Source of the DNA: Nonomuraea thailandensis
Lineage (GTDB): Bacteria > Actinomycetota > Actinomycetes > Streptosporangiales > Streptosporangiaceae
DNA length: 64,000 bases
Direction of reading: 5' to 3'
Assembly (NCBI RefSeq): GCF_024172165.1
Contig: NZ_JAMZEB010000002.1
Coordinates: forward strand, 11,801,501 to 11,865,500
Shown: positions 1-64,000 of the stretch, piece by piece
How positions within the stretch are numbered: position 1 is the first letter of the stretch
Layout: each line of letters begins with the position of its first letter
Position numbers and translations under genes: made by a program
The notes under the pieces: generated by a model
Seen by the model: the letters and a program-made list of their open reading frames with translations, nothing else
What the model was told of the DNA's origin: nothing
Database searches by the model: none

Positions 1-569
1 CCACGACCGACGAGGTCAACACGGCGCTGAAGGAGAAGCTGCCGGCCGAGCTGGAGGTGCTCGACGCCTCCCCGGCCGAGGACAAGGACAGCCTGTCCGT
101 CTCCAAGGACACCCAGACCAAGCAGTCGCTCAACACGATCGAGGACCTCGCCAAGGTCTCCAAGGACATGGTCGTCGGCGGCCCGCCCGAGTTCAAGAAG
201 CGGTGGGAGGCGCGGTTCAAGGAGGTCTACGGCCTGGAGTTCAAGGAGTGGAAGCCGACGGGGCCGACCACGTCCGACGCGATCAAGGACGGCTCGATCC
301 AGGTCGGCAACGTCTTCACCACCGACCCGAAGATGGCCGCCAACAACCTCGTGGCGCTGCAGGACCCCAAGAACATCTTCCCCGCCCAGAACGTGACCCC
401 GCTGCTGCACAAGGCCTCGGCCAGCGAGACGATCAGGACCACCCTGAACGGCATCTCGGCGAAGCTGACGACGGACTCCCTCCTGCAGATGATGCAGAAG
501 ATCTCCGTGAACAAGGACGAGCCCGCGGTCGTGGCCAAGGACTGGCTGACCACCAACGGTCTCGGATGA
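1..569 (+). CDS. ABC transporter substrate-binding protein, glycine betaine/choline type (3' part)
   Basis: The reading frame is open from base 3 and the gene begins to the left of the window; 188 residues are visible. The sequence has the character of the C-terminal lobe of an OpuAC/ProX-type periplasmic-binding domain: a TTDEVNTALKEKLPAELEVLD opening, a GGPPEFKKRWE segment, a conserved IQVGNVFTTDP stretch, then DPKNIFPAQNVTPLL and an amphipathic end with NGISAKLTTDSLLQMM. In this family the protein binds a quaternary-amine osmolyte outside the membrane and passes it to an OpuA/ProU-type permease. The partner genes would lie further left. The flavin reductase start is 40 bases downstream. 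Family assignment is good; the exact ligand is inferred. Confidence 0.8.
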   Translation, partial: TTDEVNTALKEKLPAELEVLDASPAEDKDSLSVSKDTQTKQSLNTIEDLAKVSKDMVVGGPPEFKKRWEARFKEVYGLEFKEWKPTGPTTSDAIKDGSIQVGNVFTTDPKMAANNLVALQDPKNIFPAQNVTPLLHKASASETIRTTLNGISAKLTTDSLLQMMQKISVNKDEPAVVAKDWLTTNGLG

Positions 570-609
570 CCCCCGTGCCGCGGGCCCCCGGCCGCCGGGG
601 GCCCGCGCG

Positions 610-1098
610 ATGAGCGAGCTGTTCACGGAGGCGATGGCGCAGCTCGCCGCGGGCGTGGCGGTCGTGACCGCGCGCGACGGGCGCGACGACCTCGGCACCA
701 CGGTGTCGGCGCTGATGTCGGTCTCGCTGGAGCCGCCGCTGGTGCTGGTCAGCCTGGCCAGCCGCGGCTACCTCAACGAGGTCCTGCTCCGGCAGGACCG
801 CTGGGCGGCCTCCCTGCTGTCGTCCGGGCAGGCCGCGATCGCCAGCCGCTTCGCCACCGCGGGGCGGCCCAGCGCCCGGCTGCTGGTGGCGGGCACCCCG
901 CACCATCGGGGGCAGCTGACGGAGGCGCTCGTCGTCGAGGGCGGGGTGGCCGCGATCGAGGCCGAGACCACCAAGGTGGTCCCGGCCGGCGATCACACCA
1001 TCTTCATCGCCGCCGTGCTGGCCGTCGACTACGTCGACTCGGCCCTGCAGCCCCTGGTACGGCTGCGCGGCCGCTACCGCTCGACGGCCGCCTCCTGA
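610..1098 (+). CDS. Flavin reductase-like domain protein
   Basis: 162 residues, the usual size of a single-domain flavin reductase of the NADH:FMN/FAD oxidoreductase family (the small component of two-component monooxygenases). The fold signature is visible: an N-terminal AAGVAVVTARDG strand, then GTTVSALMSVSLEPPLVLVSLA, which is the flavin-binding region, and a C-terminal GDHTIFIAAVLAVDY segment typical of the family. It would supply reduced flavin to a monooxygenase in the cytosol, but no monooxygenase lies next to it, so its partner is unknown. It follows the binding-protein gene by 40 bases and converges on the sialidase gene. Confidence 0.85.
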   Translation: MSELFTEAMAQLAAGVAVVTARDGRDDLGTTVSALMSVSLEPPLVLVSLASRGYLNEVLLRQDRWAASLLSSGQAAIASRFATAGRPSARLLVAGTPHHRGQLTEALVVEGGVAAIEAETTKVVPAGDHTIFIAAVLAVDYVDSALQPLVRLRGRYRSTAAS

Positions 1099-1104
1099 CC
1101 GGAG

Positions 1105-1131
1105 GCGGGGCCCGGTCCGGCCGGACCCCGC
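1105..1131. terminator. Inverted repeat between convergent genes, likely two-way terminator
   Basis: GCGGGG at the left pairs with CCCCGC at the right, and the interior is nearly self-complementary with one mismatch and one bulge. It sits between the flavin reductase stop and the sialidase stop, where transcripts from both strands end. There is no T-run, which is common for actinomycete terminators. Confidence 0.5.
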
Positions 1132-1141
1132 GCACGGCCGC

Positions 1142-2590
1142 TCAGCCGGCGAAGATCGCGCTGTGCAGGTCCACCGGGTTGGCGTCGTCGTCGGTGGCGA
1201 CGCCGTACACGGCCGTGAAGGCGCTGCCGGTGGAGACCAGCCCGGTGTAGTCGCCGAGCAGGCGCCCCACGCTGGTCAGCGGAACCTTCCGCGTGTCGAA
1301 CGGCCCCTCGACGTGCCGCTCGCGCCAGGCCCCCGGCTTGGTGCAGCCGCTCGCGCACGTGATGGCCCACAGGTCGGTGGGCAGGGTGGCGGGGTCGGGC
1401 GTGTTGTTGCGGAAGTCGTAGTAGGTGATCGCCACGGTGCCCGTCCTGGACGCGGCGATGACCGGCACGGCGGCCGAGCCCGCGGGCGTCTTGTCCACGC
1501 GGATCGGGCTGGACCAGCTCTTCCCGCCGTCCGCCGACCGCGAGTAGGCCACGTGGAAGGTGCCGTCGGGGTCCTGGCTCGGCCAGACGGCGTTGACCAT
1601 GCGCGTGCCCGGCTGGGCGGCCAGCAGCGGCAGGGCGGCGTTGCGGATCGGGTCACCCGAGTCGTCGGGGTCGGGGATCCGCGGGCCCACCGCGAGCGGG
1701 GCGGGGACGTTCAGCGTCGGCGCCGACCAGGTCCTGCCGCCGTCGGTCGAGCGGATGACCTGGGTCGAGCCCTCGGTGATCGTCTCGTGGTGCATGCCGA
1801 TCAGCAGCGTCCCGTCCGGGAGCGCCACGAGCTGGGTGCCGATGACGCCGCTGTTCGCGGGCACGTCGTACACCTTGCTCGTGGTCCAGGTGCGCCCGTC
1901 GTCGGTCGACTTGGCCAGGTAGACCGGCTGCACCCAGTTCGGCGTGGTGCTGGTCGACTGGTCGTCGATGCGGTCCCACACGGTGTAGAGCACGCCGGGG
2001 CGGTACGGGTCCGCGGTCACCGCAGGGCGGTCGTTGAAGAAGCGCACGTTGTCGTCCCGCTGCAGGGTGACCGGCGCCTCCCAGGTACGGCCGCCGTCAC
2101 CGGAGCGGGACACCAGGATGGCGGTCACGTCGCCGGCGCGCGACATCGACAGGGCGGCGGCCACGGCCGTGCCGGACGGGGTGATCGTGACCCAGTGGTC
2201 CGTCGCGACGTCGTAGTCCCCGCCGTCGCACCGGGAGAAGGCGGGCCGGTCGGCGGACTGCCGCCAGGTGAGGCCGCGGTCGTCCGACACGGCGACGCCC
2301 GTGCCGTTGCTGCCGTAACGGTTCCAGCGGTCCTGCTGGAACACCGTGACGAGGCGTTCCGGACGGTTCGGGTCCCGCGCCAGCATGGGCAGGACCTCGG
2401 TGTTCGGGTTCAGGGTGTAGCCGTCGGCGGGGGGAGGCCCGCAGTCGGCGGGCAGCGGGCTGACGCCCGAGACGGGCCGTACGATCGCGGATCCTGGAGC
2501 GCCGGCGTCGTCCGCGGTGGCGGGTGGCGCGGCGGTGCAGGCCAGCAGGACGGCGGCTGCGGGTAAGAGAGCCCTGGAGGGTCGGATCAC
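1142..2590 (-). CDS. Secreted BNR-repeat sialidase / exo-alpha-sialidase-like protein
   Basis: 482 residues from a GTG at 2590, chosen because GAGGA lies six bases upstream; an in-frame ATG at 2617 gives a less likely start. The N-terminus is a signal sequence (RPSRALLPAAAVLLAC followed by TAAPPATADD) that could be cut by signal peptidase I after ATA or, less likely, treated as a lipobox at LLAC. Five Asp-box motifs of the S-x-D-x-G-x-T-W type are visible: SDDRGLTW, SGDGGRTW, STDDGRTW, STDGGRTW and SADGGKSW, spaced as in a six-bladed beta-propeller. The family removes terminal sialic acids or binds glycans; some members have lost catalysis, so activity is not certain. It is preceded by a 40-base perfect palindrome. 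Confidence 0.85.
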   Translation of the reverse strand: MIRPSRALLPAAAVLLACTAAPPATADDAGAPGSAIVRPVSGVSPLPADCGPPPADGYTLNPNTEVLPMLARDPNRPERLVTVFQQDRWNRYGSNGTGVAVSDDRGLTWRQSADRPAFSRCDGGDYDVATDHWVTITPSGTAVAAALSMSRAGDVTAILVSRSGDGGRTWEAPVTLQRDDNVRFFNDRPAVTADPYRPGVLYTVWDRIDDQSTSTTPNWVQPVYLAKSTDDGRTWTTSKVYDVPANSGVIGTQLVALPDGTLLIGMHHETITEGSTQVIRSTDGGRTWSAPTLNVPAPLAVGPRIPDPDDSGDPIRNAALPLLAAQPGTRMVNAVWPSQDPDGTFHVAYSRSADGGKSWSSPIRVDKTPAGSAAVPVIAASRTGTVAITYYDFRNNTPDPATLPTDLWAITCASGCTKPGAWRERHVEGPFDTRKVPLTSVGRLLGDYTGLVSTGSAFTAVYGVATDDDANPVDLHSAIFAG

Positions 2591-2625
2591 GAGCCTTCCT
2601 CGTTTCGTCGTGTCCATGAACACGC

Positions 2626-2665
2626 CGCCGGGCCCCGGAGAGGCATGCCTCTCCGGGGCCCGGCG
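2626..2665. repeat. Perfect 40-base palindrome upstream of the sialidase gene
   Basis: The two 20-base halves are exact reverse complements, centred on GGCATGCC between 2645 and 2646. As RNA it would form a stem of about 18 base pairs with a four-base loop, rich in G and C. It lies 36-75 bases upstream of the sialidase GTG and about 170 bases past the sppA stop; both genes are read on the minus strand. It could terminate sppA transcription or act as a leader structure for the sialidase mRNA. No T-run follows on the minus strand. Confidence 0.8.
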
Positions 2666-2820
2666 AATGACGCAGGAAGATTACCGCGCAAGATCAGATT
2701 CGTCCGCCGAATGCGGATATATCTCGAAATGAGGGTGTCTGACCTGCGCTTTCATGGTGTCCGAGAGTTGACCGGCTTCTCGACCGCAAAGCCGTCACGC
2801 GGTCAGCGGACGGAGCGCCG

Positions 2821-2867
2821 GCCGGGCAGGATCAGCGGATGGAGTACCAGCCGGGCAGGATCAGCGG
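2821..2867. repeat. 18-base direct repeat spanning the sppA stop codon
   Basis: GCCGGGCAGGATCAGCGG occurs at 2821-2838 and 2850-2867, a 29-base period. The inner copy encodes PLILPG near the sppA C-terminus. The outer copy is read in another frame and supplies the TGA stop at 2832-2834, so the duplication appears to have set the end of the protein. Confidence 0.85.
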
Positions 2868-4529
2868 CCCCACCGCGGGCAGGCCCAGCTCGGCCGACAG
2901 CCGGGCGAGCGGCCCCCAGGCGTCCATCCGGATCCTGGCCAGCGCCGCCGACCTGTCCTCGCTCGACTCCGGCCCGCGCAGCCGCTCCAGCGGATTGAGC
3001 CGCGGGTACGTGCGCACCGGGGCGTCGTCGGCCAGACCGGCCCGCTTCCTGGCCATGGCCAGCGCGTCCTCCAGCCCGCCCAGCTCGTCCACCAGCCCGC
3101 TCGCCCGGGCGTCGGCGCCCGTCCAGACCCGGCCGCGGGCCAGCTCGTGGGTGCGCTCGCGCGACAGGTCTCGGCTCTGGGCCACCTTGCCCACGAAGTC
3201 GTCGTAGATGCGGTCGAGCCAGGCGTTGATGCGCTCCCACTGCTCGGGCGAGAAGCCGCGCGAGGTGGAGAACATGCCGGCGTTGGCGCCCTCGGCCACC
3301 ATCTCCGAGGTGATCCCGGCCTTCTCCAGCAGCTCGGAGAAGACGGGCTTGCCGCCGTACACGCCGATCGAGCCGGTCAGCGTGCCGGGCTGGGCCACGA
3401 TCACGTCGGCCGCCATCGAGATGAAGTAGCCGCCGGAGGCCGCCAGGTCGCCCATGGACACGATCACCGGCTTGACCTTGCGCGTCAGCGTCACCTCGCG
3501 CCAGACCGTGTCGCTGGCCACGTACGAGCCGCCGGGGCTGTCCACCCGGAACACGACCGCCTTGACGTGGTCGTCGCGCCTGGCCGCGCGCAGCGCCGCA
3601 CTGATCGTGTCGGAGCCCATCGCGCCGCCCCCGCCGAGCGGGCTGCGGCCGCTGCGGCCGGTCCTGATCATGCCGGTGGCGTGCACGAGCGCGATCGCGT
3701 CGGCCATCGGGTGCGGCAGCTTGCGCACGGCCGCGCCCCTGGCGTAGCGGGAGACGTACAGCAGGTGCGCCTCGTCGCCCGCGGCCCGCTTGAGCTCGTC
3801 GTACACCTCGTCGCGGTAGGCCAGCCCGTCGACCAGCCCGGCCTCCTGCGCCTCGGCGGCGGTGAACGGGCCGCGGTCGATCAGCTCCCGCACCTTGCCC
3901 GGGTCCAGGCGGCGGCCGTCGGCGATGCCCGCGACCATGCTCTCGGTGACCGACTCGACGATGCGCGCCATGGACTCGCGGTGCGGGTCGGTCATGTGGT
4001 CCTGGGTGAAGGTGTTGGGCGCGGTCTTGTACTCGTGCCGCTGCCCGGCCTCGAACCCGACGCCCAGCTTGCCCAGCGCCCCCTTGACGAAGCGCTGCTC
4101 CAGCGCCACCCCGGTCAGCCCGACGTCACCGCTGGGCTGCAGGTAGAGCCGCTCGAAGGCGGTCGCCAGATAGTACGGCACCGTCCCCCCGCCGAACTCC
4201 CCGAACGTCTCGGAGAACGCGACGGTCAGCTTGCCCGAGGCGCGGAAGTGGATCACGGCCTGGCGCAGCTCCTGCACCATGGCCAGGCCCAGCGGCTGCC
4301 CCCCGATCTTCACCACCAGCGCCTTGACCCTGGGGTCCTGCCGGGCCCGCTTGAGCCCGGACAGCACGTCGGCCAGGCGCGTCTTGCGCATGGACAGCAC
4401 CGCGGCGAGCGGATCCGCCGGCGGGCCCTCGGTGAGGCCTTCGGTGAGATCGAGCTCCAGGATCAGCGGGGCCGTCCGCCGCTGACGGAGCTTGTCGACG
4501 GTTTCGAAGATCGCCTTGCCTGCGTCCAT
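2832..4529 (-). CDS. sppA: Signal peptide peptidase SppA, 67K type
   Basis: 565 residues, a tandem S49 protease with two related domains. The Ser-Lys dyad is split between them as in the long SppA type: Lys168 in HEYKTAPN of the first domain and Ser365 in GDLAASGGYF of the second. A GSIGVYGGK segment typical of S49 follows at about 390. The family degrades signal peptides left in the membrane after secretion. Unlike E. coli SppA, no N-terminal transmembrane helix is visible (the first 30 residues are polar), so attachment may be peripheral. The ATG at 4529 was chosen because the homologous sequence starts there; the open frame continues upstream but runs into the neighbouring oxidoreductase gene. 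Confidence 0.93.
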   Translation of the reverse strand: MDAGKAIFETVDKLRQRRTAPLILELDLTEGLTEGPPADPLAAVLSMRKTRLADVLSGLKRARQDPRVKALVVKIGGQPLGLAMVQELRQAVIHFRASGKLTVAFSETFGEFGGGTVPYYLATAFERLYLQPSGDVGLTGVALEQRFVKGALGKLGVGFEAGQRHEYKTAPNTFTQDHMTDPHRESMARIVESVTESMVAGIADGRRLDPGKVRELIDRGPFTAAEAQEAGLVDGLAYRDEVYDELKRAAGDEAHLLYVSRYARGAAVRKLPHPMADAIALVHATGMIRTGRSGRSPLGGGGAMGSDTISAALRAARRDDHVKAVVFRVDSPGGSYVASDTVWREVTLTRKVKPVIVSMGDLAASGGYFISMAADVIVAQPGTLTGSIGVYGGKPVFSELLEKAGITSEMVAEGANAGMFSTSRGFSPEQWERINAWLDRIYDDFVGKVAQSRDLSRERTHELARGRVWTGADARASGLVDELGGLEDALAMARKRAGLADDAPVRTYPRLNPLERLRGPESSEDRSAALARIRMDAWGPLARLSAELGLPAVGPLILPGWYSIR

Positions 4530-4606
4530 AGAAGCCACCCTAAGCGACACATTCCGAAATGGGCTGGGGCGTGTTCCCACCGAGCGCAGAGGTGGCGCGC
4601 GTCCGG

Positions 4607-5596
4607 TCACACCCGGACGACGACCTTGCCGGGGGCGTGCCCCTCCTCCTGGTAGCGGATCGCCGCCCGCAGCTCCTCGAAGTCGTACACGCGGTCCACC
4701 ACCGGCGCGAGCCTGCCGTCCTCGACGAGCCCGGTCAGCTCCTCCAGGTTGCGCCGGTTCCCCTTGGCGCCCAGCACGTCCGTCAGCACCGCCTTCTGCG
4801 GGACGAACGCCGACGCCGCGAGGGTCGCGAAGACGTGGCCGGCGGGCTGCAGCCAGCGGCTGGCCGCGCCGCCGATCAGGACGCAGACGCCCTTGCGCGC
4901 CAGCACCCTGCGGCACTGGGAGAACGAGCGGTTGCCCGCGATGTAGAGGAGCACGTCGTAGACCTGCCCGGCGCGGGTGAAGTCCTCCTTCGTGCGGTCG
5001 ACGACCTCGTCCGCGCCGAGCGAGCGCACCAGGTCCAGGTTGCGCGTGCTGCACACGCCCGTGACGTGCGCGCCGTACGCCTTGGCGAGCTGCACCGCGA
5101 ACGTGCCCACGCCGCCCGAGGCGCCGTTGATCAGGACCCGCTGCCCGGGCCGCACCCGGCCCTGGTCGCGCAGGGCCAGCAGGGCGGTGCCGGCGGCCAG
5201 GGGCACGGCCGCCGCCTCCTCGAACGACAGCTTCGCGGGCTTGGGCGCGAGCTCGGTCTCCGGCACGCACACGTACTCGGCGAAACCGCCGCCCTTGGCG
5301 GTCATCGCGAACACCTCGTCGCCCGGCTGGAACCGCGTGACGCCCGGCCCGACCGCCTCCACCTCTCCCGCCACGTCCGCGCCCAGGATGGTGATCTTGG
5401 GCTTGCGCAGGCCCAGGGGGCCGGGCATGAGCCGGGAGATGAACGGCTCACCGCGCATGAGGTGCCAGTCCGCGGGCTGGACGGAGGCGGCGCGCACCCG
5501 TACCAGGACCTCGCCGGGGCCGGGTGCGGGCTGGGCGACGTGCTTGAGCTCCAGGGCGTCGGGGGAGCCGTACGAGGTGAGGACGTAGGCCTTCAT
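4607..5596 (-). CDS. NADP-dependent quinone-oxidoreductase-like protein (zinc-free MDR family)
   Basis: 329 residues with a strong AAGGAGAT ribosome site seven bases before ATG. It has the GroES-like N-terminal domain (GPGEVLVRVRAASVQPADWHLMRGE), a GDEVFAMTAKGGGFAEY loop and the Rossmann domain with the nucleotide-binding motif INGASGGVGTFAVQLAKAYGA near residue 150. The structural and catalytic zinc cysteines of alcohol dehydrogenases are absent, which points to the NADPH:quinone reductase branch. The substrate is unknown. It diverges from the DUF2306 gene across a 160-base gap containing an inverted repeat that may be an operator. Confidence 0.88.
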   Translation of the reverse strand: MKAYVLTSYGSPDALELKHVAQPAPGPGEVLVRVRAASVQPADWHLMRGEPFISRLMPGPLGLRKPKITILGADVAGEVEAVGPGVTRFQPGDEVFAMTAKGGGFAEYVCVPETELAPKPAKLSFEEAAAVPLAAGTALLALRDQGRVRPGQRVLINGASGGVGTFAVQLAKAYGAHVTGVCSTRNLDLVRSLGADEVVDRTKEDFTRAGQVYDVLLYIAGNRSFSQCRRVLARKGVCVLIGGAASRWLQPAGHVFATLAASAFVPQKAVLTDVLGAKGNRRNLEELTGLVEDGRLAPVVDRVYDFEELRAAIRYQEEGHAPGKVVVRV

Positions 5597-5660
5597 CGGG
5601 ATCTCCTTCCGGGAGGGTCGATGGGCCTCAGTGTGGGCGCGACCTGCGGGGCGGCATAAC

Positions 5661-5676
5661 GGTCGAAAGTACGACC
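5661..5676. promoter_or_regulatory. Inverted repeat, candidate operator between divergent genes
   Basis: GGTCG and CGACC are separated by six bases in the gap between the oxidoreductase (start 5596) and the DUF2306 gene (start 5757). A second palindrome, GCCGATCGGC, lies at 5686-5695. No regulator gene is adjacent, so the binding protein is unknown. Confidence 0.35.
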
Positions 5677-5756
5677 TCTTGACCGGCCGATCGGCTCATC
5701 CAGGTCCGGCCTCCAGGGCGATGAGCCGCAGCGGCCCCGGCGGACACCATCGGGGC

Positions 5757-6410
5757 ATGCCCGAAGACCTCGCCGCCGCACGCAGGACGAGCTGGCTCGT
5801 GCCTGCCGGACTGATCGCCCTCAGCTTCGTCCCCCTGCTCGCGGGCGGCATCCGCCTCACCGAGCTGACCGGAGGGGCGGAGATCACGCAGGCCAACGCC
5901 CGCTTCTTCGCCGCGCCAGCGCCGGTCGTGGCGCACATCGTGGCCGTCTCCGTCTACAGCGCGGTGGGCGCGTTCCAGTTCGCGCCCCGGTTCCGGCGGC
6001 GCAGGCGCGGGTGGCACCGGGCCGCTGGGCGGGCGCTGGTCGGGTTCGGGCTGGTGGCGGCGTTGTCGGGGTTGTGGATGACCGCGTTCGCCGAGCTGCC
6101 GCCGGGTGACGACGGGCTGCTGAGCGTGTTCCGGTGGGTGGCGGGGACGGCCATGCTGGGCTCCCTCGTGCTCGGCTTCGTCGCCGTCCGCCGCGGGGAG
6201 GTGCGCCGGCACCGCGCCTGGATGATGCGCGCGTACGCCATCGGCGCCGGCGCCGGCACCCAGGCCGTGACGCAGGGGGTGTGGATCGCGGCCGCCGGCG
6301 AGCCGGACCACCTCACCCGGGCGCTGCTCCTGGGCGCGGCCTGGGCGATCAACGCCGCCGTCGCCGAGGCGATCATCCGGCGGCGGGGGTGGCGGGTCAG
6401 CGCTGCCTGA
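5757..6410 (+). CDS. DUF2306 family membrane protein
   Basis: 217 residues from ATG 5757, with GGGG just upstream. Six hydrophobic segments can be read: WLVPAGLIALSFVPLLAGGI, VVAHIVAVSVYSAVGAFQF, AGRALVGFGLVAALSGLWM, VAGTAMLGSLVLGFVAV, AYAIGAGAGTQAVTQGVWI and LLLGAAWAINAAVAEAII. Conserved features of DUF2306 include the GWHRAAGR loop and the RRHRAWMMRAYAIGAG motif. The biochemical role of the family is not established. Its 3' end overlaps the convergent response-regulator gene by 14 bases. Confidence 0.8.
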   Translation: MPEDLAAARRTSWLVPAGLIALSFVPLLAGGIRLTELTGGAEITQANARFFAAPAPVVAHIVAVSVYSAVGAFQFAPRFRRRRRGWHRAAGRALVGFGLVAALSGLWMTAFAELPPGDDGLLSVFRWVAGTAMLGSLVLGFVAVRRGEVRRHRAWMMRAYAIGAGAGTQAVTQGVWIAAAGEPDHLTRALLLGAAWAINAAVAEAIIRRRGWRVSAA

Positions 6411-7131
6411 CGCGGTTCGTCTCGTACGCCCACATGGCGATCTCCACCCTGTTGCGGACGCCGAGCTTGGTCATCAGGCTCGCCACGTGGCTCTTGACCG
6501 TGCTCAGCGAGATGTGCAGCTCGTCGGCGATCTCGTTGTTGGTCCGCCCGCGGGCCACGGTGAGCAGGATCTCCTCCTCCCGCTCGGTGAGCGCCTCGAT
6601 CGGCTGCAGGCGGGGCCGGGCGGGGCCGGTGCCGGCGAAGGCGGACAGCAGGCGGGCCGTGATGCTCGGCGCGATGAGCGCGTCGCCGCCCGCCGCGGCG
6701 CGGACCGCCTGGGCGAGCAGGGCGGGGCCGGCGTCCTTGAGCAGGAACCCGCGGGCGCCCGCCCTGAGCGCCGCGTAGACGTACTCGTCGAGGTCGAACG
6801 TGGTGATCACGACGACGGCCATCGGGTCCGCCACGTCGGGGCCGGCCAGGGCGCGGGTGGCCTCGATGCCGTCGCAGCGGGGCATGCGGATGTCGAACAG
6901 GCACACGTCGGGCCGCAGCCGCCGGGCCAGCTCGACGGCGCGGTGACCGTCGGCGGCCTCGGCGACGACCTCGATGCCGGGCTGGGCGTCGAGGATCATC
7001 CGCAGGCCGGTGCGGGCGATCTCCTGGTCGTCGGCGACGATCACCCGGACGGGACCGTCGTGGCCCGGTCCGCCCGGCATCCCGGCGTTCTCCTGCGGGA
7101 CGCCCGGGTGCTCCGCCGGCCCTGTGGTCAT
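6397..7131 (-). CDS. NarL/FixJ-type LuxR response regulator
   Basis: 244 residues. The receiver domain (about 28-145) has the acidic pair DD at 34-35, the phosphoacceptor Asp80 in CLFDIRMP and the LLKDAG lysine. The LuxR-type helix-turn-helix near the C-terminus has LTEREEEILLTVARGRTNNEIADELHIS followed by TVKSHVASLMTKLGV. It should be phosphorylated by the histidine kinase encoded directly upstream; the two genes overlap by ATGA, so translation is coupled. A non-conserved 27-residue Gly/Pro-rich leader precedes the receiver, so a start at Met18 (MPGGPGHD) is also possible. Confidence 0.93.
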   Translation of the reverse strand: MTTGPAEHPGVPQENAGMPGGPGHDGPVRVIVADDQEIARTGLRMILDAQPGIEVVAEAADGHRAVELARRLRPDVCLFDIRMPRCDGIEATRALAGPDVADPMAVVVITTFDLDEYVYAALRAGARGFLLKDAGPALLAQAVRAAAGGDALIAPSITARLLSAFAGTGPARPRLQPIEALTEREEEILLTVARGRTNNEIADELHISLSTVKSHVASLMTKLGVRNRVEIAMWAYETNRVRQR

Positions 7132-8276
7132 GTGGAGGCTCCCGTTCGAGGCAGTTCGGCGGTCACGGTCCAGCCGCGACCGGGGTTGGGACCGGCTTCG
7201 CAGGTGCCGCCGAGCAGCCCGGCGCGTTCGATCATGCCGAGCAGCCCGTAGCCGGACGCGGTGACGGGCCGGCCCGCGGTGCTGTCGCCGTCGTCGCTCA
7301 CGCGCAGGCGCACGGACGCGTCGTCGGCGGCCACGCGGACCTCGATCCGGGTGGCGTGCCGGGCGTGCCGCCGGGCGTTGGTGACCGACTCCTGCGCGAT
7401 CCGGTAGATCGCGGCTCCGACGGAGGCGGGCACGCCGTCGAGGTCGCCGTCGATCCGCACGTCCACGGCGGGGCCGACCCGGCCGCGCCCGGCGAGCTCC
7501 CACAGGTCGGCGAGGTGCGGGTTCGGCGCCATCTCGGGGGCGGAGCCTCCCTGGTCGCGGCGCAGGACACGGACCATGGTGCGCATCTCGGCGAGCGTGC
7601 GGGACGCCTCGGCCTCGATCACCCGCAGCGCGTCGACGGCGGCGGCGGGGTCGGCGCTCGCGGTCGCGATGCCCGCCTGGGCCCTGATCGCCATCGCCGA
7701 GACGTGGTGGGCGACGGTGTCGTGCAGGTCGCGGGCCAGCTGCTCGCGTTCGAGCAGCTTGACCTGGTCGAGCTCGCGCATCCTGGCCCTGGCCCGGTAG
7801 CGGAAGGTGCCGCCCAGCGTCATCCCCGCGAACACGACGGCGAACGCCCCGGCGACGTCGCCCGCGTGGATGTGCCCGGACACCACGCCGGCCAGCACAG
7901 CGACGGTGATCAGCACCAGCCCCGCGGCGGCCTCCCGGCCCGACCCCCAGCGGCACAGCGCGTAGAGCAGGATCAGGATGTAGGCGGCGGAGCCCATCTC
8001 GGCCGGATCGGCCGCCGTGACGAGCTGGACCACGGTCGAGAGCACGACCGGGATCGCCACGGCGAGCAGCGGCTGCGTACGGCGCCATAAGAGCGTGGGC
8101 AACATCGCCGCGGCGAAGATCACGGAGATCGGCCGCCACTGGAGGTCGGTCCTGAACACGCCTTCGAGCGCGATGGCCACGGCGAGCAGCCCCACGAGCG
8201 CCCGGTCTCGCCACACGCGGCGCGGCGCCTGGGGCGGACGGGGCTCGTCCCACAGCGAGCGGAGGAGGCCCTGCAC
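7128..8276 (-). CDS. Sensor histidine kinase, HisKA_3 (NarX/DesK-like) type
   Basis: 382 residues from GTG 8276. Five or so transmembrane helices fill the first 155 residues with no large extracellular domain, so the signal is probably sensed in the membrane. The dimerisation box is REQLARDLHDTVAHHVS with phosphoacceptor His185, and the ATPase part has IYRIAQESVTNARRHA (N box), VSDDGD and GYGLLGMIERAGLLGG. The cognate response regulator overlaps by 4 bases downstream. Such pairs in actinomycetes often control an adjacent transporter or cell-envelope genes; here no target gene is obvious. Confidence 0.93.
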   Translation of the reverse strand: MQGLLRSLWDEPRPPQAPRRVWRDRALVGLLAVAIALEGVFRTDLQWRPISVIFAAAMLPTLLWRRTQPLLAVAIPVVLSTVVQLVTAADPAEMGSAAYILILLYALCRWGSGREAAAGLVLITVAVLAGVVSGHIHAGDVAGAFAVVFAGMTLGGTFRYRARARMRELDQVKLLEREQLARDLHDTVAHHVSAMAIRAQAGIATASADPAAAVDALRVIEAEASRTLAEMRTMVRVLRRDQGGSAPEMAPNPHLADLWELAGRGRVGPAVDVRIDGDLDGVPASVGAAIYRIAQESVTNARRHARHATRIEVRVAADDASVRLRVSDDGDSTAGRPVTASGYGLLGMIERAGLLGGTCEAGPNPGRGWTVTAELPRTGAST

Positions 8277-8296
8277 GCAATCATGGTACGAGAGCG

Positions 8297-8323
8297 CCCG
8301 CCGGTCCGGCTCGATCCGGCGGG
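8297..8323 (-). terminator. Hairpin after the first subtilase gene
   Basis: CCCGCCGG and CCGGCGGG form an 8-base-pair stem with an 11-base loop, 23 bases past the stop at 8346 on the minus strand and just before the histidine-kinase start. There is no T-run. It may terminate the protease transcript. Confidence 0.45.
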
Positions 8324-8345
8324 GCTCTCCCGGGTTCCGGGCTGC

Positions 8346-9701
8346 CTACACCTTGCGGAGGGCGGCCCGGACGTCGATGCGCGGCGTGGTGACCTCGTCG
8401 CCCGCGCTCGGGTACGTGATCGGCTCGCCCGTCAGCCGCAACGCGCTGAGCAGCCTGTCCACCGTGGCGTGCCTGCTCTTCTGGCGCAGCAGCGCGAACG
8501 CGCCCGTGACGTGCGGGGTCGCCATGGAGGTGCCGTTCAGCGCCGCGTACGTGTCACCCGCGATGGCCGCCGTGATCGCGACGCCCGGGGCGTACAGGTC
8601 GAGCAGCGGGCCCCGGTTGGAGAAGCTCGCCACCGCGTCCTGCTTGTCCGTGGCGCCCACGGCCACCGTGTTGGAGACGCACGCGGGCCACGACACCGAC
8701 GCCTCGAAGCCGTTGTTGCCGGAGGCGACCACCGTGGCGACGTCCTTGGCGAGGAGCTTGTCCACCTCGGCCTTGAAGTCGGCGCCGTCGCCCTCGTCGC
8801 AGGCCGTGTCGTACTGGCCGCCGCCCAGGCTCAGGTTCACCGAGGCGAGGTTGTACTGGTCGGCCAGCAGGTCGGCGTAGGCCATGCCGGTCAGGATGGA
8901 GGAGTCGTAGGCCAGGACGCAGACCGGGCGGCCCGCGCAGTACGGCGAGTTGTCGAAGCGGCTGAAGACCTGCACCGGGATGATCTTCGCCTTGGGGGCG
9001 ACGCCGTCGGCGGCGAACTCGGCGGTGCGCCGGCCCGCGGCGATGCCCGCCACGTGGGTGCCGTGGTAGCACAGGCCGTACTGCGGCTGCGGGGCGCCCG
9101 TCATGCACGCCGCCGTCCCGGCGTCCGCGGCCCCGTCGCCGATCTGGAACTGGCTGCCGTTCGGGCACAGCGGCGTGGAGCCGTCCACCGGGTCCGTGGC
9201 CGAGAAGCACGCCTGGGCCACGATGCGGTCGCCGAAGGCGGGGTGGTCGGTGTCGATGCCGGAGTCGAGGATCGCCACGGCGGTGCCCTTGCCGGTGTAG
9301 CCGAGGCGGTGCGCCTTGTCGGCGCCGATCAGCGGGATGCTCTCCACCAGGGTGGCGCCGTTGAGCTTGTCCTTGCGGATCGAGACCACGTCGGACTGCT
9401 GGGCGATCTGCTCCAGCTCGGCCCGGGTGCCGCGGTAGACGAAGAAGTCGAGCTTGCCGGCGACGTCGGCGGGTGGCGCCGCGCCGACGTTCCTCCGGTC
9501 CTGCTCGACCGCCTCGGCGCTGGACTGCGCGGACGGGACCTGGGCGGGCTGGCGGACGCGGACGATCGCGCGGTGCTCGCCGCTCGCCGTGATCGCGGGG
9601 TCGAGCTTGGTTTCCGGGTCGGCGAGTGCGGGGGTGGCCACCAGCGCCGCCGAGGTGGCGGCTAACGCGATGGCGCCGGCCAGCAGAGACGCGAGTCTCA
9701 A
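8346..9701 (-). CDS. Secreted S8 subtilisin-like serine protease (first of three)
   Basis: 451 residues from a TTG preceded by GGAGGAG. A Sec signal peptide (ASLLAGAIALAATSAALVATPALA) is followed by an inhibitor-I9-like propeptide to about residue 120. The catalytic triad is intact: Asp146 in AILDSGID, His213 in HGTHVAGIAAG and Ser392 in NGTSMATPH, with the oxyanion Asn in ASGNNG. Several cysteine pairs in the catalytic domain suggest an exported, disulphide-stabilised enzyme. There is no extra C-terminal domain. It is a paralogue of the next two genes; the order of shared insertions and cysteines argues for local duplication. Confidence 0.95.
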   Translation of the reverse strand: MRLASLLAGAIALAATSAALVATPALADPETKLDPAITASGEHRAIVRVRQPAQVPSAQSSAEAVEQDRRNVGAAPPADVAGKLDFFVYRGTRAELEQIAQQSDVVSIRKDKLNGATLVESIPLIGADKAHRLGYTGKGTAVAILDSGIDTDHPAFGDRIVAQACFSATDPVDGSTPLCPNGSQFQIGDGAADAGTAACMTGAPQPQYGLCYHGTHVAGIAAGRRTAEFAADGVAPKAKIIPVQVFSRFDNSPYCAGRPVCVLAYDSSILTGMAYADLLADQYNLASVNLSLGGGQYDTACDEGDGADFKAEVDKLLAKDVATVVASGNNGFEASVSWPACVSNTVAVGATDKQDAVASFSNRGPLLDLYAPGVAITAAIAGDTYAALNGTSMATPHVTGAFALLRQKSRHATVDRLLSALRLTGEPITYPSAGDEVTTPRIDVRAALRKV

Positions 9702-9739
9702 CTGCTCCTCCGGGGGTTCGGGGGGTTTTTGTCAGCAGA

Positions 9740-9767
9740 AGTGTAGTAATCGGACAACTGATGTCAG
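9740..9767 (-). promoter_or_regulatory. Candidate promoter of the first subtilase gene
   Basis: Read on the minus strand, CTGACA (9767-9762) and TACACT (9745-9740) are separated by 16 bases, a plausible sigma-70-like pair 39 bases before the TTG start. The motif TGATGTCAG that covers the -35 box also occurs in the region upstream of the second subtilase gene. Confidence 0.4.
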
Positions 9768-9821
9768 AGGGGGCGGTGTGTTCCGTTATAGCTTCTTGTT
9801 CATGTCTCCGGACATGGGAAA

Positions 9822-9842
9822 GGGGCCGGGTGGCCCGGCCCC
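9822..9842 (-). terminator. Intrinsic terminator of the second subtilase gene
   Basis: GGGGCCGGG and CCCGGCCCC make a perfect 9-base-pair stem with a 3-base loop, 15 bases past the stop at 9857; on the minus strand it is followed by TTTCCC. Confidence 0.75.
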
Positions 9843-9856
9843 TCGCTGGATCCTGA

Positions 9857-11248
9857 TCAGACGCCAGGGTTGGCGGGCCCCTGGGTGCTCGTGGTGGCGC
9901 GTTCCAGGTCGATCCGCGACTTGATCACCGCTGTTCCCGAGGAGTCGAACTGGATGGGCGTGCCGGTGTCCTGCAGCCGCTGCAGGCTCTGGGCCACCGT
10001 GTACTCCGGGTACCGCTGCCGCATCAGCGCGAACGCCCCCGCCACGTGCGGCGCGGACATCGAGGTCCCGGCCTTGACCCCGTACACGTCGTCCGGCACC
10101 GCGGAGTTGACGGCCACGCCCGGCGCGAACAGGTCGAGCAGGTTGCCGCGGTTGGTGAACGTCGCCAGCGCGTCGGCGTCGTCCGTGGCGCCGGTGGAGA
10201 CGGCCGAGGAGATGCAGGCGGGTGAGGCGACGGCGTTCGGCAGGCCGGCGTTGCCCGCCGCGACGACCGGAGCCACCCCCAGGCTCACCAGGGCGTCGAA
10301 CTCCGGCTTGACCGCCGCGGCCGTCGTGTCCGTGTCGCAGGCCTCGGTGTAGCCGCGGGCGCTGCCCAGGCTCATGTTCACGGCCGCGATGTTGAACGTC
10401 CTGACCACCCGCGTGACGTACTCCAGCGCCAGCTTCTGGTCCGAGGTGTAGCTGAGGAAGCAGGGCGCGGTGGAACCGCCGATCCCGCAGGTCAGCGGGT
10501 TGTCGATGCGGCTGAACACCTGGATCGGGATCAGGCGGGCCTCGGGCGCGACGCCGTTGCCCGGCGCGCCCGTGACCATCTTGCCCGCCGCGATGCCCGC
10601 CACGTGCGTGCCGTGCGAGCAGGCGTTCTGGCCGTTGACCGTGCACTGCGGGATCTCGACGTTGGCCGCGCCGGGGCCCGTCTGGCTGGGCTGGTTGTTC
10701 GGGCAGAGAGAGACGGCGCCGTCCCTGCCGCTGGACGAGGAGAAGCACGCCTCGTCCGCGATCCGGCCGGTGAAGAACGGGTGGTCGCTGTCGATGCCCG
10801 TGTCGATGACGGCGACCGTGGTGCCCGTGCCGTTCCAGCCCGCGGTGTTCGCCTGGACCGAGCGGATCCTGGCCGTGCTGGCGTCGAGCAGGGGCATGCT
10901 CAGCTCGTCCTTGTAGACGGACTGGACGCGGGAATCCTGCTTGAGCTTCTCCAGCGTGGCGCCGTCGAGCTCGGCGACGAAGAAGTTGGGCGACTCCGCG
11001 GCCTCCAGGACGCGGCTGCCCTCCGAGGCCTGCTCGATGTCGGCGGCCACGGCCTCGACGCTCTGGCCGGGCTTGAGCTGGATGATGGAGCGTACTGCGC
11101 TCTTCTCCTGGATCTCCGAGACGAGCGCGGGACTGATGATCGGGTCACCGGTGTCGGTGGTGTCGGCTTGGAGAGCCGGACCGGCGCAGAGAGCGCCGGA
11201 CGTCATGGCCAGCATCGTTGCGCCGACCAGCAGAGACCGTAGCCTCAC
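9857..11248 (-). CDS. Secreted S8 subtilisin-like serine protease (second of three)
   Basis: 463 residues from a GTG with GGGAGGAAG upstream. A Sec signal (RSLLVGATMLAMTSGALCAGPALQA) and a propeptide (to about residue 125, including FFVAELDGATLEKLKQDSRVQSVYKDE) precede the catalytic domain. The triad is Asp149 in AVIDTGID, His212 in SHGTHVAGIAAG and Ser396 in AGTSMSAPH, with AAGNAG supplying the oxyanion Asn. Like its neighbours it carries a cysteine-bearing insertion (EACFSSSSGRDGAVSLCPN) after the Asp motif. It is likely a general extracellular protease; the substrate is unknown. It has its own terminator and upstream region, so each protease seems separately transcribed. Confidence 0.95.
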   Translation of the reverse strand: MRLRSLLVGATMLAMTSGALCAGPALQADTTDTGDPIISPALVSEIQEKSAVRSIIQLKPGQSVEAVAADIEQASEGSRVLEAAESPNFFVAELDGATLEKLKQDSRVQSVYKDELSMPLLDASTARIRSVQANTAGWNGTGTTVAVIDTGIDSDHPFFTGRIADEACFSSSSGRDGAVSLCPNNQPSQTGPGAANVEIPQCTVNGQNACSHGTHVAGIAAGKMVTGAPGNGVAPEARLIPIQVFSRIDNPLTCGIGGSTAPCFLSYTSDQKLALEYVTRVVRTFNIAAVNMSLGSARGYTEACDTDTTAAAVKPEFDALVSLGVAPVVAAGNAGLPNAVASPACISSAVSTGATDDADALATFTNRGNLLDLFAPGVAVNSAVPDDVYGVKAGTSMSAPHVAGAFALMRQRYPEYTVAQSLQRLQDTGTPIQFDSSGTAVIKSRIDLERATTSTQGPANPGV

Positions 11249-11325
11249 TTCTTCCTCCCGGAGGCTGGAGCCGTGAAGCGTTTCCGGCTCCCTCGGCTGC
11301 GTACAGCCGCTTACCTCCCCACCTG

Positions 11326-11342
11326 TGACATCTGTGATGTCA
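11326..11342. promoter_or_regulatory. Inverted repeat upstream of the second subtilase gene, candidate operator
   Basis: TGACATC and GATGTCA are exact inverted repeats with a 3-base spacer, 78-94 bases before the GTG. The right half, within TGATGTCAG, is repeated in the first subtilase promoter, so the two genes may share a regulator. No regulator gene is adjacent. Confidence 0.45.
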
Positions 11343-11401
11343 GTGACGTATGTAACCCGATTAAACGTTGGAGGCTATTTTGCATTTATGCGACACAAGC
11401 G

Positions 11402-11431
11402 AAAAGGCCGGTCTGAAGTGACCGGCCTTTT
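11402..11431 (-). terminator. Intrinsic terminator of the third subtilase gene
   Basis: AAAAGGCCGGTC and GACCGGCCTTTT form a perfect 12-base-pair stem with a 6-base loop, 11 bases past the stop at 11443. The minus-strand transcript ends in UUUU, the classical rho-independent form. Confidence 0.9.
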
Positions 11432-11442
11432 CGGAAATGCTG

Positions 11443-13419
11443 CTATTTAACGGTTTTGAGGATGTTGCTGGTGGCCTTCTTCAACGCCGCCGCGGTGGGC
11501 TTGCTGCTGAGCCTGACCTTCTCGGCCGCGCCCAGCGCCGTCGTGCCGTTCGTGCCGTTCGCCCAGTTCAGCCAGGCCGTCAGCAGGGCGCTGTCCAGCT
11601 TGGCCTTGCGGGTCTTGGGGCTCTTCAGCACGCGGTACGCCTTGCCCAGCGACGAGGCCTTCGTCAGCTCGGGGAACACCTTGCTCGACTTGCCGATCAG
11701 CTTCAGGTAGCAGGTCAGCGTCTCGTCCGAGATCGTGCCGCTGGCGCGGTGCAGCTCCACCGCCCACCTCGCGGTCGTCAGCTTCCGCGCGTCGGTGCCC
11801 CGCGTGCAGACCGCGGCAGGCACCTTGGCCGTCTCCGTCACGGTCACCGTGACCGTCACCGTCGGCAGCGGGACCGGGGTGGAGGACGGCGACGGCGCCG
11901 GCTCCGCCGGGTCGCCGGGCTCGGGGGTGGGCCCGCTGCTGTCGCTCGGGTCGGGCTCGGGCGCGCTGTCGTCCGCGGGCCCGTCCGCCACCGGGGACGG
12001 GCTCTGGGTGACGGGCGGCTGCACGGCCGCGCCGGTCAGGGCCGCCGCCAGGTCCAGACGCGGGGTGGTGACCTGGGCGCCGGCGACGTCGTACACGTAC
12101 GGCCTGCCGGTCGTCTTCAGCGTCTCGATCAGCTCGGCCATCGGCTTGTCCGGCGCGGCCGCCCTCATCAGCGCCAGCGCGCCGGTCACCTGCGGGGTCG
12201 CCATCGAGGTGCCGCTGTAGACGGTCGTGGTGTTGTCGGGCACCGCCGACTCGACGTCCACGCCCGGCGCGAACAGGTCGAGCAGCGAGCCCCGGTTGGA
12301 CCACTCCGCGATCGCGTCGGCGTTGTCGTTCGCGCCGACGGTCACCGCCGTGGAGACGCAGGCCGGGTGGGCCGTGCCCTCGAAGTACTCGTTGCCCGCG
12401 GCCACCACGGTCGCGATGTTCCTGGCCAGCAGCGCGTCGAACTTCTCCTTGAAGATCGCGCCTTCCTCGGTGGCGTCGCAGCTCGTCTCGTACAGCATGC
12501 CGCCGAGGCTCATGTTCACCGCCGCGAGGGGCTGGTTCAGGCCCGCCACGTAGTCGAGGGCCTGGCGCAGCGACGACTCGTACGCCACCAGGCACGCCGG
12601 CTCGCCGCAGCTGTCCTCGTCGTTGAGCCGGCTGAACACCTGCACCGCCACGATGCCCGCGCCCGGCGCCACGCCTCCGGTGCCGGCCGCGATGCCCGCG
12701 ACGTGGGAGCCGTGGTCGCACAGGTTCACGCCGTCGAGCAGGCAGTTGGGGGTCGTCGCGTCCGCCGCGTTCCCGTCCGTCTGCTGGTTGAGGCCGTTCG
12801 GGCAGAGCGAGACGACCCCGCTGTCCTCCGTGGCGGAGAAGCACGCCTGGGCCACGATCCGGCCCTGGAACCACGGGTGGTCGACGTCGATGCCGGTGTC
12901 GATCACGGCCACCACCTGGCCGGTCCCGGTGGTGCCGGCGGCGTGCACCTTGTCGGCGCCGATCAGGGAGAGGCTGGGGGCGACCTCGGCCGGCGTGTAC
13001 GTCCGGTCGCGGTGGATGGAGGAGACCCGCGGGTCCTCGGCCAGCTTGGCCAGCTCCTCCGCCGTCCCCTCCACGACCATGAACGGCTGGCTCTGCGGCT
13101 GCAGCACCACGTCCACGCTCTCGGCGGCGGCCTGGGTGGCCACGGGCGCGGTCTCGGCGGGGTCGGTCAGCTCGACGATGGCGCGCTCGGTGCCGCCGTC
13201 CACGCCTAAGCCGTCCTCGACCTTGCTCTCAGGGTCGGCGGGGTCCTCCGCGGGAGGGGTCTCCTCCGCGGGCTGTTCCACCGGGGGCTGTTCCGTCGGT
13301 GTCTGCGTCTGCGTCGCGCCCGGCGCCGGGGTCGGTGCCGGGTCCTGCGCGTACGCGGGGCCCGACAGCGGCAGCAGGGCCAGGGCGATCGTGCTGACGA
13401 TCAGGGGGCGGAATCGCAC
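11443..13419 (-). CDS. Secreted S8 subtilisin-like protease with Pro/Thr linker and extra C-terminal domain (third of three)
   Basis: 658 residues from a GTG at 13419 with GGAGGA upstream. After a signal peptide ending near PAYA there is a Pro/Glu/Thr-rich segment (about 26-70), a propeptide, and a catalytic domain with Asp174 in AVIDTGID, His236 in DHGSHVAGIAAG and Ser405 in SGTSMATPQ; the usual His after TP is Gln here. Residues about 466-532 are a Pro/Ser/Asp-rich linker ending in alternating TVTVTVTVTE. The last 120 residues form a Lys-rich, predicted helical domain with two cysteines (AVCTRGTDARKL, TLTCYLKLIG) and an AWLNWANGT motif. I do not recognise this domain; it may anchor or target the enzyme to the cell wall. 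Confidence 0.93.
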   Translation of the reverse strand: MRFRPLIVSTIALALLPLSGPAYAQDPAPTPAPGATQTQTPTEQPPVEQPAEETPPAEDPADPESKVEDGLGVDGGTERAIVELTDPAETAPVATQAAAESVDVVLQPQSQPFMVVEGTAEELAKLAEDPRVSSIHRDRTYTPAEVAPSLSLIGADKVHAAGTTGTGQVVAVIDTGIDVDHPWFQGRIVAQACFSATEDSGVVSLCPNGLNQQTDGNAADATTPNCLLDGVNLCDHGSHVAGIAAGTGGVAPGAGIVAVQVFSRLNDEDSCGEPACLVAYESSLRQALDYVAGLNQPLAAVNMSLGGMLYETSCDATEEGAIFKEKFDALLARNIATVVAAGNEYFEGTAHPACVSTAVTVGANDNADAIAEWSNRGSLLDLFAPGVDVESAVPDNTTTVYSGTSMATPQVTGALALMRAAAPDKPMAELIETLKTTGRPYVYDVAGAQVTTPRLDLAAALTGAAVQPPVTQSPSPVADGPADDSAPEPDPSDSSGPTPEPGDPAEPAPSPSSTPVPLPTVTVTVTVTETAKVPAAVCTRGTDARKLTTARWAVELHRASGTISDETLTCYLKLIGKSSKVFPELTKASSLGKAYRVLKSPKTRKAKLDSALLTAWLNWANGTNGTTALGAAEKVRLSSKPTAAALKKATSNILKTVK

Positions 13420-13524
13420 GCGTCCTCCGAAGGGGATGATCTCGGAGTTTAGGGCGATTTGCCCCAGAGGCACAGGCCTCAGGGCGGTTTCTCACCGAAC
13501 TTTCAGCGGGTGCACCTCAATCGT

Positions 13525-15678
13525 TCAGCCTGTTCCCTCGTGCGTGAGCCACACCGCGCCCAGCGGCGGCACGCGCAGCGTCGTGGAGTACGGCAGCCCG
13601 TGCCACGGCTCGTCCGCCGCCTCGACCACCCCCAGGTTGCCCACGCCGCTGCCCCAGTAGTCGTAGGCGTCGGTGTTGACCGCCTCCGCCCACTGGCCCG
13701 CGTACGGGAGCCCGAGCCGGTAGTTCTCGTGCGGCCCGCCGCTGAAGTTCACCACGCACGCCACCGCCGACCCGTCGCCGGCGTAGCGGACGAACGACAG
13801 CGTGTTGCCCGAGGCGTCGTCGGCGTCGATCCACCGGAAGCCCTCGGGCCTGGCGTCCTGCTCCCACAGCGCCGGGGTGTCGCGGTAGATCCGGTTCAGG
13901 TCGCGGACCAGCCGCTGCACGCCCTGGTGCCCGTCGAACTCCAGCACCCACCAGTCGAGCCCGCGGCTCTCCGACCACTCCGAGCCCTGGCCGAACTCGC
14001 CGCCCATGAAAAGCAGCTGCTTGCCCGGATGCGCCCACATGAACGCCAGCAGCGCCCGCAACTGCGCGAACCGCTGCCACTCGTCGCCCGGCATCTTGCC
14101 CAGCAGTGAGCCCTTGCCGTGCACGACCTCGTCGTGCGACAGCGGCAGCACGTAGTTCTCCGAGTAGGCGTACAGCAGCGAGAACGTCATCTCGTGGTGG
14201 TGGTACTGGCGGAAGATCGGCTCGTGCTGCAGGTACTTGAGCGTGTCGTGCATCCACCCCATGTTCCACTTGAACCCGAACCCGAGGCCGCCCAGATGCA
14301 CCGGCCGCGAGACCCCCGGCCAGGCCGTCGACTCCTCGGCCACGGTCGTGATGCCGGGCGCCTCCCGGTAGCAGACCGAGTTCATCTCCTTGAGGAACTC
14401 GACCGCGTCGAGGTTCTCCCTGCCGCCGTACACGTTCGGCGTCCACTCGCCCTCGCGCCGCGAGTAGTCGAGGTAGAGCATCGAGGCCACCGCGTCCACG
14501 CGCAGGCCGTCGATGTGGAACTCCTTCAGCCAGAACAGGGCGTTGGCCACCAGGAAGTTCTTGACCTCCCTGCGGCCGAAGTCGAACACGTAGGTGCCCC
14601 AGTCGGGGTGCTCGCCCCTGGCCGGGTCGGCGTGCTCGTACAGCGGGGTGCCGTCGAAGCGGGCCAGCGCCCACTCGTCCATCGGGAAGTGCGCCGGCAC
14701 CCAGTCGAGCAGCACGCCGATGCCGCGCTGGTGCATGCGGTCCACGAAGTGGCGGAACTCGTCGGGGGTGCCGAACCGCGCCGTCGGCGCGTAGTACGAG
14801 GTCACCTGGTAACCCCACGACCCGCCGAACGGGTGCTCGGCCACCGGCAGCAGCTCCACGTGGGTGAAGCCCAGGTCCGCGGCGTACTCGGAGAGCTGGT
14901 CGGCCAGCTCCACGTACGACAGCCCCGGCCGCCACGAGCCCAGGTGCACCTCGTAGATGCTCATCGGCCCGCTCTGCGCCTGCCGGCCGCGCCGCTCGAC
15001 CATCCAGGCGTCGTCCTGCCAGCTGTAGTCGGACTTGTCGATCACCGACGCCGTCATCGGCGGCACCTCGGTCCGCCTGGCCATCGGGTCGGCCTTGTCG
15101 CGCCACACCCCGTCGGCGCCCAGGACCTGGTACTTGTACCGCTGGCCCGCCTGCAGCCCGGGTACGAACAGCTCCCACACCCCGGACCGGCCCAGCGACC
15201 GCATCGGGTAGGCGACGCCGTCCCAGTGGTTGAAGTCGCCGACGACCCTGATCCCGCGCGCGTTCGGCGCCCAGACGGCGAACGCCGTGCCCTGGACGTC
15301 CTCGTGCTCCATCACGCGAGCGCCGAGCACCTCCCACAGCCGCTCGTGCCGCCCCTCGCCGATCAGGTGCAGGTCCACCTCGCCGAGCGTGGGCCAGTGC
15401 CGGTACGGGTCACGCACCTCGTACGGCTCCGCGCCGGAGTACTTGACGCTCAGCGTGTACGCGGGCACCTTGTCCAGCCCCGGCACCGTCACCTCGAACA
15501 CCCCGTGGGCCTGGTGTTTCATGTCGTGGGCAGAGCCGTCCTCCAGCACCACCCGCACGCGTTCGGCCAGGGGTCGCAACGTGCGGAACACCACTCCGCC
15601 GGTCGCTGGATGTGCTCCCAGCACGGAGTGGGGGTCGTGGTGCGCACCGCCCGCGAGGCGGTCGAGCTCTGTCCTCAT
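13525..15678 (-). CDS. glgB: 1,4-alpha-glucan branching enzyme GlgB
   Basis: 717 residues. ATG 15678 is preferred over ATG 15684 because GGGAG lies seven bases before it and only one base before the other. Domain order is an N-terminal beta-sandwich, a CBM48 module ([24 protein letters not shown]), the GH13 barrel, and a C-terminal beta domain. The catalytic residues are Asp395 in GLRVDAVAS, Glu448 in [10 protein letters not shown] and Asp516 in [11 protein letters not shown]. The enzyme cuts alpha-1,4 chains and rejoins them as alpha-1,6 branches in the cytosol. In most actinomycetes glgB directly follows the maltokinase gene; here 5 kb of other genes separate the two. Confidence 0.97.
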
Positions 15679-15872
15679 CGGCATGCTCCCAACACTGCCC
15701 TAAGATGACCGTCCATCCCAGGCACTGCCCGCTTTCACCGCGACAATCACCGGATGTGCAAAATCCCGGGTTTATCACAGGAAGATGCCGAGGTGGCCGA
15801 GAGATCCTTTCCCGGTTCTTGGCTCGACATACTGGGGTGCTGCTCGCGTCCCCCCTCTCAGAAAGGCGAGCC

Positions 15873-16643
15873 TTGTACCCTCCTCCGCCCGACCAGCACG
15901 GCTACCCGCCACCCGGACCTCCTCAGCAGGGCTACGCCCCGCCCGGGTACCCACCGCAGGCATACGCGCCGCCCCCGCCCCCCTTACGCCCGGTCCGCGG
16001 CGTCGCGCTGTTCGCGATCGTGGCCCTGGTGTGCGACTCCGTCGTCGGCCTCTTCTCGGCGGGGATCGGCCTGTGGTACGGGGCGTTCGTGGATCGCATG
16101 ATCGCGGATCTCGACTCCGTGAGCGATTCGGAGATCGACACCGCCGACCTGGTCTACGGGTTGTCCGGCATCGCGGAGTTCGGCGTCTACGTGGTCGCCG
16201 TCGTGGCGTTCCTGGTCTGGCTGTCCAGGGTGCGCGCCAACGCGGAGCTCCTCTCGCCGGGCGGTCACCGGCGCACCCGGCCTTGGGTGATCTTCGGCTG
16301 GGTGGTGCCGATCATCAACTTCTGGTACCCGAAGCAGATCGTGGACGACATCTGGTACGCCTCCCAGCCCGGCTCCCCGTCGAGGGGGCTGATCAACGCC
16401 TGGTGGGCGGCGTGGCTGGTGGGCAGCCTGGTGAGCAACTTCGCCGGGCGGCTGCTGTTCGCGGCCGACGACCTGGAGACCCTGGCGGGGGCCGCGCGGT
16501 TCGACGTGGTGAGCATCGGGCTGCTGCTGGTCGCGGCGGTGCTGGCGATCGGGGTCATCCGCAAGATCAGTAACGCCCAGGAGCGGCACCTCCAGGCCCC
16601 GGCTCCCATGCCGGACGCCCGCGGGGGTTACCCGGCGTACTGA
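15873..16643 (+). CDS. DUF4328 family membrane protein with Pro-rich N-terminus
   Basis: 256 residues from a TTG with GAAAGGCGAG seven bases or less upstream. The first 45 residues are a cytoplasmic Pro/Tyr/Gln-rich tail with repeated YPPPG and YAPPG units. Five or six hydrophobic segments follow: GVALFAIVALVCDSVVGLF, FGVYVVAVVAFLVWL, WVIFGWVVPIINFWYP, WWAAWLVGSLVSNFAGRLLF and IGLLLVAAVLAIGVI. The GWVVPIINFWYPKQIVDDIW block is the hallmark of DUF4328. No function is established for the family. The gene ends six bases from the convergent AfsR-type regulator. Confidence 0.85.
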   Translation: MYPPPPDQHGYPPPGPPQQGYAPPGYPPQAYAPPPPPLRPVRGVALFAIVALVCDSVVGLFSAGIGLWYGAFVDRMIADLDSVSDSEIDTADLVYGLSGIAEFGVYVVAVVAFLVWLSRVRANAELLSPGGHRRTRPWVIFGWVVPIINFWYPKQIVDDIWYASQPGSPSRGLINAWWAAWLVGSLVSNFAGRLLFAADDLETLAGAARFDVVSIGLLLVAAVLAIGVIRKISNAQERHLQAPAPMPDARGGYPAY

Positions 16644-16649
16644 CGGGCG

Positions 16650-19600
16650 TCAGGCGCCGGCTTCCGGGCCGAGCGCCGTGGAGAGGAGCGTCTCCAGCGC
16701 GAGGACCGCGCCGGCGCTCATGGCCGTCGTGAGGGCGTCCGCTCCCGACGCGCGCCGCACCGCCGCCGCGATGCGCTCGACGTCGCCGCGCTCGCCCTCC
16801 GGCAGCGGGGCGCCCACCGACTCCCGCAGCGCGGCGGCCTTGCCCAGCAGTCGGCCTGCCTCCTCGGGCCGCCCGCCGAGCGCGAGCGCGCCCGACAGGC
16901 CCTCCAGGGCCAGCGCGACGGCCCGCGGGTCGCCCACCTTCCTGGCCACGGCCAGCCCCTGGCGCTGCAGGTCCAGCGCGCCCGTCGCGTCGCCGCGCTG
17001 CTCGGCCACGAACCCCAGCTCGGCCAGGATCAGCGCCGCGCCGGGATCGCCCGACACGTCCTCGACCCAGCCCAGCCAGGCCCGCAACCGTCGCTCGGCC
17101 TCGTCCAGCCGGCCCTGCCTGCGCGCGCTCAGCGCCAGGCCCAGCTCGGCGAACTCCTCGGCCGGACGGTTGGACTGCGCCGCCGCCAGGCGCCTGGCCC
17201 GCTCGTGGTAGTCGTCGGCCCGGACGTGATCGCCGGTCAGCATGGCGATCCTGCCCAGCCGCGACAGCGCCTCCGACACCGAGCTCCACAGCCCGAGCTC
17301 CTCGGCCATCGCGAGGACCTCCAGCCGCAGCGCCGTCGCCCGCTCGTAGTCGCCGGTGATCTCGGCCAGCGTGCCGAGGTTCTCCGTGGCCCGCAGCTCG
17401 CCCCACCGGTCGCCGATCCCGCGGAACAGGCTCAGGCCCTGCTCCGCGCTGTCCCGCAGGGTCGCCAGGTCACCCCGCATGGCGGCGTGCCGGCCGAGCA
17501 GGGTGAGCGCGGCGGCCGTGCCCCACGCGTCGCCGAGCCGCCCGAACTCCGCCAGCGCCGTCTCCACCAGGTCGTGGCTCGCCGTCAGGTCCTCGTAGCC
17601 GAACAGGGCGAACCCGGCGAACCATCGCGCCCGTGCCCGCGCCTGCGGGTCCTCGATGCTCTCGATCAGCGCGGTGTCCCGCCGTACGAGGCGGCCCCCG
17701 AGCATCTCGAACCCGGCCAGCCACACGCCGGCCTGGGCGGTGGCCGGGTCACCCGGCGTCGCCACGGACAGGGCCGACTCCAGGGCGCGGCGGGCCTCGC
17801 CCAGCCTGCCGCGCAGCACCCAGTACCAGGCCAGGTTGTTCACCAGGGCCAGCGCCGGGCCCGCCGCCCGCACGCGGACCGCCGTGTCCAGGGCCGTCCT
17901 GAGGTTGGCGGCCTCGGCGTCGAGCCGGGCGAGCGCGCCGTGCTGCCCGGGCCCGCGCAGGGCCGGCTCCAGGCGTCCGGTCAGAGCGGCGTAGTGGTGT
18001 ACGTGCCTGAGCCGCACGGTGTCCAGCTCGCCCGCCTCCCGCAGCCGCTCCTGGCAGTAGGCGGCCACCGACTCCAGCAGGCGGTAACGCGGCCCTGCCA
18101 GGGGTGGCGCCGGTTCGCGGCCCGTGCCCATCGCGCGCGCCACGAGGGAGCGGTCGACCAGGCGGGCCAGCAGGTCGAGCACGTCCAGGCCCGGCTCGGC
18201 GCAGACGTCCTCGGCCGCCTCCAGCGTGCAGCCGTCGGCGTGCACGGCCAGGCGCCGCAGCACCACCCGCTCGGCCTCCGTCAGCAGCTCCCAGCTCCAG
18301 TCGATCATCGCGCGCAGCGTCTGCTGCCGGGCCGGAGCGCCGCGCAGGCCGGAGGCGAGCAGCCGGAAGCGGTCGTCGAGGCGGTCGGCGAGCTGCCTCG
18401 GGGTCAGCGCGCGCATCCGCGTGGCCGCCAGCTCCAGGGCCAGCGGGATCCCGTCCAGCCGCTCGCAGATCTCCGCGACGTCGCCGTCGGGCTCGATCCC
18501 GGCCCGCGCGGCGAACAGCTCCATCGCCGCCTCCAGCCCCAGCGGCGGCACGCTCCACAGGGCCTCGCCCTCGATCCGCAGCGACTCCTGGCCGGTCGCC
18601 AGCACGCGCAGCCCGGGAGCGGCCCGCAGGAGCGTGGCGGCGAGCGTGGCGACCTGCTCGACCACGTGCTCGCAGTTGTCCAGCACCAGCAGCGTCGGCC
18701 TGGCCGCCAGGGCGCCGGGCAGGCGCTCCACGATGCAGCCGGGCGCGTCGTCGCGCAGGCCCAGCACGCCCGCGATCGCCTCGGCCACCTCGACCGCCTG
18801 CGCCCCGGCCCCGAGCGAGGCCAGCTCCACCAGCCACACCCCGCCGTCGAACCCGCCCAGCTCTGACGCGGCGGCCAGGGCCAGGCGGGTCTTGCCGACG
18901 CCGCCGGGGCCCGTGAGCGTGACGAGCCGGTTCGCCCGCAGCAGCGCCCGCACCTCGGCCACCGCCTCGTCCCGCCCCACCAGATCGGTCAGCGGGGCGG
19001 GCAGGTTCGTCCGGGGCCGCGCGGCGGGCGCGTCCAGCCCGGGGTCCTGCTCCAGGATCGCCTGGTGCAGTGCCGCCAGCTCCGGCCCGGGATCCAGCCC
19101 CAGCTCGTCGGCGAGCCGCCGCCGCAGGTCCCCGTAGCTCGCCAGCGCCTCGCCCTGCCGTCCGGCCCGGTACAGCGCCCGCATGTGCACGGCCCGCAGC
19201 CGCTCCCGCAGCGGATGCCCGGCCACCAGGTCGGCCAGCTCGGCGGCGAGCGGGCCGTGCTCGCCGAGCCCGAGCCGCGTCTCGGCCAGCTCCTCCAGCG
19301 CCACCAGCCGCTGCTCGTCCAGCCGGGCCACCGCCGCCCTGGCGAACGGCTCGTCGGCGAACTCGGCGTACGCGCCGCCCCGCCACAACTCCAGCGCCTG
19401 GCGCAGCAGCGCCGCCCGGGCGTCGAGGTCGCCGGCGCGCCGGGCGCGCAGGAGCAGCGACTCGAACAGCCCGGCGTCCACGGACTCCGGCTCGGCCCGC
19501 AGCACGTACCCGGGCGCCCGGTACGCCACCAGCTCCCGATCGCCCAGCACCCGCCGCAGCTGGGACACCTTGACCCGCAGCGCCGCCGGGGCGTCGGCGG

Positions 19601-19766
19601 GCGGCCGGTCGCCCCAGAGGTCCTCGATCAGCCGGTCCGCGGAGACCGTCCGCCCCGCCTGGATCAGCAGCCCGGAGAGCAGCGCCCTGACCTTGACCTC
19701 GGGCACCTGGACCGGCCGTCCGTCAGGCGTCCACACCGCGAGCGGACCAAGCACCCCGAACCGCAT
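16650..19766 (-). CDS. AfsR/SARP-type regulator: OmpR-like wHTH, BTAD, NB-ARC ATPase and TPR
   Basis: 1038 residues from ATG 19766. Order of domains: winged helix with the MRFGVLGPLAVWTPDGRPV opening (about 1-90), bacterial transcriptional activation domain (about 95-245), an NB-ARC/AAA STAND module with Walker A GPGGVGKTRLALA near 290 and Walker B TLLVLDNCEHV, then a long TPR-like helical C-terminus (about 640-1010). Such proteins activate transcription from direct-repeat operators and are often cluster-linked in actinomycetes. It is divergent from the imine-reductase-like gene across 92 bases that contain two CCATAACC repeats 22 bases apart, so that enzyme and the regulator itself are likely targets. 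Confidence 0.93.
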   Translation of the reverse strand: MRFGVLGPLAVWTPDGRPVQVPEVKVRALLSGLLIQAGRTVSADRLIEDLWGDRPPADAPAALRVKVSQLRRVLGDRELVAYRAPGYVLRAEPESVDAGLFESLLLRARRAGDLDARAALLRQALELWRGGAYAEFADEPFARAAVARLDEQRLVALEELAETRLGLGEHGPLAAELADLVAGHPLRERLRAVHMRALYRAGRQGEALASYGDLRRRLADELGLDPGPELAALHQAILEQDPGLDAPAARPRTNLPAPLTDLVGRDEAVAEVRALLRANRLVTLTGPGGVGKTRLALAAASELGGFDGGVWLVELASLGAGAQAVEVAEAIAGVLGLRDDAPGCIVERLPGALAARPTLLVLDNCEHVVEQVATLAATLLRAAPGLRVLATGQESLRIEGEALWSVPPLGLEAAMELFAARAGIEPDGDVAEICERLDGIPLALELAATRMRALTPRQLADRLDDRFRLLASGLRGAPARQQTLRAMIDWSWELLTEAERVVLRRLAVHADGCTLEAAEDVCAEPGLDVLDLLARLVDRSLVARAMGTGREPAPPLAGPRYRLLESVAAYCQERLREAGELDTVRLRHVHHYAALTGRLEPALRGPGQHGALARLDAEAANLRTALDTAVRVRAAGPALALVNNLAWYWVLRGRLGEARRALESALSVATPGDPATAQAGVWLAGFEMLGGRLVRRDTALIESIEDPQARARARWFAGFALFGYEDLTASHDLVETALAEFGRLGDAWGTAAALTLLGRHAAMRGDLATLRDSAEQGLSLFRGIGDRWGELRATENLGTLAEITGDYERATALRLEVLAMAEELGLWSSVSEALSRLGRIAMLTGDHVRADDYHERARRLAAAQSNRPAEEFAELGLALSARRQGRLDEAERRLRAWLGWVEDVSGDPGAALILAELGFVAEQRGDATGALDLQRQGLAVARKVGDPRAVALALEGLSGALALGGRPEEAGRLLGKAAALRESVGAPLPEGERGDVERIAAAVRRASGADALTTAMSAGAVLALETLLSTALGPEAGA

Positions 19767-19775
19767 CAAGCCCCC

Positions 19776-19805
19776 CCATAACCAACTCCGAATGCGACCA
19801 TAACC
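19776..19805. promoter_or_regulatory. Direct repeats spaced 22 bases, candidate SARP/AfsR operator
   Basis: CCATAACC occurs at 19776-19783 and 19798-19805, an offset of 22 bases or two helical turns. SARP-type winged helices are known to bind short direct repeats spaced 11 or 22 bases apart. The inner copy lies ten bases before the regulator ATG. Confidence 0.45.
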
Positions 19806-19858
19806 GCCCGCGAGCAGGGTGGGTCGCAGAGACATCCTCACCTGTAAGGAACACCGAA

Positions 19859-20716
19859 ATGTCGGAAAACATCTCCGTGCTCGGCCTCGGGCTCATGGGC
19901 ACCGCGCTCGCCGGGAGCCTCCTGGCCGCCGGGCACCAGGTCACGGTGTGGAACCGGACGCCCGCCAAGGCCGAGCCCCTGCTCGCCAAGGGCGCCAAGC
20001 AGGCGGCCACCCCCGAGGAGGCCGTCGCGGCGAGCCCGCTGGTGATCGTCTGCCTGCTCGACTACCCGTCCGTGACGGCCACGCTGGCGGGCGCGCGGCT
20101 GGAGGGGCGGATCATCGCCAACCTCACCACCGGCCGCCCCGCCGAGGCCCGCGAGACGGCGGCGTGGGTGGCAGGGCGCGGCGGCGAGTACCTGGACGGC
20201 GGCATCATGGCCGTCCCCCAGATGATCGCCCAGCCGGGCGCGCTCATCCTCTACAGCGGCTCGGAGCCGGCCTTCGAGCGGTACGAGGCAGCGCTGGCCG
20301 CGATGGCGGAGGCCCGCTTCACCGGCGCCGATCCCGGTCTGGCTCCGCTGCTCGACCTGGCCATGCTGACCGGCATGTACGGCCAGATCGCCGGCCTGCT
20401 GGAGGCCGCCGCGCTGGTCAGGTCGGCTGGCTACCCGCTCACGGACTTCGTCTCGTCGCTGCTGGTGCCGTGGCTGAACGCGATGGCCGCGCAGCAGCCC
20501 CTGTGGGCCGGGAAGATGGAGTCGGGCGACCACAGCACCGAGGTCTCCAACCTGGAGATCAACCGGGCCGGCGTGGAGAACCTGGTACGGGCCTTCTACG
20601 AGCAGGGCGTCAAGCCGGACCTGCTGCTGCCCCTGAAGGCGGTCATCGACCAGCGCACCGCCAGGGGGCTGGGCCACGAGGGGCTGTCGGGCCTGGTCGA
20701 GGAGCTCCAGCCCTAG
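19859..20716 (+). CDS. NAD(P)-dependent imine-reductase / beta-hydroxyacid-dehydrogenase-like enzyme
   Basis: 285 residues with AAGGA nine bases before ATG. The N-terminal Rossmann domain has GLGLMGTALAGSLLAAGHQVTVWNRTPAKAEPL, where the Arg after Asn favours NADPH. The C-terminal half (LLDLAMLTGMYGQIAGLLEAAALVRSAGYPLTDFV) is helical and matches the imine reductase/reductive aminase branch more than classical 3-hydroxyisobutyrate dehydrogenases, whose catalytic Lys in KxxxN is not seen. It probably reduces a cyclic imine or similar C=N bond; the natural substrate is unknown. It is divergent from the AfsR-type regulator and its stop shares a CTAG with the convergent maltokinase stop. Confidence 0.85.
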   Translation: MSENISVLGLGLMGTALAGSLLAAGHQVTVWNRTPAKAEPLLAKGAKQAATPEEAVAASPLVIVCLLDYPSVTATLAGARLEGRIIANLTTGRPAEARETAAWVAGRGGEYLDGGIMAVPQMIAQPGALILYSGSEPAFERYEAALAAMAEARFTGADPGLAPLLDLAMLTGMYGQIAGLLEAAALVRSAGYPLTDFVSSLLVPWLNAMAAQQPLWAGKMESGDHSTEVSNLEINRAGVENLVRAFYEQGVKPDLLLPLKAVIDQRTARGLGHEGLSGLVEELQP

Positions 20717-22038
20717 CGGGGGCGGAAGGCGGCGAGCGGGATCGGGATCCAGGAGGGCCGGTTGCGGGCCTCGTACACGACCTCGTAGACCGCCTTCGAC
20801 AGCTCGAACGCCCGCAGCAGCGCCGCGTCCGCGGGGGAGATGACGCCGCCGCCCTCGGTGTAGCCGTCGAGGAAGGCGGCCCGGTTGCGGTCGGCCCACT
20901 CCTGGGCCCTGGGCTCCAGCTCCTCGGCCCGGGCGTGGCCGGCCAGCAGGTGCCTGGCCGCGTAGTCGAACGAGCGCAGCATGCCCGCCACGTCGCGCAG
21001 CGGCGAGTAGAGCGCCCGCCGTTCGGCCAGCGGCTGGCCCGGCTCGCCCTCGAAGTCGAGGATGATCCAGTCCATCGGCGTCCGCATCACCTGCCCGAGG
21101 TGGAAGTCGCCGTGAACGCGTTGCACAGGCACCTCGTTGGTGAGCAGCTCGACCTGGTGGTAGGCCTCCTCAATGGCGCTCACATGCTCGCGCAGCTCGG
21201 GCACCTCGGACACGGCCCGCCCCAGCCGGCGCCTGAAGCCCTCGGCCATGCGCTTGACCTCGTGGATCTCCACGACGCCCGTCGGGAAGGCCGCGGCCAG
21301 CTCGTGGTGCACGCGGGCGGTGGCGCTGCCCAGCCGCACCGCCTCGGCCGCGAAGTCCCCGCCCGCCTCGGCCGCCGGCAGCTCGGGCAGCGAGGCGTAC
21401 AGGTCGCGCACGCTGGCCAGCGCCAGGTCCCAGCCGTCGTTGGCGGGCGTCAGGAACTCCTGCATGATGGCGAGCGTCGTGTTGGCGCCGTCGAGGTCGG
21501 TCTCGATCCATCCGTACGGCTGCGCGATGTGCGGCGCGTTCCGGCCGGCCAGCGCGGTGATGATCTCCAGCTCGGGGTTCACGCCGGGGATGAGCCGGCG
21601 GAAGAGCTTGCAGATGTAGGAGTCCCCGTACACCAGCGAGGTGTTCGACTGCTCGGCGCCGAGCACGAGGCTGCGCGGGGTGGTGTCGATGGTGACGCCG
21701 GGCACGTGCCGCATGCGCAGGCCGCTGCGGGTCTCGTCGCGGGCCATGCCGTCGAGCAGCCAGCCCGTGCGTCCGCTGTCGTGCACGGCGTCGTAGAGGT
21801 AGGTGTCGCCGACGGTGCCGATGAGGGCGTGGGAGAGCCGGTCGGGCAGCTCGTCCCGCTCGCCCACCAGCACCTGGTAGCGGTCCCGCGAGCCCTCCTG
21901 CCAGACGGCGATGATCAGGTGCCTCAGTCCGGGCGTCAGCTCGACGTCCGAGTCGATCGACAGTTCGTCGATCGGGCGCCCCTTGCCGCCGAACCAACGT
22001 TGGCGGCTGATCCATGCGGCAAGGAGCTCGTCAAGCAC
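20713..22038 (-). CDS. mak: Maltokinase
   Basis: 441 residues from GTG 22038; an AGGAGGAG ribosome site lies in the last codons of treS, 3 bases upstream, so the two are translationally coupled. The N-terminus has the SRQRWFGGKGRP motif of the family cap domain, and the kinase lobe has VQRVHGDFHLGQV (catalytic Asp311) and ILDFEGEPGQPLAERR (metal-binding Asp). It phosphorylates maltose at C1 with ATP, giving the GlgE substrate. Length is close to characterised actinobacterial maltokinases (about 440-455). In many actinomycetes glgB follows next; here the convergent imine-reductase-like gene does. Confidence 0.95.
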   Translation of the reverse strand: MLDELLAAWISRQRWFGGKGRPIDELSIDSDVELTPGLRHLIIAVWQEGSRDRYQVLVGERDELPDRLSHALIGTVGDTYLYDAVHDSGRTGWLLDGMARDETRSGLRMRHVPGVTIDTTPRSLVLGAEQSNTSLVYGDSYICKLFRRLIPGVNPELEIITALAGRNAPHIAQPYGWIETDLDGANTTLAIMQEFLTPANDGWDLALASVRDLYASLPELPAAEAGGDFAAEAVRLGSATARVHHELAAAFPTGVVEIHEVKRMAEGFRRRLGRAVSEVPELREHVSAIEEAYHQVELLTNEVPVQRVHGDFHLGQVMRTPMDWIILDFEGEPGQPLAERRALYSPLRDVAGMLRSFDYAARHLLAGHARAEELEPRAQEWADRNRAAFLDGYTEGGGVISPADAALLRAFELSKAVYEVVYEARNRPSWIPIPLAAFRPR

Positions 22039-22041
22039 GGC

Positions 22042-23742
<1,701 letters not shown>

Positions 23743-23814
23743 GAGCCGCCCCGCAGGTGGCTCATGAGGGAGGCGCTGACACACACGTTGAAGACTCCCC
23801 GCTGAATTCAGTAT

Positions 23815-25905
23815 CTACCGTGGCGCGGCTCGTACGGTGAGAATATGGGCAGGCTGGATGTGGGGGTCGAGGCGTACGTAGTTGCTCTGCCGCCAGCGGT
23901 ACGACTCGCCTGACAGCTCGTCGTCGACGACGAACTCGGCGTTCCAGTCGAGGCCGAGGGCGGGCAGGTCAAGGTCGACCGTCGCCTCGTGGGTATGGTG
24001 CGGATCAAGGTTGATGACCGCCAGAACGACGTCGCCCAGCCCGTGCCTTCGTGTGGCCGTGTCATAGGCGCCCGGGAGTCGTTTGGAGAAGCAGACGATG
24101 TCCGCCTGGTCGACCCTGTGGAACCGTAGATTACGCAACTCCTGCAGCGCCGGATGCGCTCTTCGGAACAAATTCAGATGCGTGATGAAGGGAGCCAGGC
24201 TCCATCCTTCACGTTCAGCCGCAGCCCAGTCGCGCGGTTTGTATTGATATTTCTCACTATCGAGGTATTCCTCACTACCCGGGCGAACCGGGACATTTTC
24301 TCCGAGTTCGTACCCCGAATAGACGCCCCAGGTGGGCGAGGCGAGCGCCGCCAGGACGGCCCTGATCCTGAACGCGGGCACGCCGCCGTGCTGCAGGTAC
24401 TCGTGCAGGATGTCCGGCGTGTTCACGAACAGGTTCGGCCGCAGATAGCAGGAGGTCTCGTGGGCGAGCTCCGTCAGATATGTCTCCACATCGAATTTGG
24501 AGTTCTTCCAGGTGTAATACGTGTATGACTGGTGGAAACCGGTCTTGGCCAGCGCGCGCATCATCGCCGGCCTGGTGAACGCCTCCGACAGGAAGATCAC
24601 GTCGGGATCGGTGCGGTGGATGTCGGCCAGCATCCGCTCCCAGAAGGCCACCGGCTTGGTGTGCGGGTTGTCCACCCTGAAGATGCGCACCCCGTGGTCC
24701 ATCCAGTGCCGCAGCACCCGCCTGACCTCGGTGTAGACGCCCTCCGGGTCCTTGTCGAAGTTGACCGGGTAGATGTCCTGGTACTTCTTCGGCGGGTTCT
24801 CGGCGTACGCGATCGACCCGTCGGCCCTGACCGTGAACCACTCGGGGTGCTCCTTGACCCAGGGATGGTCGGGGGAGCACTGCAGGGCGAAGTCGAGCGC
24901 GACCTCCATGCCGAGCTCCCTGGCCCGGCCGACGAACTCGTCGAAGTCCTCGATCGTGCCCAGGTCGGGATGGACCGCGTCGTGGCCGCCGTCCTCCGAG
25001 CCGATCGCCCACGGCGAGCCCGGCTCGTCGGGCTCGGGGCTGAGCGTGTTGTTGCGGCCCTTGCGGAACGTCGTGCCGATCGGGTGGATGGGCGGCAGGT
25101 AGACGACGTCGAAGCCCATCTTGGCGATCGCGGGCAGCCGCTTCGCTGCTGTCTGGAAATTTCCGGACTTGGAGATGCCGAGCTCGTTGACCACCGCGCC
25201 TTCCGAGCGCGGGAAGAACTCGTACCAGGAGCCGTAGAGCGCCCTGCGCCGGTCGACCCGGACCTTGTGGGACTTCGACCTGGTCACCAGCTCCCGGAAC
25301 GGATGCGCGTCCAGCAGCGCCGCCGTCTCGGGGAGCTGGGCGATCGAGAGCCTGGCCCGGGGGTCGAGGTTCTGGTCGCGCAGCGTGGCCGAGATCGACA
25401 GCAGCGCCGCGCGGTGGCCGCAGGCGGTGTCGCCGTTGCCGTTCTGCTTGCGCGTGCCGTTCTGCTTGGACGCCTCGCTCGCCGGCGGCGCGCCGTTGGG
25501 ACAGTCGGCGGCGCGCACGGCCTTGGCGGCGCGCTCGAACAGCCGCGCGCCCTCCTCGCACATGAGATCGACGTCCATGCCGCGCGGGATCTTGATCTCG
25601 GCGTCATGCAACCAGGTGCTGATCGGGTCGCTCCACGCCTCCACGCGGAACAGCCAATCGCCCTCGGTGGGCAGGCTCACGTCCACGCCCCACCGGTCGG
25701 TGCCCGGGGCGAGCTCACGCATGGGTTTCAGGCGGCCTCGCCGGCCGTCGGGCGCGGTGAGCACCACTCCCGAGGCCACGGCGTCGTGGCCCTCTCTGAA
25801 CACGGTCGCCGAGACCTGGAAGGTCTCGCCGGCGACCGCCTTGGCGGGCCATTGCCCGCAGTCGACGACGGGGGAGATGTCCGTGATGGGAATTCGTCCG
25901 ATCAT
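23815..25905 (-). CDS. glgE: Alpha-1,4-glucan:maltose-1-phosphate maltosyltransferase
   Basis: 696 residues from ATG 25905, chosen because MIGRIPITDISPVVDCGQWPAKAVAGE is the normal family N-terminus; there is no clear ribosome site, and the frame stays open for 65 more codons of poor coding character. GH13_3 enzyme with Asp412 in FRVDNPHTKP (nucleophile) and Glu441 in LSEAFTRPAMM (acid/base). It transfers maltosyl units from maltose-1-phosphate to the non-reducing end of alpha-glucans. A low-complexity stretch (ASKQNGTRKQNGNGDTA, about residue 150-166) interrupts the N-terminal domain and is not usual for the family. It heads the glgE-treS-mak gene set and diverges from glgP. Confidence 0.96.
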   Translation of the reverse strand: MIGRIPITDISPVVDCGQWPAKAVAGETFQVSATVFREGHDAVASGVVLTAPDGRRGRLKPMRELAPGTDRWGVDVSLPTEGDWLFRVEAWSDPISTWLHDAEIKIPRGMDVDLMCEEGARLFERAAKAVRAADCPNGAPPASEASKQNGTRKQNGNGDTACGHRAALLSISATLRDQNLDPRARLSIAQLPETAALLDAHPFRELVTRSKSHKVRVDRRRALYGSWYEFFPRSEGAVVNELGISKSGNFQTAAKRLPAIAKMGFDVVYLPPIHPIGTTFRKGRNNTLSPEPDEPGSPWAIGSEDGGHDAVHPDLGTIEDFDEFVGRARELGMEVALDFALQCSPDHPWVKEHPEWFTVRADGSIAYAENPPKKYQDIYPVNFDKDPEGVYTEVRRVLRHWMDHGVRIFRVDNPHTKPVAFWERMLADIHRTDPDVIFLSEAFTRPAMMRALAKTGFHQSYTYYTWKNSKFDVETYLTELAHETSCYLRPNLFVNTPDILHEYLQHGGVPAFRIRAVLAALASPTWGVYSGYELGENVPVRPGSEEYLDSEKYQYKPRDWAAAEREGWSLAPFITHLNLFRRAHPALQELRNLRFHRVDQADIVCFSKRLPGAYDTATRRHGLGDVVLAVINLDPHHTHEATVDLDLPALGLDWNAEFVVDDELSGESYRWRQSNYVRLDPHIQPAHILTVRAAPR

Positions 25906-25921
25906 CGCATTCGAGAGTTTG

Positions 25922-25944
25922 CGGCGGCACTCCCGGTGCCGCCG
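25922..25944 (-). promoter_or_regulatory. Perfect hairpin in the glgE leader
   Basis: CGGCGGCAC and GTGCCGCCG pair exactly with a 5-base loop, ending 17 bases upstream of the glgE ATG on the minus strand. glgE lacks a clear ribosome site, so the hairpin may affect translation or act as an attenuator. It may equally be a chance GC-rich structure. Confidence 0.4.
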
Positions 25945-26148
25945 GAGGCTTCCCTGGCAGGAACGATCCTTGCATGTAAATTGTGGACAGCAGCGGATAG
26001 ACCTCCCGTCGGTGTGTACGGGAGAGCCCAACAACCTGGAAAGTTGCCCCAATAGTCCCTCTTCATGCTTGTTCCCGGAAGGGGTTTGAACGGCCTTCAT
26101 GAGGGTGAAGGACTCAGAGGTCCCTCCTAGCCCGTAGGGTGCAGAAAC

Positions 26149-28731
26149 GTGAGAGCTATCCGCCGGTTTACCGTCCGCACCGTCCTACCCGCGGAGCTGG
26201 CCGCCCTCGGCGAGCTCGTCCACAATCTCCGATGGTCCTGGCACCCGGAGACGATGGACCTTTTCGCGGAAGTGGACGCCGCCCTGTGGGAACAGGTCGG
26301 GCACGATCCCGTCGCGCTGCTCGGCGCCGTCACGCCGGCCAGGCTGAGCGAGCTGGCGGCCGACCGCCGCTTCCTGCGCCGCCTCGCCGACGCCGCAGAC
26401 GACCTGCGCGAATACATGACATCGCCGCGGTGGTACCAGACGCTGCCCGAGGGCGCGCGGGCCATCGCGTACTTCTCCCCCGAGTACGGCATCGCCGCCG
26501 CGCTGCCGCAGTACTCCGGAGGCCTCGGCATCCTGGCGGGAGACCACCTCAAGGCGGCCAGCGACCTGGGCGTGCCGATCCTCGCGGTGGGCCTGCTCTA
26601 CCGCCACGGCTACTTCACCCAGTCGTTGTCGCCCGAGGGCTGGCAGCTGGAGCACTACCCGTCGCTCGACGCGGGCGGGCTGCCGCTGAGCCTGCTGAAG
26701 GACGCCGAGGGCGCGCCCGTCAAGATCCGCCTGGCCCTGCCCGACGACCGGGTGCTGCACGCGCAGGTGTGGGTGGCGCAGGTCGGGCGGATCCCGCTGC
26801 TGCTGCTCGACTCCGACGTGGCCGACAACGACACCGCCGCCCGCGACATCACCGACCGCCTCTACGGCGGCGGCACCGACCACCGGCTCATGCAGGAGCT
26901 GCTGCTCGGCGTCGGCGGCGTGCGCGCGATCAGGGCCTACTGCAAGATCACCGGCCATGCCGAGCCCGAGGTCTTCCACACCAACGAGGGCCACGCCGGC
27001 TTCCTCGGCCTGGAGCGCATCCGCGAGCTGACCGAGGCGCGGATGACGTTCGACGAGGCGCTGGAGGCGGTGCGCGCGGGCACGGTGTTCACCACGCACA
27101 CCCCCGTTCCCGCCGGCATCGACCGCTTCCCCGTCGACATGATCGAGCGGCACTTCGGCGGCGCCAACGCCTGGCCGACGGTGCCGGTGGAGCGCATCCT
27201 CGCGCTGGGTGCCGAATCCGACCCCGGGCGGTTCAACATGGCCGTCATGGGCATGCGGCTGGCCCAGCGGGTCAACGGGGTGTCCGAGCTGCACGGCGAG
27301 GTCAGCCGGGAGATGTTCAAGAATCTTTGGCCGGGATTCGACCTCGACGAGGTGCCGATCGGCTCGATCACCAACGGCGTGCACGCGCCGACCTGGGTCG
27401 GCAGGGAGTTCATGGAGCTCGCCGGGCGCGAGGTGCCCTCGCTGCTGGAGCGGGCCCGCGGCTGGGACGCCATCCAGAAGATCTCCGACGCCGACATCTG
27501 GGAGATCCGCGGCGTGCTGCGCCGCCGGCTCGTCGAAGGGGCCAGGGCGCGGCTGCGCCGGTCGTGGCGCGAGCGCGGGGCCTCCGACGCCGAGCTGGGC
27601 TGGATCGACGACGCGCTCGACCCCGGGGTGCTGACCATCGGGTTCGCCCGGCGGGTGCCGTCGTACAAGCGGCTCACGCTCATGCTGCGCGACCCCCAGC
27701 GGCTCAGCGAGCTGCTGCTCGACCCCGACAAGCCGGTGCAGATCGTCATCGCGGGCAAGGCCCACCCCGCCGACGAGGGCGGCAAGAAGCTCATCCAGCA
27801 GATCGTCAAGTTCGCCGACCGCACCGGTGTGCGGCACCGGATCGTCTTCCTGCCCGACTACGACATGACGCTCGGGCAGCTCATGGTCCAGGGCTGCGAC
27901 GTGTGGCTGAACAACCCGCTGCGGCCGCTGGAGGCGTCCGGCACGTCCGGCATGAAGTCCGCGCTGAACGGCGGGCTCAACCTGTCGATCCGTGACGGCT
28001 GGTGGGACGAGTGGTACGACGGCACCAACGGCTGGGCCATCCCGACCGCCGACGGGGTGAGCGACCCCGACCGGCGTGACGAGCTGGAGGCCGCCGCCCT
28101 GTACGACCTGATCGAGCACGAGGTGTCCGACCGGTTCTACGACCGGGCGCTCGACGGCCTGCCGCGGCGCTGGATGGAGATGGTCAAGCACACGCTGACC
28201 TCTCTCGGGCCGAAGGTGCTGGCCGGGCGCATGCTGCGCGACTACGTCGTCGACCTGTACAACCCGGCCGCCGCCGCGGCCCGCGCCCTGAGCGCCGACT
28301 CCTACGCTCCGGCCAAGGCGTTCGCCGCCTGGCGGGTGCGGGTCACCAGGGCCTGGCCAGGGGTGCGGGTGGAGCACGTGGAGGCCGCGGGCGTGGGCGA
28401 CACCCCCGAGGTCGGCGCCGCCATCGAGCTGCACGCCACGATCGCGCTCGGCGACCTGGAGCCGGACGACGTGCTGGTGGAGGCCGCGCACGGCAAGGTC
28501 GGCCCGCACGACGAGCTCGTGCACCCCTCGTACACGAAGCTGACCGTGCGCTCGGTGGACGACGACGGCCGCGCCCACTACACCGGGGCCGTGCCGCTCG
28601 ACCGCACCGGCGCCTTCGGCTACACGGTGCGCGTGGTCCCGAGTCACGCGCTGCTCGCCACCCCGGCCGAGCTCGGCCTGATCGCCGTTCCGGAGGAGCC
28701 GGCGGGGATGACGAACGGCACGCTGCGCTAG
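26149..28731 (+). CDS. glgP: Alpha-glucan phosphorylase (GT35), GlgP
   Basis: 860 residues from GTG 26149. An N-terminal DUF3417 domain (VRTVLPAELAALGELVHNLRWSWHPETMDLF) precedes the phosphorylase core. The glycan-site block VFHTNEGHAGFLGLERI, the FTTHTPVPAGIDRFP segment and the pyridoxal-phosphate region EASGTSGMKSALNGGLNLSI with its Lys are all visible. The enzyme releases glucose-1-phosphate from alpha-1,4-glucan ends. It is divergent from glgE across 243 bases, the same arrangement as in Streptomyces. The C-terminal 140 residues (from about 720) are a non-catalytic extension found in actinobacterial members. Its 3' end is duplicated in the repeats that follow. Confidence 0.95.
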   Translation: MRAIRRFTVRTVLPAELAALGELVHNLRWSWHPETMDLFAEVDAALWEQVGHDPVALLGAVTPARLSELAADRRFLRRLADAADDLREYMTSPRWYQTLPEGARAIAYFSPEYGIAAALPQYSGGLGILAGDHLKAASDLGVPILAVGLLYRHGYFTQSLSPEGWQLEHYPSLDAGGLPLSLLKDAEGAPVKIRLALPDDRVLHAQVWVAQVGRIPLLLLDSDVADNDTAARDITDRLYGGGTDHRLMQELLLGVGGVRAIRAYCKITGHAEPEVFHTNEGHAGFLGLERIRELTEARMTFDEALEAVRAGTVFTTHTPVPAGIDRFPVDMIERHFGGANAWPTVPVERILALGAESDPGRFNMAVMGMRLAQRVNGVSELHGEVSREMFKNLWPGFDLDEVPIGSITNGVHAPTWVGREFMELAGREVPSLLERARGWDAIQKISDADIWEIRGVLRRRLVEGARARLRRSWRERGASDAELGWIDDALDPGVLTIGFARRVPSYKRLTLMLRDPQRLSELLLDPDKPVQIVIAGKAHPADEGGKKLIQQIVKFADRTGVRHRIVFLPDYDMTLGQLMVQGCDVWLNNPLRPLEASGTSGMKSALNGGLNLSIRDGWWDEWYDGTNGWAIPTADGVSDPDRRDELEAAALYDLIEHEVSDRFYDRALDGLPRRWMEMVKHTLTSLGPKVLAGRMLRDYVVDLYNPAAAAARALSADSYAPAKAFAAWRVRVTRAWPGVRVEHVEAAGVGDTPEVGAAIELHATIALGDLEPDDVLVEAAHGKVGPHDELVHPSYTKLTVRSVDDDGRAHYTGAVPLDRTGAFGYTVRVVPSHALLATPAELGLIAVPEEPAGMTNGTLR

Positions 28732-28817
28732 GAGCGGAGCGGCGGAAGGCACGCTGCGCCGGGCGGCACGGCGGGAGGCATCCTGCGGCAGGAGCGGTAC
28801 GGCGGGAGACGTGGCGC
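28717..28817. repeat. Degenerate repeats beginning in the last codons of glgP
   Basis: GGCACGCTGCGC forms the last four codons of glgP (28717-28728) and recurs at 28748-28759, 31 bases on. Units of about 28-31 bases rich in GGAGCGG and GGCGGGAG follow to 28817. The repeat straddles the stop codon. Confidence 0.7.
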
Positions 28818-28838
28818 TCGCTTATCGGGCACAGGCGG

Positions 28839-28844
28839 CATAAT
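28839..28844 (+). promoter_or_regulatory. Candidate -10 box of the RpiR-type gene (possibly leaderless)
   Basis: CATAAT lies six bases before the GTG start and there is no Shine-Dalgarno sequence, which fits a leaderless transcript. No good -35 hexamer is seen. Confidence 0.35.
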
Positions 28845-28850
28845 CGGTCC

Positions 28851-29747
28851 GTGGACGACAGTGGGAACGGCTTGCGCGCCGACACTCTGGTGGCCACGGT
28901 CCGCGGTGTGCTGCCGTCCCTGACGCCTGCCGCCCAGACCGTCGCCCGCCTCATCCTGGAGGATCCCGCGACGGTGGCCAGGAGCACCATCACGGAGCTC
29001 TCCGCCGCCTCGGGCACCAGCGAGGCCACGATCGTACGCACGGCGCGGCTGCTCGGCTTCGCCGGATATCCGCAGCTCAGGCTGGCCCTGGCGGCGGCGG
29101 CCGCGCAGCCCGACCGGCTCGTGCCCGGCGACCTGGCCCCCGACGACCCCCTGTCGGAGGTCATCCAGAAGGTGGCGCGGGCCGAGTCGGAGGCGATCAA
29201 CGACACCGTCGCCCAGCTCACCTCCGAGCGGTTAGGCCTGGTCGTGGACGCCATCGTCGGGGCCAGGCGGATCGACGCCTTCGGGGTCGGCGCCTCCGGG
29301 CTGGTCGCCGAGGACGTCGCCCAGAAGCTGCTGCGCATCGGCCTGTCCAGCCACGCCTTCCAGGACGCGCACCTGGCGCTGACCAGCGCGGTGCTGCTGC
29401 GCGAGGGCGACGTCGCCATCGGCATCAGCACCTCGGGCGAGACCCCCGACGTGATCGAGCCGCTGAGCCGGGCCAAGGAGGCCGGGGCCACCACGGTCGC
29501 GATCACGAACAACCCGCGCTCGTCCATCGCGGAGCTGGCCGAGCACGTGCTGATCTCGGCCGGGCGCGAGACGGAGTTCCGTCCCGGCGCCCTGGCCAGC
29601 CGGATCAGTCAGCTCCTCGTGGTCGACTGCCTGTTCGTCGGCGTCGCCCAGCGCACGTTCGACTCCTCCCAGGAGGCGCTGGCGAGCACCAGGCGCGCCG
29701 TCAAGGAGTTCACCCGGAGAACGTCACCCGCACGTCGTCAGCCTTGA
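28851..29747 (+). CDS. MurR/RpiR-family transcriptional regulator
   Basis: 298 residues from GTG 28851. An N-terminal RpiR-type helix-turn-helix (about 10-85; TITELSAASGTSEATIVRTARLLGFAGYPQLRLAL) is followed by a SIS sugar-isomerase-fold domain (about 120-260) with DAFGVGASGLVAEDVAQKLLRIG and DVAIGISTSGETPDVIEPL, which binds phosphosugars such as N-acetylmuramate-6-phosphate or hexose phosphates. It may sense a glucan or cell-wall sugar phosphate: glgP lies upstream and a peptidoglycan amidase is convergent, overlapping by 38 bases. The ligand cannot be read from the sequence. Confidence 0.92.
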   Translation: MDDSGNGLRADTLVATVRGVLPSLTPAAQTVARLILEDPATVARSTITELSAASGTSEATIVRTARLLGFAGYPQLRLALAAAAAQPDRLVPGDLAPDDPLSEVIQKVARAESEAINDTVAQLTSERLGLVVDAIVGARRIDAFGVGASGLVAEDVAQKLLRIGLSSHAFQDAHLALTSAVLLREGDVAIGISTSGETPDVIEPLSRAKEAGATTVAITNNPRSSIAELAEHVLISAGRETEFRPGALASRISQLLVVDCLFVGVAQRTFDSSQEALASTRRAVKEFTRRTSPARRQP

Positions 29748-31623
29748 CGAACATCACGCGGTGGCCGAACTGGATCTCCAGGTACCTGGTCTTGCCCCGG
29801 ACCACCTGGTGGTCCTCCAGGTTGAAGGTGACCGCGCGGTAGTACTCCGTGGCGGCCGGGCCCGCGAGCGTGTACTTCTCCCCGGCGGAGAACGTGTACT
29901 GCAGCGGCGTCACCGCCTGGTACGGGACACCCTCGGGGTACGCCTCCTGCTCCGGGTACGCCCTGCCGTACACCGGGACGGTCGCCTTGCCCGGCTTCGG
30001 CGTGACCACGAGGCCCATCGACGGCACCGCGGTCGGCGCGCTCGCCGGGTTGTGGAACCAGGCCTTCTGGCCGAGGTACCAGATGGCCGTCCAGTCGCCC
30101 TGGCGCTCGGCCACGGCGAAGCGCTGGCCGGTGCTCGCGCGGGCGCTGTGGTCGTACACGCTGTAGAGGGACTCGCCGGTCGGGTGCTTGCCGATGTCCT
30201 TGACCAGCGGCGCGTCCGCGCGCGGCTCGGTACGCAGCCAGACGGTGCCGGCGGGCAGCGGCGGGCAGGCGGCCTCGGGGTTCTTGCGGTCGCAGCCGTA
30301 GAAGTAGGGCTTGTTCGTGGCGAAGTCGGGCCTGATCATGACCGATCCGGCGCCGGGGCCGCCGAAGGCGTGCATCGGGGCGCCCATGAGCCGGAAGTAG
30401 TGCGCCCAGTCCCAGAACGGCCCCGGGTCCTCGTGCATCTGGCGCACGGTCGTCGGCAGGGTGCCGGGGACGTTGTCGTGGCCCAGGATGTGCCCGCGGT
30501 CCAGCGGGACGCCGTGCTTGAGCGCCAGGTAGCGGACCAGGCGGGCGCTCGACCGGTACATCGCCTCGGTGTACCAGGTGCCGCCCTCGGCCAGGAAGCC
30601 CTCGTGTTCGAGACCGATGGACTTGGCGTTGACATACCAGTTGCCGGCCTGCCAGCCGACGTCCTTGGTCTTGATGTGCTGGGCGATGTGGCCGTCCGAC
30701 GAGCGGAGGGAGTAGTGCCAGCTCGCGCCGTAGTTCGGGTCCTGGTTGAGGCGGATGGAGGGCAGGAAATATCCCTCCATGTCGTGGATAATGATGTAGT
30801 CGACCTTCTGGCTGAACGGGCGGTTCGCCAGGTCGTAGTGGCCGTAGTCGTCGCCCGGCAGTTCCTGGTAGGCGGCCGGGATCCACTCGCAGGAGATCGA
30901 GGCGGGGCACTCCACGCCGTCGGTGCGCGTCGGGCGCAGGCCGAGCTTCTCCAGCCACTTCTCGATCTTGTCCAGGCCGGGCACGGCCCTGAGCGCGACC
31001 TGCTCGCCGTCGTCGGTCGTCCGGGTGACGCCCTGCTCGATCACCGAGAAGACCTCGTCGGCGAAGAACTTGGCCGCCCCGGCCTCCTCGGCGCCCGAGT
31101 AGCGGGCGACGGCGCCGTACCACTCGCCGGGGTCGTCGCTGAGCGGCGCGCCGAGCGCCTTCTGGTAGTCGGCCAGCAGCGCCGCGCCGCCGCGGATGTT
31201 GGCGGCGTCGTCCGTGCGCAGCTTCTCGTGGCTCTCACCGGTCAGCGCGGCGGCCCGCTCCATGGTCCGCAGCGAGGCGGGGATGTCGGCGGGCGCGGGC
31301 TGCTCGGCGGGCGCGGGCAGCGGGCGGCTCTCGTCACCGCGGGCGTCCTCCGCGCCGTCGTCGTGGTGGTTGCCGGCGGTGAACGCGGCGGCGTCGGTCA
31401 GGTGCATGGGGCCGAAGCCGGCGTCGCTGGAGGGCTGGCCGGCGTGGGCGTCCCAGCGGGACTCCAGGTAGGAGACGCCCAGCAGCACGCTCTGCGGTAC
31501 CTGGAACTCCTCGGCGGCCGCGGCGAACGCCTGCTGGCGGTCGGCGGGCTCCTGGGCGTGGGCTGCGCTGATATTGCTTAACGGGAGGACGGCGACGAGG
31601 GAGATCGCCAACAGTCTGCGCAT
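29710..31623 (-). CDS. Secreted peptidoglycan hydrolase: SLT-like domain plus N-acetylmuramoyl-L-alanine amidase (Amidase_2)
   Basis: 637 residues from ATG 31623 with GAGGAG seven bases before it (an upstream GTG at 31629 is too close). After the signal peptide (MRRLLAISLVAVLPLSNISAAHA) comes a transglycosylase-like domain with AAEEFQVPQSVLLGVSYLESRWD, where Glu54 would be the catalytic acid, and GFGPMHLTD. The Amidase_2/PGRP domain begins near 270 with DYIIIHDMEG (zinc His280), GASWHYSLRSSDGHIAQ and LGHDNVPGTLPTT. The C-terminal 200 residues look like SH3-type repeats that would bind the wall. The protein could cut both glycan strand and stem-peptide link. Its 3' end overlaps the RpiR-type gene by 38 bases. 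Confidence 0.9.
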   Translation of the reverse strand: MRRLLAISLVAVLPLSNISAAHAQEPADRQQAFAAAAEEFQVPQSVLLGVSYLESRWDAHAGQPSSDAGFGPMHLTDAAAFTAGNHHDDGAEDARGDESRPLPAPAEQPAPADIPASLRTMERAAALTGESHEKLRTDDAANIRGGAALLADYQKALGAPLSDDPGEWYGAVARYSGAEEAGAAKFFADEVFSVIEQGVTRTTDDGEQVALRAVPGLDKIEKWLEKLGLRPTRTDGVECPASISCEWIPAAYQELPGDDYGHYDLANRPFSQKVDYIIIHDMEGYFLPSIRLNQDPNYGASWHYSLRSSDGHIAQHIKTKDVGWQAGNWYVNAKSIGLEHEGFLAEGGTWYTEAMYRSSARLVRYLALKHGVPLDRGHILGHDNVPGTLPTTVRQMHEDPGPFWDWAHYFRLMGAPMHAFGGPGAGSVMIRPDFATNKPYFYGCDRKNPEAACPPLPAGTVWLRTEPRADAPLVKDIGKHPTGESLYSVYDHSARASTGQRFAVAERQGDWTAIWYLGQKAWFHNPASAPTAVPSMGLVVTPKPGKATVPVYGRAYPEQEAYPEGVPYQAVTPLQYTFSAGEKYTLAGPAATEYYRAVTFNLEDHQVVRGKTRYLEIQFGHRVMFVKADDVRVTFSG

Positions 31624-31719
31624 GGGCACTCCTCGGGCTGGGGCGCGTGGTGCAGTTCAGCGTCTCAACATTTTCCTTCTCAGGCGAGATCTTTGCGAAG
31701 ATATTTTTCAGCCTTTGAT

Positions 31720-31779
31720 CTCCGGCGCACCGGGCTCCGGCGCACCGCGCTCCGGCTCATCGGGTGCGCTCATCGGCCG
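31720..31779. repeat. Four 15-base tandem units at the 3' end of an ABC exporter gene
   Basis: CTCCGGCGCACCGGG, CTCCGGCGCACCGCG, CTCCGGCTCATCGGG and a diverged unit follow each other from 31720. The last unit contains the stop codon of the exporter gene (31770-31772); the CGATGAGC around that stop is repeated 15 bases downstream. Confidence 0.8.
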
Positions 31780-33554
31780 TGCCAGGAGTGCCAGAGGTCC
31801 GCGTACGCCCCGCCTGCCGCGACCAGCTCGTCATGCGTCCCCAGCTCCGTGAGCCGCCCGTCCCGCATCACCGCCACCCGGTCCGCGTCGTGCGCCGTCT
31901 GCAGCCGGTGCGCGATGGCGATGACCGTGCGGCCCCGCAGCACGGCGGCCAGGGCGCGCTCGGTGTGCCGGGCCGTACGCGGGTCCAGCAGCGCGGTCGC
32001 CTCGTCGAGGATCAGCGTGTGCGGGTCGGCCAGCACCACGCGGGCCAGCGCCAGTTGCTGGGCCTGGGCGCCGTCCGGGCGGTGGGCGCCGTGGCCCAGG
32101 TCGGTGTCCAGGCCGTCCGCGAGGTCGCCGATCCAGTCCGCGCCCACCGCCGCCAGGGCCGCGCGCAGCTCGGCGTCCGTGGCGGAAGGGGCGGCGATGC
32201 GCAGGTTGTCGCGCACGGTGCCGAGGAAGACGTGGTGCTCCTGGGTGACGAGGATGACGCGCTCGCGGAGCCGGGCCGGGTCGAGGTCGGCCACGGGCAC
32301 GCCGCCCACCGTGACGGAGCCCTGTCCGGGGACGTCCATGCCCGCCAGCAGCCTGCCCAGCGTGGTCTTCCCCGCGCCGGAGGGGCCGACGATCGCCAGG
32401 CGCTCGCCGGGGCGTACCCGGAAATCCACCCCGTGCAGGACGTCGGGCCCGCCGTCGTAGGCGAAGCTCACGCCGGACACCTCGATGCGGTCGTCGGCCG
32501 GCACGGGGGAGACCTCTGCGGGCCGCGAGGTCAGCGCCAGCCCCTCCACGCGGGCGAACGAGGCGGTGCTGCTCTGCAGGCGTTCGAGCTGCTCAAGGAT
32601 GGTGTTGAGCGGCTCCGAGAGCTGGGTCAGATAGAGCGCCGCGGCCACCACCGTCCCCAGCGACACGGCGCTCGGCTCACGCAGCAGTAGCGCGCCGCCG
32701 AGCAGCAGGACGGCGGTGACCGGCAGCACGTGCGAGACGTCCACCACCGGGAACAGCACGCTGCGCAGGGACAACGTCCTGAGCCGGGTGCGGCGGCACT
32801 CCTCGATCGCGCCCTGGCACGCGTCGATGCGGCGGCGCTCCAGGCGCAGCGCCTGCATCGTGCGGGCGCCGCCGGTCGTCGAGGCCAGCTCCTCGGCCAG
32901 CGCCGAGTTCGCCGCGCCCTCGTCCAGGTACGCCGTGACCGCCCGGCGCAGGTACCACCGGGAGGCGAACCAGATGCCCACCAGCCCGAGCAGCCCGCAC
33001 GCGCCCAGCAGCGGATTCAGCACGAAGACGGCGACCAGCACGAACACCGCCCGCACGGCGGCGATCGCCACGTCCGGCCCCGCGTCACGCAGCGTGGCCC
33101 CGACGGAGGCGACGTCGGTGGTGCCCCGGGTGGTGAGGTCCCCCGTGCCGGCCCGCTCGGCCGCCGGCGACGGCAGGGCCAGCGCCCGCTCGGCGAACTG
33201 CTCCCTGATCCGGCCCAGCGTGCGCTCGCCGAAGCGGTGGCCGACGTAGCTCGCGTACCGGGACAGCACGAGCTGGGCCACCGCGCAGACCAGGATGGCC
33301 AGCGCCAGCCGGTCCACCGTGGTCAGGCTCGCACCGGCCTTGACCTCGTCGATGATGCGCCCCAGCAGCCACGGCGCGGCCAGGCCGGCGGTGGCGGCCA
33401 GGGCGTTGAGGGCGAGCATGCAGGCGAAGGCACGACCGTCCACGCGGATCAGGCGCAGCGCGGCCCGCCGGGTCTGCCTGGCCTCGGCGATGGGCAGGCG
33501 GCCGGTGTCGTCGCCCTGGGCGGCACCGGCCGACCGCGGACCGGCGGTGCTCAT
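31770..33554 (-). CDS. ABC exporter half-transporter, ATP-binding/permease (canonical Walker motifs, degenerate signature)
   Basis: 594 residues: a six-helix membrane domain (about 35-320) and an ATPase domain (about 345-585). Walker A GPSGAGKTT near 393, Q-loop LVTQEHHVF, Walker B LILDEATALLD near 516 and the switch His in AIAHRLQ are intact. The signature is not: the normal LSGGQ is replaced by RPDGAQAQQ. The partner gene upstream overlaps by ATGA and has an intact LSGGQRQ but no usable Walker A, so the two must form a heterodimer with one working ATP site. Exporters of this kind move lipids, peptides or drugs; the cargo is unknown. Confidence 0.93.
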   Translation of the reverse strand: MSTAGPRSAGAAQGDDTGRLPIAEARQTRRAALRLIRVDGRAFACMLALNALAATAGLAAPWLLGRIIDEVKAGASLTTVDRLALAILVCAVAQLVLSRYASYVGHRFGERTLGRIREQFAERALALPSPAAERAGTGDLTTRGTTDVASVGATLRDAGPDVAIAAVRAVFVLVAVFVLNPLLGACGLLGLVGIWFASRWYLRRAVTAYLDEGAANSALAEELASTTGGARTMQALRLERRRIDACQGAIEECRRTRLRTLSLRSVLFPVVDVSHVLPVTAVLLLGGALLLREPSAVSLGTVVAAALYLTQLSEPLNTILEQLERLQSSTASFARVEGLALTSRPAEVSPVPADDRIEVSGVSFAYDGGPDVLHGVDFRVRPGERLAIVGPSGAGKTTLGRLLAGMDVPGQGSVTVGGVPVADLDPARLRERVILVTQEHHVFLGTVRDNLRIAAPSATDAELRAALAAVGADWIGDLADGLDTDLGHGAHRPDGAQAQQLALARVVLADPHTLILDEATALLDPRTARHTERALAAVLRGRTVIAIAHRLQTAHDADRVAVMRDGRLTELGTHDELVAAGGAYADLWHSWHGR

Positions 33555-35509
33555 CGGACCCGCTCCTCGGTCGCAACGCCGCCACGCCGGCCGCCGCTCC
33601 CGCCACCACCGTCGGCGTCGCCACGCTCGACGCCGCTCCCGCTGTCGCCGTCAGCGCCGTCGGTGTCCATGCCGTTCTCGTCGTCATCCGTTCCGCGCGA
33701 GACCAGCGCTCGGTAGCCGGGCTGGTCGCGTAGCAGGTCGTGATGGGAGCCCGACGCCGCCACCGCGCCGTCCACCAGGTAGTGCACGACGTCCGCGCGA
33801 TCCAGGACGAGCGGCGAGGTGGTGGCGACGGCCGTGGTGCGGCCGGCACGGGCCGCGCGCAGCCGTCCCGCCACCGTCGCCTCCGTGTGGGCGTCCAGGG
33901 CGGAGGTGGGCTCGGCGGCCAGGAGGATCTCCGGGTCGGCCAGCAACGCGCGGGCCAGCCGCAGGCGCTGCCGCTGCCCGCCCGACAGGTTGCGGCCCTG
34001 GGCGGCGATGGCCGAGGCGAGCCCGCCCGGGAGCGCCTGCACGATGTCGTCGGCCATGGCCGCGTGGATCGCGCGCGCCACGTCCTCGTCCAGCGAACGC
34101 ACGCGATCCCCGCCGGCCTCGTGGCACGGGTGCGTGCTGCCTGCACGGGACTCGCGTGAGGGGCGTGGGTCTCTTCCATCGGCCTGGCCCGGCGAGTGTG
34201 GGCGGCCGGCATCGGCCGCGTCCGGCGTGTCGTGGCGGCTGGCGACGATCGAGCGCAGCGTGCCCGCGAACAGGTCCGCCTCGTTGTCGGCCACCAGGAT
34301 CCGCTCGCGCACCCGTACCGGATCGAGGTCGCGCAGCGGCATCCCGCCCCAGGTGGCGTCCGACGCGGCGAAGCCGCCCAGCCGGTCCAGCACCGCGACC
34401 GGCTCCGACGGCCGGGCGCTGACCAGCGCGGTGAGCTTGCCGGGCGCGATCTCGACGCCGGACGCCGGATCGTGCAACGGCGCGGGCGACGCCGGAGGGT
34501 CCAGCTCGCCGCCGGGCGTGTCGGGTTTCAGGGTCAGGAAGTGCACGACCCTGCGGGCGGCGACCAGGCCGCGGCCGATGTCGTAGCCGCCCTCGACGAA
34601 GAACGAGACCGGCACCACGAGCACGGCGGCGTACCCGTACACCGCCACCAGCTCCCCGACCGTGATGTCCCCCTGCACCGCCATCCGGGCCGCCAGCCAC
34701 GTCACCGCGCCCAGGAACAGCGTGGGCAGGCCCACCCCCAGGGCGTGGATCCAGCTCGTCACCGCCCCGACCCGGTAACCCTGCTCCCGCAGCTCCTGGG
34801 AGTCGTGCCGGTAGCGGGCGGCGTAGACGTCCTTGCCGCCGATGCCGTTCAGCACCCGCAGCCCTCCCGCGATGTCGGCGAACCGGGCGGCGAGCTCGCC
34901 CTGCCGTACCCGGTAGGCCGTCTCCGCGCCCCGTAACCGGCCCAGCAGCGGGCCGAGCAGCACGACCAGCAGCGGCACTCCCAGCAGCACCACGGCGGCC
35001 AGCAGCGGGGAGACGGTCAGCAGCAGCCCGGCCACCACGGCGTAGGCCAGGACCGCGCCGACGCCCGGGCCGGTGACGGTGAGGGTGCTGCTCATCATGG
35101 CGGCGTCGCCGAACCCGATCGTGACGACCTCCCCGGCCGTCACCTTGCGTGGCAGCGCCGCGCCCAGGCGCGTCGCCTGGAGGGCCACCACCTGTACGGT
35201 CCGGAACGCGGCGTCCATGCGCACCCGGGTCATCGTCCGGTGGCGCATGATGGCCAGCCAGGCGTTCAGCAGGCCGATGCCGAACACGGCGGCGGTCCAT
35301 CCGGCCAGCACGGGCCAGCGCCCCCTGGCCAGGCCGTCGTCGATGGCGCGGGACAGGAAGTACGGCGGCAGCGTCAGGCAGACCATCCAGGCGGTGCCCA
35401 GGCAGGCTCCCGCCAGAACCCGGCCGCGCTGCTGGGTGACGAGCCACCACAGGTACCGCCCGGCGCTGCGGCAGTCAGGGGTGCCCGGATTCATCGTCCG
35501 TTCCGCCAT
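33551..35509 (-). CDS. ABC exporter half-transporter with degenerate nucleotide-binding domain
   Basis: 652 residues from ATG 35509 (AGGG eight bases before); the open frame continues upstream into the next gene. Six transmembrane helices occupy about 20-310. In the ATPase domain the Walker A position reads LVSARPSEPVAVL near 366 with no GxxGxGK(S/T), the Q-loop Gln is missing (LVADNEADLF), and Walker B is LLAAEPTSALD near 530 with Ala for Asp. The signature NLSGGQRQRLRLARALL near 506 is perfect. A low-complexity insert (about 425-455, GRPHSPGQADGRDPRPSRES) sits in the helical subdomain. It can act only as the signature-donating half of a heterodimer with the downstream gene. Confidence 0.92.
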   Translation of the reverse strand: MAERTMNPGTPDCRSAGRYLWWLVTQQRGRVLAGACLGTAWMVCLTLPPYFLSRAIDDGLARGRWPVLAGWTAAVFGIGLLNAWLAIMRHRTMTRVRMDAAFRTVQVVALQATRLGAALPRKVTAGEVVTIGFGDAAMMSSTLTVTGPGVGAVLAYAVVAGLLLTVSPLLAAVVLLGVPLLVVLLGPLLGRLRGAETAYRVRQGELAARFADIAGGLRVLNGIGGKDVYAARYRHDSQELREQGYRVGAVTSWIHALGVGLPTLFLGAVTWLAARMAVQGDITVGELVAVYGYAAVLVVPVSFFVEGGYDIGRGLVAARRVVHFLTLKPDTPGGELDPPASPAPLHDPASGVEIAPGKLTALVSARPSEPVAVLDRLGGFAASDATWGGMPLRDLDPVRVRERILVADNEADLFAGTLRSIVASRHDTPDAADAGRPHSPGQADGRDPRPSRESRAGSTHPCHEAGGDRVRSLDEDVARAIHAAMADDIVQALPGGLASAIAAQGRNLSGGQRQRLRLARALLADPEILLAAEPTSALDAHTEATVAGRLRAARAGRTTAVATTSPLVLDRADVVHYLVDGAVAASGSHHDLLRDQPGYRALVSRGTDDDENGMDTDGADGDSGSGVERGDADGGGGSGGRRGGVATEERVR

Positions 35510-35577
35510 GTCTTGCACCCTATTGAGCGCCGAGTCCGGATCCAGCGGTAGGGGCACCGCGAGCGGACGCCCGGCGA

Positions 35578-36555
35578 TCACGGCACGAGGACGACCTTGC
35601 CCGTGGTCTGCCGGGACTCCAGCGCCGCGTGCGCCGCGGCCGCCTGCGACAGCGGGAACACCTGCACGTCCGGCACCAGCGTCCCGTCGGCCGCCGCCGC
35701 CAGCGCCCTGACCTCGTACGCGGGCCGGTCGTCCGGTCGGCCGAGCAGCAGGAGCAGGGCGTTGGTCACGGTAAGGCCGCGCTCGCGCACGGTCTCGGGG
35801 TCCGGCGTGAAGTCGCCCTGGGAGGCGTTGCCGATGGTGACGTACCGGCCGCCGTCGGCCAGCAGCTCGAACGCCGCCCGCGCCTTGCCGCCGCCGACCC
35901 CGTCGAGCAGGGCGGTGACCTTCCTGCCGCCCAGCCACGCGCCGGCCTCCTCCTGCCAGGCGGGCGCGTCGTAGTCCACGGCGAAGTCGGCGCCCAGCTC
36001 GCGGACGGCCGTGACCTTGCCGGGACCGCCCGCCGCGCCGATCACCTGGGCGCCGAGGCGGCGCGCGTACTGGATGATCAGCCGCCCGATCCCGCCCGCC
36101 GCCGAGGTCACCAGGACGACGTCCGAGGAGGTCAGCTCGGCCACGTCCAGGAACTGCAGCGTGGTGACGCCGGTGACGATCATCGCGACGGCGGCCTCGT
36201 GGCTCACCCCGGCGGGCAGCCGGTGCAGGCCGTCCATGCCGGCCACGGCCAGCTCCGCGTACCCGCCGGGCTGTCCGCCCGAGGTGACCACGTCACGGCC
36301 GATCCAGGCGGGGTCCACTCCCGGCCCCACGGCGTCCACCTGCCCGGACACCTCGCCACCGAAGATCGCCGGCAGCTCGGGCAGCGGCGGCAGCGAGTCA
36401 CTGGCCAGGCCGGACCGCATCATGGTCTCGACCAGGTGCACCCCGGCCGCCTTGACGGCGATGCGCACCTGACCGGGGCCGGGCTCGGGATCGGGGACGG
36501 TCTCGTAACTCAGGTTCTCGGCGGGACCGAAGGCGTGCAGGACGACGGCGTGCAT
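35578..36555 (-). CDS. NADPH:quinone reductase-like oxidoreductase (zinc-free MDR family)
   Basis: 325 residues from ATG 36555 with GGGAGAACACC upstream. GroES-like N-terminal domain (GPGQVRIAVKAAGVHLVETMMRSG) and Rossmann domain with VTSAAGGIGRLIIQYARRLGA near 150; no zinc cysteines. It would reduce quinones or enones with NADPH. Its promoter has a 19-base spacer and a dyad typical of MerR/SoxR-type control, which suggests induction by a redox-active or toxic compound. The exporter genes follow 68 bases downstream on the same strand, so the reductase and the ABC pair may be co-induced for detoxification. Confidence 0.88.
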   Translation of the reverse strand: MHAVVLHAFGPAENLSYETVPDPEPGPGQVRIAVKAAGVHLVETMMRSGLASDSLPPLPELPAIFGGEVSGQVDAVGPGVDPAWIGRDVVTSGGQPGGYAELAVAGMDGLHRLPAGVSHEAAVAMIVTGVTTLQFLDVAELTSSDVVLVTSAAGGIGRLIIQYARRLGAQVIGAAGGPGKVTAVRELGADFAVDYDAPAWQEEAGAWLGGRKVTALLDGVGGGKARAAFELLADGGRYVTIGNASQGDFTPDPETVRERGLTVTNALLLLLGRPDDRPAYEVRALAAAADGTLVPDVQVFPLSQAAAAHAALESRQTTGKVVLVP

Positions 36556-36594
36556 GGTGTTCTCCCGTAGGGCTCTGTCCGGTTGCTCCCTACG

Positions 36595-36625
36595 AGCGTG
36601 CAACCTCAACTTTGCTTCAGGTCAA
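36595..36625 (-). promoter_or_regulatory. MerR-type promoter of the quinone reductase-like gene
   Basis: On the minus strand TTGACC (36625-36620) and CACGCT (36600-36595) are separated by 19 bases. The spacer holds the dyad ACCTGAA / TTGAGGT (one mismatch, six-base centre). A 19-base spacer with a central dyad is the mark of MerR/SoxR-family control. No MerR gene is in the window. Confidence 0.6.
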
Positions 36626-36629
36626 GTCG

Positions 36630-37559
36630 TCAGCCGACGTCGAGCACCGCCTTGCCGTGCAGCCGACCCTCCACCAGGGCGGCGACGGCCTCGTCCGCCC
36701 GCTTCCACTCGCCGCGCCAGGAGATCCCGGGGTCGAGGTCGCCGGCGGCCACGCGGGCGGCCAGCCAGGTCAGGTCGGGGACGAGGTCCGTGCCGTCCAG
36801 CAGGTAGAAGGTGACGACGGAGCGGTCGTGCCGCCCCTCGTCGCCGAAGAGCGCGCCGAACGGGAAGACCTCCGCCTCGCCCGTGCCGTGGCCGACGGAG
36901 ACGAGCGTGCCGTGCGCCGCGAGCCTGTCGAACGCCGCCACGAGCTGGGGCCCGCCGACGTTGTCCACCACCCCGTCCACCAGGCCGTCCGCCAGCTCGG
37001 GGCGGGCGACCACCTCGTGGGCGCCCAGCGCGCGCAGCCCGTCGCCGTGCCCCGCCGGGTCTCCGGTCGAGGCGACGACGTGGGCGCCGGCGCGGCGGGC
37101 GAGCTGCACGGCGTACCGGCCCACACCTCCCGTGGCGCCCGTGACCAGCACCCGCTTGCCCAGCAGCGGCCCGATCCTGCGCAACGCGCGCAGCGCGCTC
37201 GCGCCCGCCACCGGGATCGTGCTGATCGCCCCGAGGTCGGCTCCGGCCGGCACGACGCCGAGCATCGAGGTGTCCACGGCACGCAGCTCCGCCCACGCGC
37301 CGTCGTAGCCGATGGTGATCACCGGCGTGCCGGCGGCCGGGCCCGAGCCGTCGGCCGCGGCGCGCTCGACCACGCCCGCGGCGTCCCAGCCCAGCACGGC
37401 ACCGTCGCCGGCGTGCTCGATGCCGTGCCTGACCTCGCCGAAGTTGAGCGACGTGGCGTGCACCCGGACCAGGGCCTGGTGCGGCTCCGGTACGGGATCG
37501 GCGGTCTCGCCGAGGCGCAGGCCGGAGGCGGTGGAATGGTCGATCAGCAGAGCACGCAT
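36630..37559 (-). CDS. Zinc-binding-dehydrogenase-type quinone oxidoreductase, TetR-linked
   Basis: 309 residues from ATG 37559 with GAAAGG upstream. GroES-like domain ([20 protein letters not shown]) and Rossmann domain with [21 protein letters not shown] near 140; [11 protein letters not shown] follows. No structural zinc cysteines are seen, so it belongs with NADPH-dependent quinone/enone reductases. It is divergent from a TetR gene, and a perfect 21-base palindrome lies between them, so the TetR protein very likely represses it until an unknown effector binds. It shares fold and size with the gene just downstream but only modest sequence identity. Confidence 0.88.
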
Positions 37560-37594
37560 GAGTTCACGCCTTTCGGAAGAGAGGAACGGCTCAT

Positions 37595-37615
37595 TTATGC
37601 CACTCAGTGGCATAA
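37595..37615. promoter_or_regulatory. Perfect palindrome, probable TetR operator
   Basis: TTATGCCACT and its exact reverse complement AGTGGCATAA flank a single central C, 36 bases upstream of one start codon (37559) and 41 bases upstream of the other (37656). Position, length and perfect symmetry fit a TetR dimer site controlling both divergent genes. Confidence 0.8.
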
Positions 37616-37655
37616 GCGCGCAAGTGGCGTTCGCCGCTCGCCTACACTTCCATGC

Positions 37656-38294
37656 ATGACCTCCGCACCGCCCCTGCGCGAACGCAAGAAGCAGCGCACC
37701 CGGCAGGCCCTGATCGACGCCGCGCTGCACCTGTTCGGCAGCCGCGGCTTCGGCGGGGTCACCCTGGACGAGCTGTGCGAGGAGGTCGAGGTGTCCAAGC
37801 GCACGTTCTTCCGGTACTTCGCCGGCAAGGAGGACGTGGCGATGGCGCCGTTGCAGGACATGTGGCGGGCCTTCCTCGTGGAGCTGGAGACCATCCCCGC
37901 CGACGGGCGGCCGCTGGTGGAGCTGATGCAGGCGGCCCTGCTGGGCGCGCTGGAGCGGGTGGCCGACGAGGCGTGGGCCGGGCGGGCGGCGCTGAGCTAC
38001 CGGCTGTCCCAGGAGACGTCCACGATGGATGCGTACAACCTGCACTTCTGCGAGAGCACCATGCGGTCCGTGGTGGAGGTGCTGCACCGGCGGCTCGATC
38101 TGCTCGGCGATCGGCGTACCCGGCTCGCGGGCGACATGCTGGTGGCGGCGTGGCGGGTCGCGGTCGGCGAGTGGGTGGCCGAGGCGGGGGAGCGGCCCTC
38201 CGTGCCGGCGCTCGCCGATCGCGTGCGCGACGCGGTGGCGGCCCTGCCGGGAAGCCTCGCCCTGACCGCCACCCCCCAGCCGGAAGAACGCTGA
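37656..38294 (+). CDS. TetR/AcrR-family transcriptional repressor
   Basis: 212 residues from ATG 37656. The N-terminal helix-turn-helix is clear: [55 protein letters not shown] (residues 7-61). The remaining helical part is the effector-binding and dimerisation domain; its [11 protein letters not shown] and [20 protein letters not shown] parts resemble regulators of small reductases. It is divergent from the quinone oxidoreductase gene with an operator between, so it is likely autoregulatory. The last codons and stop are copied in a 34-base-period repeat just downstream. Confidence 0.93.
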
Positions 38295-38341
38295 CCACCC
38301 CGCCACCCCGCGGCCGGAAGAACGCTGACCACCCCGCCACC
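38280..38341. repeat. 28-base direct repeat spanning the tetR stop codon
   Basis: A 28-base sequence starting CCGGAAGAACGCTGACC occurs at 38280-38307 and exactly again at 38314-38341. The first copy contains the last codons and TGA of the TetR gene. Confidence 0.9.
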
Positions 38342-38403
38342 TCGACTCACCCGCGCTCGACGCGCCCGCCGCACCCCGGCCCAGGCGCCCGGACGGACGC
38401 GGG

Positions 38404-39591
38404 TCAGGGCACGAGCGTCAGCGAGGGGCGCCGGTCGGGCAGGCCGATCAGCTCGCGTACGCGGGCGACGGGCCAGGCCAGCTCCTGCGCCAGCGTGGCG
38501 ACACTCAGCCCGCTCTCCCGGCCGGCCAGCTCGAACGCCTGCGCCAGCAGCACCGGCTGCTCGCCCGGATAGCCGGAGACCGGCTCGTTGGTGAAGCCCG
38601 GCTGATCGCGCAGCGCGGCCAGCCGCTGGTAGGCACGACCGGCGGCGGAGTCGGACAGCAGCCCCGTCTCCCTGCACCGGTAGAGCAGCGAGTCGACCGA
38701 GACCCCCCACGTCTGCCGCAGCTCGGCCAGCCGCCGCAGGTCGGCGCGGAGCGGAAGCCGGGGCAGGATGCTGTCGCGCGGAGTGAGGAACTCGGCCGCG
38801 AACGCGTCGGCCTCCCGCTCCTGCTGCGGATCGCCCGCCGCCGTGTCGCCGTGCAGCACCAGGTGCCCCAGCTCGTGGGCCGCGGTGAAGCGGTGGCGGT
38901 AGATGTCGTCGAACCGGTTCGGCGTCAGCACCACGATGGGCCGCGGCAGGCTGGAGGTGGAGAAGGCGTCGACGGTGACCGCGTCGGGGTCGTGGCGGGG
39001 GAAGGCCACGACGATGCCGTGCGACTCCATGCGGCGTACGAGATGGCCGATCGGGCCGGTGCCCAGCCCCCAGTGGGCGCGCAGCGCGCGGGCCGCGCCC
39101 GCCGGGTCGCGCGGCAGGTCGGAGTGCATCTCGCCGCCCGCGAACCCGGGCAGGTCGACAAGGGGAAGCTGGACGCGTTTCTCCAGCGCGTAGGTCAGCT
39201 CCCACACCTGCTCGACGAAGGCCACGGCCTTGGCCCGCTGGTAGGCGCGGGTGGAGCGGAGGCTGCGGAAGTGCGCCATGGAGCCGTCGAGCTTGCCGTG
39301 CGGGCGACCCGACAGGAAGAACGCCGCCGGCACCGACAGCACCTCGGCCAGCCGGGGGATCAGGTCGGGGCGGGGCCGGGTGACGCCCGATTCGTACTGG
39401 CCGACCGCGGCGGGGGAGACGCCGAGGTGCTCGGCGACCTCCTTCTTGGTGAGCGCGGCCAGGTGGCGGGCCTGGGTGAGGCGGGTGGCGTCGAACGCGT
39501 CGGCGACCGCCTGCGGGCTCGGCCCGCCCACCCTGGAGCCCCGGCCGCTCGCGTCACGCGGCGGCCGCCCGCCCGTGCCGGAGTCACGCAC
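38404..39591 (-). CDS. XRE helix-turn-helix protein with ImmA/IrrE-type zinc protease domain
   Basis: 395 residues from GTG 39591. The N-terminal HTH_XRE (about 35-95) has [31 protein letters not shown]2856/ImmA peptidase domain follows with the zinc motif [12 protein letters not shown] (HEXXH at about 238-242) and the downstream [14 protein letters not shown] third-ligand helix. Such proteins sense a signal and cleave a partner repressor or toxin-linked protein, as in ICEBs1 ImmA and IrrE. Here the repressor-like HTH and protease are fused. The upstream 252-residue gene overlaps by 8 bases and is the obvious partner. No integrase or phage gene is nearby. Confidence 0.9.
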
Positions 39592-40342
39592 CGCTGGCGG
39601 CTTCTGGCCCGAACGGGAGCTGCTCGCTGACCGGCGCCACGAGGCGCGCGGCGCCCCTGCGCGGATTGAGCGCCGGCGCGGGCGGCACCCCCTCGTCGAA
39701 CGCCGCGGCCTCGCCCTCGCTCCGGGCGGGCGCCGCGCTCTCCTGCGCCAGCGGGATCTCCTCGCAGTGGTGCCAGCGCAGGCTGCCGGTGCGGTCGAGC
39801 AGCTCGGCCTCGCCCCACCAGGCGTCGAGCAGCCCGGCGTGCGCGTTGCAGGCGTAGGCGATCAGCACCAGCCGGGTGTCCTCGGGCAGGTCGCCCAGCG
39901 CCTCGGCGACCGGGACGGCGTGCGGCGCGACGTCGTGCAGCGCGAGCTGCCGCATCCGCGGCTCGGGCCCGAACCGGTTGAACAGCGCCTGCACCAGCGC
40001 CGACGGCCGCCCGTCGCCGATGCGCGCGCTCATCACGCTGATCGAGCGGTCCTTGGCGTAGCGGAACGGGAACAGCAGCTTGCCGTCGAGCAGCACCAGC
40101 TCGTGCTGGGAGCCGCCGGGCTTGACGACCCGCACGTCGCCCAGGTCCTCGAAGGCCTCGGCCAGCGCCTCGAACTTGCGCGACATCAGCGTGAACCCGA
40201 ACGGATGCAGATGATCGGTCTGCGCCACCTTCTGGGCGTCGAGCGCATTCTCCAGCGCCACCGACAGCGCCTCGGCGACGCCCTGTCTGATCAGGGGAAC
40301 GCGCTGCCCGAACGTGTCGTGGGCCCACTGGGACATCCGCAT
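39584..40342 (-). CDS. Conserved-looking protein of unknown function, partner of the ImmA-type regulator
   Basis: 252 residues from ATG 40342 with GGGAGG six bases before. I do not recognise a family. The N-terminal half is mixed alpha/beta (QRVPLIRQGVAEALSVALENAL, FGFTLMSRKFEALAEAF, QHELVLLDGKLLFPFRYAKDRSISVMSARI) and the centre has DTRLVLIAYACNAHAGLLDAWWGEAELL, which looks like a compact enzyme or sensor core. The last 50 residues are Ala/Pro-rich and disordered. The stop overlaps the start of the XRE-ImmA gene by 8 bases, so the two are translated together. By analogy with other ImmA pairs it may be a regulated toxin, a defence protein or a protease substrate; that is inference. Confidence 0.8.
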   Translation of the reverse strand: MRMSQWAHDTFGQRVPLIRQGVAEALSVALENALDAQKVAQTDHLHPFGFTLMSRKFEALAEAFEDLGDVRVVKPGGSQHELVLLDGKLLFPFRYAKDRSISVMSARIGDGRPSALVQALFNRFGPEPRMRQLALHDVAPHAVPVAEALGDLPEDTRLVLIAYACNAHAGLLDAWWGEAELLDRTGSLRWHHCEEIPLAQESAAPARSEGEAAAFDEGVPPAPALNPRRGAARLVAPVSEQLPFGPEAASGA

Positions 40343-40547
40343 GCCCGACCTCCCGCCGCTTTACTTTCCAACATCATAGACCCGCTGCGGCTTCATGTTG
40401 CCCGCATGACACACCCGCCCCATGCCCGGCTCGCACGGCCCCTGGCGAACGCCGCGCGCGAGCACGGCGACATACTCAAGGGATCGGCGACGGCGCCCCG
40501 AGCCGGCTCCGCCGCGAACGACCTGAAGATCCGGAAGAGGCCCGCGC

Positions 40548-41327
40548 GTGACCAAGTGGACGGTGAACTGCTCCATCCTCTACACCGACCTGCCGCTGCT
40601 CGAACGTCCCGCCGCGGCGGCGGCCGACGGGTTCACGGCGGTGGAGTTCTGGTGGCCGTGGCCGGTGGCGGCGCCGGGCGACCGCGACGTGGACGCGTTC
40701 GTGCGGGCGATCGAGGACGCCGGCGTCCGGCTCACCGGGCTGAACTTCTTCGCCGGCGACATGCCCGGCGGCGACCGCGGCGTGGTGTCGTGGCCGGGCC
40801 GCTCGCGCGAGCTGCGCGACAACATCCCCGTGGTGGCGGCCATCGGCGAGCGGCTGGGCTGCCGCGCCTTCAACGCCCTGTACGGCAACCGCGTCGAGGG
40901 GGCCGCCGCCGAGGAGCAGGACGAGCTGGCCGTCGAGCTGCTGTCCGCCTGCGTGGCGGGGGTGCCGGGCACCGTGCTGCTGGAGCCGGTCAGCGGCGCG
41001 CCGCGCTACCCGCTGCTGACGGCCGCCGACGCGGTGGCCGTGCTCGACCGCGTGCCGGGTGCGGGGCTGCTCGCCGACCTCTACCACCTGGCCGTCAACG
41101 GTGACGACGTGCCCGCCGCCATCCAGCGGTACGGCTCGCGCGTCGCCCACGTGCAGATCGCCGACGCGCCGGGCAGAGGCGCGCCGGGCAGCGGCGAGCT
41201 GCCGCTGCGGCAGTGGATCGACGACCTGCGCGCCGGCGGGTACGACGGGCACGTCGGCCTCGAATACCTCGCCAAGGGGCCGGACGCGTTCGCCTGGCTG
41301 CCCAGGGAGCAGCGACCGTCCGCGTGA
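40548..41327 (+). CDS. hyi: Hydroxypyruvate isomerase-family TIM-barrel protein
   Basis: 259 residues from a GTG with GAAGAGG upstream. It has the xylose-isomerase-like TIM-barrel pattern: NCSILYTDLPLLERPAAAAADGFTAVEFWWP at the start, GLNFFAGDMPGGDRGVVSWPG, the Glu of VLLEPVSG, the DLYHLAV strand and the C-terminal VGLEYLAKGPD. These supply the metal ligands (Glu, Asp, His, Glu) of the Hyi family, which interconverts hydroxypyruvate and tartronate semialdehyde. The tartronate semialdehyde reductase gene follows 35 bases downstream, supporting a role in glyoxylate or glycerate metabolism. No glyoxylate carboligase gene is in the window. Confidence 0.88.
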   Translation: MTKWTVNCSILYTDLPLLERPAAAAADGFTAVEFWWPWPVAAPGDRDVDAFVRAIEDAGVRLTGLNFFAGDMPGGDRGVVSWPGRSRELRDNIPVVAAIGERLGCRAFNALYGNRVEGAAAEEQDELAVELLSACVAGVPGTVLLEPVSGAPRYPLLTAADAVAVLDRVPGAGLLADLYHLAVNGDDVPAAIQRYGSRVAHVQIADAPGRGAPGSGELPLRQWIDDLRAGGYDGHVGLEYLAKGPDAFAWLPREQRPSA

Positions 41328-41362
41328 CGTCCACCGAACTCGACACGAAAGGACCTTCCGAC

Positions 41363-42241
41363 GTGACCGCCATCGCCTTCATCGGCCTCGGCATCATGGG
41401 CAGCCCCATGGCCGTACACCTGGTCAAGGCCGGGCACGCCGTGGCCGGCTACAACCGCACGCCCGCCAAGGCCGAGCCGCTGACGGCGGCCGGCGGGCGG
41501 GCGGCGGAGTCGATCGCCGACGCCGTGACGGGCGCCGAGGTCGTCGCGCTCATGGTGCCCGACTCGCCCGACGTCCAGGACGTGCTGACCGGCCCCGGCG
41601 GCGTCTTCGAGCACGCCGCCCCCGGCACGCTGATCATCGACTTCTCCTCGATCCGCCCCGACGTCACGCGTGAGCTGGCCGAGGAGGCGGGCCGCCGCGG
41701 CCTGCGCTACCTCGACGCCCCCGTCTCGGGCGGCGAGGCCGGCGCCAGGAACGCGGCGCTGTCGATCATGGTGGGCGGGGACGCGGACGCGTTCGAGGCC
41801 GCCAGGCCCGTCTTCGAGGCGGTGGGCAGGACCGTCGTGCACGTGGGGCCGAGCGGCTCCGGCCAGACGGTGAAGGCCGCCAACCAGCTCATCGTGGCGG
41901 CCAACATCGAGGCGCTGGCGGAGGCGGTGGTGTTCCTGCGGGCGTACGGGGTGGATCTGGAGGCGGCGCTGGAAGTGCTCGGCGGCGGCCTGGCGGGCTC
42001 CGCCGTGCTCGCGCAGAAGGGCGCCAACATGGCCGGCCACTCCTTCGAGCCCGGCTTCCGCATCGAGCTGCACCACAAGGACCTGGGCGTCGTCACCTCG
42101 GCCGCCCGCGAGGCCGGGGTCGTGCTACCGCTCGGCGCCCTGGTGGCCCAGCTGGTCGCGTCGGCGAACGCGGTCGGCGACGGCGCCCTCGACCACTCGG
42201 CGCTGCTGCGCGGCGTCGAACGCCTCTCGGGCACCGCCTGA
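41363..42241 (+). CDS. garR: 2-hydroxy-3-oxopropionate (tartronate semialdehyde) reductase
   Basis: 292 residues from a GTG with AAAGGA upstream; the open frame also runs back into hyi with no coding signal. A beta-hydroxyacid dehydrogenase with N-terminal Rossmann motif FIGLGIMGSPMAVHLVKAGH and NRTPAK, the substrate signature DAPVSGGEAGA, and catalytic Lys in SGSGQTVKAANQLIVAANI. Family members reduce tartronate semialdehyde to D-glycerate with NAD(P)H. Its pairing with hyi supports that substrate over 3-hydroxyisobutyrate. It shares fold and an NRTPAKAEPL stretch with the imine-reductase-like protein at 19.9 kb. Confidence 0.92.
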   Translation: MTAIAFIGLGIMGSPMAVHLVKAGHAVAGYNRTPAKAEPLTAAGGRAAESIADAVTGAEVVALMVPDSPDVQDVLTGPGGVFEHAAPGTLIIDFSSIRPDVTRELAEEAGRRGLRYLDAPVSGGEAGARNAALSIMVGGDADAFEAARPVFEAVGRTVVHVGPSGSGQTVKAANQLIVAANIEALAEAVVFLRAYGVDLEAALEVLGGGLAGSAVLAQKGANMAGHSFEPGFRIELHHKDLGVVTSAAREAGVVLPLGALVAQLVASANAVGDGALDHSALLRGVERLSGTA

Positions 42242-42260
42242 TCAAGTCAAACCCAAGTCT

Positions 42261-42309
42261 GTCACTCTAAGTGACAAGGGGGGCGCGCCATTGATTACTT
42301 AGCGTAATC
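42261..42309. promoter_or_regulatory. Two inverted repeats upstream of the secreted nuclease gene
   Basis: GTCACT-CTA-AGTGAC lies at 42261-42275 and GATTAC-TTAGC-GTAATC at 42293-42309, both perfect. They fill the AT-richer gap between garR and the nuclease start at 42329. The first could be a weak garR terminator; the second, 20 bases before the ATG, looks like an operator. Confidence 0.5.
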
Positions 42310-42328
42310 ATCGCAGTAGTCATGGGCC

Positions 42329-42997
42329 ATGTTCTCATTGCGATCATGGCCCGCCCGCACGGCGACCACCGCGACCATGACCATCCTGGCCCTGGTCCCG
42401 GCGGCCGGCGCGGGCGCCGCCTCCCCCGCCGAACTCCCGCCCACCCTCTCCGCCCCGGCCGCGCAGGCGCAGCTCCAGCAGCTCGTCATCGCCGAACCCC
42501 GTGCGATGGCCGGCTACAGCCGCTCCCGCTTCCCGCACTGGACGGCGCAGGGGTACTCCTGCGACACCCGCGAGACCGTCCTCGCCCGCGACGGCGTCGA
42601 CGTCAAACAGGACGAGAACTGCCGGGCCTACAGCGGCACCTGGCACAGCGTCTACGACGGCAAGGACTTCACCGACGCTTCGAGCCTCGACATCGACCAC
42701 ATGGTGCCGCTGGCCCAGGCGTGGCGGTCGGGTGCGAACACGTGGACCGACGCCCGCCGCAGGCAGTTCGCCAACGACCTCGAAGGGCCGCAGCTCCTCG
42801 CGGTCTCGGCCGCCTCCAACCGCTCCAAGGGCGACCAGTCACCCGACCAGTGGAAGCCGCCGCTGCGGTCGTACTGGTGCACGTACAGCCGGGCCTGGAT
42901 CGACGTCAAGTCCCGCTACGACCTCACCGTCACCGAGGCCGAGCGGGACGCGCTGAGCGAGATGGTGGCGACCTGCTACGGGCGCACCGGGGTCTGA
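42329..42997 (+). CDS. Secreted HNH-family nuclease (DUF1524/GmrSD-like)
   Basis: 222 residues. An N-terminal signal peptide (SWPARTATTATMTILALVPAAGAGAAS) is followed by a DUF1524-type HNH domain: LDIDHMVPLAQAWRSGANTW at about 118-137 with the DH metal/general-base pair, and NDLEGPQLLAVSAASNRSKGDQSPDQWKPP with the Asn and second-His-position region. Four cysteines (YSCDTRE, ENCRAY, YWCTYS, ATCYGR) suggest disulphides in an exported enzyme. Such proteins are usually extracellular nucleases for nutrient use. A 93-residue gene begins at the next base, which is unusual and invites comparison with nuclease/immunity pairs. Confidence 0.9.
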   Translation: MFSLRSWPARTATTATMTILALVPAAGAGAASPAELPPTLSAPAAQAQLQQLVIAEPRAMAGYSRSRFPHWTAQGYSCDTRETVLARDGVDVKQDENCRAYSGTWHSVYDGKDFTDASSLDIDHMVPLAQAWRSGANTWTDARRRQFANDLEGPQLLAVSAASNRSKGDQSPDQWKPPLRSYWCTYSRAWIDVKSRYDLTVTEAERDALSEMVATCYGRTGV

Positions 42998-43279
42998 GTG
43001 GGCGCCGAGGCCTACCAGAGCAACGTCGTCGCCGGGCCCGGTGGCGTGATGACCGAGGAGGTCGGCGTCATCACCGGTGAGGTGACGGTGCGCACGGTGG
43101 TGGTCGGCGAGCTGGTGACGGTACGCGTGCAGTACCTGGACGCCGACGAGTGGTACGAGGTCGAGGGCAGCCCCCTGGGGCGGGCCACCGGTCCTGGACC
43201 GCGCCTCCACCAGGAGATCGTCCAGGCCGTACGGCGCGGCATGCCCGACGGCCTGACCGGCTTCCACCCGCCCACCTGA
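42998..43279 (+). CDS. Small protein of unknown function, abutting the nuclease gene
   Basis: 93 residues from a GTG that directly follows the nuclease TGA. Third codon positions are almost all G or C, so it is a real gene. It is acidic and beta-rich (VMTEEVGVITGEVTVRTVVVGELVTVRVQYLDADEWYEVEGSP) with a C-terminal helix (LHQEIVQAVRRGM). No signal peptide is seen, so it stays inside the cell. It may be an immunity or regulatory partner of the nuclease, or an unrelated small protein in the same operon. I do not recognise the family. Confidence 0.7.
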   Translation: MGAEAYQSNVVAGPGGVMTEEVGVITGEVTVRTVVVGELVTVRVQYLDADEWYEVEGSPLGRATGPGPRLHQEIVQAVRRGMPDGLTGFHPPT

Positions 43280-43391
43280 CCCGCCACGGGCCCCGGCCCG
43301 CCACCGCGCCGAGCCGGTGTCACGCCGGCCCGGCGCCCCTGTCCGGCAACGTGTCGCCTTGGCGCAGCACCTGGCGGCACGTTGCCATGGC

Positions 43392-43495
43392 CCGCCGGGT
43401 GGCGGCATGCCCCCAAGCGTGCCGGGGCGGCATGTTCCCAAGCGCGCCGGGTGGCGGCGCGTTGTCTTGACGCGCCGGGTCGGCGCGTTGTCGTG
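43392..43495. repeat. Degenerate tandem repeats of about 25 bases
   Basis: Four units of the type CGCCGGGTGGCGGCATG-CCCAAG follow one another and diverge from left to right. They occupy the gap between the 93-residue gene and the TetR-like remnant. No gene is seen in the gap. Confidence 0.6.
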
Positions 43496-43531
43496 CGGTG
43501 GGACTCGGCGCAAAGCGGACGGCGCCAAGCC

Positions 43532-44188
43532 CTAGCCGGAAACGCGCCGCGCCAGCTCCCCGGCCGTCAGCGCCGCACCCGGCGGGACCGGCGCGGGATG
43601 GGCACGCATCCCGGCGAGCACCAGGCGCGCTGCCCGTACCCGCAACTCCTCGCCCAACCCGGCGGGCACAGTCGGCAGCCCCCGGACGAGCAGCCCGACG
43701 ACCCCCGCCACATCACCCGCGCCGACGTCCGCACGCAGCGCACCCTCGTCGTGACCGGCCCGCACGATGTCTTCGAGCACCTTCAACAGGCGATCACTCA
43801 CCGCACCGACCTCCGGCGCGGCGTCCGCATCGCGTGCAGCACCGGCCACATCCTGCGCCGCAGCGCCGCCAGCGCCATCATGCGCCGAAGCGCTGTCGCC
43901 ATCATGCGCCGAAGCGCTGCCGGATTCGCGCGTGGCAGCGCCGACGGCAGCCTCGCGGGCGCGCGCCCCCTCGACCGCCGCGAGCGGATCCAGCCCCAGC
44001 TCCGCACACCCCGCCACGAACCGGCTGAGCGCATCGAACGCCCACGTCTCCTCCGCCCGCGCCTCCTCCGCCAGCGCGATCATGCGATTCACCTGGTCGG
44101 CGAGCGTGGCCCCCTGGTTACTTCCGGCCTCCGCTGTCAGATGGCCCGGCGCGCTCATGCGGTCAGCCGCCTTCCTCTGCTCGTCCAT
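43532..44188 (-). pseudogene. TetR-like effector-domain protein lacking the DNA-binding head
   Basis: 218 residues from ATG 44188 (AGGAAG upstream). The sequence matches only the C-terminal ligand-binding half of a TetR regulator of the SbtR-like type: QVNRMIALAEEARAEETWAFDALSRFVAGCAELGLDPLAAVEG, then RLLKVLEDIVRAGHDEGALRADVGAGDVAGVVGLLVRGLP. The usual N-terminal helix-turn-helix is absent, and there is no room for it because the divergent thioesterase gene begins at 44291. A low-complexity insert with a repeated SASAHDG lies in the middle. It is either a decayed regulator or a stand-alone effector-binding protein; codon use is still good. Confidence 0.6.
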
Positions 44189-44290
44189 CGGCTTCCTCAC
44201 AGCAGCCTAACCCCGGGTGTGCGAAGCCGGTTTCCGCAGGCCAGGCGACCAGACCCGGAACTGTCGGTGCCCTGACGTTGAATATCCCGC

Positions 44291-44731
44291 ATGGAGACCC
44301 CCACCCGCGAAGGGCCGTTCTGGGACGTGATGGCCGGCCGGTTGCCCCCGCCGCCCGCCGCCACCACCCTGGGCTGGGAGCTGCTGCAGGTCGATCCCGA
44401 CGGGGGCACGATCGAGGTGGCGTTCACGGCCGACGAGAGCTTCACCAACCCGATGGGCGTGGTCCAGGGCGGCTTCCTGGCGGCGATGCTCGACGACACG
44501 CTCGGGCCCGCACTGGGCGCGATGCTGCCGCCCGGGCAGTTCGCGCCGACGCTCGACCTGCACGTCCAGTTCCTCCGCCCGGCCCGCCCCGGCCGGCTGG
44601 TGGGCCGGGGCAGGGTCGTGCGGCGGGGGCGCCAGGTGTGCTTCCTGTCCGGCGAACTGCTCGCCCCCGACGGCGAGCCCGTCGCCGTGGCGACGGCGAC
44701 CGCGTACATCCAGACGATCCAACAGGGGTGA
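44291..44731 (+). CDS. PaaI-family hotdog thioesterase
   Basis: 146 residues. A single hotdog domain with the family block FTNPMGVVQGGFLAAMLDDTLGPALG, where the Asn-Gly and Asp shape the active site, and the strands TLDLHVQFLRPARPGRLVGRGRVVRRGRQVCFLSGELL. PaaI-type enzymes hydrolyse aryl- or acyl-CoA thioesters. The natural substrate is unknown. It is divergent from the truncated TetR-like gene, which may once have regulated it. Confidence 0.9.
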   Translation: METPTREGPFWDVMAGRLPPPPAATTLGWELLQVDPDGGTIEVAFTADESFTNPMGVVQGGFLAAMLDDTLGPALGAMLPPGQFAPTLDLHVQFLRPARPGRLVGRGRVVRRGRQVCFLSGELLAPDGEPVAVATATAYIQTIQQG

Positions 44732-44754
44732 CCGCAGGACGCGACCAGGGGAGC

Positions 44755-44856
44755 GAGGCGGCCGGTGGACGCGGATGAGGCGAGGCGAGGCTGAGGTGAG
44801 GGTGGCGTGAGGCTGGGGTGAGGCATGGTTGAGGTGAGGCGAGACTCAGGCGGGTG
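44755..44856. repeat. Purine-rich GAGGCGAGG / GAGGTGAGG repeat tract
   Basis: About 100 bases built from irregular 5-11-base steps of GAGGCGAGG, GCTGAGGTGAGG and GGTGAGGC follow the thioesterase stop. The strand asymmetry is extreme (G and A on the plus strand). No coding signal. Confidence 0.6.
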
Positions 44857-45018
44857 CGGGCAGGAGACGGTCGCGTAGGACGGCGAGGGCCAGCACCCAT
44901 CCGCTCCACGCCACATACCCGGCGAAGTTCGCCAGATCGGCCCCCGGCGCGCCCAGCGGCGCCACCACCCCGGCGGCCACGGCCACGGCGGAGGCCGCAC
45001 CCAGCGCGATGAACCACC
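44846..45018 (-). pseudogene. Remnant of a small membrane protein
   Basis: In this stretch the minus strand encodes WFIALGAASAVAVAAGVVAPLGAPG and YVAWSGWVLALAVLRDRLLPAPA, two transmembrane helices like the C-terminus of a short integral membrane protein. The frame remains open to 45136 but the upstream codons are Arg-rich and non-coding in style. The beginning of the gene is missing and is replaced by another remnant on the opposite strand. Confidence 0.5.
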
Positions 45019-45027
45019 GCGGCGGAC

Positions 45028-45156
45028 GACCAAGCCTTCCCCCGCACGCACGCCGCCGCCGACGCCATCGCGGCCTACGTCTCCACCGACCAGTTCCGCT
45101 GGGGCCTGGAACGGGTTCTCGCCGGCGTGTCCCCAATCGAGCCGCGCGTGCCCTGA
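45028..45156 (+). pseudogene. Remnant of the C-terminus of a TetR-type regulator
   Basis: The plus frame ending at the TGA 45154-45156 reads FPRTHAAADAIAAYVSTDQFRWGLERVLAGVSPIE, a pattern typical of the last helix of TetR regulators (DxFxxGLxRxLDGI). No start codon or HTH precedes it; the frame abuts the membrane-protein remnant on the other strand. It looks like debris from a past rearrangement. Confidence 0.5.
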
Positions 45157-45196
45157 GGCGAGCCAGGCCCGCCGAGGGGTTCAGGAAACCGGCGCC

Positions 45197-47215
45197 TCAG
45201 GGGAGCCGTCGCCGGTATACCTCCCTGGCGCGCTCGTACAGGGCGAGGTGGTCGCCGAGCTGCTCGGGCGTCTCGAACGTGCCGAATCTGCGCAGAACCA
45301 CCTCCAGCCGATCCAGCCAGGCCAGGCACCACCGCACGTCCGCCTCCCTGGCCACGTGCCCGCCCGCGACGTCCACGTACACCGGGCTGCTGTGCGCGTA
45401 GGCGCCGGAGCGGTGCATGCTGCGCGGGTGCGGCCCGCCGGAGGCGACGGCGACGACGTACGTCGGCTCGCGCATCGCCACGCGGGCCGTCAGCCGCCCG
45501 GGCGGGCCCTTGGCCAGCACGCCGTCCGCGGTGCGGATCTCCAGCGTCTCGACCTCCGGCCCGATCGAGGAGACGGCGATCTCCACCTCCTGCCCGCGCG
45601 CCAGCTGCAGCGTGTCGCCGGGGCCGTGCCCGTTCACGGTCAGCTCCAGCCACGGCCCGGTGGTGGCGAACGTGCGGCCGAGCAGGATCGCCTCGGCGTA
45701 CGACTCGGCGGTGAGCGGGCCGGCGACGTCGGCGTACACGCGTTCCCAGCCGGGCGGGGAGGAGGCCGTGCCGCGGCGGCAGAACGACAGCACGGCGTCG
45801 GTGCCGGCCGTGACCGCCAGCCGGTTGCCCGCGCCGATCAGGCGGCGGTAGACGGCGGCGGTGGCCGCGATCGAGGAGTGGTTGAGCACGTCGAGGGTGT
45901 CGATGAGGCCCAGCGCCGCGTCGGCCACGATCTCCCTGGCCGCGCAGGAGCGTCCGCGGTCGATCGCGATGTCCGGCGGGTCGTCGTCGTCGAACGGCGT
46001 GTGGAACGGGTGCCCGTACCCGGTCACCCCGCCCAGCGCCCGCAGCTCCTCCAGCGCCACGGCGTTCGGCGGCCAGTCGGCCGTGTCGCGGAAGCCCGAG
46101 TGGTAGCGGCGCGGCGGCTCGCGCAGCCCGAACGCGGTGCAGTGGCCGATCAGGTCGTTGCGGTACTCGACGCCGAGCCTGGCCAGGTGCCGGTCGTCGG
46201 ACCACGGCAGGTCCTCGCCCGCCCAGTGCTCCAGCGCCTCCACGTCGTAGACCCGCTCACCGGCGACGTTGCCCGCCACGAGGTTGAGCACGTGCAGGTC
46301 CTCACCGTGCTGCGCCGCGGCGGCCAGGGCGGGCGCGGCCGGCTCCTCGCCCATCCAGTTCAGATGGACGTGCAGGTCGCCGCCGTACCAGCCGCGGGCG
46401 GCGGCGTCGTACAGCCGCTCGGGCGTCAGCTCCACCAGCGTCGGCGCCCCGGCCTCCGGGGTCAGCACGATCTCGGCGGTGGTGTACTCCATGCCCCTGG
46501 CCACGCTCACGGTGACCGGCTCCTCGGCGGGCACCTCGACGACGAGATCGTCACCGTGGAAGTACGGCCGCCGGTGCGCGTCCCGCTTGGGCGGAGCGCC
46601 CCGCGGATACCAGCCCTGCCCGTTCGCTCCCATGACGCTCCACCGGCAGGGGAGCCCGGCCCGCACCCTGATCAGAGCCGCCTCCGCCCGCCTGCTCAGC
46701 GGCGACAGATCGACCGGCCGCCCGCTCACCAGCACGGACTCGGCCACCTCGACCACCTTGGCGCCGCGCGGCCCCAGCGTGTACGGGATCCCGTCCACGA
46801 CCACCGTGACCGGCTCGTCCCGGCTGGAGTCGAGCAGCAACCCGGTGCGGAAGCGGGCGTCGCCCAGCACGACCTGCGTGTCGGCCTCCAGCAGGCACCC
46901 TTCGGGGGTCAGGCGGAGCGCGGCCAGGTTGTCCAGGACGTCACCGCCGAGCGCGTCGCGCACCACCCGGTCGGGATCCACCTCGCCGAGGTGGTCCTCC
47001 AGGTCGCCCGCCCGCATGCCGGGGTGCCCCTCGGCCACCTGGCGCAGGGCCGCGGCCCAGTAGCCGTAGCGGTTGTCGAGGAAGACGGTGGCCCAGGCCT
47101 GCACCACGTATCCCAGGGGCGGCTCGCCCCAGCGCACGTCGTGGGTGTCCCGCAGCGATCGGTAGTCCACCAGCGCGGCGGCGACGGCGGGAGGCAGCAG
47201 CGGATCGTCACACAT
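45197..47215 (-). CDS. CehA/McbA-family metallohydrolase (PHP-like)
   Basis: 672 residues from ATG 47215 with AGGGAG upstream. The C-terminal half is a PHP-type metallohydrolase: GWYGGDLHVHLNWMGE (first HxH metal motif, about residue 280), EDLHVLNLVAGN, GGVTGYGHPFHTPF, and LAVTAGTDAVLSF (Asp). The N-terminal 270 residues are beta-rich and may be a binding domain (PYFHGDDLVVEVPAEEPVTVSV). CehA and McbA hydrolyse carbamate insecticides, but most family members have unknown substrates, so the name only marks the fold. It is divergent from the rhodanese-CBS gene. Confidence 0.88.
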   Translation of the reverse strand: MCDDPLLPPAVAAALVDYRSLRDTHDVRWGEPPLGYVVQAWATVFLDNRYGYWAAALRQVAEGHPGMRAGDLEDHLGEVDPDRVVRDALGGDVLDNLAALRLTPEGCLLEADTQVVLGDARFRTGLLLDSSRDEPVTVVVDGIPYTLGPRGAKVVEVAESVLVSGRPVDLSPLSRRAEAALIRVRAGLPCRWSVMGANGQGWYPRGAPPKRDAHRRPYFHGDDLVVEVPAEEPVTVSVARGMEYTTAEIVLTPEAGAPTLVELTPERLYDAAARGWYGGDLHVHLNWMGEEPAAPALAAAAQHGEDLHVLNLVAGNVAGERVYDVEALEHWAGEDLPWSDDRHLARLGVEYRNDLIGHCTAFGLREPPRRYHSGFRDTADWPPNAVALEELRALGGVTGYGHPFHTPFDDDDPPDIAIDRGRSCAAREIVADAALGLIDTLDVLNHSSIAATAAVYRRLIGAGNRLAVTAGTDAVLSFCRRGTASSPPGWERVYADVAGPLTAESYAEAILLGRTFATTGPWLELTVNGHGPGDTLQLARGQEVEIAVSSIGPEVETLEIRTADGVLAKGPPGRLTARVAMREPTYVVAVASGGPHPRSMHRSGAYAHSSPVYVDVAGGHVAREADVRWCLAWLDRLEVVLRRFGTFETPEQLGDHLALYERAREVYRRRLP

Positions 47216-47296
47216 CGGATACTCCCTGAAGAGGACGCGCCGTCATCGTGACACGAATCGTCCGCTGCGTCCCCCGACTCTGGGTACGGGGAGGTC

Positions 47297-47983
47297 ATGA
47301 CGCACATCATCGATCGCGAGGCCGTGCACGACCTGCTCGCCACCAGGCAGGCGCAGCTCGTCGAGGTGCTGCCGAAGCGTGAGTTCGAGTGGGCGCACCT
47401 GCCGGGCGCCGTGAACCTGCCGCTGGGCCGCATCGACGGCGAGCCGCCGCTGGAGCGGGGTCGCCCGGTCATCGTGTACTGCCACGACTGGCTCTGCGAC
47501 CTGAGCCCGCGGGCCGCGCACCGGCTCGAACGGCTGGGGTTCGGCGAGGTGTACGACTACGGGGTGGGCAAGATGGACTGGTTGTCCGCCGACCTGCCGT
47601 ACGACGGCCACGCCGCCCTGGTGTCCAGGAACGTGCGCAGGGACCCGGTGACCGCCGGGCTGGACGACCCGCTGGGCATGCTGACCGAGCGCATCATCGC
47701 CGACCCGGCGGGGATGGCCGTGGTGGTGGACGAGGACGACGTCGTCCAGGGGGTGATCGGCTCGCGCGAGCTCAGGGGCGGCGACCTCGACGGCACCGCC
47801 GAGAGCGTCATGCGGGTCGGCGCCACCACCGTGCGCCCGAGCGAGGAGATCGACCCGCTGGTCCAGCGCATGGACCGGGCGAAGGTGGACCACGTGGTGG
47901 TCACCCAGGCGGACGGGACGCTGGTGGGCCTGTTCGGCCTCGGCGACACCCGCCCGCCCGAGAACGACTCCGACCAGGGCTGA
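47297..47983 (+). CDS. Rhodanese domain fused to a CBS pair
   Basis: 228 residues with GGGGAGG upstream. The rhodanese part (about 1-100) has VEVLPKREFEWAHLPGAVNLPLG and the catalytic loop VIVYCHDWLCDLSPRAA; the first Cys (about 62) is the sulfur-accepting residue. A CBS pair fills the rest (VSRNVRRDPVTAGLDDPLGMLTERIIADPAGMAVVVDEDDVVQGVIGSREL and RVGATTVRPSEEIDPLVQRMDRAKVDHVVV), which normally binds adenine nucleotides. The fusion suggests sulfur transfer or a phosphatase-like step tuned by energy charge. The partner is unknown. Confidence 0.9.
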   Translation: MTHIIDREAVHDLLATRQAQLVEVLPKREFEWAHLPGAVNLPLGRIDGEPPLERGRPVIVYCHDWLCDLSPRAAHRLERLGFGEVYDYGVGKMDWLSADLPYDGHAALVSRNVRRDPVTAGLDDPLGMLTERIIADPAGMAVVVDEDDVVQGVIGSRELRGGDLDGTAESVMRVGATTVRPSEEIDPLVQRMDRAKVDHVVVTQADGTLVGLFGLGDTRPPENDSDQG

Positions 47984-48050
47984 CCATCCCGGCCCGGCGC
48001 GGCCCGGATCCCGGCCCAGGCCCCGTCCGCCCACCCCGGACCCGACCAGC

Positions 48051-48130
48051 CGGGCGCCGGGTCCGCGAACCGGGCGCTGGGTCCGCGAACCGGGCGTCGG
48101 GTCCGCGAACCGGGGCGTCAGGTCCGGCGG
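48051..48130. repeat. 20-base tandem repeat, 3.5 copies, entering the HesB-like stop codon
   Basis: CGGGCG(C/T)(C/T)GGGTCCGCGAAC units lie at 48051-48070, 48071-48090 and 48091-48110, with a diverged unit at 48111-48130 that contains the stop of the convergent HesB-like gene. Each unit holds a near-palindrome GGTCCGCGAACC. Confidence 0.9.
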
Positions 48131-48402
48131 TCGAGGCGGAACGTCGGGTGCCCCGGCGCGCCCGGCTGGGCGTCCAGCGACTTGTCGTCGAGGATCGGCA
48201 CCGCGTCCTCGGCGACGAACACGCGCACGTCCTCCCTCTCCACCACCTGGTCACCGGCTTCCGGGGTGCTCGCGAGCGAGACCTCCAGCGTGCCCGCCTC
48301 GTCGGCCTTGGGGGAGATGCGCAGGCCGGCATCGGCAGGCACGTCCTCCCCGACCATGAGATCCCGGATGGCCACCACGGCGTTGTCGGTCAATGTCAGC
48401 AC
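48118..48402 (-). CDS. HesB/IscA-like protein without the cluster cysteines
   Basis: 94 residues from GTG 48402, chosen over GTG 48417 because AAGGAG lies six bases upstream and the product then starts MLTLTDNAVVAIRDLM as in homologues. The A-type carrier fold is visible (AGLRISPKADEAGTLEVSLASTPEAGDQVVEREDVRVFVAEDAVPILDDKSLDA), but none of the three conserved cysteines (one CxnCGC set) is present. It is therefore unlikely to carry an Fe-S cluster and is a diverged family member of unknown role. Confidence 0.82.
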   Translation of the reverse strand: MLTLTDNAVVAIRDLMVGEDVPADAGLRISPKADEAGTLEVSLASTPEAGDQVVEREDVRVFVAEDAVPILDDKSLDAQPGAPGHPTFRLDRRT

Positions 48403-48503
48403 GACCTGCTCCTTCACTAGCGTGAGAACTCCGCCTCCCCTGCCTCCACCAGCCCAAACACCGCCGCGGCATGCCCGGGCGGGTCGCGGGTAGGCGCAGC
48501 GGC

Positions 48504-49163
48504 ATGGGGAAGAAGGATGGAGCCGTGCTGGACGCCCTGCTCGACCGCTACGGCCGCACGTACGCGGCAGAAGCCGGCATCAAGCTGGCCGACCAGCCCA
48601 AACCGCTCTACCAGCTGCTCGTCCTGGCCACCCTGCTCAGCGCCCGCATCTCGGCCGACGTCGCCGTGGCCGCCGCCAGGGAGCTGTTCGCGGCCGGGTA
48701 CGGCACGCCCAGGGGCATGCGCGAGGCGAGCTGGCAGGACCGGGTGGACGCGCTGGGCCGGGGCCACTACCGCCGCTACGACGAGCGCACCGCCACGATG
48801 CTCGGCGACGGCGCCGATCTGATCATCGACCGCTGGAGGGGTGACCTGCGCCGCCTGCGCGACGAGGCGGGGGGCGACGAGCGGCGGCTCACGGACCTGC
48901 TGATGGAGTTCCCCGGCATCGGGCCGACCGGCGCCGACATCTTCCTGCGCGAGGCGCAGGCCGTCTGGCCGCAGGTCGCGCCGCACCTGGACAAGCGGGT
49001 GCTGGACGGCGCGGGCAAGCTCGGGCTGCCCCGCCAGGCCCGCCCGCTGGCCGAGCTGGCGCACTCGGGCGACGAGCTGGCCCGCCTGTCGGCCGCCCTG
49101 GTGCGGGTCTCGCGCAGCAAGAAGTCGGTGGACGAGGTCAAGTCCGCGGCGGCGGCCGGGTGA
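48504..49163 (+). CDS. HhH-GPD base-excision DNA glycosylase-like protein
   Basis: 219 residues from ATG 48504; the frame opens 11 codons earlier with no ribosome site. Helical protein of the endonuclease III fold: LLVLATLLSARISADVAVAAARELF, the HhH motif LLMEFPGIGPTGADIFL and the GPD-region Asp in VAPHLDKRVLDGAG. The catalytic Lys of bifunctional glycosylase-lyases is absent (GPTGAD instead of GxxKTA) and there are no C-terminal cluster cysteines, so it would be a monofunctional glycosylase or non-catalytic DNA binder. The base specificity is unknown. Confidence 0.85.
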   Translation: MGKKDGAVLDALLDRYGRTYAAEAGIKLADQPKPLYQLLVLATLLSARISADVAVAAARELFAAGYGTPRGMREASWQDRVDALGRGHYRRYDERTATMLGDGADLIIDRWRGDLRRLRDEAGGDERRLTDLLMEFPGIGPTGADIFLREAQAVWPQVAPHLDKRVLDGAGKLGLPRQARPLAELAHSGDELARLSAALVRVSRSKKSVDEVKSAAAAG

Positions 49164-49184
49164 GCACCTGTTAGGTTCGATCAC

Positions 49185-49958
49185 ATGGGTGAGTTTGTGA
49201 GCGTCGAGGTGGCCGACCAGATCGCCACGATTCGTCTCGACCGGCCGAAGATGAACGCCCTCAACGGTCAGGTCCAGGGTGAGCTCGCCGAGGCGGCGGG
49301 CATCGTGGACGCCGACCCGCAGGTGCAGGCGGTGATCCTGTACGGCGGGGAGCGGGTGTTCGCCGCCGGGGTGGACATCAAGGAGATGGCCGACATGTCG
49401 TACGCCGACATGGCCGCCCACTCCGGCACGCTCCAGGCCTGCTTCACCGCGGTCGCGAAGATCGGCAAGCCGGTCATCGCCGCGATCACCGGCTACGCCC
49501 TGGGCGGCGGCTGCGAGCTGGCCCTGTGCGCCGACTTCAGGGTCGCGGGCGAGTCGGCCAAGCTGGGCCAGCCGGAGATCCTGCTCGGCCTCATCCCCGG
49601 CGCCGGCGGCACCCAGCGGCTGCCCCGCCTGGTCGGGCCCGCCCGCGCCAAGGACCTCATCTACACCGGGCGCCACGTGGCCGCCGCCGAGGCACTGGCC
49701 ATCGGGCTGGTCGACCGGGTGGTGCCGGACGAGCAGGTCTACACCGCCGCCCTCGAGTGGGCCGCGACCTTCGTGGGCGGGCCGGCGGTCGCGCTGCGCG
49801 CCGCCAAGCAGGCCGTGGACCAGGGGCTGGAGACCGACCTAGACAGGGGGCTGGAGATCGAGCGGCTGCAGTTCTCCGGGATGTTCGCCACCGAGGACGC
49901 CAAGATCGGCCTGCGCGCGTTCGCGGAGAAGGCCAAGCCCAAGTTCACGGGCCGGTAA
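49185..49958 (+). CDS. Enoyl-CoA hydratase/isomerase family protein
   Basis: 257 residues, typical length. Crotonase fold with [12 protein letters not shown], the oxyanion-hole segments [14 protein letters not shown] and [23 protein letters not shown] (catalytic Glu in GCEL) and [22 protein letters not shown] (second Glu). It hydrates trans-2-enoyl-CoA, as in beta-oxidation; substrate chain length cannot be read. It lies 21 bases downstream of the DNA glycosylase-like gene, a link without obvious metabolic sense. Confidence 0.95.
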
Positions 49959-50035
49959 CCCCGTCATCGGCGGGCCTGCGTCCGTCCCCTCCCCGCCGCA
50001 CTTCGGCGAGGTCCTTTCAAGAGGGGAGGGGGCGA

Positions 50036-50124
50036 GTGAGGTCCCTGGGAGGAGGACGGGTGAAGTGCCTGGGGTGAGGTTCCTGGGACCGGTGAGATCC
50101 CGCGGGACGGTGGGGTCTCTGGGA
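50036..50124. repeat. Degenerate repeats of GTGAGGTNCCTGGGA
   Basis: Copies occur at 50036-50050, 50060-50074 and 50074-50088, with a weaker copy near 50110-50124. They fill the gap after the enoyl-CoA hydratase gene; no gene is seen there. Confidence 0.6.
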
Positions 50125-50175
50125 GGGGGCCGGTCGCACGTCGGCGAGGGCCCTGGGCGGGGAGCGTTGACGGGC

Positions 50176-51003
50176 TCAGACGAACAGCTCGTCGATGGTC
50201 AGGGCGGTCGCCGCGCGATGCGCCCACTCGTCGAGCTGCTCCTGGTCGGCGCACGACGTGATGGCCGTCAGGGCCTCGTCCGTGATGCTCACGCCGCGCG
50301 CCCGCAGCACGGCCAGCACGGCCCGCGCCTTGCCCTCCGACAGCCCGGTGGCGCGCCCCCTGGTGAAGTGCTCGCGGGCGAACGGGCTGTAGACCGGCCA
50401 CGTGGCGGACGACATGGTCTCCTCCAGAACCCGCCGGACGTCGGTGGACGCCAGGCGGTAGGCGTACTCGTAGTAGCGGGCGCCGTGGCTCTCCTCCGTC
50501 TTCGCCAGCGCCTCCAGGAACGTCCCCGCGACCGCCTCGTCGCCGCCGTGTGACAGCACGGACAGCACCGCCAGCTCCAGGCACTCGGCGGCCTGCGCGG
50601 GATCGGAGATCGGCGCCACCTGGTCGGGGCCGACGACCAGCGGGTGCAGAACGTACCCGGGCAGGCTGGTGACGACGGGTTGCGCCGCCCAGTCGCAGAC
50701 CCCGGCGTCGGGCGCGAGCACCAGCACCAGCACCGGGCGCCTGAGCCGCAACCAGAGGGCGGCGCTGCGCCGCGCCCAGCCCTGCCGGTCCTCCTCGGAC
50801 ACGGTGTGCTGCAGCTCCACGATGACGCCGTGCGCGGGCTCGCACCAGGCCGGCGGCGCGGGTGCGCCAGGGCCGGCCGAGGCCACCTCGACCAGGGTGT
50901 CGGAGGGCAGGTCGATGTCGAACACGTCGCAGAGCAGGTCGACGGCGAGGGAGGGCCGGTTCCGAAACAAGGCGTTCAGCGCCTCATGCACGGAGGAGGG
51001 CAT
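50176..51003 (-). CDS. PD-(D/E)XK-like family protein of unknown function
   Basis: 275 residues from ATG 51003 (MPSSVHEALNALFRNRPSLAVDLL); no ribosome site. The core has a nuclease-like pattern: HGVIVELQHTVSEEDRQGWARRSAALWLRLRRPVLVLVLAPD, where VELQ resembles the ExK/ExQ motif. A charged RGRATGLSEGKARAVLAVLRARGVSITDEA segment follows near the C-terminus. Proteins of this pattern, opening with short MPSSxHE and ending GKARAVLxVLxARG, are numerous in Streptosporangiaceae genomes, from memory of the group; they are related to Rpn/transposase-associated nucleases. The function is unproven. Confidence 0.75.
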   Translation of the reverse strand: MPSSVHEALNALFRNRPSLAVDLLCDVFDIDLPSDTLVEVASAGPGAPAPPAWCEPAHGVIVELQHTVSEEDRQGWARRSAALWLRLRRPVLVLVLAPDAGVCDWAAQPVVTSLPGYVLHPLVVGPDQVAPISDPAQAAECLELAVLSVLSHGGDEAVAGTFLEALAKTEESHGARYYEYAYRLASTDVRRVLEETMSSATWPVYSPFAREHFTRGRATGLSEGKARAVLAVLRARGVSITDEALTAITSCADQEQLDEWAHRAATALTIDELFV

Positions 51004-51158
51004 GTCGCTGAACGTTACCAGTCGCGCACAAGACGTGTCGGACTTTCCGGCAGGTCCGGCCGCCCGAATCGGCCCGCCGTGCCGGGCGCAACGAGAAGTC
51101 AACGCATTCGGTAAGGGTCGTCCATTCCGATGTTGGTTTGCCACTATGGTGGCGTTTC

Positions 51159-51527
51159 ATGATGCGCGTCCCCGTCCCTGCCCGGCTCAGAAAGGCCGTG
51201 CGCACATGGTTCGACTCCCGGTACATCTCGATCGCCGATCATCGCCAGGACATCAGGGACGCGCTCTGGGAGGTCCAGACCCTGAGACGGGAGATGGCCA
51301 CCCTGCAGAGCGAGGTCGAGCGGCTGCGGAATGCCCGCCCGGCGGCGGCTGCCAAGCCTGACCCGGCGCTGAAGGCCAGGCTCGACGACACCCACCGGCT
51401 CGCCCAGGAGACGGCCAGGGCGCTGGACGGCGTGCTGCAGAACGAGGTCCTGGTCTGGCAGGCCATCGACGACCTGCGGGCCCGTCGCGACGAGCCGGGC
51501 AGGCCCGAGGAGCGACCGTGCGCGTGA
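51159..51527 (+). CDS. Small coiled-coil protein heading the PP-loop operon
   Basis: 122 residues; start at ATG 51159 or the adjoining ATG 51162. No Shine-Dalgarno sequence, and TATGGT nine bases before suggests a leaderless transcript. Basic N-terminus (RVPVPARLRKAVRTWFDSRYISIADHRQDIRDALWEVQ), then a heptad-rich coiled coil (LRREMATLQSEVERLRNARPAAA and LKARLDDTHRLAQETARALDGVLQNEVLVWQAIDDLRARRD). It overlaps the PP-loop gene by 10 bases. The function is unknown; it may scaffold the enzymes encoded downstream. Confidence 0.75.
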   Translation: MMRVPVPARLRKAVRTWFDSRYISIADHRQDIRDALWEVQTLRREMATLQSEVERLRNARPAAAAKPDPALKARLDDTHRLAQETARALDGVLQNEVLVWQAIDDLRARRDEPGRPEERPCA

Positions 51528-52729
51528 CCTGGAGCGCCGGCACGGATCTGACCTTCCGGCTCCACCCGGAGGACGAGATCACCGGCCGGGCGTCCGACGA
51601 GCACCCGATCAAGCTGGCCATCAACTCCTGCTCCATCGGCGGGGTCCCCGGCGACGCGCACCCCGACCTGTACGCCGTGGCCGCCTGGACGATCGTCGCC
51701 CCCTGGACCAGGAGGCGGATCACGTTCGACAGGGCCGTCTCGGCGGAGCTGGCTCAGGCGCTGCACGACGGCTGGGGGGTCGAGGCGGGGCCGGTGGGCG
51801 CGGAGCCCCGGCGGCCCGGGGCCAGGCTGGCGATCTCCTACAGCGGCGGCGCGGACTCCGTGGCGGCGGCCACGATCTTCCCCGAGGCCCCGTTCGTGCA
51901 CTTCCGCCGGGTCGCCCACCCGCGCGTCCCGAACCGCTGGCCGCACTACCGCTCCGACGTGCTGGCCAAGCTGGCCGCCGGGACCGGCCGCGAGCTGAGC
52001 ACGGTCACCTCGGACCTGGAGTACACGCTCGCCGAGCCCCGCCCCGGCTATCCCGAGCACCACGCGGTGGCCGCCGGCGCCCTGCTCCTGGCCGACCGGC
52101 TCGACCTGGGCGGCCTGGGCTTCGGCTACGAGATGGGCTCCCGCTGGCTCGGCGGCGGGCGCTACCTGTGGCGCTTCACCCCCGACAACCCGATGTGGGC
52201 GCCGCACGGCAGGTGGGGCCGCCTGTTCGCCGCCGCGGGCGTGCACATCGTGCTGCCCGTGGGCGGCGTGAGCGAGGCCGTCACGATGCGCCTGGCCCTG
52301 GGCTCGCCGCTCAGGGAGCAGGTGCGCTGGTGCCTGCGCGGCACCGACGGCCCGTGCCGCAACTGCGGCAAGTGCCTGTACAAGGAGCTCATCCAGGCCG
52401 CGGTGGAGCGCCGCCCGCTCGACACGCCGATCACCGCCGACCGCCCCATGGCCCGCAAGTACCTCAGGAAGCCGCCGTACGGGGGGCAGGAGATGATCCA
52501 GTACGGGCTGGCCCGCGTTCCCGGGATCGAGAACACGCTGTTCGCCCAGGCGCTCGACTACTTCGACGTGTCGGAGGAGTCCACGAGCTGGCTGGAGCAC
52601 TGCTACCCGCCAGCCCTGGAGGAGATCCCGGAGCGGTGGCGGGCGCAGGCGGCGGGGTTCATCGAGGCGAACGTGGGGCTGATGACGGAGTCCGAGGTGC
52701 GCAGAGTCGAGTCGTGGGGGAGCGCGTGA
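51518..52729 (+). CDS. PP-loop (N-type ATP pyrophosphatase) protein of unknown substrate
   Basis: 403 residues from a GTG. The PP-loop AISYSGGADSVAAATIF at about 107-123 places it with QueC, asparagine synthetase and tRNA-lysidine synthetase-type ATPases, which adenylate a carboxyl or carbonyl group and release pyrophosphate. A CRNCGKCLYKEL motif at about 279-290 probably binds zinc. The first 100 residues are a beta-rich domain (TFRLHPEDEITGRASDEHPIKLAINSCSIGGV) not seen in QueC. Related proteins occur in cell-envelope or sugar gene clusters, as far as I recall (DUF6395-like). It overlaps the genes on both sides, so its product must work with the coiled-coil and M55 proteins. Confidence 0.82.
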   Translation: MRVTWSAGTDLTFRLHPEDEITGRASDEHPIKLAINSCSIGGVPGDAHPDLYAVAAWTIVAPWTRRRITFDRAVSAELAQALHDGWGVEAGPVGAEPRRPGARLAISYSGGADSVAAATIFPEAPFVHFRRVAHPRVPNRWPHYRSDVLAKLAAGTGRELSTVTSDLEYTLAEPRPGYPEHHAVAAGALLLADRLDLGGLGFGYEMGSRWLGGGRYLWRFTPDNPMWAPHGRWGRLFAAAGVHIVLPVGGVSEAVTMRLALGSPLREQVRWCLRGTDGPCRNCGKCLYKELIQAAVERRPLDTPITADRPMARKYLRKPPYGGQEMIQYGLARVPGIENTLFAQALDYFDVSEESTSWLEHCYPPALEEIPERWRAQAAGFIEANVGLMTESEVRRVESWGSA

Positions 52730-53568
52730 AGGTCTATCTGTCGGTCGACATGGAGGGCGTGACGGGTCTGACCGACCCGGAGGAGATGCACGCCGGCAAA
52801 CGCGGGTACGAGCGGGGCTGCGAGCTGATGACGGCCGACGCGAACGCGGCCGTGGCGGGCGCCTTCGAGGCCGGCGCGAGCGGCGTGCTGGTCAACGACG
52901 CCCACGGCTCCACCAAGAACCTCCGCATCGACCTCCTCGACCCCCGGGCCAGCCTGATCAGGGGCCCCGGCAAGGCGCAGCGGATGGCGCACGGGCTCGA
53001 CGGCTCGTTCCAGGCGGCGGGCTTCGTGGGCTACCACGCCCGCGCCGGCGTGCCGCACGGGGTGCTCAACCACACGTGGATGGGCAAGGAGATCCAGAAC
53101 GTCCACCTCAACGGCGAGCTGTGCGGCGAGACGCGGCTGGTCGCGGCCTGCGCCGGGTTCCACGGGGTGCCGGTGGTGCTGGTGACCGGGGACGAGGCCG
53201 TGGGCGAGGAGGCCCGCGAACTGCTCGGCGACGTCGAGACCGTCGCGGTGAAGAAGGGCATCGACAAGTTCTCGGCCGAGCTGCTGCCGCCGAGCGTCGC
53301 CCAGGCCCGGATCCGTGAGGCCACGGCTCGGGCGCTGGGGCGGTTGAACGACTTCACGCCGTACGTGGTGGAGGCGCCGTACACGCTGGGGGTGGAGTGG
53401 AACTCCACCGCCATCGCCGCGGCCGTGTCGCTGATCCCGGGCGTGAAGTCGGCGGGCCCGCGGCACACGGAGTTCACCACCGGCGACTTCAACGAGATCA
53501 TGGCCCTGTTCGGCCTGTTCGCGAGCATCGCCGGCCAGGTCGCCTGCGGCAGCGGGCCCTATGGCTGA
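52726..53568 (+). CDS. M55-family D-aminopeptidase (DppA-like)
   Basis: 280 residues from a GTG that overlaps the PP-loop stop by four bases. The M55 metal ligands are visible: SVDMEGVTG (Asp and Glu), VNDAHGSTKNL (Asp, His), FVGYHARAG (His) and the NHTWMG catalytic loop; C-terminal VEWNSTAIAAAV matches the decamer-forming family. DppA releases N-terminal D-amino acids from short peptides, mainly D-Ala, and is used on peptidoglycan-derived peptides. Here it is in one operon with a PP-loop ATPase and an exported amine oxidase, which is not a usual setting. Confidence 0.92.
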   Translation: MKVYLSVDMEGVTGLTDPEEMHAGKRGYERGCELMTADANAAVAGAFEAGASGVLVNDAHGSTKNLRIDLLDPRASLIRGPGKAQRMAHGLDGSFQAAGFVGYHARAGVPHGVLNHTWMGKEIQNVHLNGELCGETRLVAACAGFHGVPVVLVTGDEAVGEEARELLGDVETVAVKKGIDKFSAELLPPSVAQARIREATARALGRLNDFTPYVVEAPYTLGVEWNSTAIAAAVSLIPGVKSAGPRHTEFTTGDFNEIMALFGLFASIAGQVACGSGPYG

Positions 53569-55210
53569 CACCCCCGAGCCCGGCACCCCCGGGCCCGGCA
53601 CGCCCGAGCCGGACAGGCCCGAGCCCGGCAGCCCCGCCTCTGCAGGCCCTGGGGTCAGGAGCAGGAGCGGGGCGCTGACCCGGCGGGGGCTGCTCGTCGG
53701 GATCGGCGCCGCCGGGGGCGCGGGCGCCATGTACGCCGCCATGGGCGCGCTCGGCCTGGCCCCCACCGGCCAGGACAAGGAGTACACGCCGCCGCGCCAG
53801 GGCGACTTCACGCTGAGCGGCAGGGCCTCGGCCAAGGTCGTGATCATCGGCGCCGGCGTGGCGGGGCTGACCGCCGCGTACGAGCTGGGCAAGGCCGGCT
53901 ACGACTGCACGCTGCTCGAAGCCCGGCAGAAGCCCGGCGGACGCAACCTCACCTTGCGCGCCGGCGACCGCCTGACCGAGCTGAACGGCCCCGCCCAGGA
54001 CGTGAGGTTCGGCCCGGGCGTCTACTTCAACGCGGGCCCGGGCCGCATCGCCCAGTGGATGGTGACCCTCGACTACTGCCGCGAGCTGGGCATCCCCATC
54101 GAGACCTTCATCAACAACAACGCCTCGGCCTACGTCCACACCAACGGCCGGACGGTCAGGGCCCGCACGGCCCGCGCCGACATGTACGGATACATCGCCG
54201 AACTCCTGGCCAAGGCCACCGACCTCGGCGCCCTGGACAAGACCCTCACCAAGGACGACAGGGAAAGCCTGCTGGAATTCCTCAGGCGCTTCGGCGACCT
54301 GGGCCCCAAGCTCGACTACGAGGGCTCCGCACGCCGCGGATTCACGAGATTCCCGGCCGTGGACGGCGGGATCCCCATGCCCGACCCCGGCACCCTCCAC
54401 CAGGTCCTCGCCGCCGGCACCGGCCGCGCCATCACCAACGACTTCGGCTACGAGCAGGCCACCCCCATGTTCCAGCCCGTCGGCGGCATGGACGCCATCG
54501 TCACCGGGCTCCAGCGGGCCGTCGGCCAGGACAGGATCAGGACAGGCGCCAAGGTCACCGGGATCACCACCCTGGACGACGGCGTCGAGGTCGCCTACAC
54601 CGGCGGCGCCCTCAAGGCCGACTACTGCGTCGCCACCCTCCCGCCCCACCTCCTCGCCAAGATCCCGCACAACCTCGGCGCCCCGATCACGGCCGCGCTG
54701 AGCACCCCCGTCCCGATCGCCGCCGGCAAGATCGGCCTGGAGTACGGCAGGCGCTGGTGGGAGCTGGAGGACCGCATCTACGGCGGCGTCACCGAGACCG
54801 ACCTGGACCTGACCCACATCTGGTACCCGTCGCACGACTACCACGCCGAGCGCGGCCTGCTCGTCGGCTACTACAACACCGAGGGCGTCGCCGAGCTGTA
54901 CGGCGCGCTCACCCCGGAGGACAGGCGGCGCAGGGCGCTCACCCAGGGCAAGAAGATCCACGGCGAGAAGTACCGCCAGAACGTGCTGTCCAGCGTCTCC
55001 ATCGCCTGGGAACGCCAGGAGCACATCCAGGGAGGCTGGGTGCGCTGGCCGTCCTTTGATTCGTCCTTCACTCTTCTGCAACGCCCCGCCGGAAGGGTTT
55101 ACTTCGCGGGCGACTGGCTCACCCATCTGATCGCTTGGCAGGCGGGGGCCATGGAGTCCGCACGCGGCGCCGTCACTCAGTTGCACAGGAGAGTCCTGCA
55201 GTCTCCGTGA
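53561..55210 (+). CDS. Tat-exported flavin monoamine oxidase family protein
   Basis: 549 residues from an ATG that overlaps the M55 gene by eight bases. The N-terminus has a 30-residue Pro/Glu/Gly repeat, then a twin-arginine signal (ALTRRGLLVGIGAAGGAGAM), so the folded flavoprotein is exported. FAD binding is shown by VVIIGAGVAGLTAAYELGKAGYDCTLLEA with GGR (about 90-130) and the C-terminal GRVYFAGDWLTHLIAWQAGAMESARGAV. It should oxidise a primary amine or L-amino acid to an imine with release of H2O2 outside the cell. The substrate is unknown; the operon context suggests a D-amino-acid- or peptide-linked amine. Confidence 0.92.
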   Translation: MADTPEPGTPGPGTPEPDRPEPGSPASAGPGVRSRSGALTRRGLLVGIGAAGGAGAMYAAMGALGLAPTGQDKEYTPPRQGDFTLSGRASAKVVIIGAGVAGLTAAYELGKAGYDCTLLEARQKPGGRNLTLRAGDRLTELNGPAQDVRFGPGVYFNAGPGRIAQWMVTLDYCRELGIPIETFINNNASAYVHTNGRTVRARTARADMYGYIAELLAKATDLGALDKTLTKDDRESLLEFLRRFGDLGPKLDYEGSARRGFTRFPAVDGGIPMPDPGTLHQVLAAGTGRAITNDFGYEQATPMFQPVGGMDAIVTGLQRAVGQDRIRTGAKVTGITTLDDGVEVAYTGGALKADYCVATLPPHLLAKIPHNLGAPITAALSTPVPIAAGKIGLEYGRRWWELEDRIYGGVTETDLDLTHIWYPSHDYHAERGLLVGYYNTEGVAELYGALTPEDRRRRALTQGKKIHGEKYRQNVLSSVSIAWERQEHIQGGWVRWPSFDSSFTLLQRPAGRVYFAGDWLTHLIAWQAGAMESARGAVTQLHRRVLQSP

Positions 55211-55271
55211 CGTCGCCCGCTGCTCCCGGAAGCGCAAGTAGGCTCCTGGGAGAGGCGATCGAGGAGATGGA

Positions 55272-55784
55272 ATGACGTTGCACTGGGTGCCCGCGACCGG
55301 ACGGACCGACCTGCTGGCCGATCCTGTGGTCCGGGCCGTGCCGAACGTGGAGGGCGCCGAGGTGGCCGAGATCGATCCCGATCTGGCCGACACGGCGGCG
55401 TTCTGCGAGAGGTACGGCGTGACCCTGGAGGAGTCGGCCAACTGCGTCGTCGTGGCGGCCAAGCGGGGCGGCGAGACGCGTTATGCCGCGTGCATGGTGC
55501 TCGCGACGATGCGCGTCGACGTGAACGGCGTGGTGCGCAGGCACCTCGACGCCCGCAAGGCCAGCTTCGCCCCGATGGCGGAGGCGGTCGAGCTGACCGG
55601 CATGGAGTACGGCGGCATCACGCCCCTCGGCCTGCCCGAGGAGTGGCCGATCCTGGTGGACACGCACGTCGCGGAGCACCCGAGGGTGGTGATCGGAAGC
55701 GGTGTGCGCAGATCGAAGCTGGCCGTCTCCGGCGCCGCACTGGCCGGGCTGAAGAGGGCAGAGGTGCTCTCGCTGGCCGGCTGA
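55272..55784 (+). CDS. YbaK/EbsC-type aminoacyl-tRNA deacylase
   Basis: 170 residues with GAGGAGATGGA before the ATG. A single-domain YbaK/ProX fold with ANCVVVAAKRGGETRYAACMVLATMRVDVNG (the conserved Lys of the editing site), KASFAPMAEAVELTGMEYGGITPLGLP and the DTHVAEHPRVVIGSGVRRSKLAVSGAALAGL tail. The family hydrolyses Cys- or Ala-tRNA(Pro) and protects against mistranslation. It is transcribed alone, 61 bases after the amine oxidase and 132 bases before the first kinase gene. Confidence 0.92.
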   Translation: MTLHWVPATGRTDLLADPVVRAVPNVEGAEVAEIDPDLADTAAFCERYGVTLEESANCVVVAAKRGGETRYAACMVLATMRVDVNGVVRRHLDARKASFAPMAEAVELTGMEYGGITPLGLPEEWPILVDTHVAEHPRVVIGSGVRRSKLAVSGAALAGLKRAEVLSLAG

Positions 55785-55916
55785 AGGCAAACTGAGGCCG
55801 ATTCGAGACCGTTGGATGGGAAACCGATGAGGCCGTTCTGGACGTTGTACGAGTGGGAATGTGGCCTCATGGTTCATCTCGTGGGCGGGGATTAAGCCGG
55901 TATGGTGCTTCATGCC

Positions 55917-57926
55917 ATGAACGATGACCGACTAGGCCCTTACCGGCTGCTCAGGCGGCTCGGTGAAGGCGGGATGGGCGTTGTCCACCTCGCTGTCGAC
56001 CCTCAGGGGCGGCAGGTGGCCATCAAGGTCCTGCGCGGAGAGGTCGCCGGTGACGAGGTCGCCAGGCGACGGCTTTCGCGCGAGGTCGAGACCATGCGCC
56101 GGGTGCGCAGCAAGTACATCGCCGAGGTGCTCGACGCCGATGTGACCGGTCATCGTCCGTACATCGTGACGCGTTACGTGCCCGGGCCGCCGCTCGACGA
56201 GATCGTCAAGAACGACGGGCCGCTCGACCTGCCCGCGCTGCTCAGGGTCGCCCACGGGGTGGCCTCGGCGCTGGCCGTCGTGCACTCGGTGGGCGTGATC
56301 CACCGCGATCTCAAGCCGGGTAACGTGCTGATCCTCGACGGCGAGCCGGTCCTCATCGACTTCGGCATCGCCCAGGCGGTCGACGCCACGCGGCTGACGC
56401 AGACCGGCATGTTCATCGGCACGCCCGGCTACCTCGCGCCCGAGATCATCGAGGGCCAGGAGGCGGGCCCCGAGGTCGACATCCACGCGTGGGCCGGCAC
56501 GCTGCTGTACGCGGGCACGGGCCAGCCGCCCTTCGGCAAGGGCACGCTGGAGATGATCTTCTACAACATCACCGCGGGCAAGGCCGACATCAGCGCCGCC
56601 CCCGCCGAGCTGCAGCCGCTGCTCAAGGCCGCCTTCCAGCGCAACCCCAACAAGCGGCCCAAGGCCGCCGAGCTGGCCGAGCAGACCGCCAGGATGTTGC
56701 CCAAGCCGGCGCAGGGCTCCTCGCCCGACGAGATCTCCACCGTGCCGCGCCCTGAGCCGCGTCCTGAGCCGCGTCCTGAGCCGCGCCCCGAGCCGCCCAA
56801 GGTGACGGAGCGGCCGTCGTACGACATCTCCACGCCCCCGGTGACGCCGAAGCGGCTGCTGGAGAACCAGGAGCAGCCGCCCCAGCCGCAACCGCAGGAC
56901 CAGCAGTACGTCTCGCTGCTGCCCAACCAGCCCGACCCGTGGCCGACCCGCAGGGTGTCGCCGGAGGAGCTGCGGCAGATCCAGCGCGAGGCCGGGGTCT
57001 ACCCGCCGCAGTCGCCGCAGGCCGGCGGCAACGGCCCGGCCGCGCCCGCGCACGGCGAGACCGACGTGCCCACGAGACGGGTGCGCCCCGACTCGCCCGA
57101 CTACCGCAGGATGAACCCGGGCCCCCAGTCGGGCCCCAACCTCGGCAGGCCCGCCGGCCCCGAGGGGCGTCCTGACACCCCCGACTACGGCCGGCCCAAC
57201 CCGATCCCGATGCAGCCGCCGCCCTACATCCCGGCGCAGCCGCAGTTCCCACCCGCCCAGCCCGACCGGCTGAGCACCAAGCGGGAGCCGTACATCCCGG
57301 GCGCGCAGCCGGGCAAGCCGCTGCAGCGTTCGCGGGCGTACGGCGTGGCGGGCGCCATGCTGCTGATCCTGATGATCGTCGCGGCCGTGTTCAAGCCCGT
57401 GCTGGTCGCGATCGTGGCGGTCCCCGTCGCGATCCTGCTGCGCGCGGCCGACCTGGCGCAGCCCCAGCTCGCCGCCAGGCGGTCGGCGGGCGCGGCGGCG
57501 CTCGACGTGGTCAGGGTGTTCGCCTTCCCCGGCGCGCTGGCCAAGTCGGCGGGCATCACGCTGGCGCTCGTGCTCTACGCGCTCATCCTGGGGCTGCCCG
57601 TCACCCTGCTGCTCACCGTGGTGGCCGGGATGGACTCCTACTACGCCCTGGCCTGGGGCGCGGCGATCGCACTGTGGACGGTCTGCGCGGGCCCCGGCGT
57701 CGAAGGTCCGGGCAAACAGATGCGCAGAACGCTCTCATCGCTCGTACCCTCGAGAACAGCGGCGATGGTGATGGCGGGAGTCCTCGCGGCGGGTGCCGCG
57801 CTCTCGCTGGGCCTCGCATCCAGCACTTTCGGGGACGAGCCGGAGGGGGAGGCCGTATGGACTCCGCTGAACGTCGGAGAAGTGGCGAGGCAACTCAACC
57901 AGCTAGGGGGGAATTCCGGGGGATGA
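55917..57926 (+). CDS. Transmembrane Ser/Thr protein kinase with long Pro-rich linker
   Basis: 669 residues from ATG 55917; an ATG at 55902 is also open. There is no ribosome site and TATGGT ten bases upstream suggests a leaderless message. Kinase domain (about 5-262): LGEGGMGVVHLAVD, IKVL Lys, VIHRDLKPGNVLI (catalytic Asp about 131), IDFGIAQ, GTPGYLAPEI. A linker of about 190 residues has tandem PRPEPRPEPRPEP units and is Pro/Gln-rich. At the C-terminus five or so transmembrane helices (AMLLILMIVAAVFKPVLVAIVAVPVAILL, ALVLYALILGLPVTLLLTVVAG and others) replace the PASTA sensor of PknB types. It is the first of three tandem kinases. Confidence 0.93.
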   Translation: MNDDRLGPYRLLRRLGEGGMGVVHLAVDPQGRQVAIKVLRGEVAGDEVARRRLSREVETMRRVRSKYIAEVLDADVTGHRPYIVTRYVPGPPLDEIVKNDGPLDLPALLRVAHGVASALAVVHSVGVIHRDLKPGNVLILDGEPVLIDFGIAQAVDATRLTQTGMFIGTPGYLAPEIIEGQEAGPEVDIHAWAGTLLYAGTGQPPFGKGTLEMIFYNITAGKADISAAPAELQPLLKAAFQRNPNKRPKAAELAEQTARMLPKPAQGSSPDEISTVPRPEPRPEPRPEPRPEPPKVTERPSYDISTPPVTPKRLLENQEQPPQPQPQDQQYVSLLPNQPDPWPTRRVSPEELRQIQREAGVYPPQSPQAGGNGPAAPAHGETDVPTRRVRPDSPDYRRMNPGPQSGPNLGRPAGPEGRPDTPDYGRPNPIPMQPPPYIPAQPQFPPAQPDRLSTKREPYIPGAQPGKPLQRSRAYGVAGAMLLILMIVAAVFKPVLVAIVAVPVAILLRAADLAQPQLAARRSAGAAALDVVRVFAFPGALAKSAGITLALVLYALILGLPVTLLLTVVAGMDSYYALAWGAAIALWTVCAGPGVEGPGKQMRRTLSSLVPSRTAAMVMAGVLAAGAALSLGLASSTFGDEPEGEAVWTPLNVGEVARQLNQLGGNSGG

Positions 57927-57942
57927 CGCGGGGAAGGTGGCG

Positions 57943-59760
57943 ATGAGCACCCAAGCACCAGAACGCCTCGGCCCGTACCGCCTCGTCAGGAAGATCGGCG
58001 AGGGTGGCATGGGGGTCGTCCACCTCGGTCTCGACGGTGAGGGACGCGAAGTCGCCATCAAGGTGCTGCATCCCCACGTGGCCGCCGACCTCAAGGCGCG
58101 CGACCGGCTGACCCGCGAGGTCGAGACGATGCGGAGGGTGCGCTCCCCGTTCGTCGCGGAGGTGATCGACGCCGAGCTCGTCGGGAGCCAGCCGTACGTG
58201 GTGACCCGTTTCGCCCCCGGCCGGACCCTGGAGGACACCGTGCTGGCCGAGGGCCCGCTGGAGGCCCGCCAGGTCATCCAGCTCGCCCAGGGGCTGTGCC
58301 AGGCGCTGGTGGCCATCCACGCGGCCGACGTGATCCACCGCGACTTCAAGCCGTCCAACGTCATGCTGGTCGACGAGCGGCCGCTGGTCATCGACTTCGG
58401 CATCGCCCACCTGGTCAACGCCACCCGGCTGACGCAGACGGGCATGTTCGTGGGCACGCCGGGCTACCTGGCGCCCGAGATCATCCGCGACTCCGACATC
58501 ACCCAGGCGGCCGACGTGCACGCGCTGGCCTCGACGGTGTTCTTCGCCGCGACCGGCGCGCCGCCGTTCGGCACGGGCACGTTCGAGTCCGTCTGCTTCA
58601 ACATCATGGAAGGGCGGGCGCAGATCGACAAGGCGCCCGCGTGGCTGCGCGGCTGGCTCAGCCGGGCGCTGCAGGTCGAGCCGTCGGCCCGGCCCGGCGC
58701 CCACGAGCTGCTGCGGATGGCCAAGGCGCTGGACCCGTCGGTGACCACGTTCAACGAGGGCCCGACGGGCACGAAACCGGTGGGCCGCACGCGGACCATG
58801 GACACGTTCTCCGACCTGCTGCCGCCGGTCGAGTACGGCCAGGCTGCGCCGCCGCCCTCGCCGACGCCGACGCGGCACGAGGAGCGGCCCAAGCGGCGTG
58901 AGGAGCGGCCCAAGCGGCGCGAGGAGCGGCCGCCGCCGTACGTGCCCGCGCCGATGTCCGCCAGGCCCGCGCCCCATCCCGACCAGCGCGTGGCCGGCCA
59001 CCCGCCGCCCGACCGGCGGCTGGTGCCCGCACCCACCTCGCCGTCGCCGGTGCGGCCCTACACCCCGCCGCCGCAGTACACGCCGCCGTCGGAGCGCAAG
59101 CGCTACCTGTTCGGCAGCCAGGTCGTCGGGTTGCTGCTGCTCGTCACGCTGGTGGCGCTGACCGTCATGATGCCGGTCATGGCCGGAGCGGTGGCCATCG
59201 CGCTGGCGTTCGTGCTGCGCATCGGCGAATACCTCTTCGGCGACCTGGTCAAGCGCCGCCAGGTGCGCGGCAGCAGCGCCGCCGACCCGCTGCTCGCCCT
59301 GGTCGGCACGCCGTGGGCGCTGGTCAAGTCCGCGCTCGTGACCGTGGTGCACGTGCCGCTGGCGCTGCTGTTCGGCGTCTGCGTCTGGGGCGTGCTGTAC
59401 TGGGCCGGGCAGATGGGCGTGAACGAGGCGGCGGCGTACGCGGCGGGCGCCTTCGCGGCAGGGTTGTTCGTGCTGCCGGGAGGCGGCGCGCCTCGTCAGG
59501 CCGTCACGCGCACGCTCACCGGCGTGCTGCGCAGCCCCGGCGCCGCCCTGGTGGCGGTCGTGCTGGTGGGTACGGCGGCGCTGTTCGCGGTGATGTTCGC
59601 GCTGGGGCAGGACACCTCGTGGGCGCCGTGGCGGGCGCCGGAATCGGTGATCAACGACCTGGCGAGCGACGCGAGGCAGAGCACGATCGGCCTGATCACA
59701 GGGCTGATCGGCGATCTGCTCAACGGGCTGGGGCTGGGGTGGCTGAATCCCTGGTCCTGA
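57943..59760 (+). CDS. Transmembrane Ser/Thr protein kinase (second of three)
   Basis: 605 residues from ATG 57943 with GGAAGG upstream. Kinase domain (about 10-265): IGEGGMGVVHLGLD, VIHRDFKPSNVMLVDERPLVIDFGIAH and GTPGYLAPEIIR. Phe replaces Leu after the catalytic HRD. The linker carries the repeated charged unit RPKRREERPKRREERPP and then Pro-rich sequence. The C-terminal membrane region has about six helices (VVGLLLLVTLVALTVMMPVMAGAVAIALAFVL; ALVTVVHVPLALLFGVCVWGVLYW; and two more). It is 70-80 percent like the first kinase in layout, which supports local duplication. No extracellular sensor domain is present. Confidence 0.93.
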   Translation: MSTQAPERLGPYRLVRKIGEGGMGVVHLGLDGEGREVAIKVLHPHVAADLKARDRLTREVETMRRVRSPFVAEVIDAELVGSQPYVVTRFAPGRTLEDTVLAEGPLEARQVIQLAQGLCQALVAIHAADVIHRDFKPSNVMLVDERPLVIDFGIAHLVNATRLTQTGMFVGTPGYLAPEIIRDSDITQAADVHALASTVFFAATGAPPFGTGTFESVCFNIMEGRAQIDKAPAWLRGWLSRALQVEPSARPGAHELLRMAKALDPSVTTFNEGPTGTKPVGRTRTMDTFSDLLPPVEYGQAAPPPSPTPTRHEERPKRREERPKRREERPPPYVPAPMSARPAPHPDQRVAGHPPPDRRLVPAPTSPSPVRPYTPPPQYTPPSERKRYLFGSQVVGLLLLVTLVALTVMMPVMAGAVAIALAFVLRIGEYLFGDLVKRRQVRGSSAADPLLALVGTPWALVKSALVTVVHVPLALLFGVCVWGVLYWAGQMGVNEAAAYAAGAFAAGLFVLPGGGAPRQAVTRTLTGVLRSPGAALVAVVLVGTAALFAVMFALGQDTSWAPWRAPESVINDLASDARQSTIGLITGLIGDLLNGLGLGWLNPWS

Positions 59761-59795
59761 GTGTCCCTGCCGGTCCCGCGGGGGAGAGATGAGGT

Positions 59796-61007
<1,212 letters not shown>

Positions 61008-61013
61008 GCAGCA

Positions 61014-61030
61014 ACCGAATAAAGTTCGGT
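61014..61030. promoter_or_regulatory. Inverted repeat after the kinase operon
   Basis: ACCGAA and TTCGGT are exact inverted repeats around TAAAG, seven bases past the third kinase stop. It may be a weak terminator or an operator for etfBA. Confidence 0.45.
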
Positions 61031-61071
61031 ATGGTAGGGGTGGTAACGCGCGGATCACACGTGCCGGTGGT

Positions 61072-61099
61072 TTGCGCGCAAGCTACCGATGGGTAACAT
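61072..61099 (+). promoter_or_regulatory. Candidate etfBA promoter
   Basis: TTGCGC and TAACAT are separated by 16 bases, giving a leader of about 120 bases before the etfB ATG. Confidence 0.4.
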
Positions 61100-61227
61100 A
61101 ACGGCGAAACCACGGCAGACCCTCTGTCGGATGCCCCGCGGGCACCTGGCAGTCTGGACAGATGCATTTCGGCGCCACCGCAGCGAGGCGGGGGCGCACG
61201 CGAACTACGGGAGGTCGGCCACCGGCC

Positions 61228-62007
61228 ATGAACATCGTCGTCTGCGTGAAGCAGGTCCCCGACACGGCGACCGAGCGCAAGCTGCGGTCCGATGACAACA
61301 CGCTCGACCGCGACGCCGCCGACGGCGTGGTCAACGAGCTTGACGAGTACGCGGTCGAAGAGGCGCTGAAGCTCAAGGAGGCCCACGGCGGTGAGGTGAC
61401 CGTCCTGACCATGGGTCCGGGCAAGGCCACCGACACCATCCGCAAGGCGCTGGCCATGGGCGCCGACAAGGCCGTCCACCTCAGCGACGACGCGCTGCAC
61501 GGCTCGGACGCGCTGTCCACCTCGTACGCGATGGCCCAGGTGCTCAAGAAGATCGGGTTCGACCTGGTCATCCTGGGCTCCGAGTCGACCGACGCGCGCA
61601 CCGGTGTGCTGGCCGCGATGCTGGCCGAGCGGCTCGGCGCGTCCCAGCTCACGCTGGCCAACAAGGTCGAGGTCGACAAGGGCGCCATCTCGATCCAGCG
61701 GCTGACCGACTACGGCTACGACCGGGTCGAGGCTCCGCTGCCCGCCGTCGTCTCCGTGGTGGAGAAGATCAACGAGCCGCGCTACCCCTCGTTCAAGGGC
61801 ATCATGGCGGCCAAGAAGAAGCCGGTCGAGACGCTCGCCATCGGCGACGCCTCCATCGACGCGGCGCAGGTCGGCCTGGCCGCCGCCTGGTCCGAGGTCG
61901 TCGACTTCGCCGCGGCTCCGCCGCGCGCGGCCGGCACGATCGTCAAGGACGAGGGTGACGGCGGCGAGAAGGCGGCCGACTTCCTGGCGTCCAAGAAGTT
62001 CATCTGA
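61228..62007 (+). CDS. etfB: Electron transfer flavoprotein subunit beta
   Basis: 259 residues from ATG 61228 with GGGAGG upstream; the frame is open 22 codons earlier without coding character. EtfB/FixA signature: NIVVCVKQVPDTATERKLR, VVNELDEYAVEEALKLKEAHGGEVTVLTMGP, AMGADKAVHLSD and DLVILGSESTDARTGVLAAMLAERLGA (AMP-binding region). With EtfA it passes electrons from acyl-CoA dehydrogenases to the quinone pool. etfA follows after 19 bases. The pair is not next to fix genes, so it is the housekeeping ETF. Confidence 0.97.
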   Translation: MNIVVCVKQVPDTATERKLRSDDNTLDRDAADGVVNELDEYAVEEALKLKEAHGGEVTVLTMGPGKATDTIRKALAMGADKAVHLSDDALHGSDALSTSYAMAQVLKKIGFDLVILGSESTDARTGVLAAMLAERLGASQLTLANKVEVDKGAISIQRLTDYGYDRVEAPLPAVVSVVEKINEPRYPSFKGIMAAKKKPVETLAIGDASIDAAQVGLAAAWSEVVDFAAAPPRAAGTIVKDEGDGGEKAADFLASKKFI

Positions 62008-62026
62008 GAACGGGGGTTAAACGGAA

Positions 62027-62980
62027 ATGTCGGAAATTCTCGTTCTCGTTGAGCACGCCGAAGGCGAGGTCAAGAAGGTCACGCTCGAGCTGCTGACCCT
62101 GGCCCGCTCCCTCGGCACGCCCGCCGCTGTCTGGGCAGGCCCCGGCATCACGCCCGAGGCCAAGGCCCGCCTGGCCGAGTACGGCGCCGAGAAGATCTAC
62201 GTCGCCGGCGCCGGCGACATCGTCGAGTACGTGGTCGCCCCCAAGGCCGAGCTGCTCGCCCAGCTCGTCGCCGGCAAGTCGCCCGCGGCGGTGCTGGTGG
62301 CCGCCACGGCCGAGGGCAAGGAGATCGCGGGCCGCCTGGCCATCAAGACCGACTCGGGCGTCATCACCGACGCCGTCGGCCTGAGCGAGGGCTTCGTCGC
62401 CGACCAGTCCATCTTCGGCGGCGGCGTCAACGTGCACTCCCGGGTGCGCAAGGGCACGCCCATCGTCGCCGTACGCCCCAACTCCACCGCCCCCGTCGCC
62501 GCCGCCGGCGCCGGGACGGAGGAGGAGGTCGCGGTCACCCTCTCCGACGCCGCCAAGGCCGCCCGCGTGGTCGAGCGGGTCAAGCAGGAGAAGGGCGCCC
62601 GGCCGGAGCTGACGGAGGCCGCCATCGTCGTCTCCGGCGGCCGCGGCGTCGGCTCGGCCGAGAACTTCTCGGTCATCGAGGGCCTCGCCGACGCCCTCGG
62701 CGCCGCGGTGGGCGCCTCCCGCGCCGCCACGGACGCCGGCTGGTACCCGCACCAGTTCCAGGTGGGCCAGACGGGCAAGACGGTGTCGCCGCAGCTGTAC
62801 ATCGCGGCCGGGATCTCGGGCGCCATCCAGCACCGGGCCGGCATGCAGACGGCGAAGACGATCGTGGCCATCAACAAGGACCCTGAGGCCCCGATCTTCG
62901 AGCTGGCGGACTACGGCGTGGTGGGCGACCTCCACCAGATCGTGCCCCAGCTCACCGAGGAGGTCACGAAGCGCAAGTAG
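62027..62980 (+). CDS. etfA: Electron transfer flavoprotein subunit alpha
   Basis: 317 residues from ATG 62027. The FAD domain is in the C-terminal third: IVVSGGRGVGSAENFSVIEGLADALGAAVGASRAATDAGWYPHQFQVGQTGKTVSPQLYIAAGISGAIQHRAGMQTAKTIVAINKDPEAPIFELADYGVVGDL contains the GRG, Arg, QVGQTG and SGAIQH motifs that hold the flavin. It forms the ETF heterodimer with the product of the preceding gene. The end of the operon is marked by two GC-rich hairpins within a repeated unit. Confidence 0.97.
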   Translation: MSEILVLVEHAEGEVKKVTLELLTLARSLGTPAAVWAGPGITPEAKARLAEYGAEKIYVAGAGDIVEYVVAPKAELLAQLVAGKSPAAVLVAATAEGKEIAGRLAIKTDSGVITDAVGLSEGFVADQSIFGGGVNVHSRVRKGTPIVAVRPNSTAPVAAAGAGTEEEVAVTLSDAAKAARVVERVKQEKGARPELTEAAIVVSGGRGVGSAENFSVIEGLADALGAAVGASRAATDAGWYPHQFQVGQTGKTVSPQLYIAAGISGAIQHRAGMQTAKTIVAINKDPEAPIFELADYGVVGDLHQIVPQLTEEVTKRK

Positions 62981-62995
62981 AGGTGTTCCCGGGGG

Positions 62996-63170
62996 AAGCG
63001 CGGTCTTCCCGCCTCGGCGCTACGCGCATGGGGCTCAGGCCGTGACATCGGGGGGCGCGGCCCCCCGAACCCCCGGCTCTACAAGCGCGGTCCTCCCGAT
63101 GGGGCGCTTCGCGCCATGCGGTCCGGGCTGTGACATCGGGGGGCGCGGCCCCCCGAACCCCCGCTCAGAA
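62996..63170. repeat. Two 87-88-base repeats, each with a strong hairpin
   Basis: Units at 62996-63082 and 63083-63170. Within them 33 bases (63043-63075 and 63131-63163) are identical. Each contains GGGGGGC-GCG-GCCCCCC, a stem of 7-8 G:C pairs. The left parts of the units are similar but diverged. The structure lies just past etfA and probably ends its transcription. Confidence 0.85.
63050..63068. terminator. GC-rich hairpin after etfA (copy 1)
   Basis: CGGGGGGC and GCCCCCCG form an 8-base-pair stem around GCG. The identical second copy is at 63138-63156. The gap 62981-63330 holds no gene. Confidence 0.6.
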
Positions 63171-63330
63171 GCCGCTGCGCCGCTGCGTGGGCCGACGGGG
63201 CCGCAGACACCGGGTCACCCTGGCTGCGAGCGATCCGCGACGAGATCAGGGATCGCAGCCGAGAAGCTGATCGCTGCTCTGCCGCCCGCCCGACGACCGA
63301 CATCAGGGCCAGTCCGTCATACGCGCTCGC

Positions 63331-64000
63331 TCACTCGGCTGACTCGTCCCGGACGGCGAAATCGTCGTAGGACCGAGGACGGACGGGTGGAAGCGATCGC
63401 AGCCGTGCTGGTTCGATCAAGGAGGGCTCGAAGCCGTCAGGCCAGACGGTGCTCTCATCGAAGACCACCCGCTTCAGGGAGGCGTCGGTCAGTACGGCTC
63501 CGCTCAGAGCGGCTCCGCGGAGATCGCTGTAATCGAGGCGGGCGCCACGCAGGTTGGCGTTGCGCAGGTCGGCTTTGCTCAGATCGGTGGCGCGCATGTC
63601 GGCACCCTCGGCGATGATGCCCGTCAGGACGGCGTCACGTAAATCGGCCTGATAGAGGACCGCGTCGGCCAGGATCGCACCGGCCAGCCGTACTCCCGAC
63701 AGATCCGCACGGGTCAGATCGATGCCGACGAGGGAGGATTCGGTCAGATCGCTGAAGTGGAGATCCACATCGTGAAGCCGGGCGGAGGCGAGGTTGGTCT
63801 TGGGCAGGACCACCCGGTCCAGAGCGAGCACCTGGCCCCTCACCGATGGGCGACGGCCAAGGACGGTGAGTGCCGCGTGGATGTCGGGAGCTCGTAGGGC
63901 GAGGTTGACCGGATCGCCGGAGGCCGCGGCCGTGCGCCGGGCGTCGTGGGCGGTCCTGTGAGGGGCGCGGGTGCGGGTGCCGATGAACGCGGTGAGGATC
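63331..64000 (-). CDS. Pentapeptide-repeat protein (3' part, runs off the window)
   Basis: About 223 residues are visible; the 5' end lies beyond the right edge, since the frame is open to base 64000 and its outermost residues (ILTAFIGTRTRAPHRTA and LRAPDIHAALTVLGRRPSVRGQ) still look coding. From the VVLPKTNLASARL block on, the sequence is a run of A(D/N)LXX pentapeptides: ANLRGARLDYSDLRGAALSGAVL, DLSGVRLAGAILADAVLYQADLRDAVL and so on, forming a right-handed quadrilateral helix. The C-terminus is a short acidic tail. Some family members mimic DNA and protect gyrase, but most, including this type with an N-terminal helical region, have no known role. Confidence 0.85.
   Translation of the reverse strand, partial: ILTAFIGTRTRAPHRTAHDARRTAAASGDPVNLALRAPDIHAALTVLGRRPSVRGQVLALDRVVLPKTNLASARLHDVDLHFSDLTESSLVGIDLTRADLSGVRLAGAILADAVLYQADLRDAVLTGIIAEGADMRATDLSKADLRNANLRGARLDYSDLRGAALSGAVLTDASLKRVVFDESTVWPDGFEPSLIEPARLRSLPPVRPRSYDDFAVRDESAE

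Follow-up and report, generated by a model that had tools for sequence, protein, structure and literature searches.

A conserved Streptosporangiaceae operon in which a QueC-like PP-loop protein and its coiled-coil partner may be joined to an amino-acid-handling module

Introduction

Recent work has connected the QueC scaffold with nucleosides, defence, cofactors and O-antigen sugars. QueC itself has the substrate motifs YxQxHxxE, VPxRN and YPDC, as given in PMC13329287. QatC, at about 400 aa, carries N- and C-terminal extensions around its QueC core and acts with an alpha-helical partner (PMC13279940 and PMC13329287). The WbpG-type N-acetyl sugar amidotransferases are also PP-loop enzymes and belong to surface polysaccharide synthesis (PMC13329287). 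Two further enzymes are relevant here, the M55 peptidase DppA of Bacillus and the L-amino acid oxidase of Rhodococcus opacus. Both are clear homologues of proteins encoded at the locus described below, with conserved active-site positions.

This locus lies in the window, a 64,000-nucleotide stretch of Nonomuraea thailandensis DNA. It is an operon that one family of actinomycetes has conserved, and it encodes an enzyme without an assigned function, here called PP. PP contains DUF6395 (PF19932), a function-unknown family that spans only the C-terminal part of the protein and whose name is absent from the literature searched. The SGGxDS loop and a C-x7-9-C-x2-C-x2-C arrangement are common to PP and QueC (PF06508), and a profile alignment superposes both ends. 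In contrast to QueC, PP has extensions of about 100 aa at both ends. The signature reported for the WbpG type, CxxC(x)6CxC, is unlike that of PP when the two are compared by description only (PMC13329287).

The operon and its conservation

An original prediction made from this DNA proposed four overlapping genes forming one transcription unit. The genes are real (Table 1). They overlap by 10 (CC/PP), 4 (PP/M55) and 8 bases (M55/oxidase), and each of the four is an open reading frame at its stated position. A single transcription unit is supported by the overlaps, by the scarcity of internal insertions and by conservation in 13 named genera. The gene that follows the oxidase, EDIT, is probably the fifth of the unit. 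Promoter and terminator scans were uninformative, with no promoters and with two terminator-like sites against an average of 1.8 in shuffles.

Table 1. Features of the operon, with positions counted from the first base of the window.
Feature	Position	Strand	Remarks
CC	51159..51527	+	122-aa coiled-coil protein, basic N-terminus
PP (DUF6395)	51518..52729	+	403 aa, GTG start; N-terminal domain, QueC-like PP-loop core and C-terminal extension
PP-loop motif SGGADS, PP residues 109-114	51842..51859	+	
Cys4 knuckle C-x7-C-x2-C-x2-C, PP residues 272-286	52331..52375	+	
M55, D-aminopeptidase (DppA-like) homologue	52726..53568	+	GTG start; PF04951 and 1hi9 matches
LAAO, homologue of L-amino-acid oxidases, bearing a Tat-type signal	53561..55210	+	2jae match
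Twin-arginine signal region of the oxidase, starting TRRGLL	53678..53764	+	
EDIT, YbaK/aminoacyl-tRNA editing domain protein	55272..55784	+	PF04073, 3e-22

Gene presence and gaps were counted in 80 loci of named relatives, the best 80 of 102, with gene ends extrapolated from tblastn matches. In this set CC adjoins PP in all 80 loci, and the oxidase, EDIT and M55 are present in 79, 74 and 72 of the 80, respectively. Gaps of more than 500 bases do not occur between CC and PP (0/80) or between the oxidase and EDIT (0/74), and few occur between PP and M55 (3/72) or between M55 and the oxidase (2/72). In contrast, the gap between CC and ECH directly upstream exceeds 500 bases in 22 of 67 loci. The gene arrangement is therefore non-random.

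What if a long stretch of synteny shared within one family is all that keeps the genes together, and co-expression is the most that links their functions? Four-gene loci were found solely in Streptosporangiaceae or in a MAG without a family name, and gene order is conserved beyond the operon as far as downstream Ser/Thr kinases. Both observations suit this idea. The original prediction had looked for support to co-occurrence of the four genes in unrelated genera, and what was found is co-occurrence within a single family, much of it accounted for by common descent. However, insertions are common just upstream of CC and rare within the operon, and CC is shortened or missing where PP has been lost (see below). 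Synteny as the sole explanation is therefore unlikely in our judgement.

The PP-loop protein and its coiled-coil partner

PF19932 matches PP residues 232-401 with an E-value of 3e-67 and 226 bits, against a curated cut-off of 25. A DUF6395 match in another genome (G274) reached 20 bits but contained internal stops, and was dropped as noise. The SGGxDS loop is present in 26 of 27 PP orthologues and S[SG]GxDS in all 27. All four knuckle cysteines are likewise invariant (27/27) with the spacing C(x)7-9CxxCxxC, which is x7 in the window. The predicted PP-loop enzyme with a CxxCxxC-type Cys4 knuckle, a putative zinc motif, is thereby borne out by sequence.

A QueC-type enzyme had been named as the outcome that would speak against the original prediction. 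The answer is divided, since the core is QueC-like and the QueC substrate motifs are missing, each being found in 0/27 orthologues. The QueC family model PF06508 does not match the window PP and matches 6 of the 27 orthologues at E<=10, with 0.027 as the best value. Of 60 genomes of the class, 23 have a match to this model; one match reaches 60 bits, the others no more than 24, and none is in the window genome. The Cap9/QueC-like motif YxDC is absent from all 27 orthologues. Judged by these motifs and models, PP is QueC-like but fails the QueC, Cap9 and QatC signatures.

Several other matches were set aside. NCBIfam models gave LarE in three of the 27 orthologues (best 0.24) and QueC in two (0.22). 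A CD1375 family model of 34 positions matched 16 of the 27, with a best value of 3e-4, and was treated as chance; on the window PP this match covers 17 residues and falls below the family cut-off. Neither PP (P0002) nor P0006 has a match in phages.

The coiled-coil protein has a conserved block D-x-R-Y...H-R-x-D and a second conserved stretch at about residues 80-104. At the four loci where PP is absent or decayed, CC is either about 65 residues long (L173 and L174) or undetected (L176 and L058). At another locus, L043, the end taken for CC runs past a stop. The CC and PP genes are the inseparable pair of the operon.

Such a pair invites comparison with QatC. PP could be a QatC- or Cap9-like protein modifier, which would adenylate a small carboxylate (a deazaguanine acid, for example) and conjugate it to a protein encoded nearby, with CC as partner or substrate and with a role in defence or regulation. 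PP shares with QatC, as the latter is described, the size of about 400 aa, the extensions and a helical partner gene, and inseparability from CC also fits. In addition, one of the nine rows of profile A2 (see below) weakly matches the QatC model NF041925 (E 0.054). However, models and motifs, as opposed to direct sequence comparison, set the two proteins apart. The NCBIfam QatC model matches none of the 27 PP orthologues at E<=10, and PP has no PADLOC match at E<=10 in a search that covered the products of the four overlapping genes and some relatives. The QatC motifs C(x)19CGxCxxRR and D(x)4R(x)7WxR, taken from PMC13329287, occur in 0/27, as do the QatC motif P(x)4TK and YxDC. A glycine at position 2 of CC (an N-terminal MG motif) is found in 0/25 orthologues, for which the start codons were chosen by the analyst, and no qatA- or qatD-like domain is among the scanned window neighbours. 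A protein-modifying role of this kind is thus improbable.

Links to polysaccharide loci

A different clue comes from a plasmid of Priestia megaterium, which encodes a full-length DUF6395 protein 29% identical to PP. Its neighbours include glycosyltransferases, nucleotide-sugar dehydrogenases, GalU and spore-coat genes. Three shallow profiles were compared. A3 consists of 13 DUF6395 sequences of the family plus the Priestia row (14 rows), A1 is the same without Priestia, and A2 (nine rows) represents a group of PP-loop proteins of about 400 residues in archaea and four bacterial phyla. A3 aligns with A2 over columns 23-401 to 12-393 at 95.6% probability and a score of 69.4, and with an alignment of three actinobacterial relatives also at 95.6%. 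Against 11 E. coli PP-loop proteins and the QueC profile A3 scores 34.6 or less, and against non-PP-loop controls (27 run) the top score is 22.6 among the 16 rows listed. With the Priestia row removed, A1 matches A2 at 52% with a score of 40.7, which is below A2 against QueC (80%, 45.3). The link between DUF6395 and A2 therefore leans on the Priestia row. In the hhalign panel with A1, ThiI, CysD and CysH are among the PP-loop proteins that score below controls.

Single-profile searches did not bridge the two groups. With A2 as query, HMMER misses PP in the window genome at E<=0.001, and A2 finds nothing in the 61 genomes of the family. A1 run over 246 genomes of the phylum recovers the window's own gene and no A2-type proteins; seven short matches with E-values of 0.016-0.052 were treated as PP-loop noise. 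No credible PDB match came from profile searches with A1, A2 and A3, or from the relative L256. On the profile comparison that includes the Priestia row, DUF6395 and A2 may belong to one superfamily.

What do the distant relatives have around them? Twelve of 21 A2 plasmid contexts were examined, and 10 of the 12 contain a glycosyltransferase, a flippase or a polysaccharide pyruvyl transferase, although several of these contexts come from related hosts and so lack independence (five haloarchaea, two Priestia and two Gloeothece), and all are accessory DNA. In one relative (L257) a single ORF encodes a PS_pyruv_trans domain (34.7 bits, cut-off 25.3) together with the PP-loop protein. Another (L258) is a PP-loop protein with a C-terminal coiled coil. 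None of nine Pfam-scanned neighbours at four of six actinobacterial relatives' loci is a glycan gene, and none was found in the window operon or among the scanned window neighbours. The matches listed in a literature search held no precedent for a PP-loop enzyme in uronic-acid amidation.

A proposed operon of two modules

The reading that we favour, tentatively and with less than even confidence, is an operon of two joined modules. The first would be CC and PP, a coiled-coil partner with an ATP-pyrophosphatase of a QueC-like superfamily. PP would adenylate a carboxylate on a cell-surface glycan, or on its nucleotide-sugar or lipid-linked precursor, and would pass the activated carboxylate on, with ammonia or an amino acid as the accepting amine, so that an amide forms. 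CC would probably serve as a scaffold for PP or as its membrane anchor. The adenylation chemistry is suggested by the PP-loop fold, the glycan substrate by the relatives' gene contexts and one fusion, and the role of CC by the coiled coil that one relative has fused to its PP-loop protein. The second and separate module would be M55, the exported oxidase and EDIT, with a presumed role in amino-acid and peptide turnover. The operon-like arrangement, its conservation, the CC-PP pairing, the QueC-like core and the oxidase-type residues can be read from the sequences themselves.

A wider version of this idea is more speculative and rather doubtful. DUF6395 and A2 might form an unrecognised QueC-like adenylating superfamily, present in four or more bacterial phyla as well as in archaea, whose members amidate or aminoacylate acidic sugars of surface glycans. 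The Streptosporangiaceae member, with a coiled-coil subunit, would have joined an amino-acid-handling operon, and PP could attach to the glycan an amino acid that the M55 and oxidase genes supply or trim. Placement near a QueC-like group, with many members in polysaccharide loci and one pyruvyl-transferase fusion, makes an orphan domain a testable enzyme class. It would widen the current view of the QueC scaffold by one more lineage.

The predicted M55 peptidase holds up as a homologue, with PF04951 at 4e-93 (312 bits), 1hi9 DppA at 2e-48 and conservation of D8, E10, H60, H104, H116 and E135, which we take to be metal or active-site positions, in 24/24 orthologues. With the NCBIfam DppA model it reaches 205 bits, where the cut-off is 430. 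In the tree the M55 of this locus is a deep clade by itself, and its identity to the other M55 proteins compared is 33-41%. L176, a locus with M55 and EDIT but without CC, PP and oxidase, is basal in the M55 tree with modest support (88/85), and this would fit a later joining of PP.

The oxidase had been predicted as a Tat-exported amine oxidase. A flavin oxidase with a Tat-type signal it appears to be, but it resembles an L-amino-acid oxidase, with R. opacus 2jae as the closest match (E 4e-127) and the next solved relative at 2e-24. Residues R162, Q299, Y438, W493 and W526 are kept in 22, 21, 22, 22 and 22 of 22 orthologues. They align with Arg84, Gln228, Tyr371, Trp426 and Trp467 of the R. 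opacus enzyme, presumably its substrate residues. Passages of PMC9331233 do not confirm these roles. The Tat-type signal is a feature of the locus oxidase, and all 22 orthologues extracted have a twin-arginine motif in the N-terminal part.

Could M55, PP and the oxidase instead act in a single pathway that leads to D-amino-acid or peptidoglycan-peptide products, as originally proposed? The overlapping genes (4 bases between PP and M55 in 13 of 23 loci, outside the named set, that hold both) and the conserved M55 metal positions are in keeping with this. So is gene co-occurrence in 61 genomes, uncorrected for relatedness, where the oxidase is associated with PP (16/17 genomes with PP vs 4/44 without). 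This speaks for some tie between PP and the oxidase and may mean a closer one than separate modules. Any M55 in the genome, on the other hand, has no such association (15/17 vs 37/44 in the same uncorrected set). However, each of the three is retained without the others. One genome (G423) keeps PP and M55 without an oxidase match at E<=1e-60, with 23 of 23 first-look candidates scored; for most genomes scoring stopped at 23 such candidates, and oxidase absences elsewhere are therefore weaker than this one. G396 and G430 keep PP and the oxidase with M55 absent from the genome, and in G275 and G414 the locus holds M55 and the oxidase but lacks PP. Residues of the L-amino-acid type and a Tat-type signal are present in the oxidase, whereas no export signal was seen on M55 or PP by reading their sequences, and the basal position of L176 also argues against a single pathway. 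This proposal is not supported and is very unlikely. Least probable of all is a tRNA- or nucleotide-modifying PP of the TtcA, TilS or QueC kind, which would suit the tRNA-editing domain gene in the unit and the top rank of TtcA among E. coli families (25.6% with A3, 24.3% with A1), but probabilities are low for all 11 E. coli families, the QueC motifs are absent, the PP gene is narrowly spread and the distant relatives examined are mostly in glycan loci.

A few details concern the oxidase set. A PADLOC desaturase-like model matches the oxidase at 1e-36, which was taken as general flavin-oxidase similarity. The counts given above keep one orthologue with an in-frame TGA (L048, in G415). In the L054 oxidase an earlier RR is followed by TRRSLL.

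A unit that runs from the coiled-coil gene at least to the editing gene

The four overlapping genes of the original prediction lie where they were placed, with every frame open and the overlaps as described. PF19932 and PF04951 each have a single match across the 13.8 Mb host genome, which is closest to Nonomuraea.

Genes and open reading frames at the locus (window coordinates; CC, coiled-coil gene; PP, PP-loop gene; M55, D-aminopeptidase homologue; EDIT, editing-domain gene; ECH, upstream enoyl-CoA hydratase gene)
Feature	Position	Strand	Description
672-aa ORF	45197-47215	-	No Pfam match at E<=0.01
322-aa ORF	50176-51144	-	In the ECH-CC space; opposite strand
CC	51159-51527	+	Open reading frame
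PP	51518-52729	+	Open frame; PF19932 (DUF6395), E 3e-67
M55	52726-53568	+	Open frame; PF04951, E 4e-93
Oxidase	53561-55210	+	Open frame; PF01593, E 2e-38
EDIT	55272-55784	+	Aminoacyl-tRNA editing (YbaK-type) domain (Pfam)
Three tandem Ser/Thr protein kinase genes	55902-61007	+	3' of the unit

PP relatives were collected by pattern scan of species genomes, and the best 80 of 102 were used. The linkage that the original prediction sought in unrelated genera is seen repeatedly, with CC, M55 and the oxidase alongside PP, but the 80 loci come from 13 named Streptosporangiaceae genera and a few other records. At these 80 loci, some of which stop at contig ends, CC is present in 80, the oxidase in 79, EDIT in 74 and M55 in 72; ECH lies upstream on the same strand in 67. 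Gaps of more than 500 bases separate ECH from CC in 22/67 loci, and are few inside (CC-PP 0/80, PP-M55 3/72, M55-oxidase 2/72, oxidase-EDIT 0/74). Therefore, the unit begins at CC and extends at least to EDIT.

Every one of 25 operon loci whose PP is intact (L031-L044, L046-L056) has CC; three lack the oxidase and two lack M55. In the 23 loci with both genes, PP and M55 overlap by 4 bases in 13 cases and by 1 base in two, and lie 10-170 bases apart in eight, with starts picked by script and orthologue start codons being the analyst's choices. In Sphaerisporangium album (L123) the order is broken 3' of PP, where a 2103-aa ORF comes next and M55, oxidase and editing gene are all unmatched.

The 322-aa ORF in the ECH-CC space has no match in Pfam or NCBIfam, and a homologue was found in 6 of the 39 Nonomuraea-group loci searched (L059-L097). 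Other long gaps also occur at this junction in relatives. Kinase genes also come after the unit in most of the relatives' extracted loci.

What is the PP-loop protein?

For PP, Pfam identifies DUF6395, with QueC as a weak second in six of 27 orthologues. PP profiles were set against 11 E. coli PP-loop proteins, a 7-sequence QueC profile and, as controls, 27 other E. coli proteins. The family profile A1, built without a Priestia sequence, scores highest with TtcA (33.1), the QueC profile (31.6) and ArgG (30.7); the best control, at 25.2, outscores some of the PP-loop proteins. The alignment with QueC superposes the SGGxDS loop and four cysteines, but QueC's three substrate motifs (PMC13329287) are absent in 27/27 PP orthologues.

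The key lead came from plasmids. On one Priestia megaterium plasmid, polysaccharide and spore-coat genes accompany a homologue of DUF6395 over its full length (29% identity, E 1e-21), and two more proteins of about 400 residues match QueC/DUF6395 weakly. One of these matches relatives (family A2) on 21 plasmid records, 12 of them haloarchaeal and the others from Priestia, Pseudobutyrivibrio, Gemmobacter, Gloeothece and Nostoc. Two Priestia plasmid loci (L235, L242) have two A2 proteins apiece, one plasmid also DUF6395, with polysaccharide/spore-coat genes around.

With the Priestia sequence added, the DUF6395 profile (A3) aligns end to end with A2 (95.6%, score 69.4), against 34.6 for the best E. 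coli family and 22.6 for the best printed control, although both profiles are shallow (14 and 9 rows). Without that row the link drops to 52% and 40.7, below A2 with QueC (80%, 45.3), and HMMER searches with A2 or A1 did not find the other's members at the thresholds used. The Priestia protein is therefore the bridge. Aligned together, three actinobacterial A2 relatives also match A3 over nearly full length (95.6%). A search of the 61 family genomes with A2 gave 0/61. The case for a DUF6395-A2 superfamily is good but not settled.

Of the 12 plasmid contexts read, an uneven sample of the 21, ten contain glycosyltransferases, flippases or polysaccharide pyruvyl transferases; the others have only a polysaccharide deacetylase (Halostagnicola) or only a polysaccharide tyrosine kinase (Nostoc). 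Counted by lineage, the glycan context holds in 6/7 (Priestia, Natrialbaceae, Halorientalis, Pseudobutyrivibrio, Gemmobacter and Gloeothece, with Nostoc the exception). A2 relatives occur in 6/296 Actinomycetota genomes. What counts against a glycan context is that none of nine scanned neighbours at four actinobacterial loci is a glycan gene. In one actinobacterial genome, however, a PP-loop relative and a polysaccharide pyruvyl transferase domain (34.7 bits, cut-off 25.3) share one ORF (L257:5605-8508, +).

PP-loop enzymes of this kind use ATP to activate a carboxyl or amide oxygen. The substrate of PP may be an acidic sugar, because the glycan contexts of A2 relatives point there. CC would be a subunit of PP, a reading suggested by one relative (L258) that bears a fused C-terminal coiled coil (ZapB-like match 7e-6, under that family's cut-off). 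Heptad scoring finds a strong coiled coil in CC (0/200 shuffles reach the same height), none in PP (188/200) and one in the L258 tail (1/200). The main rival is that PP is a QatC-like enzyme with CC as its helical partner. Work on QatBC shows another QueC-like enzyme of about 400 residues acting with a helical partner (PMC13279940), but the published QatC motifs (PMC13329287) are absent in 27/27 PP orthologues.

Parts with possibly separate histories

A role in amino-acid turnover would suit the M55, oxidase and editing genes. The "amine oxidase" originally named is, by similarity, not a monoamine oxidase, its best solved relative being Rhodococcus opacus L-amino acid oxidase (2jae, E 4e-127; runner-up 2e-24). 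Five aligned positions, presumably substrate-binding, are conserved in 21-22 of 22 orthologues. Its predicted Tat export agrees with a twin-arginine motif in 22/22. One of these genes (L048, G415) has a single in-frame TGA, a sequencing error or early decay. M55 is alignable with DppA, and the six positions checked, presumably metal or active-site ones, are conserved in 24/24.

PF19932 exceeds its cut-off in 15/394 class genomes, every one from the window's own family, in 18/61 family genomes including one decayed remnant, and across 296 phylum genomes only in the window's own. M55 is common (52/61 family, 111/394 class genomes). Across the 61 family genomes the oxidase is present in 16/17 with intact PP and 4/44 without (Fisher p 4e-10), and any M55, other clades included, in 15/17 and 37/44 (p 1), p values that ignore relatedness. 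The association of oxidase with PP is the main loose end. G423 keeps PP and M55, with no oxidase match at E<=1e-60; in G396 and G430, PP and oxidase are retained and M55 was not found. G430 also has, besides its operon copy, a lone second DUF6395 copy outside the operon (L057, G430:C39).

In two genomes (G275, G414) the same locus lacks PP but has M55, oxidase and EDIT. Counted by eye, CC there is a clean ORF of 66 residues in one and 64 in the other (L173:9339-9539, +; L174:10413-10607, -), which stops where M55 starts or 11 bases short of it. Because such ORFs persist in two PP-less genomes, the N-terminal half of CC may act without PP. The G412 locus has only ECH, M55, EDIT and kinases. In the M55 tree the locus proteins form one clade, distant from other sampled M55; G412 is the first to split off, at modest support (88/85), and the tree requires four changes of the PP label. 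The simplest reading, which is not proved, is an old M55-EDIT core that CC, PP and oxidase joined later, followed by losses.
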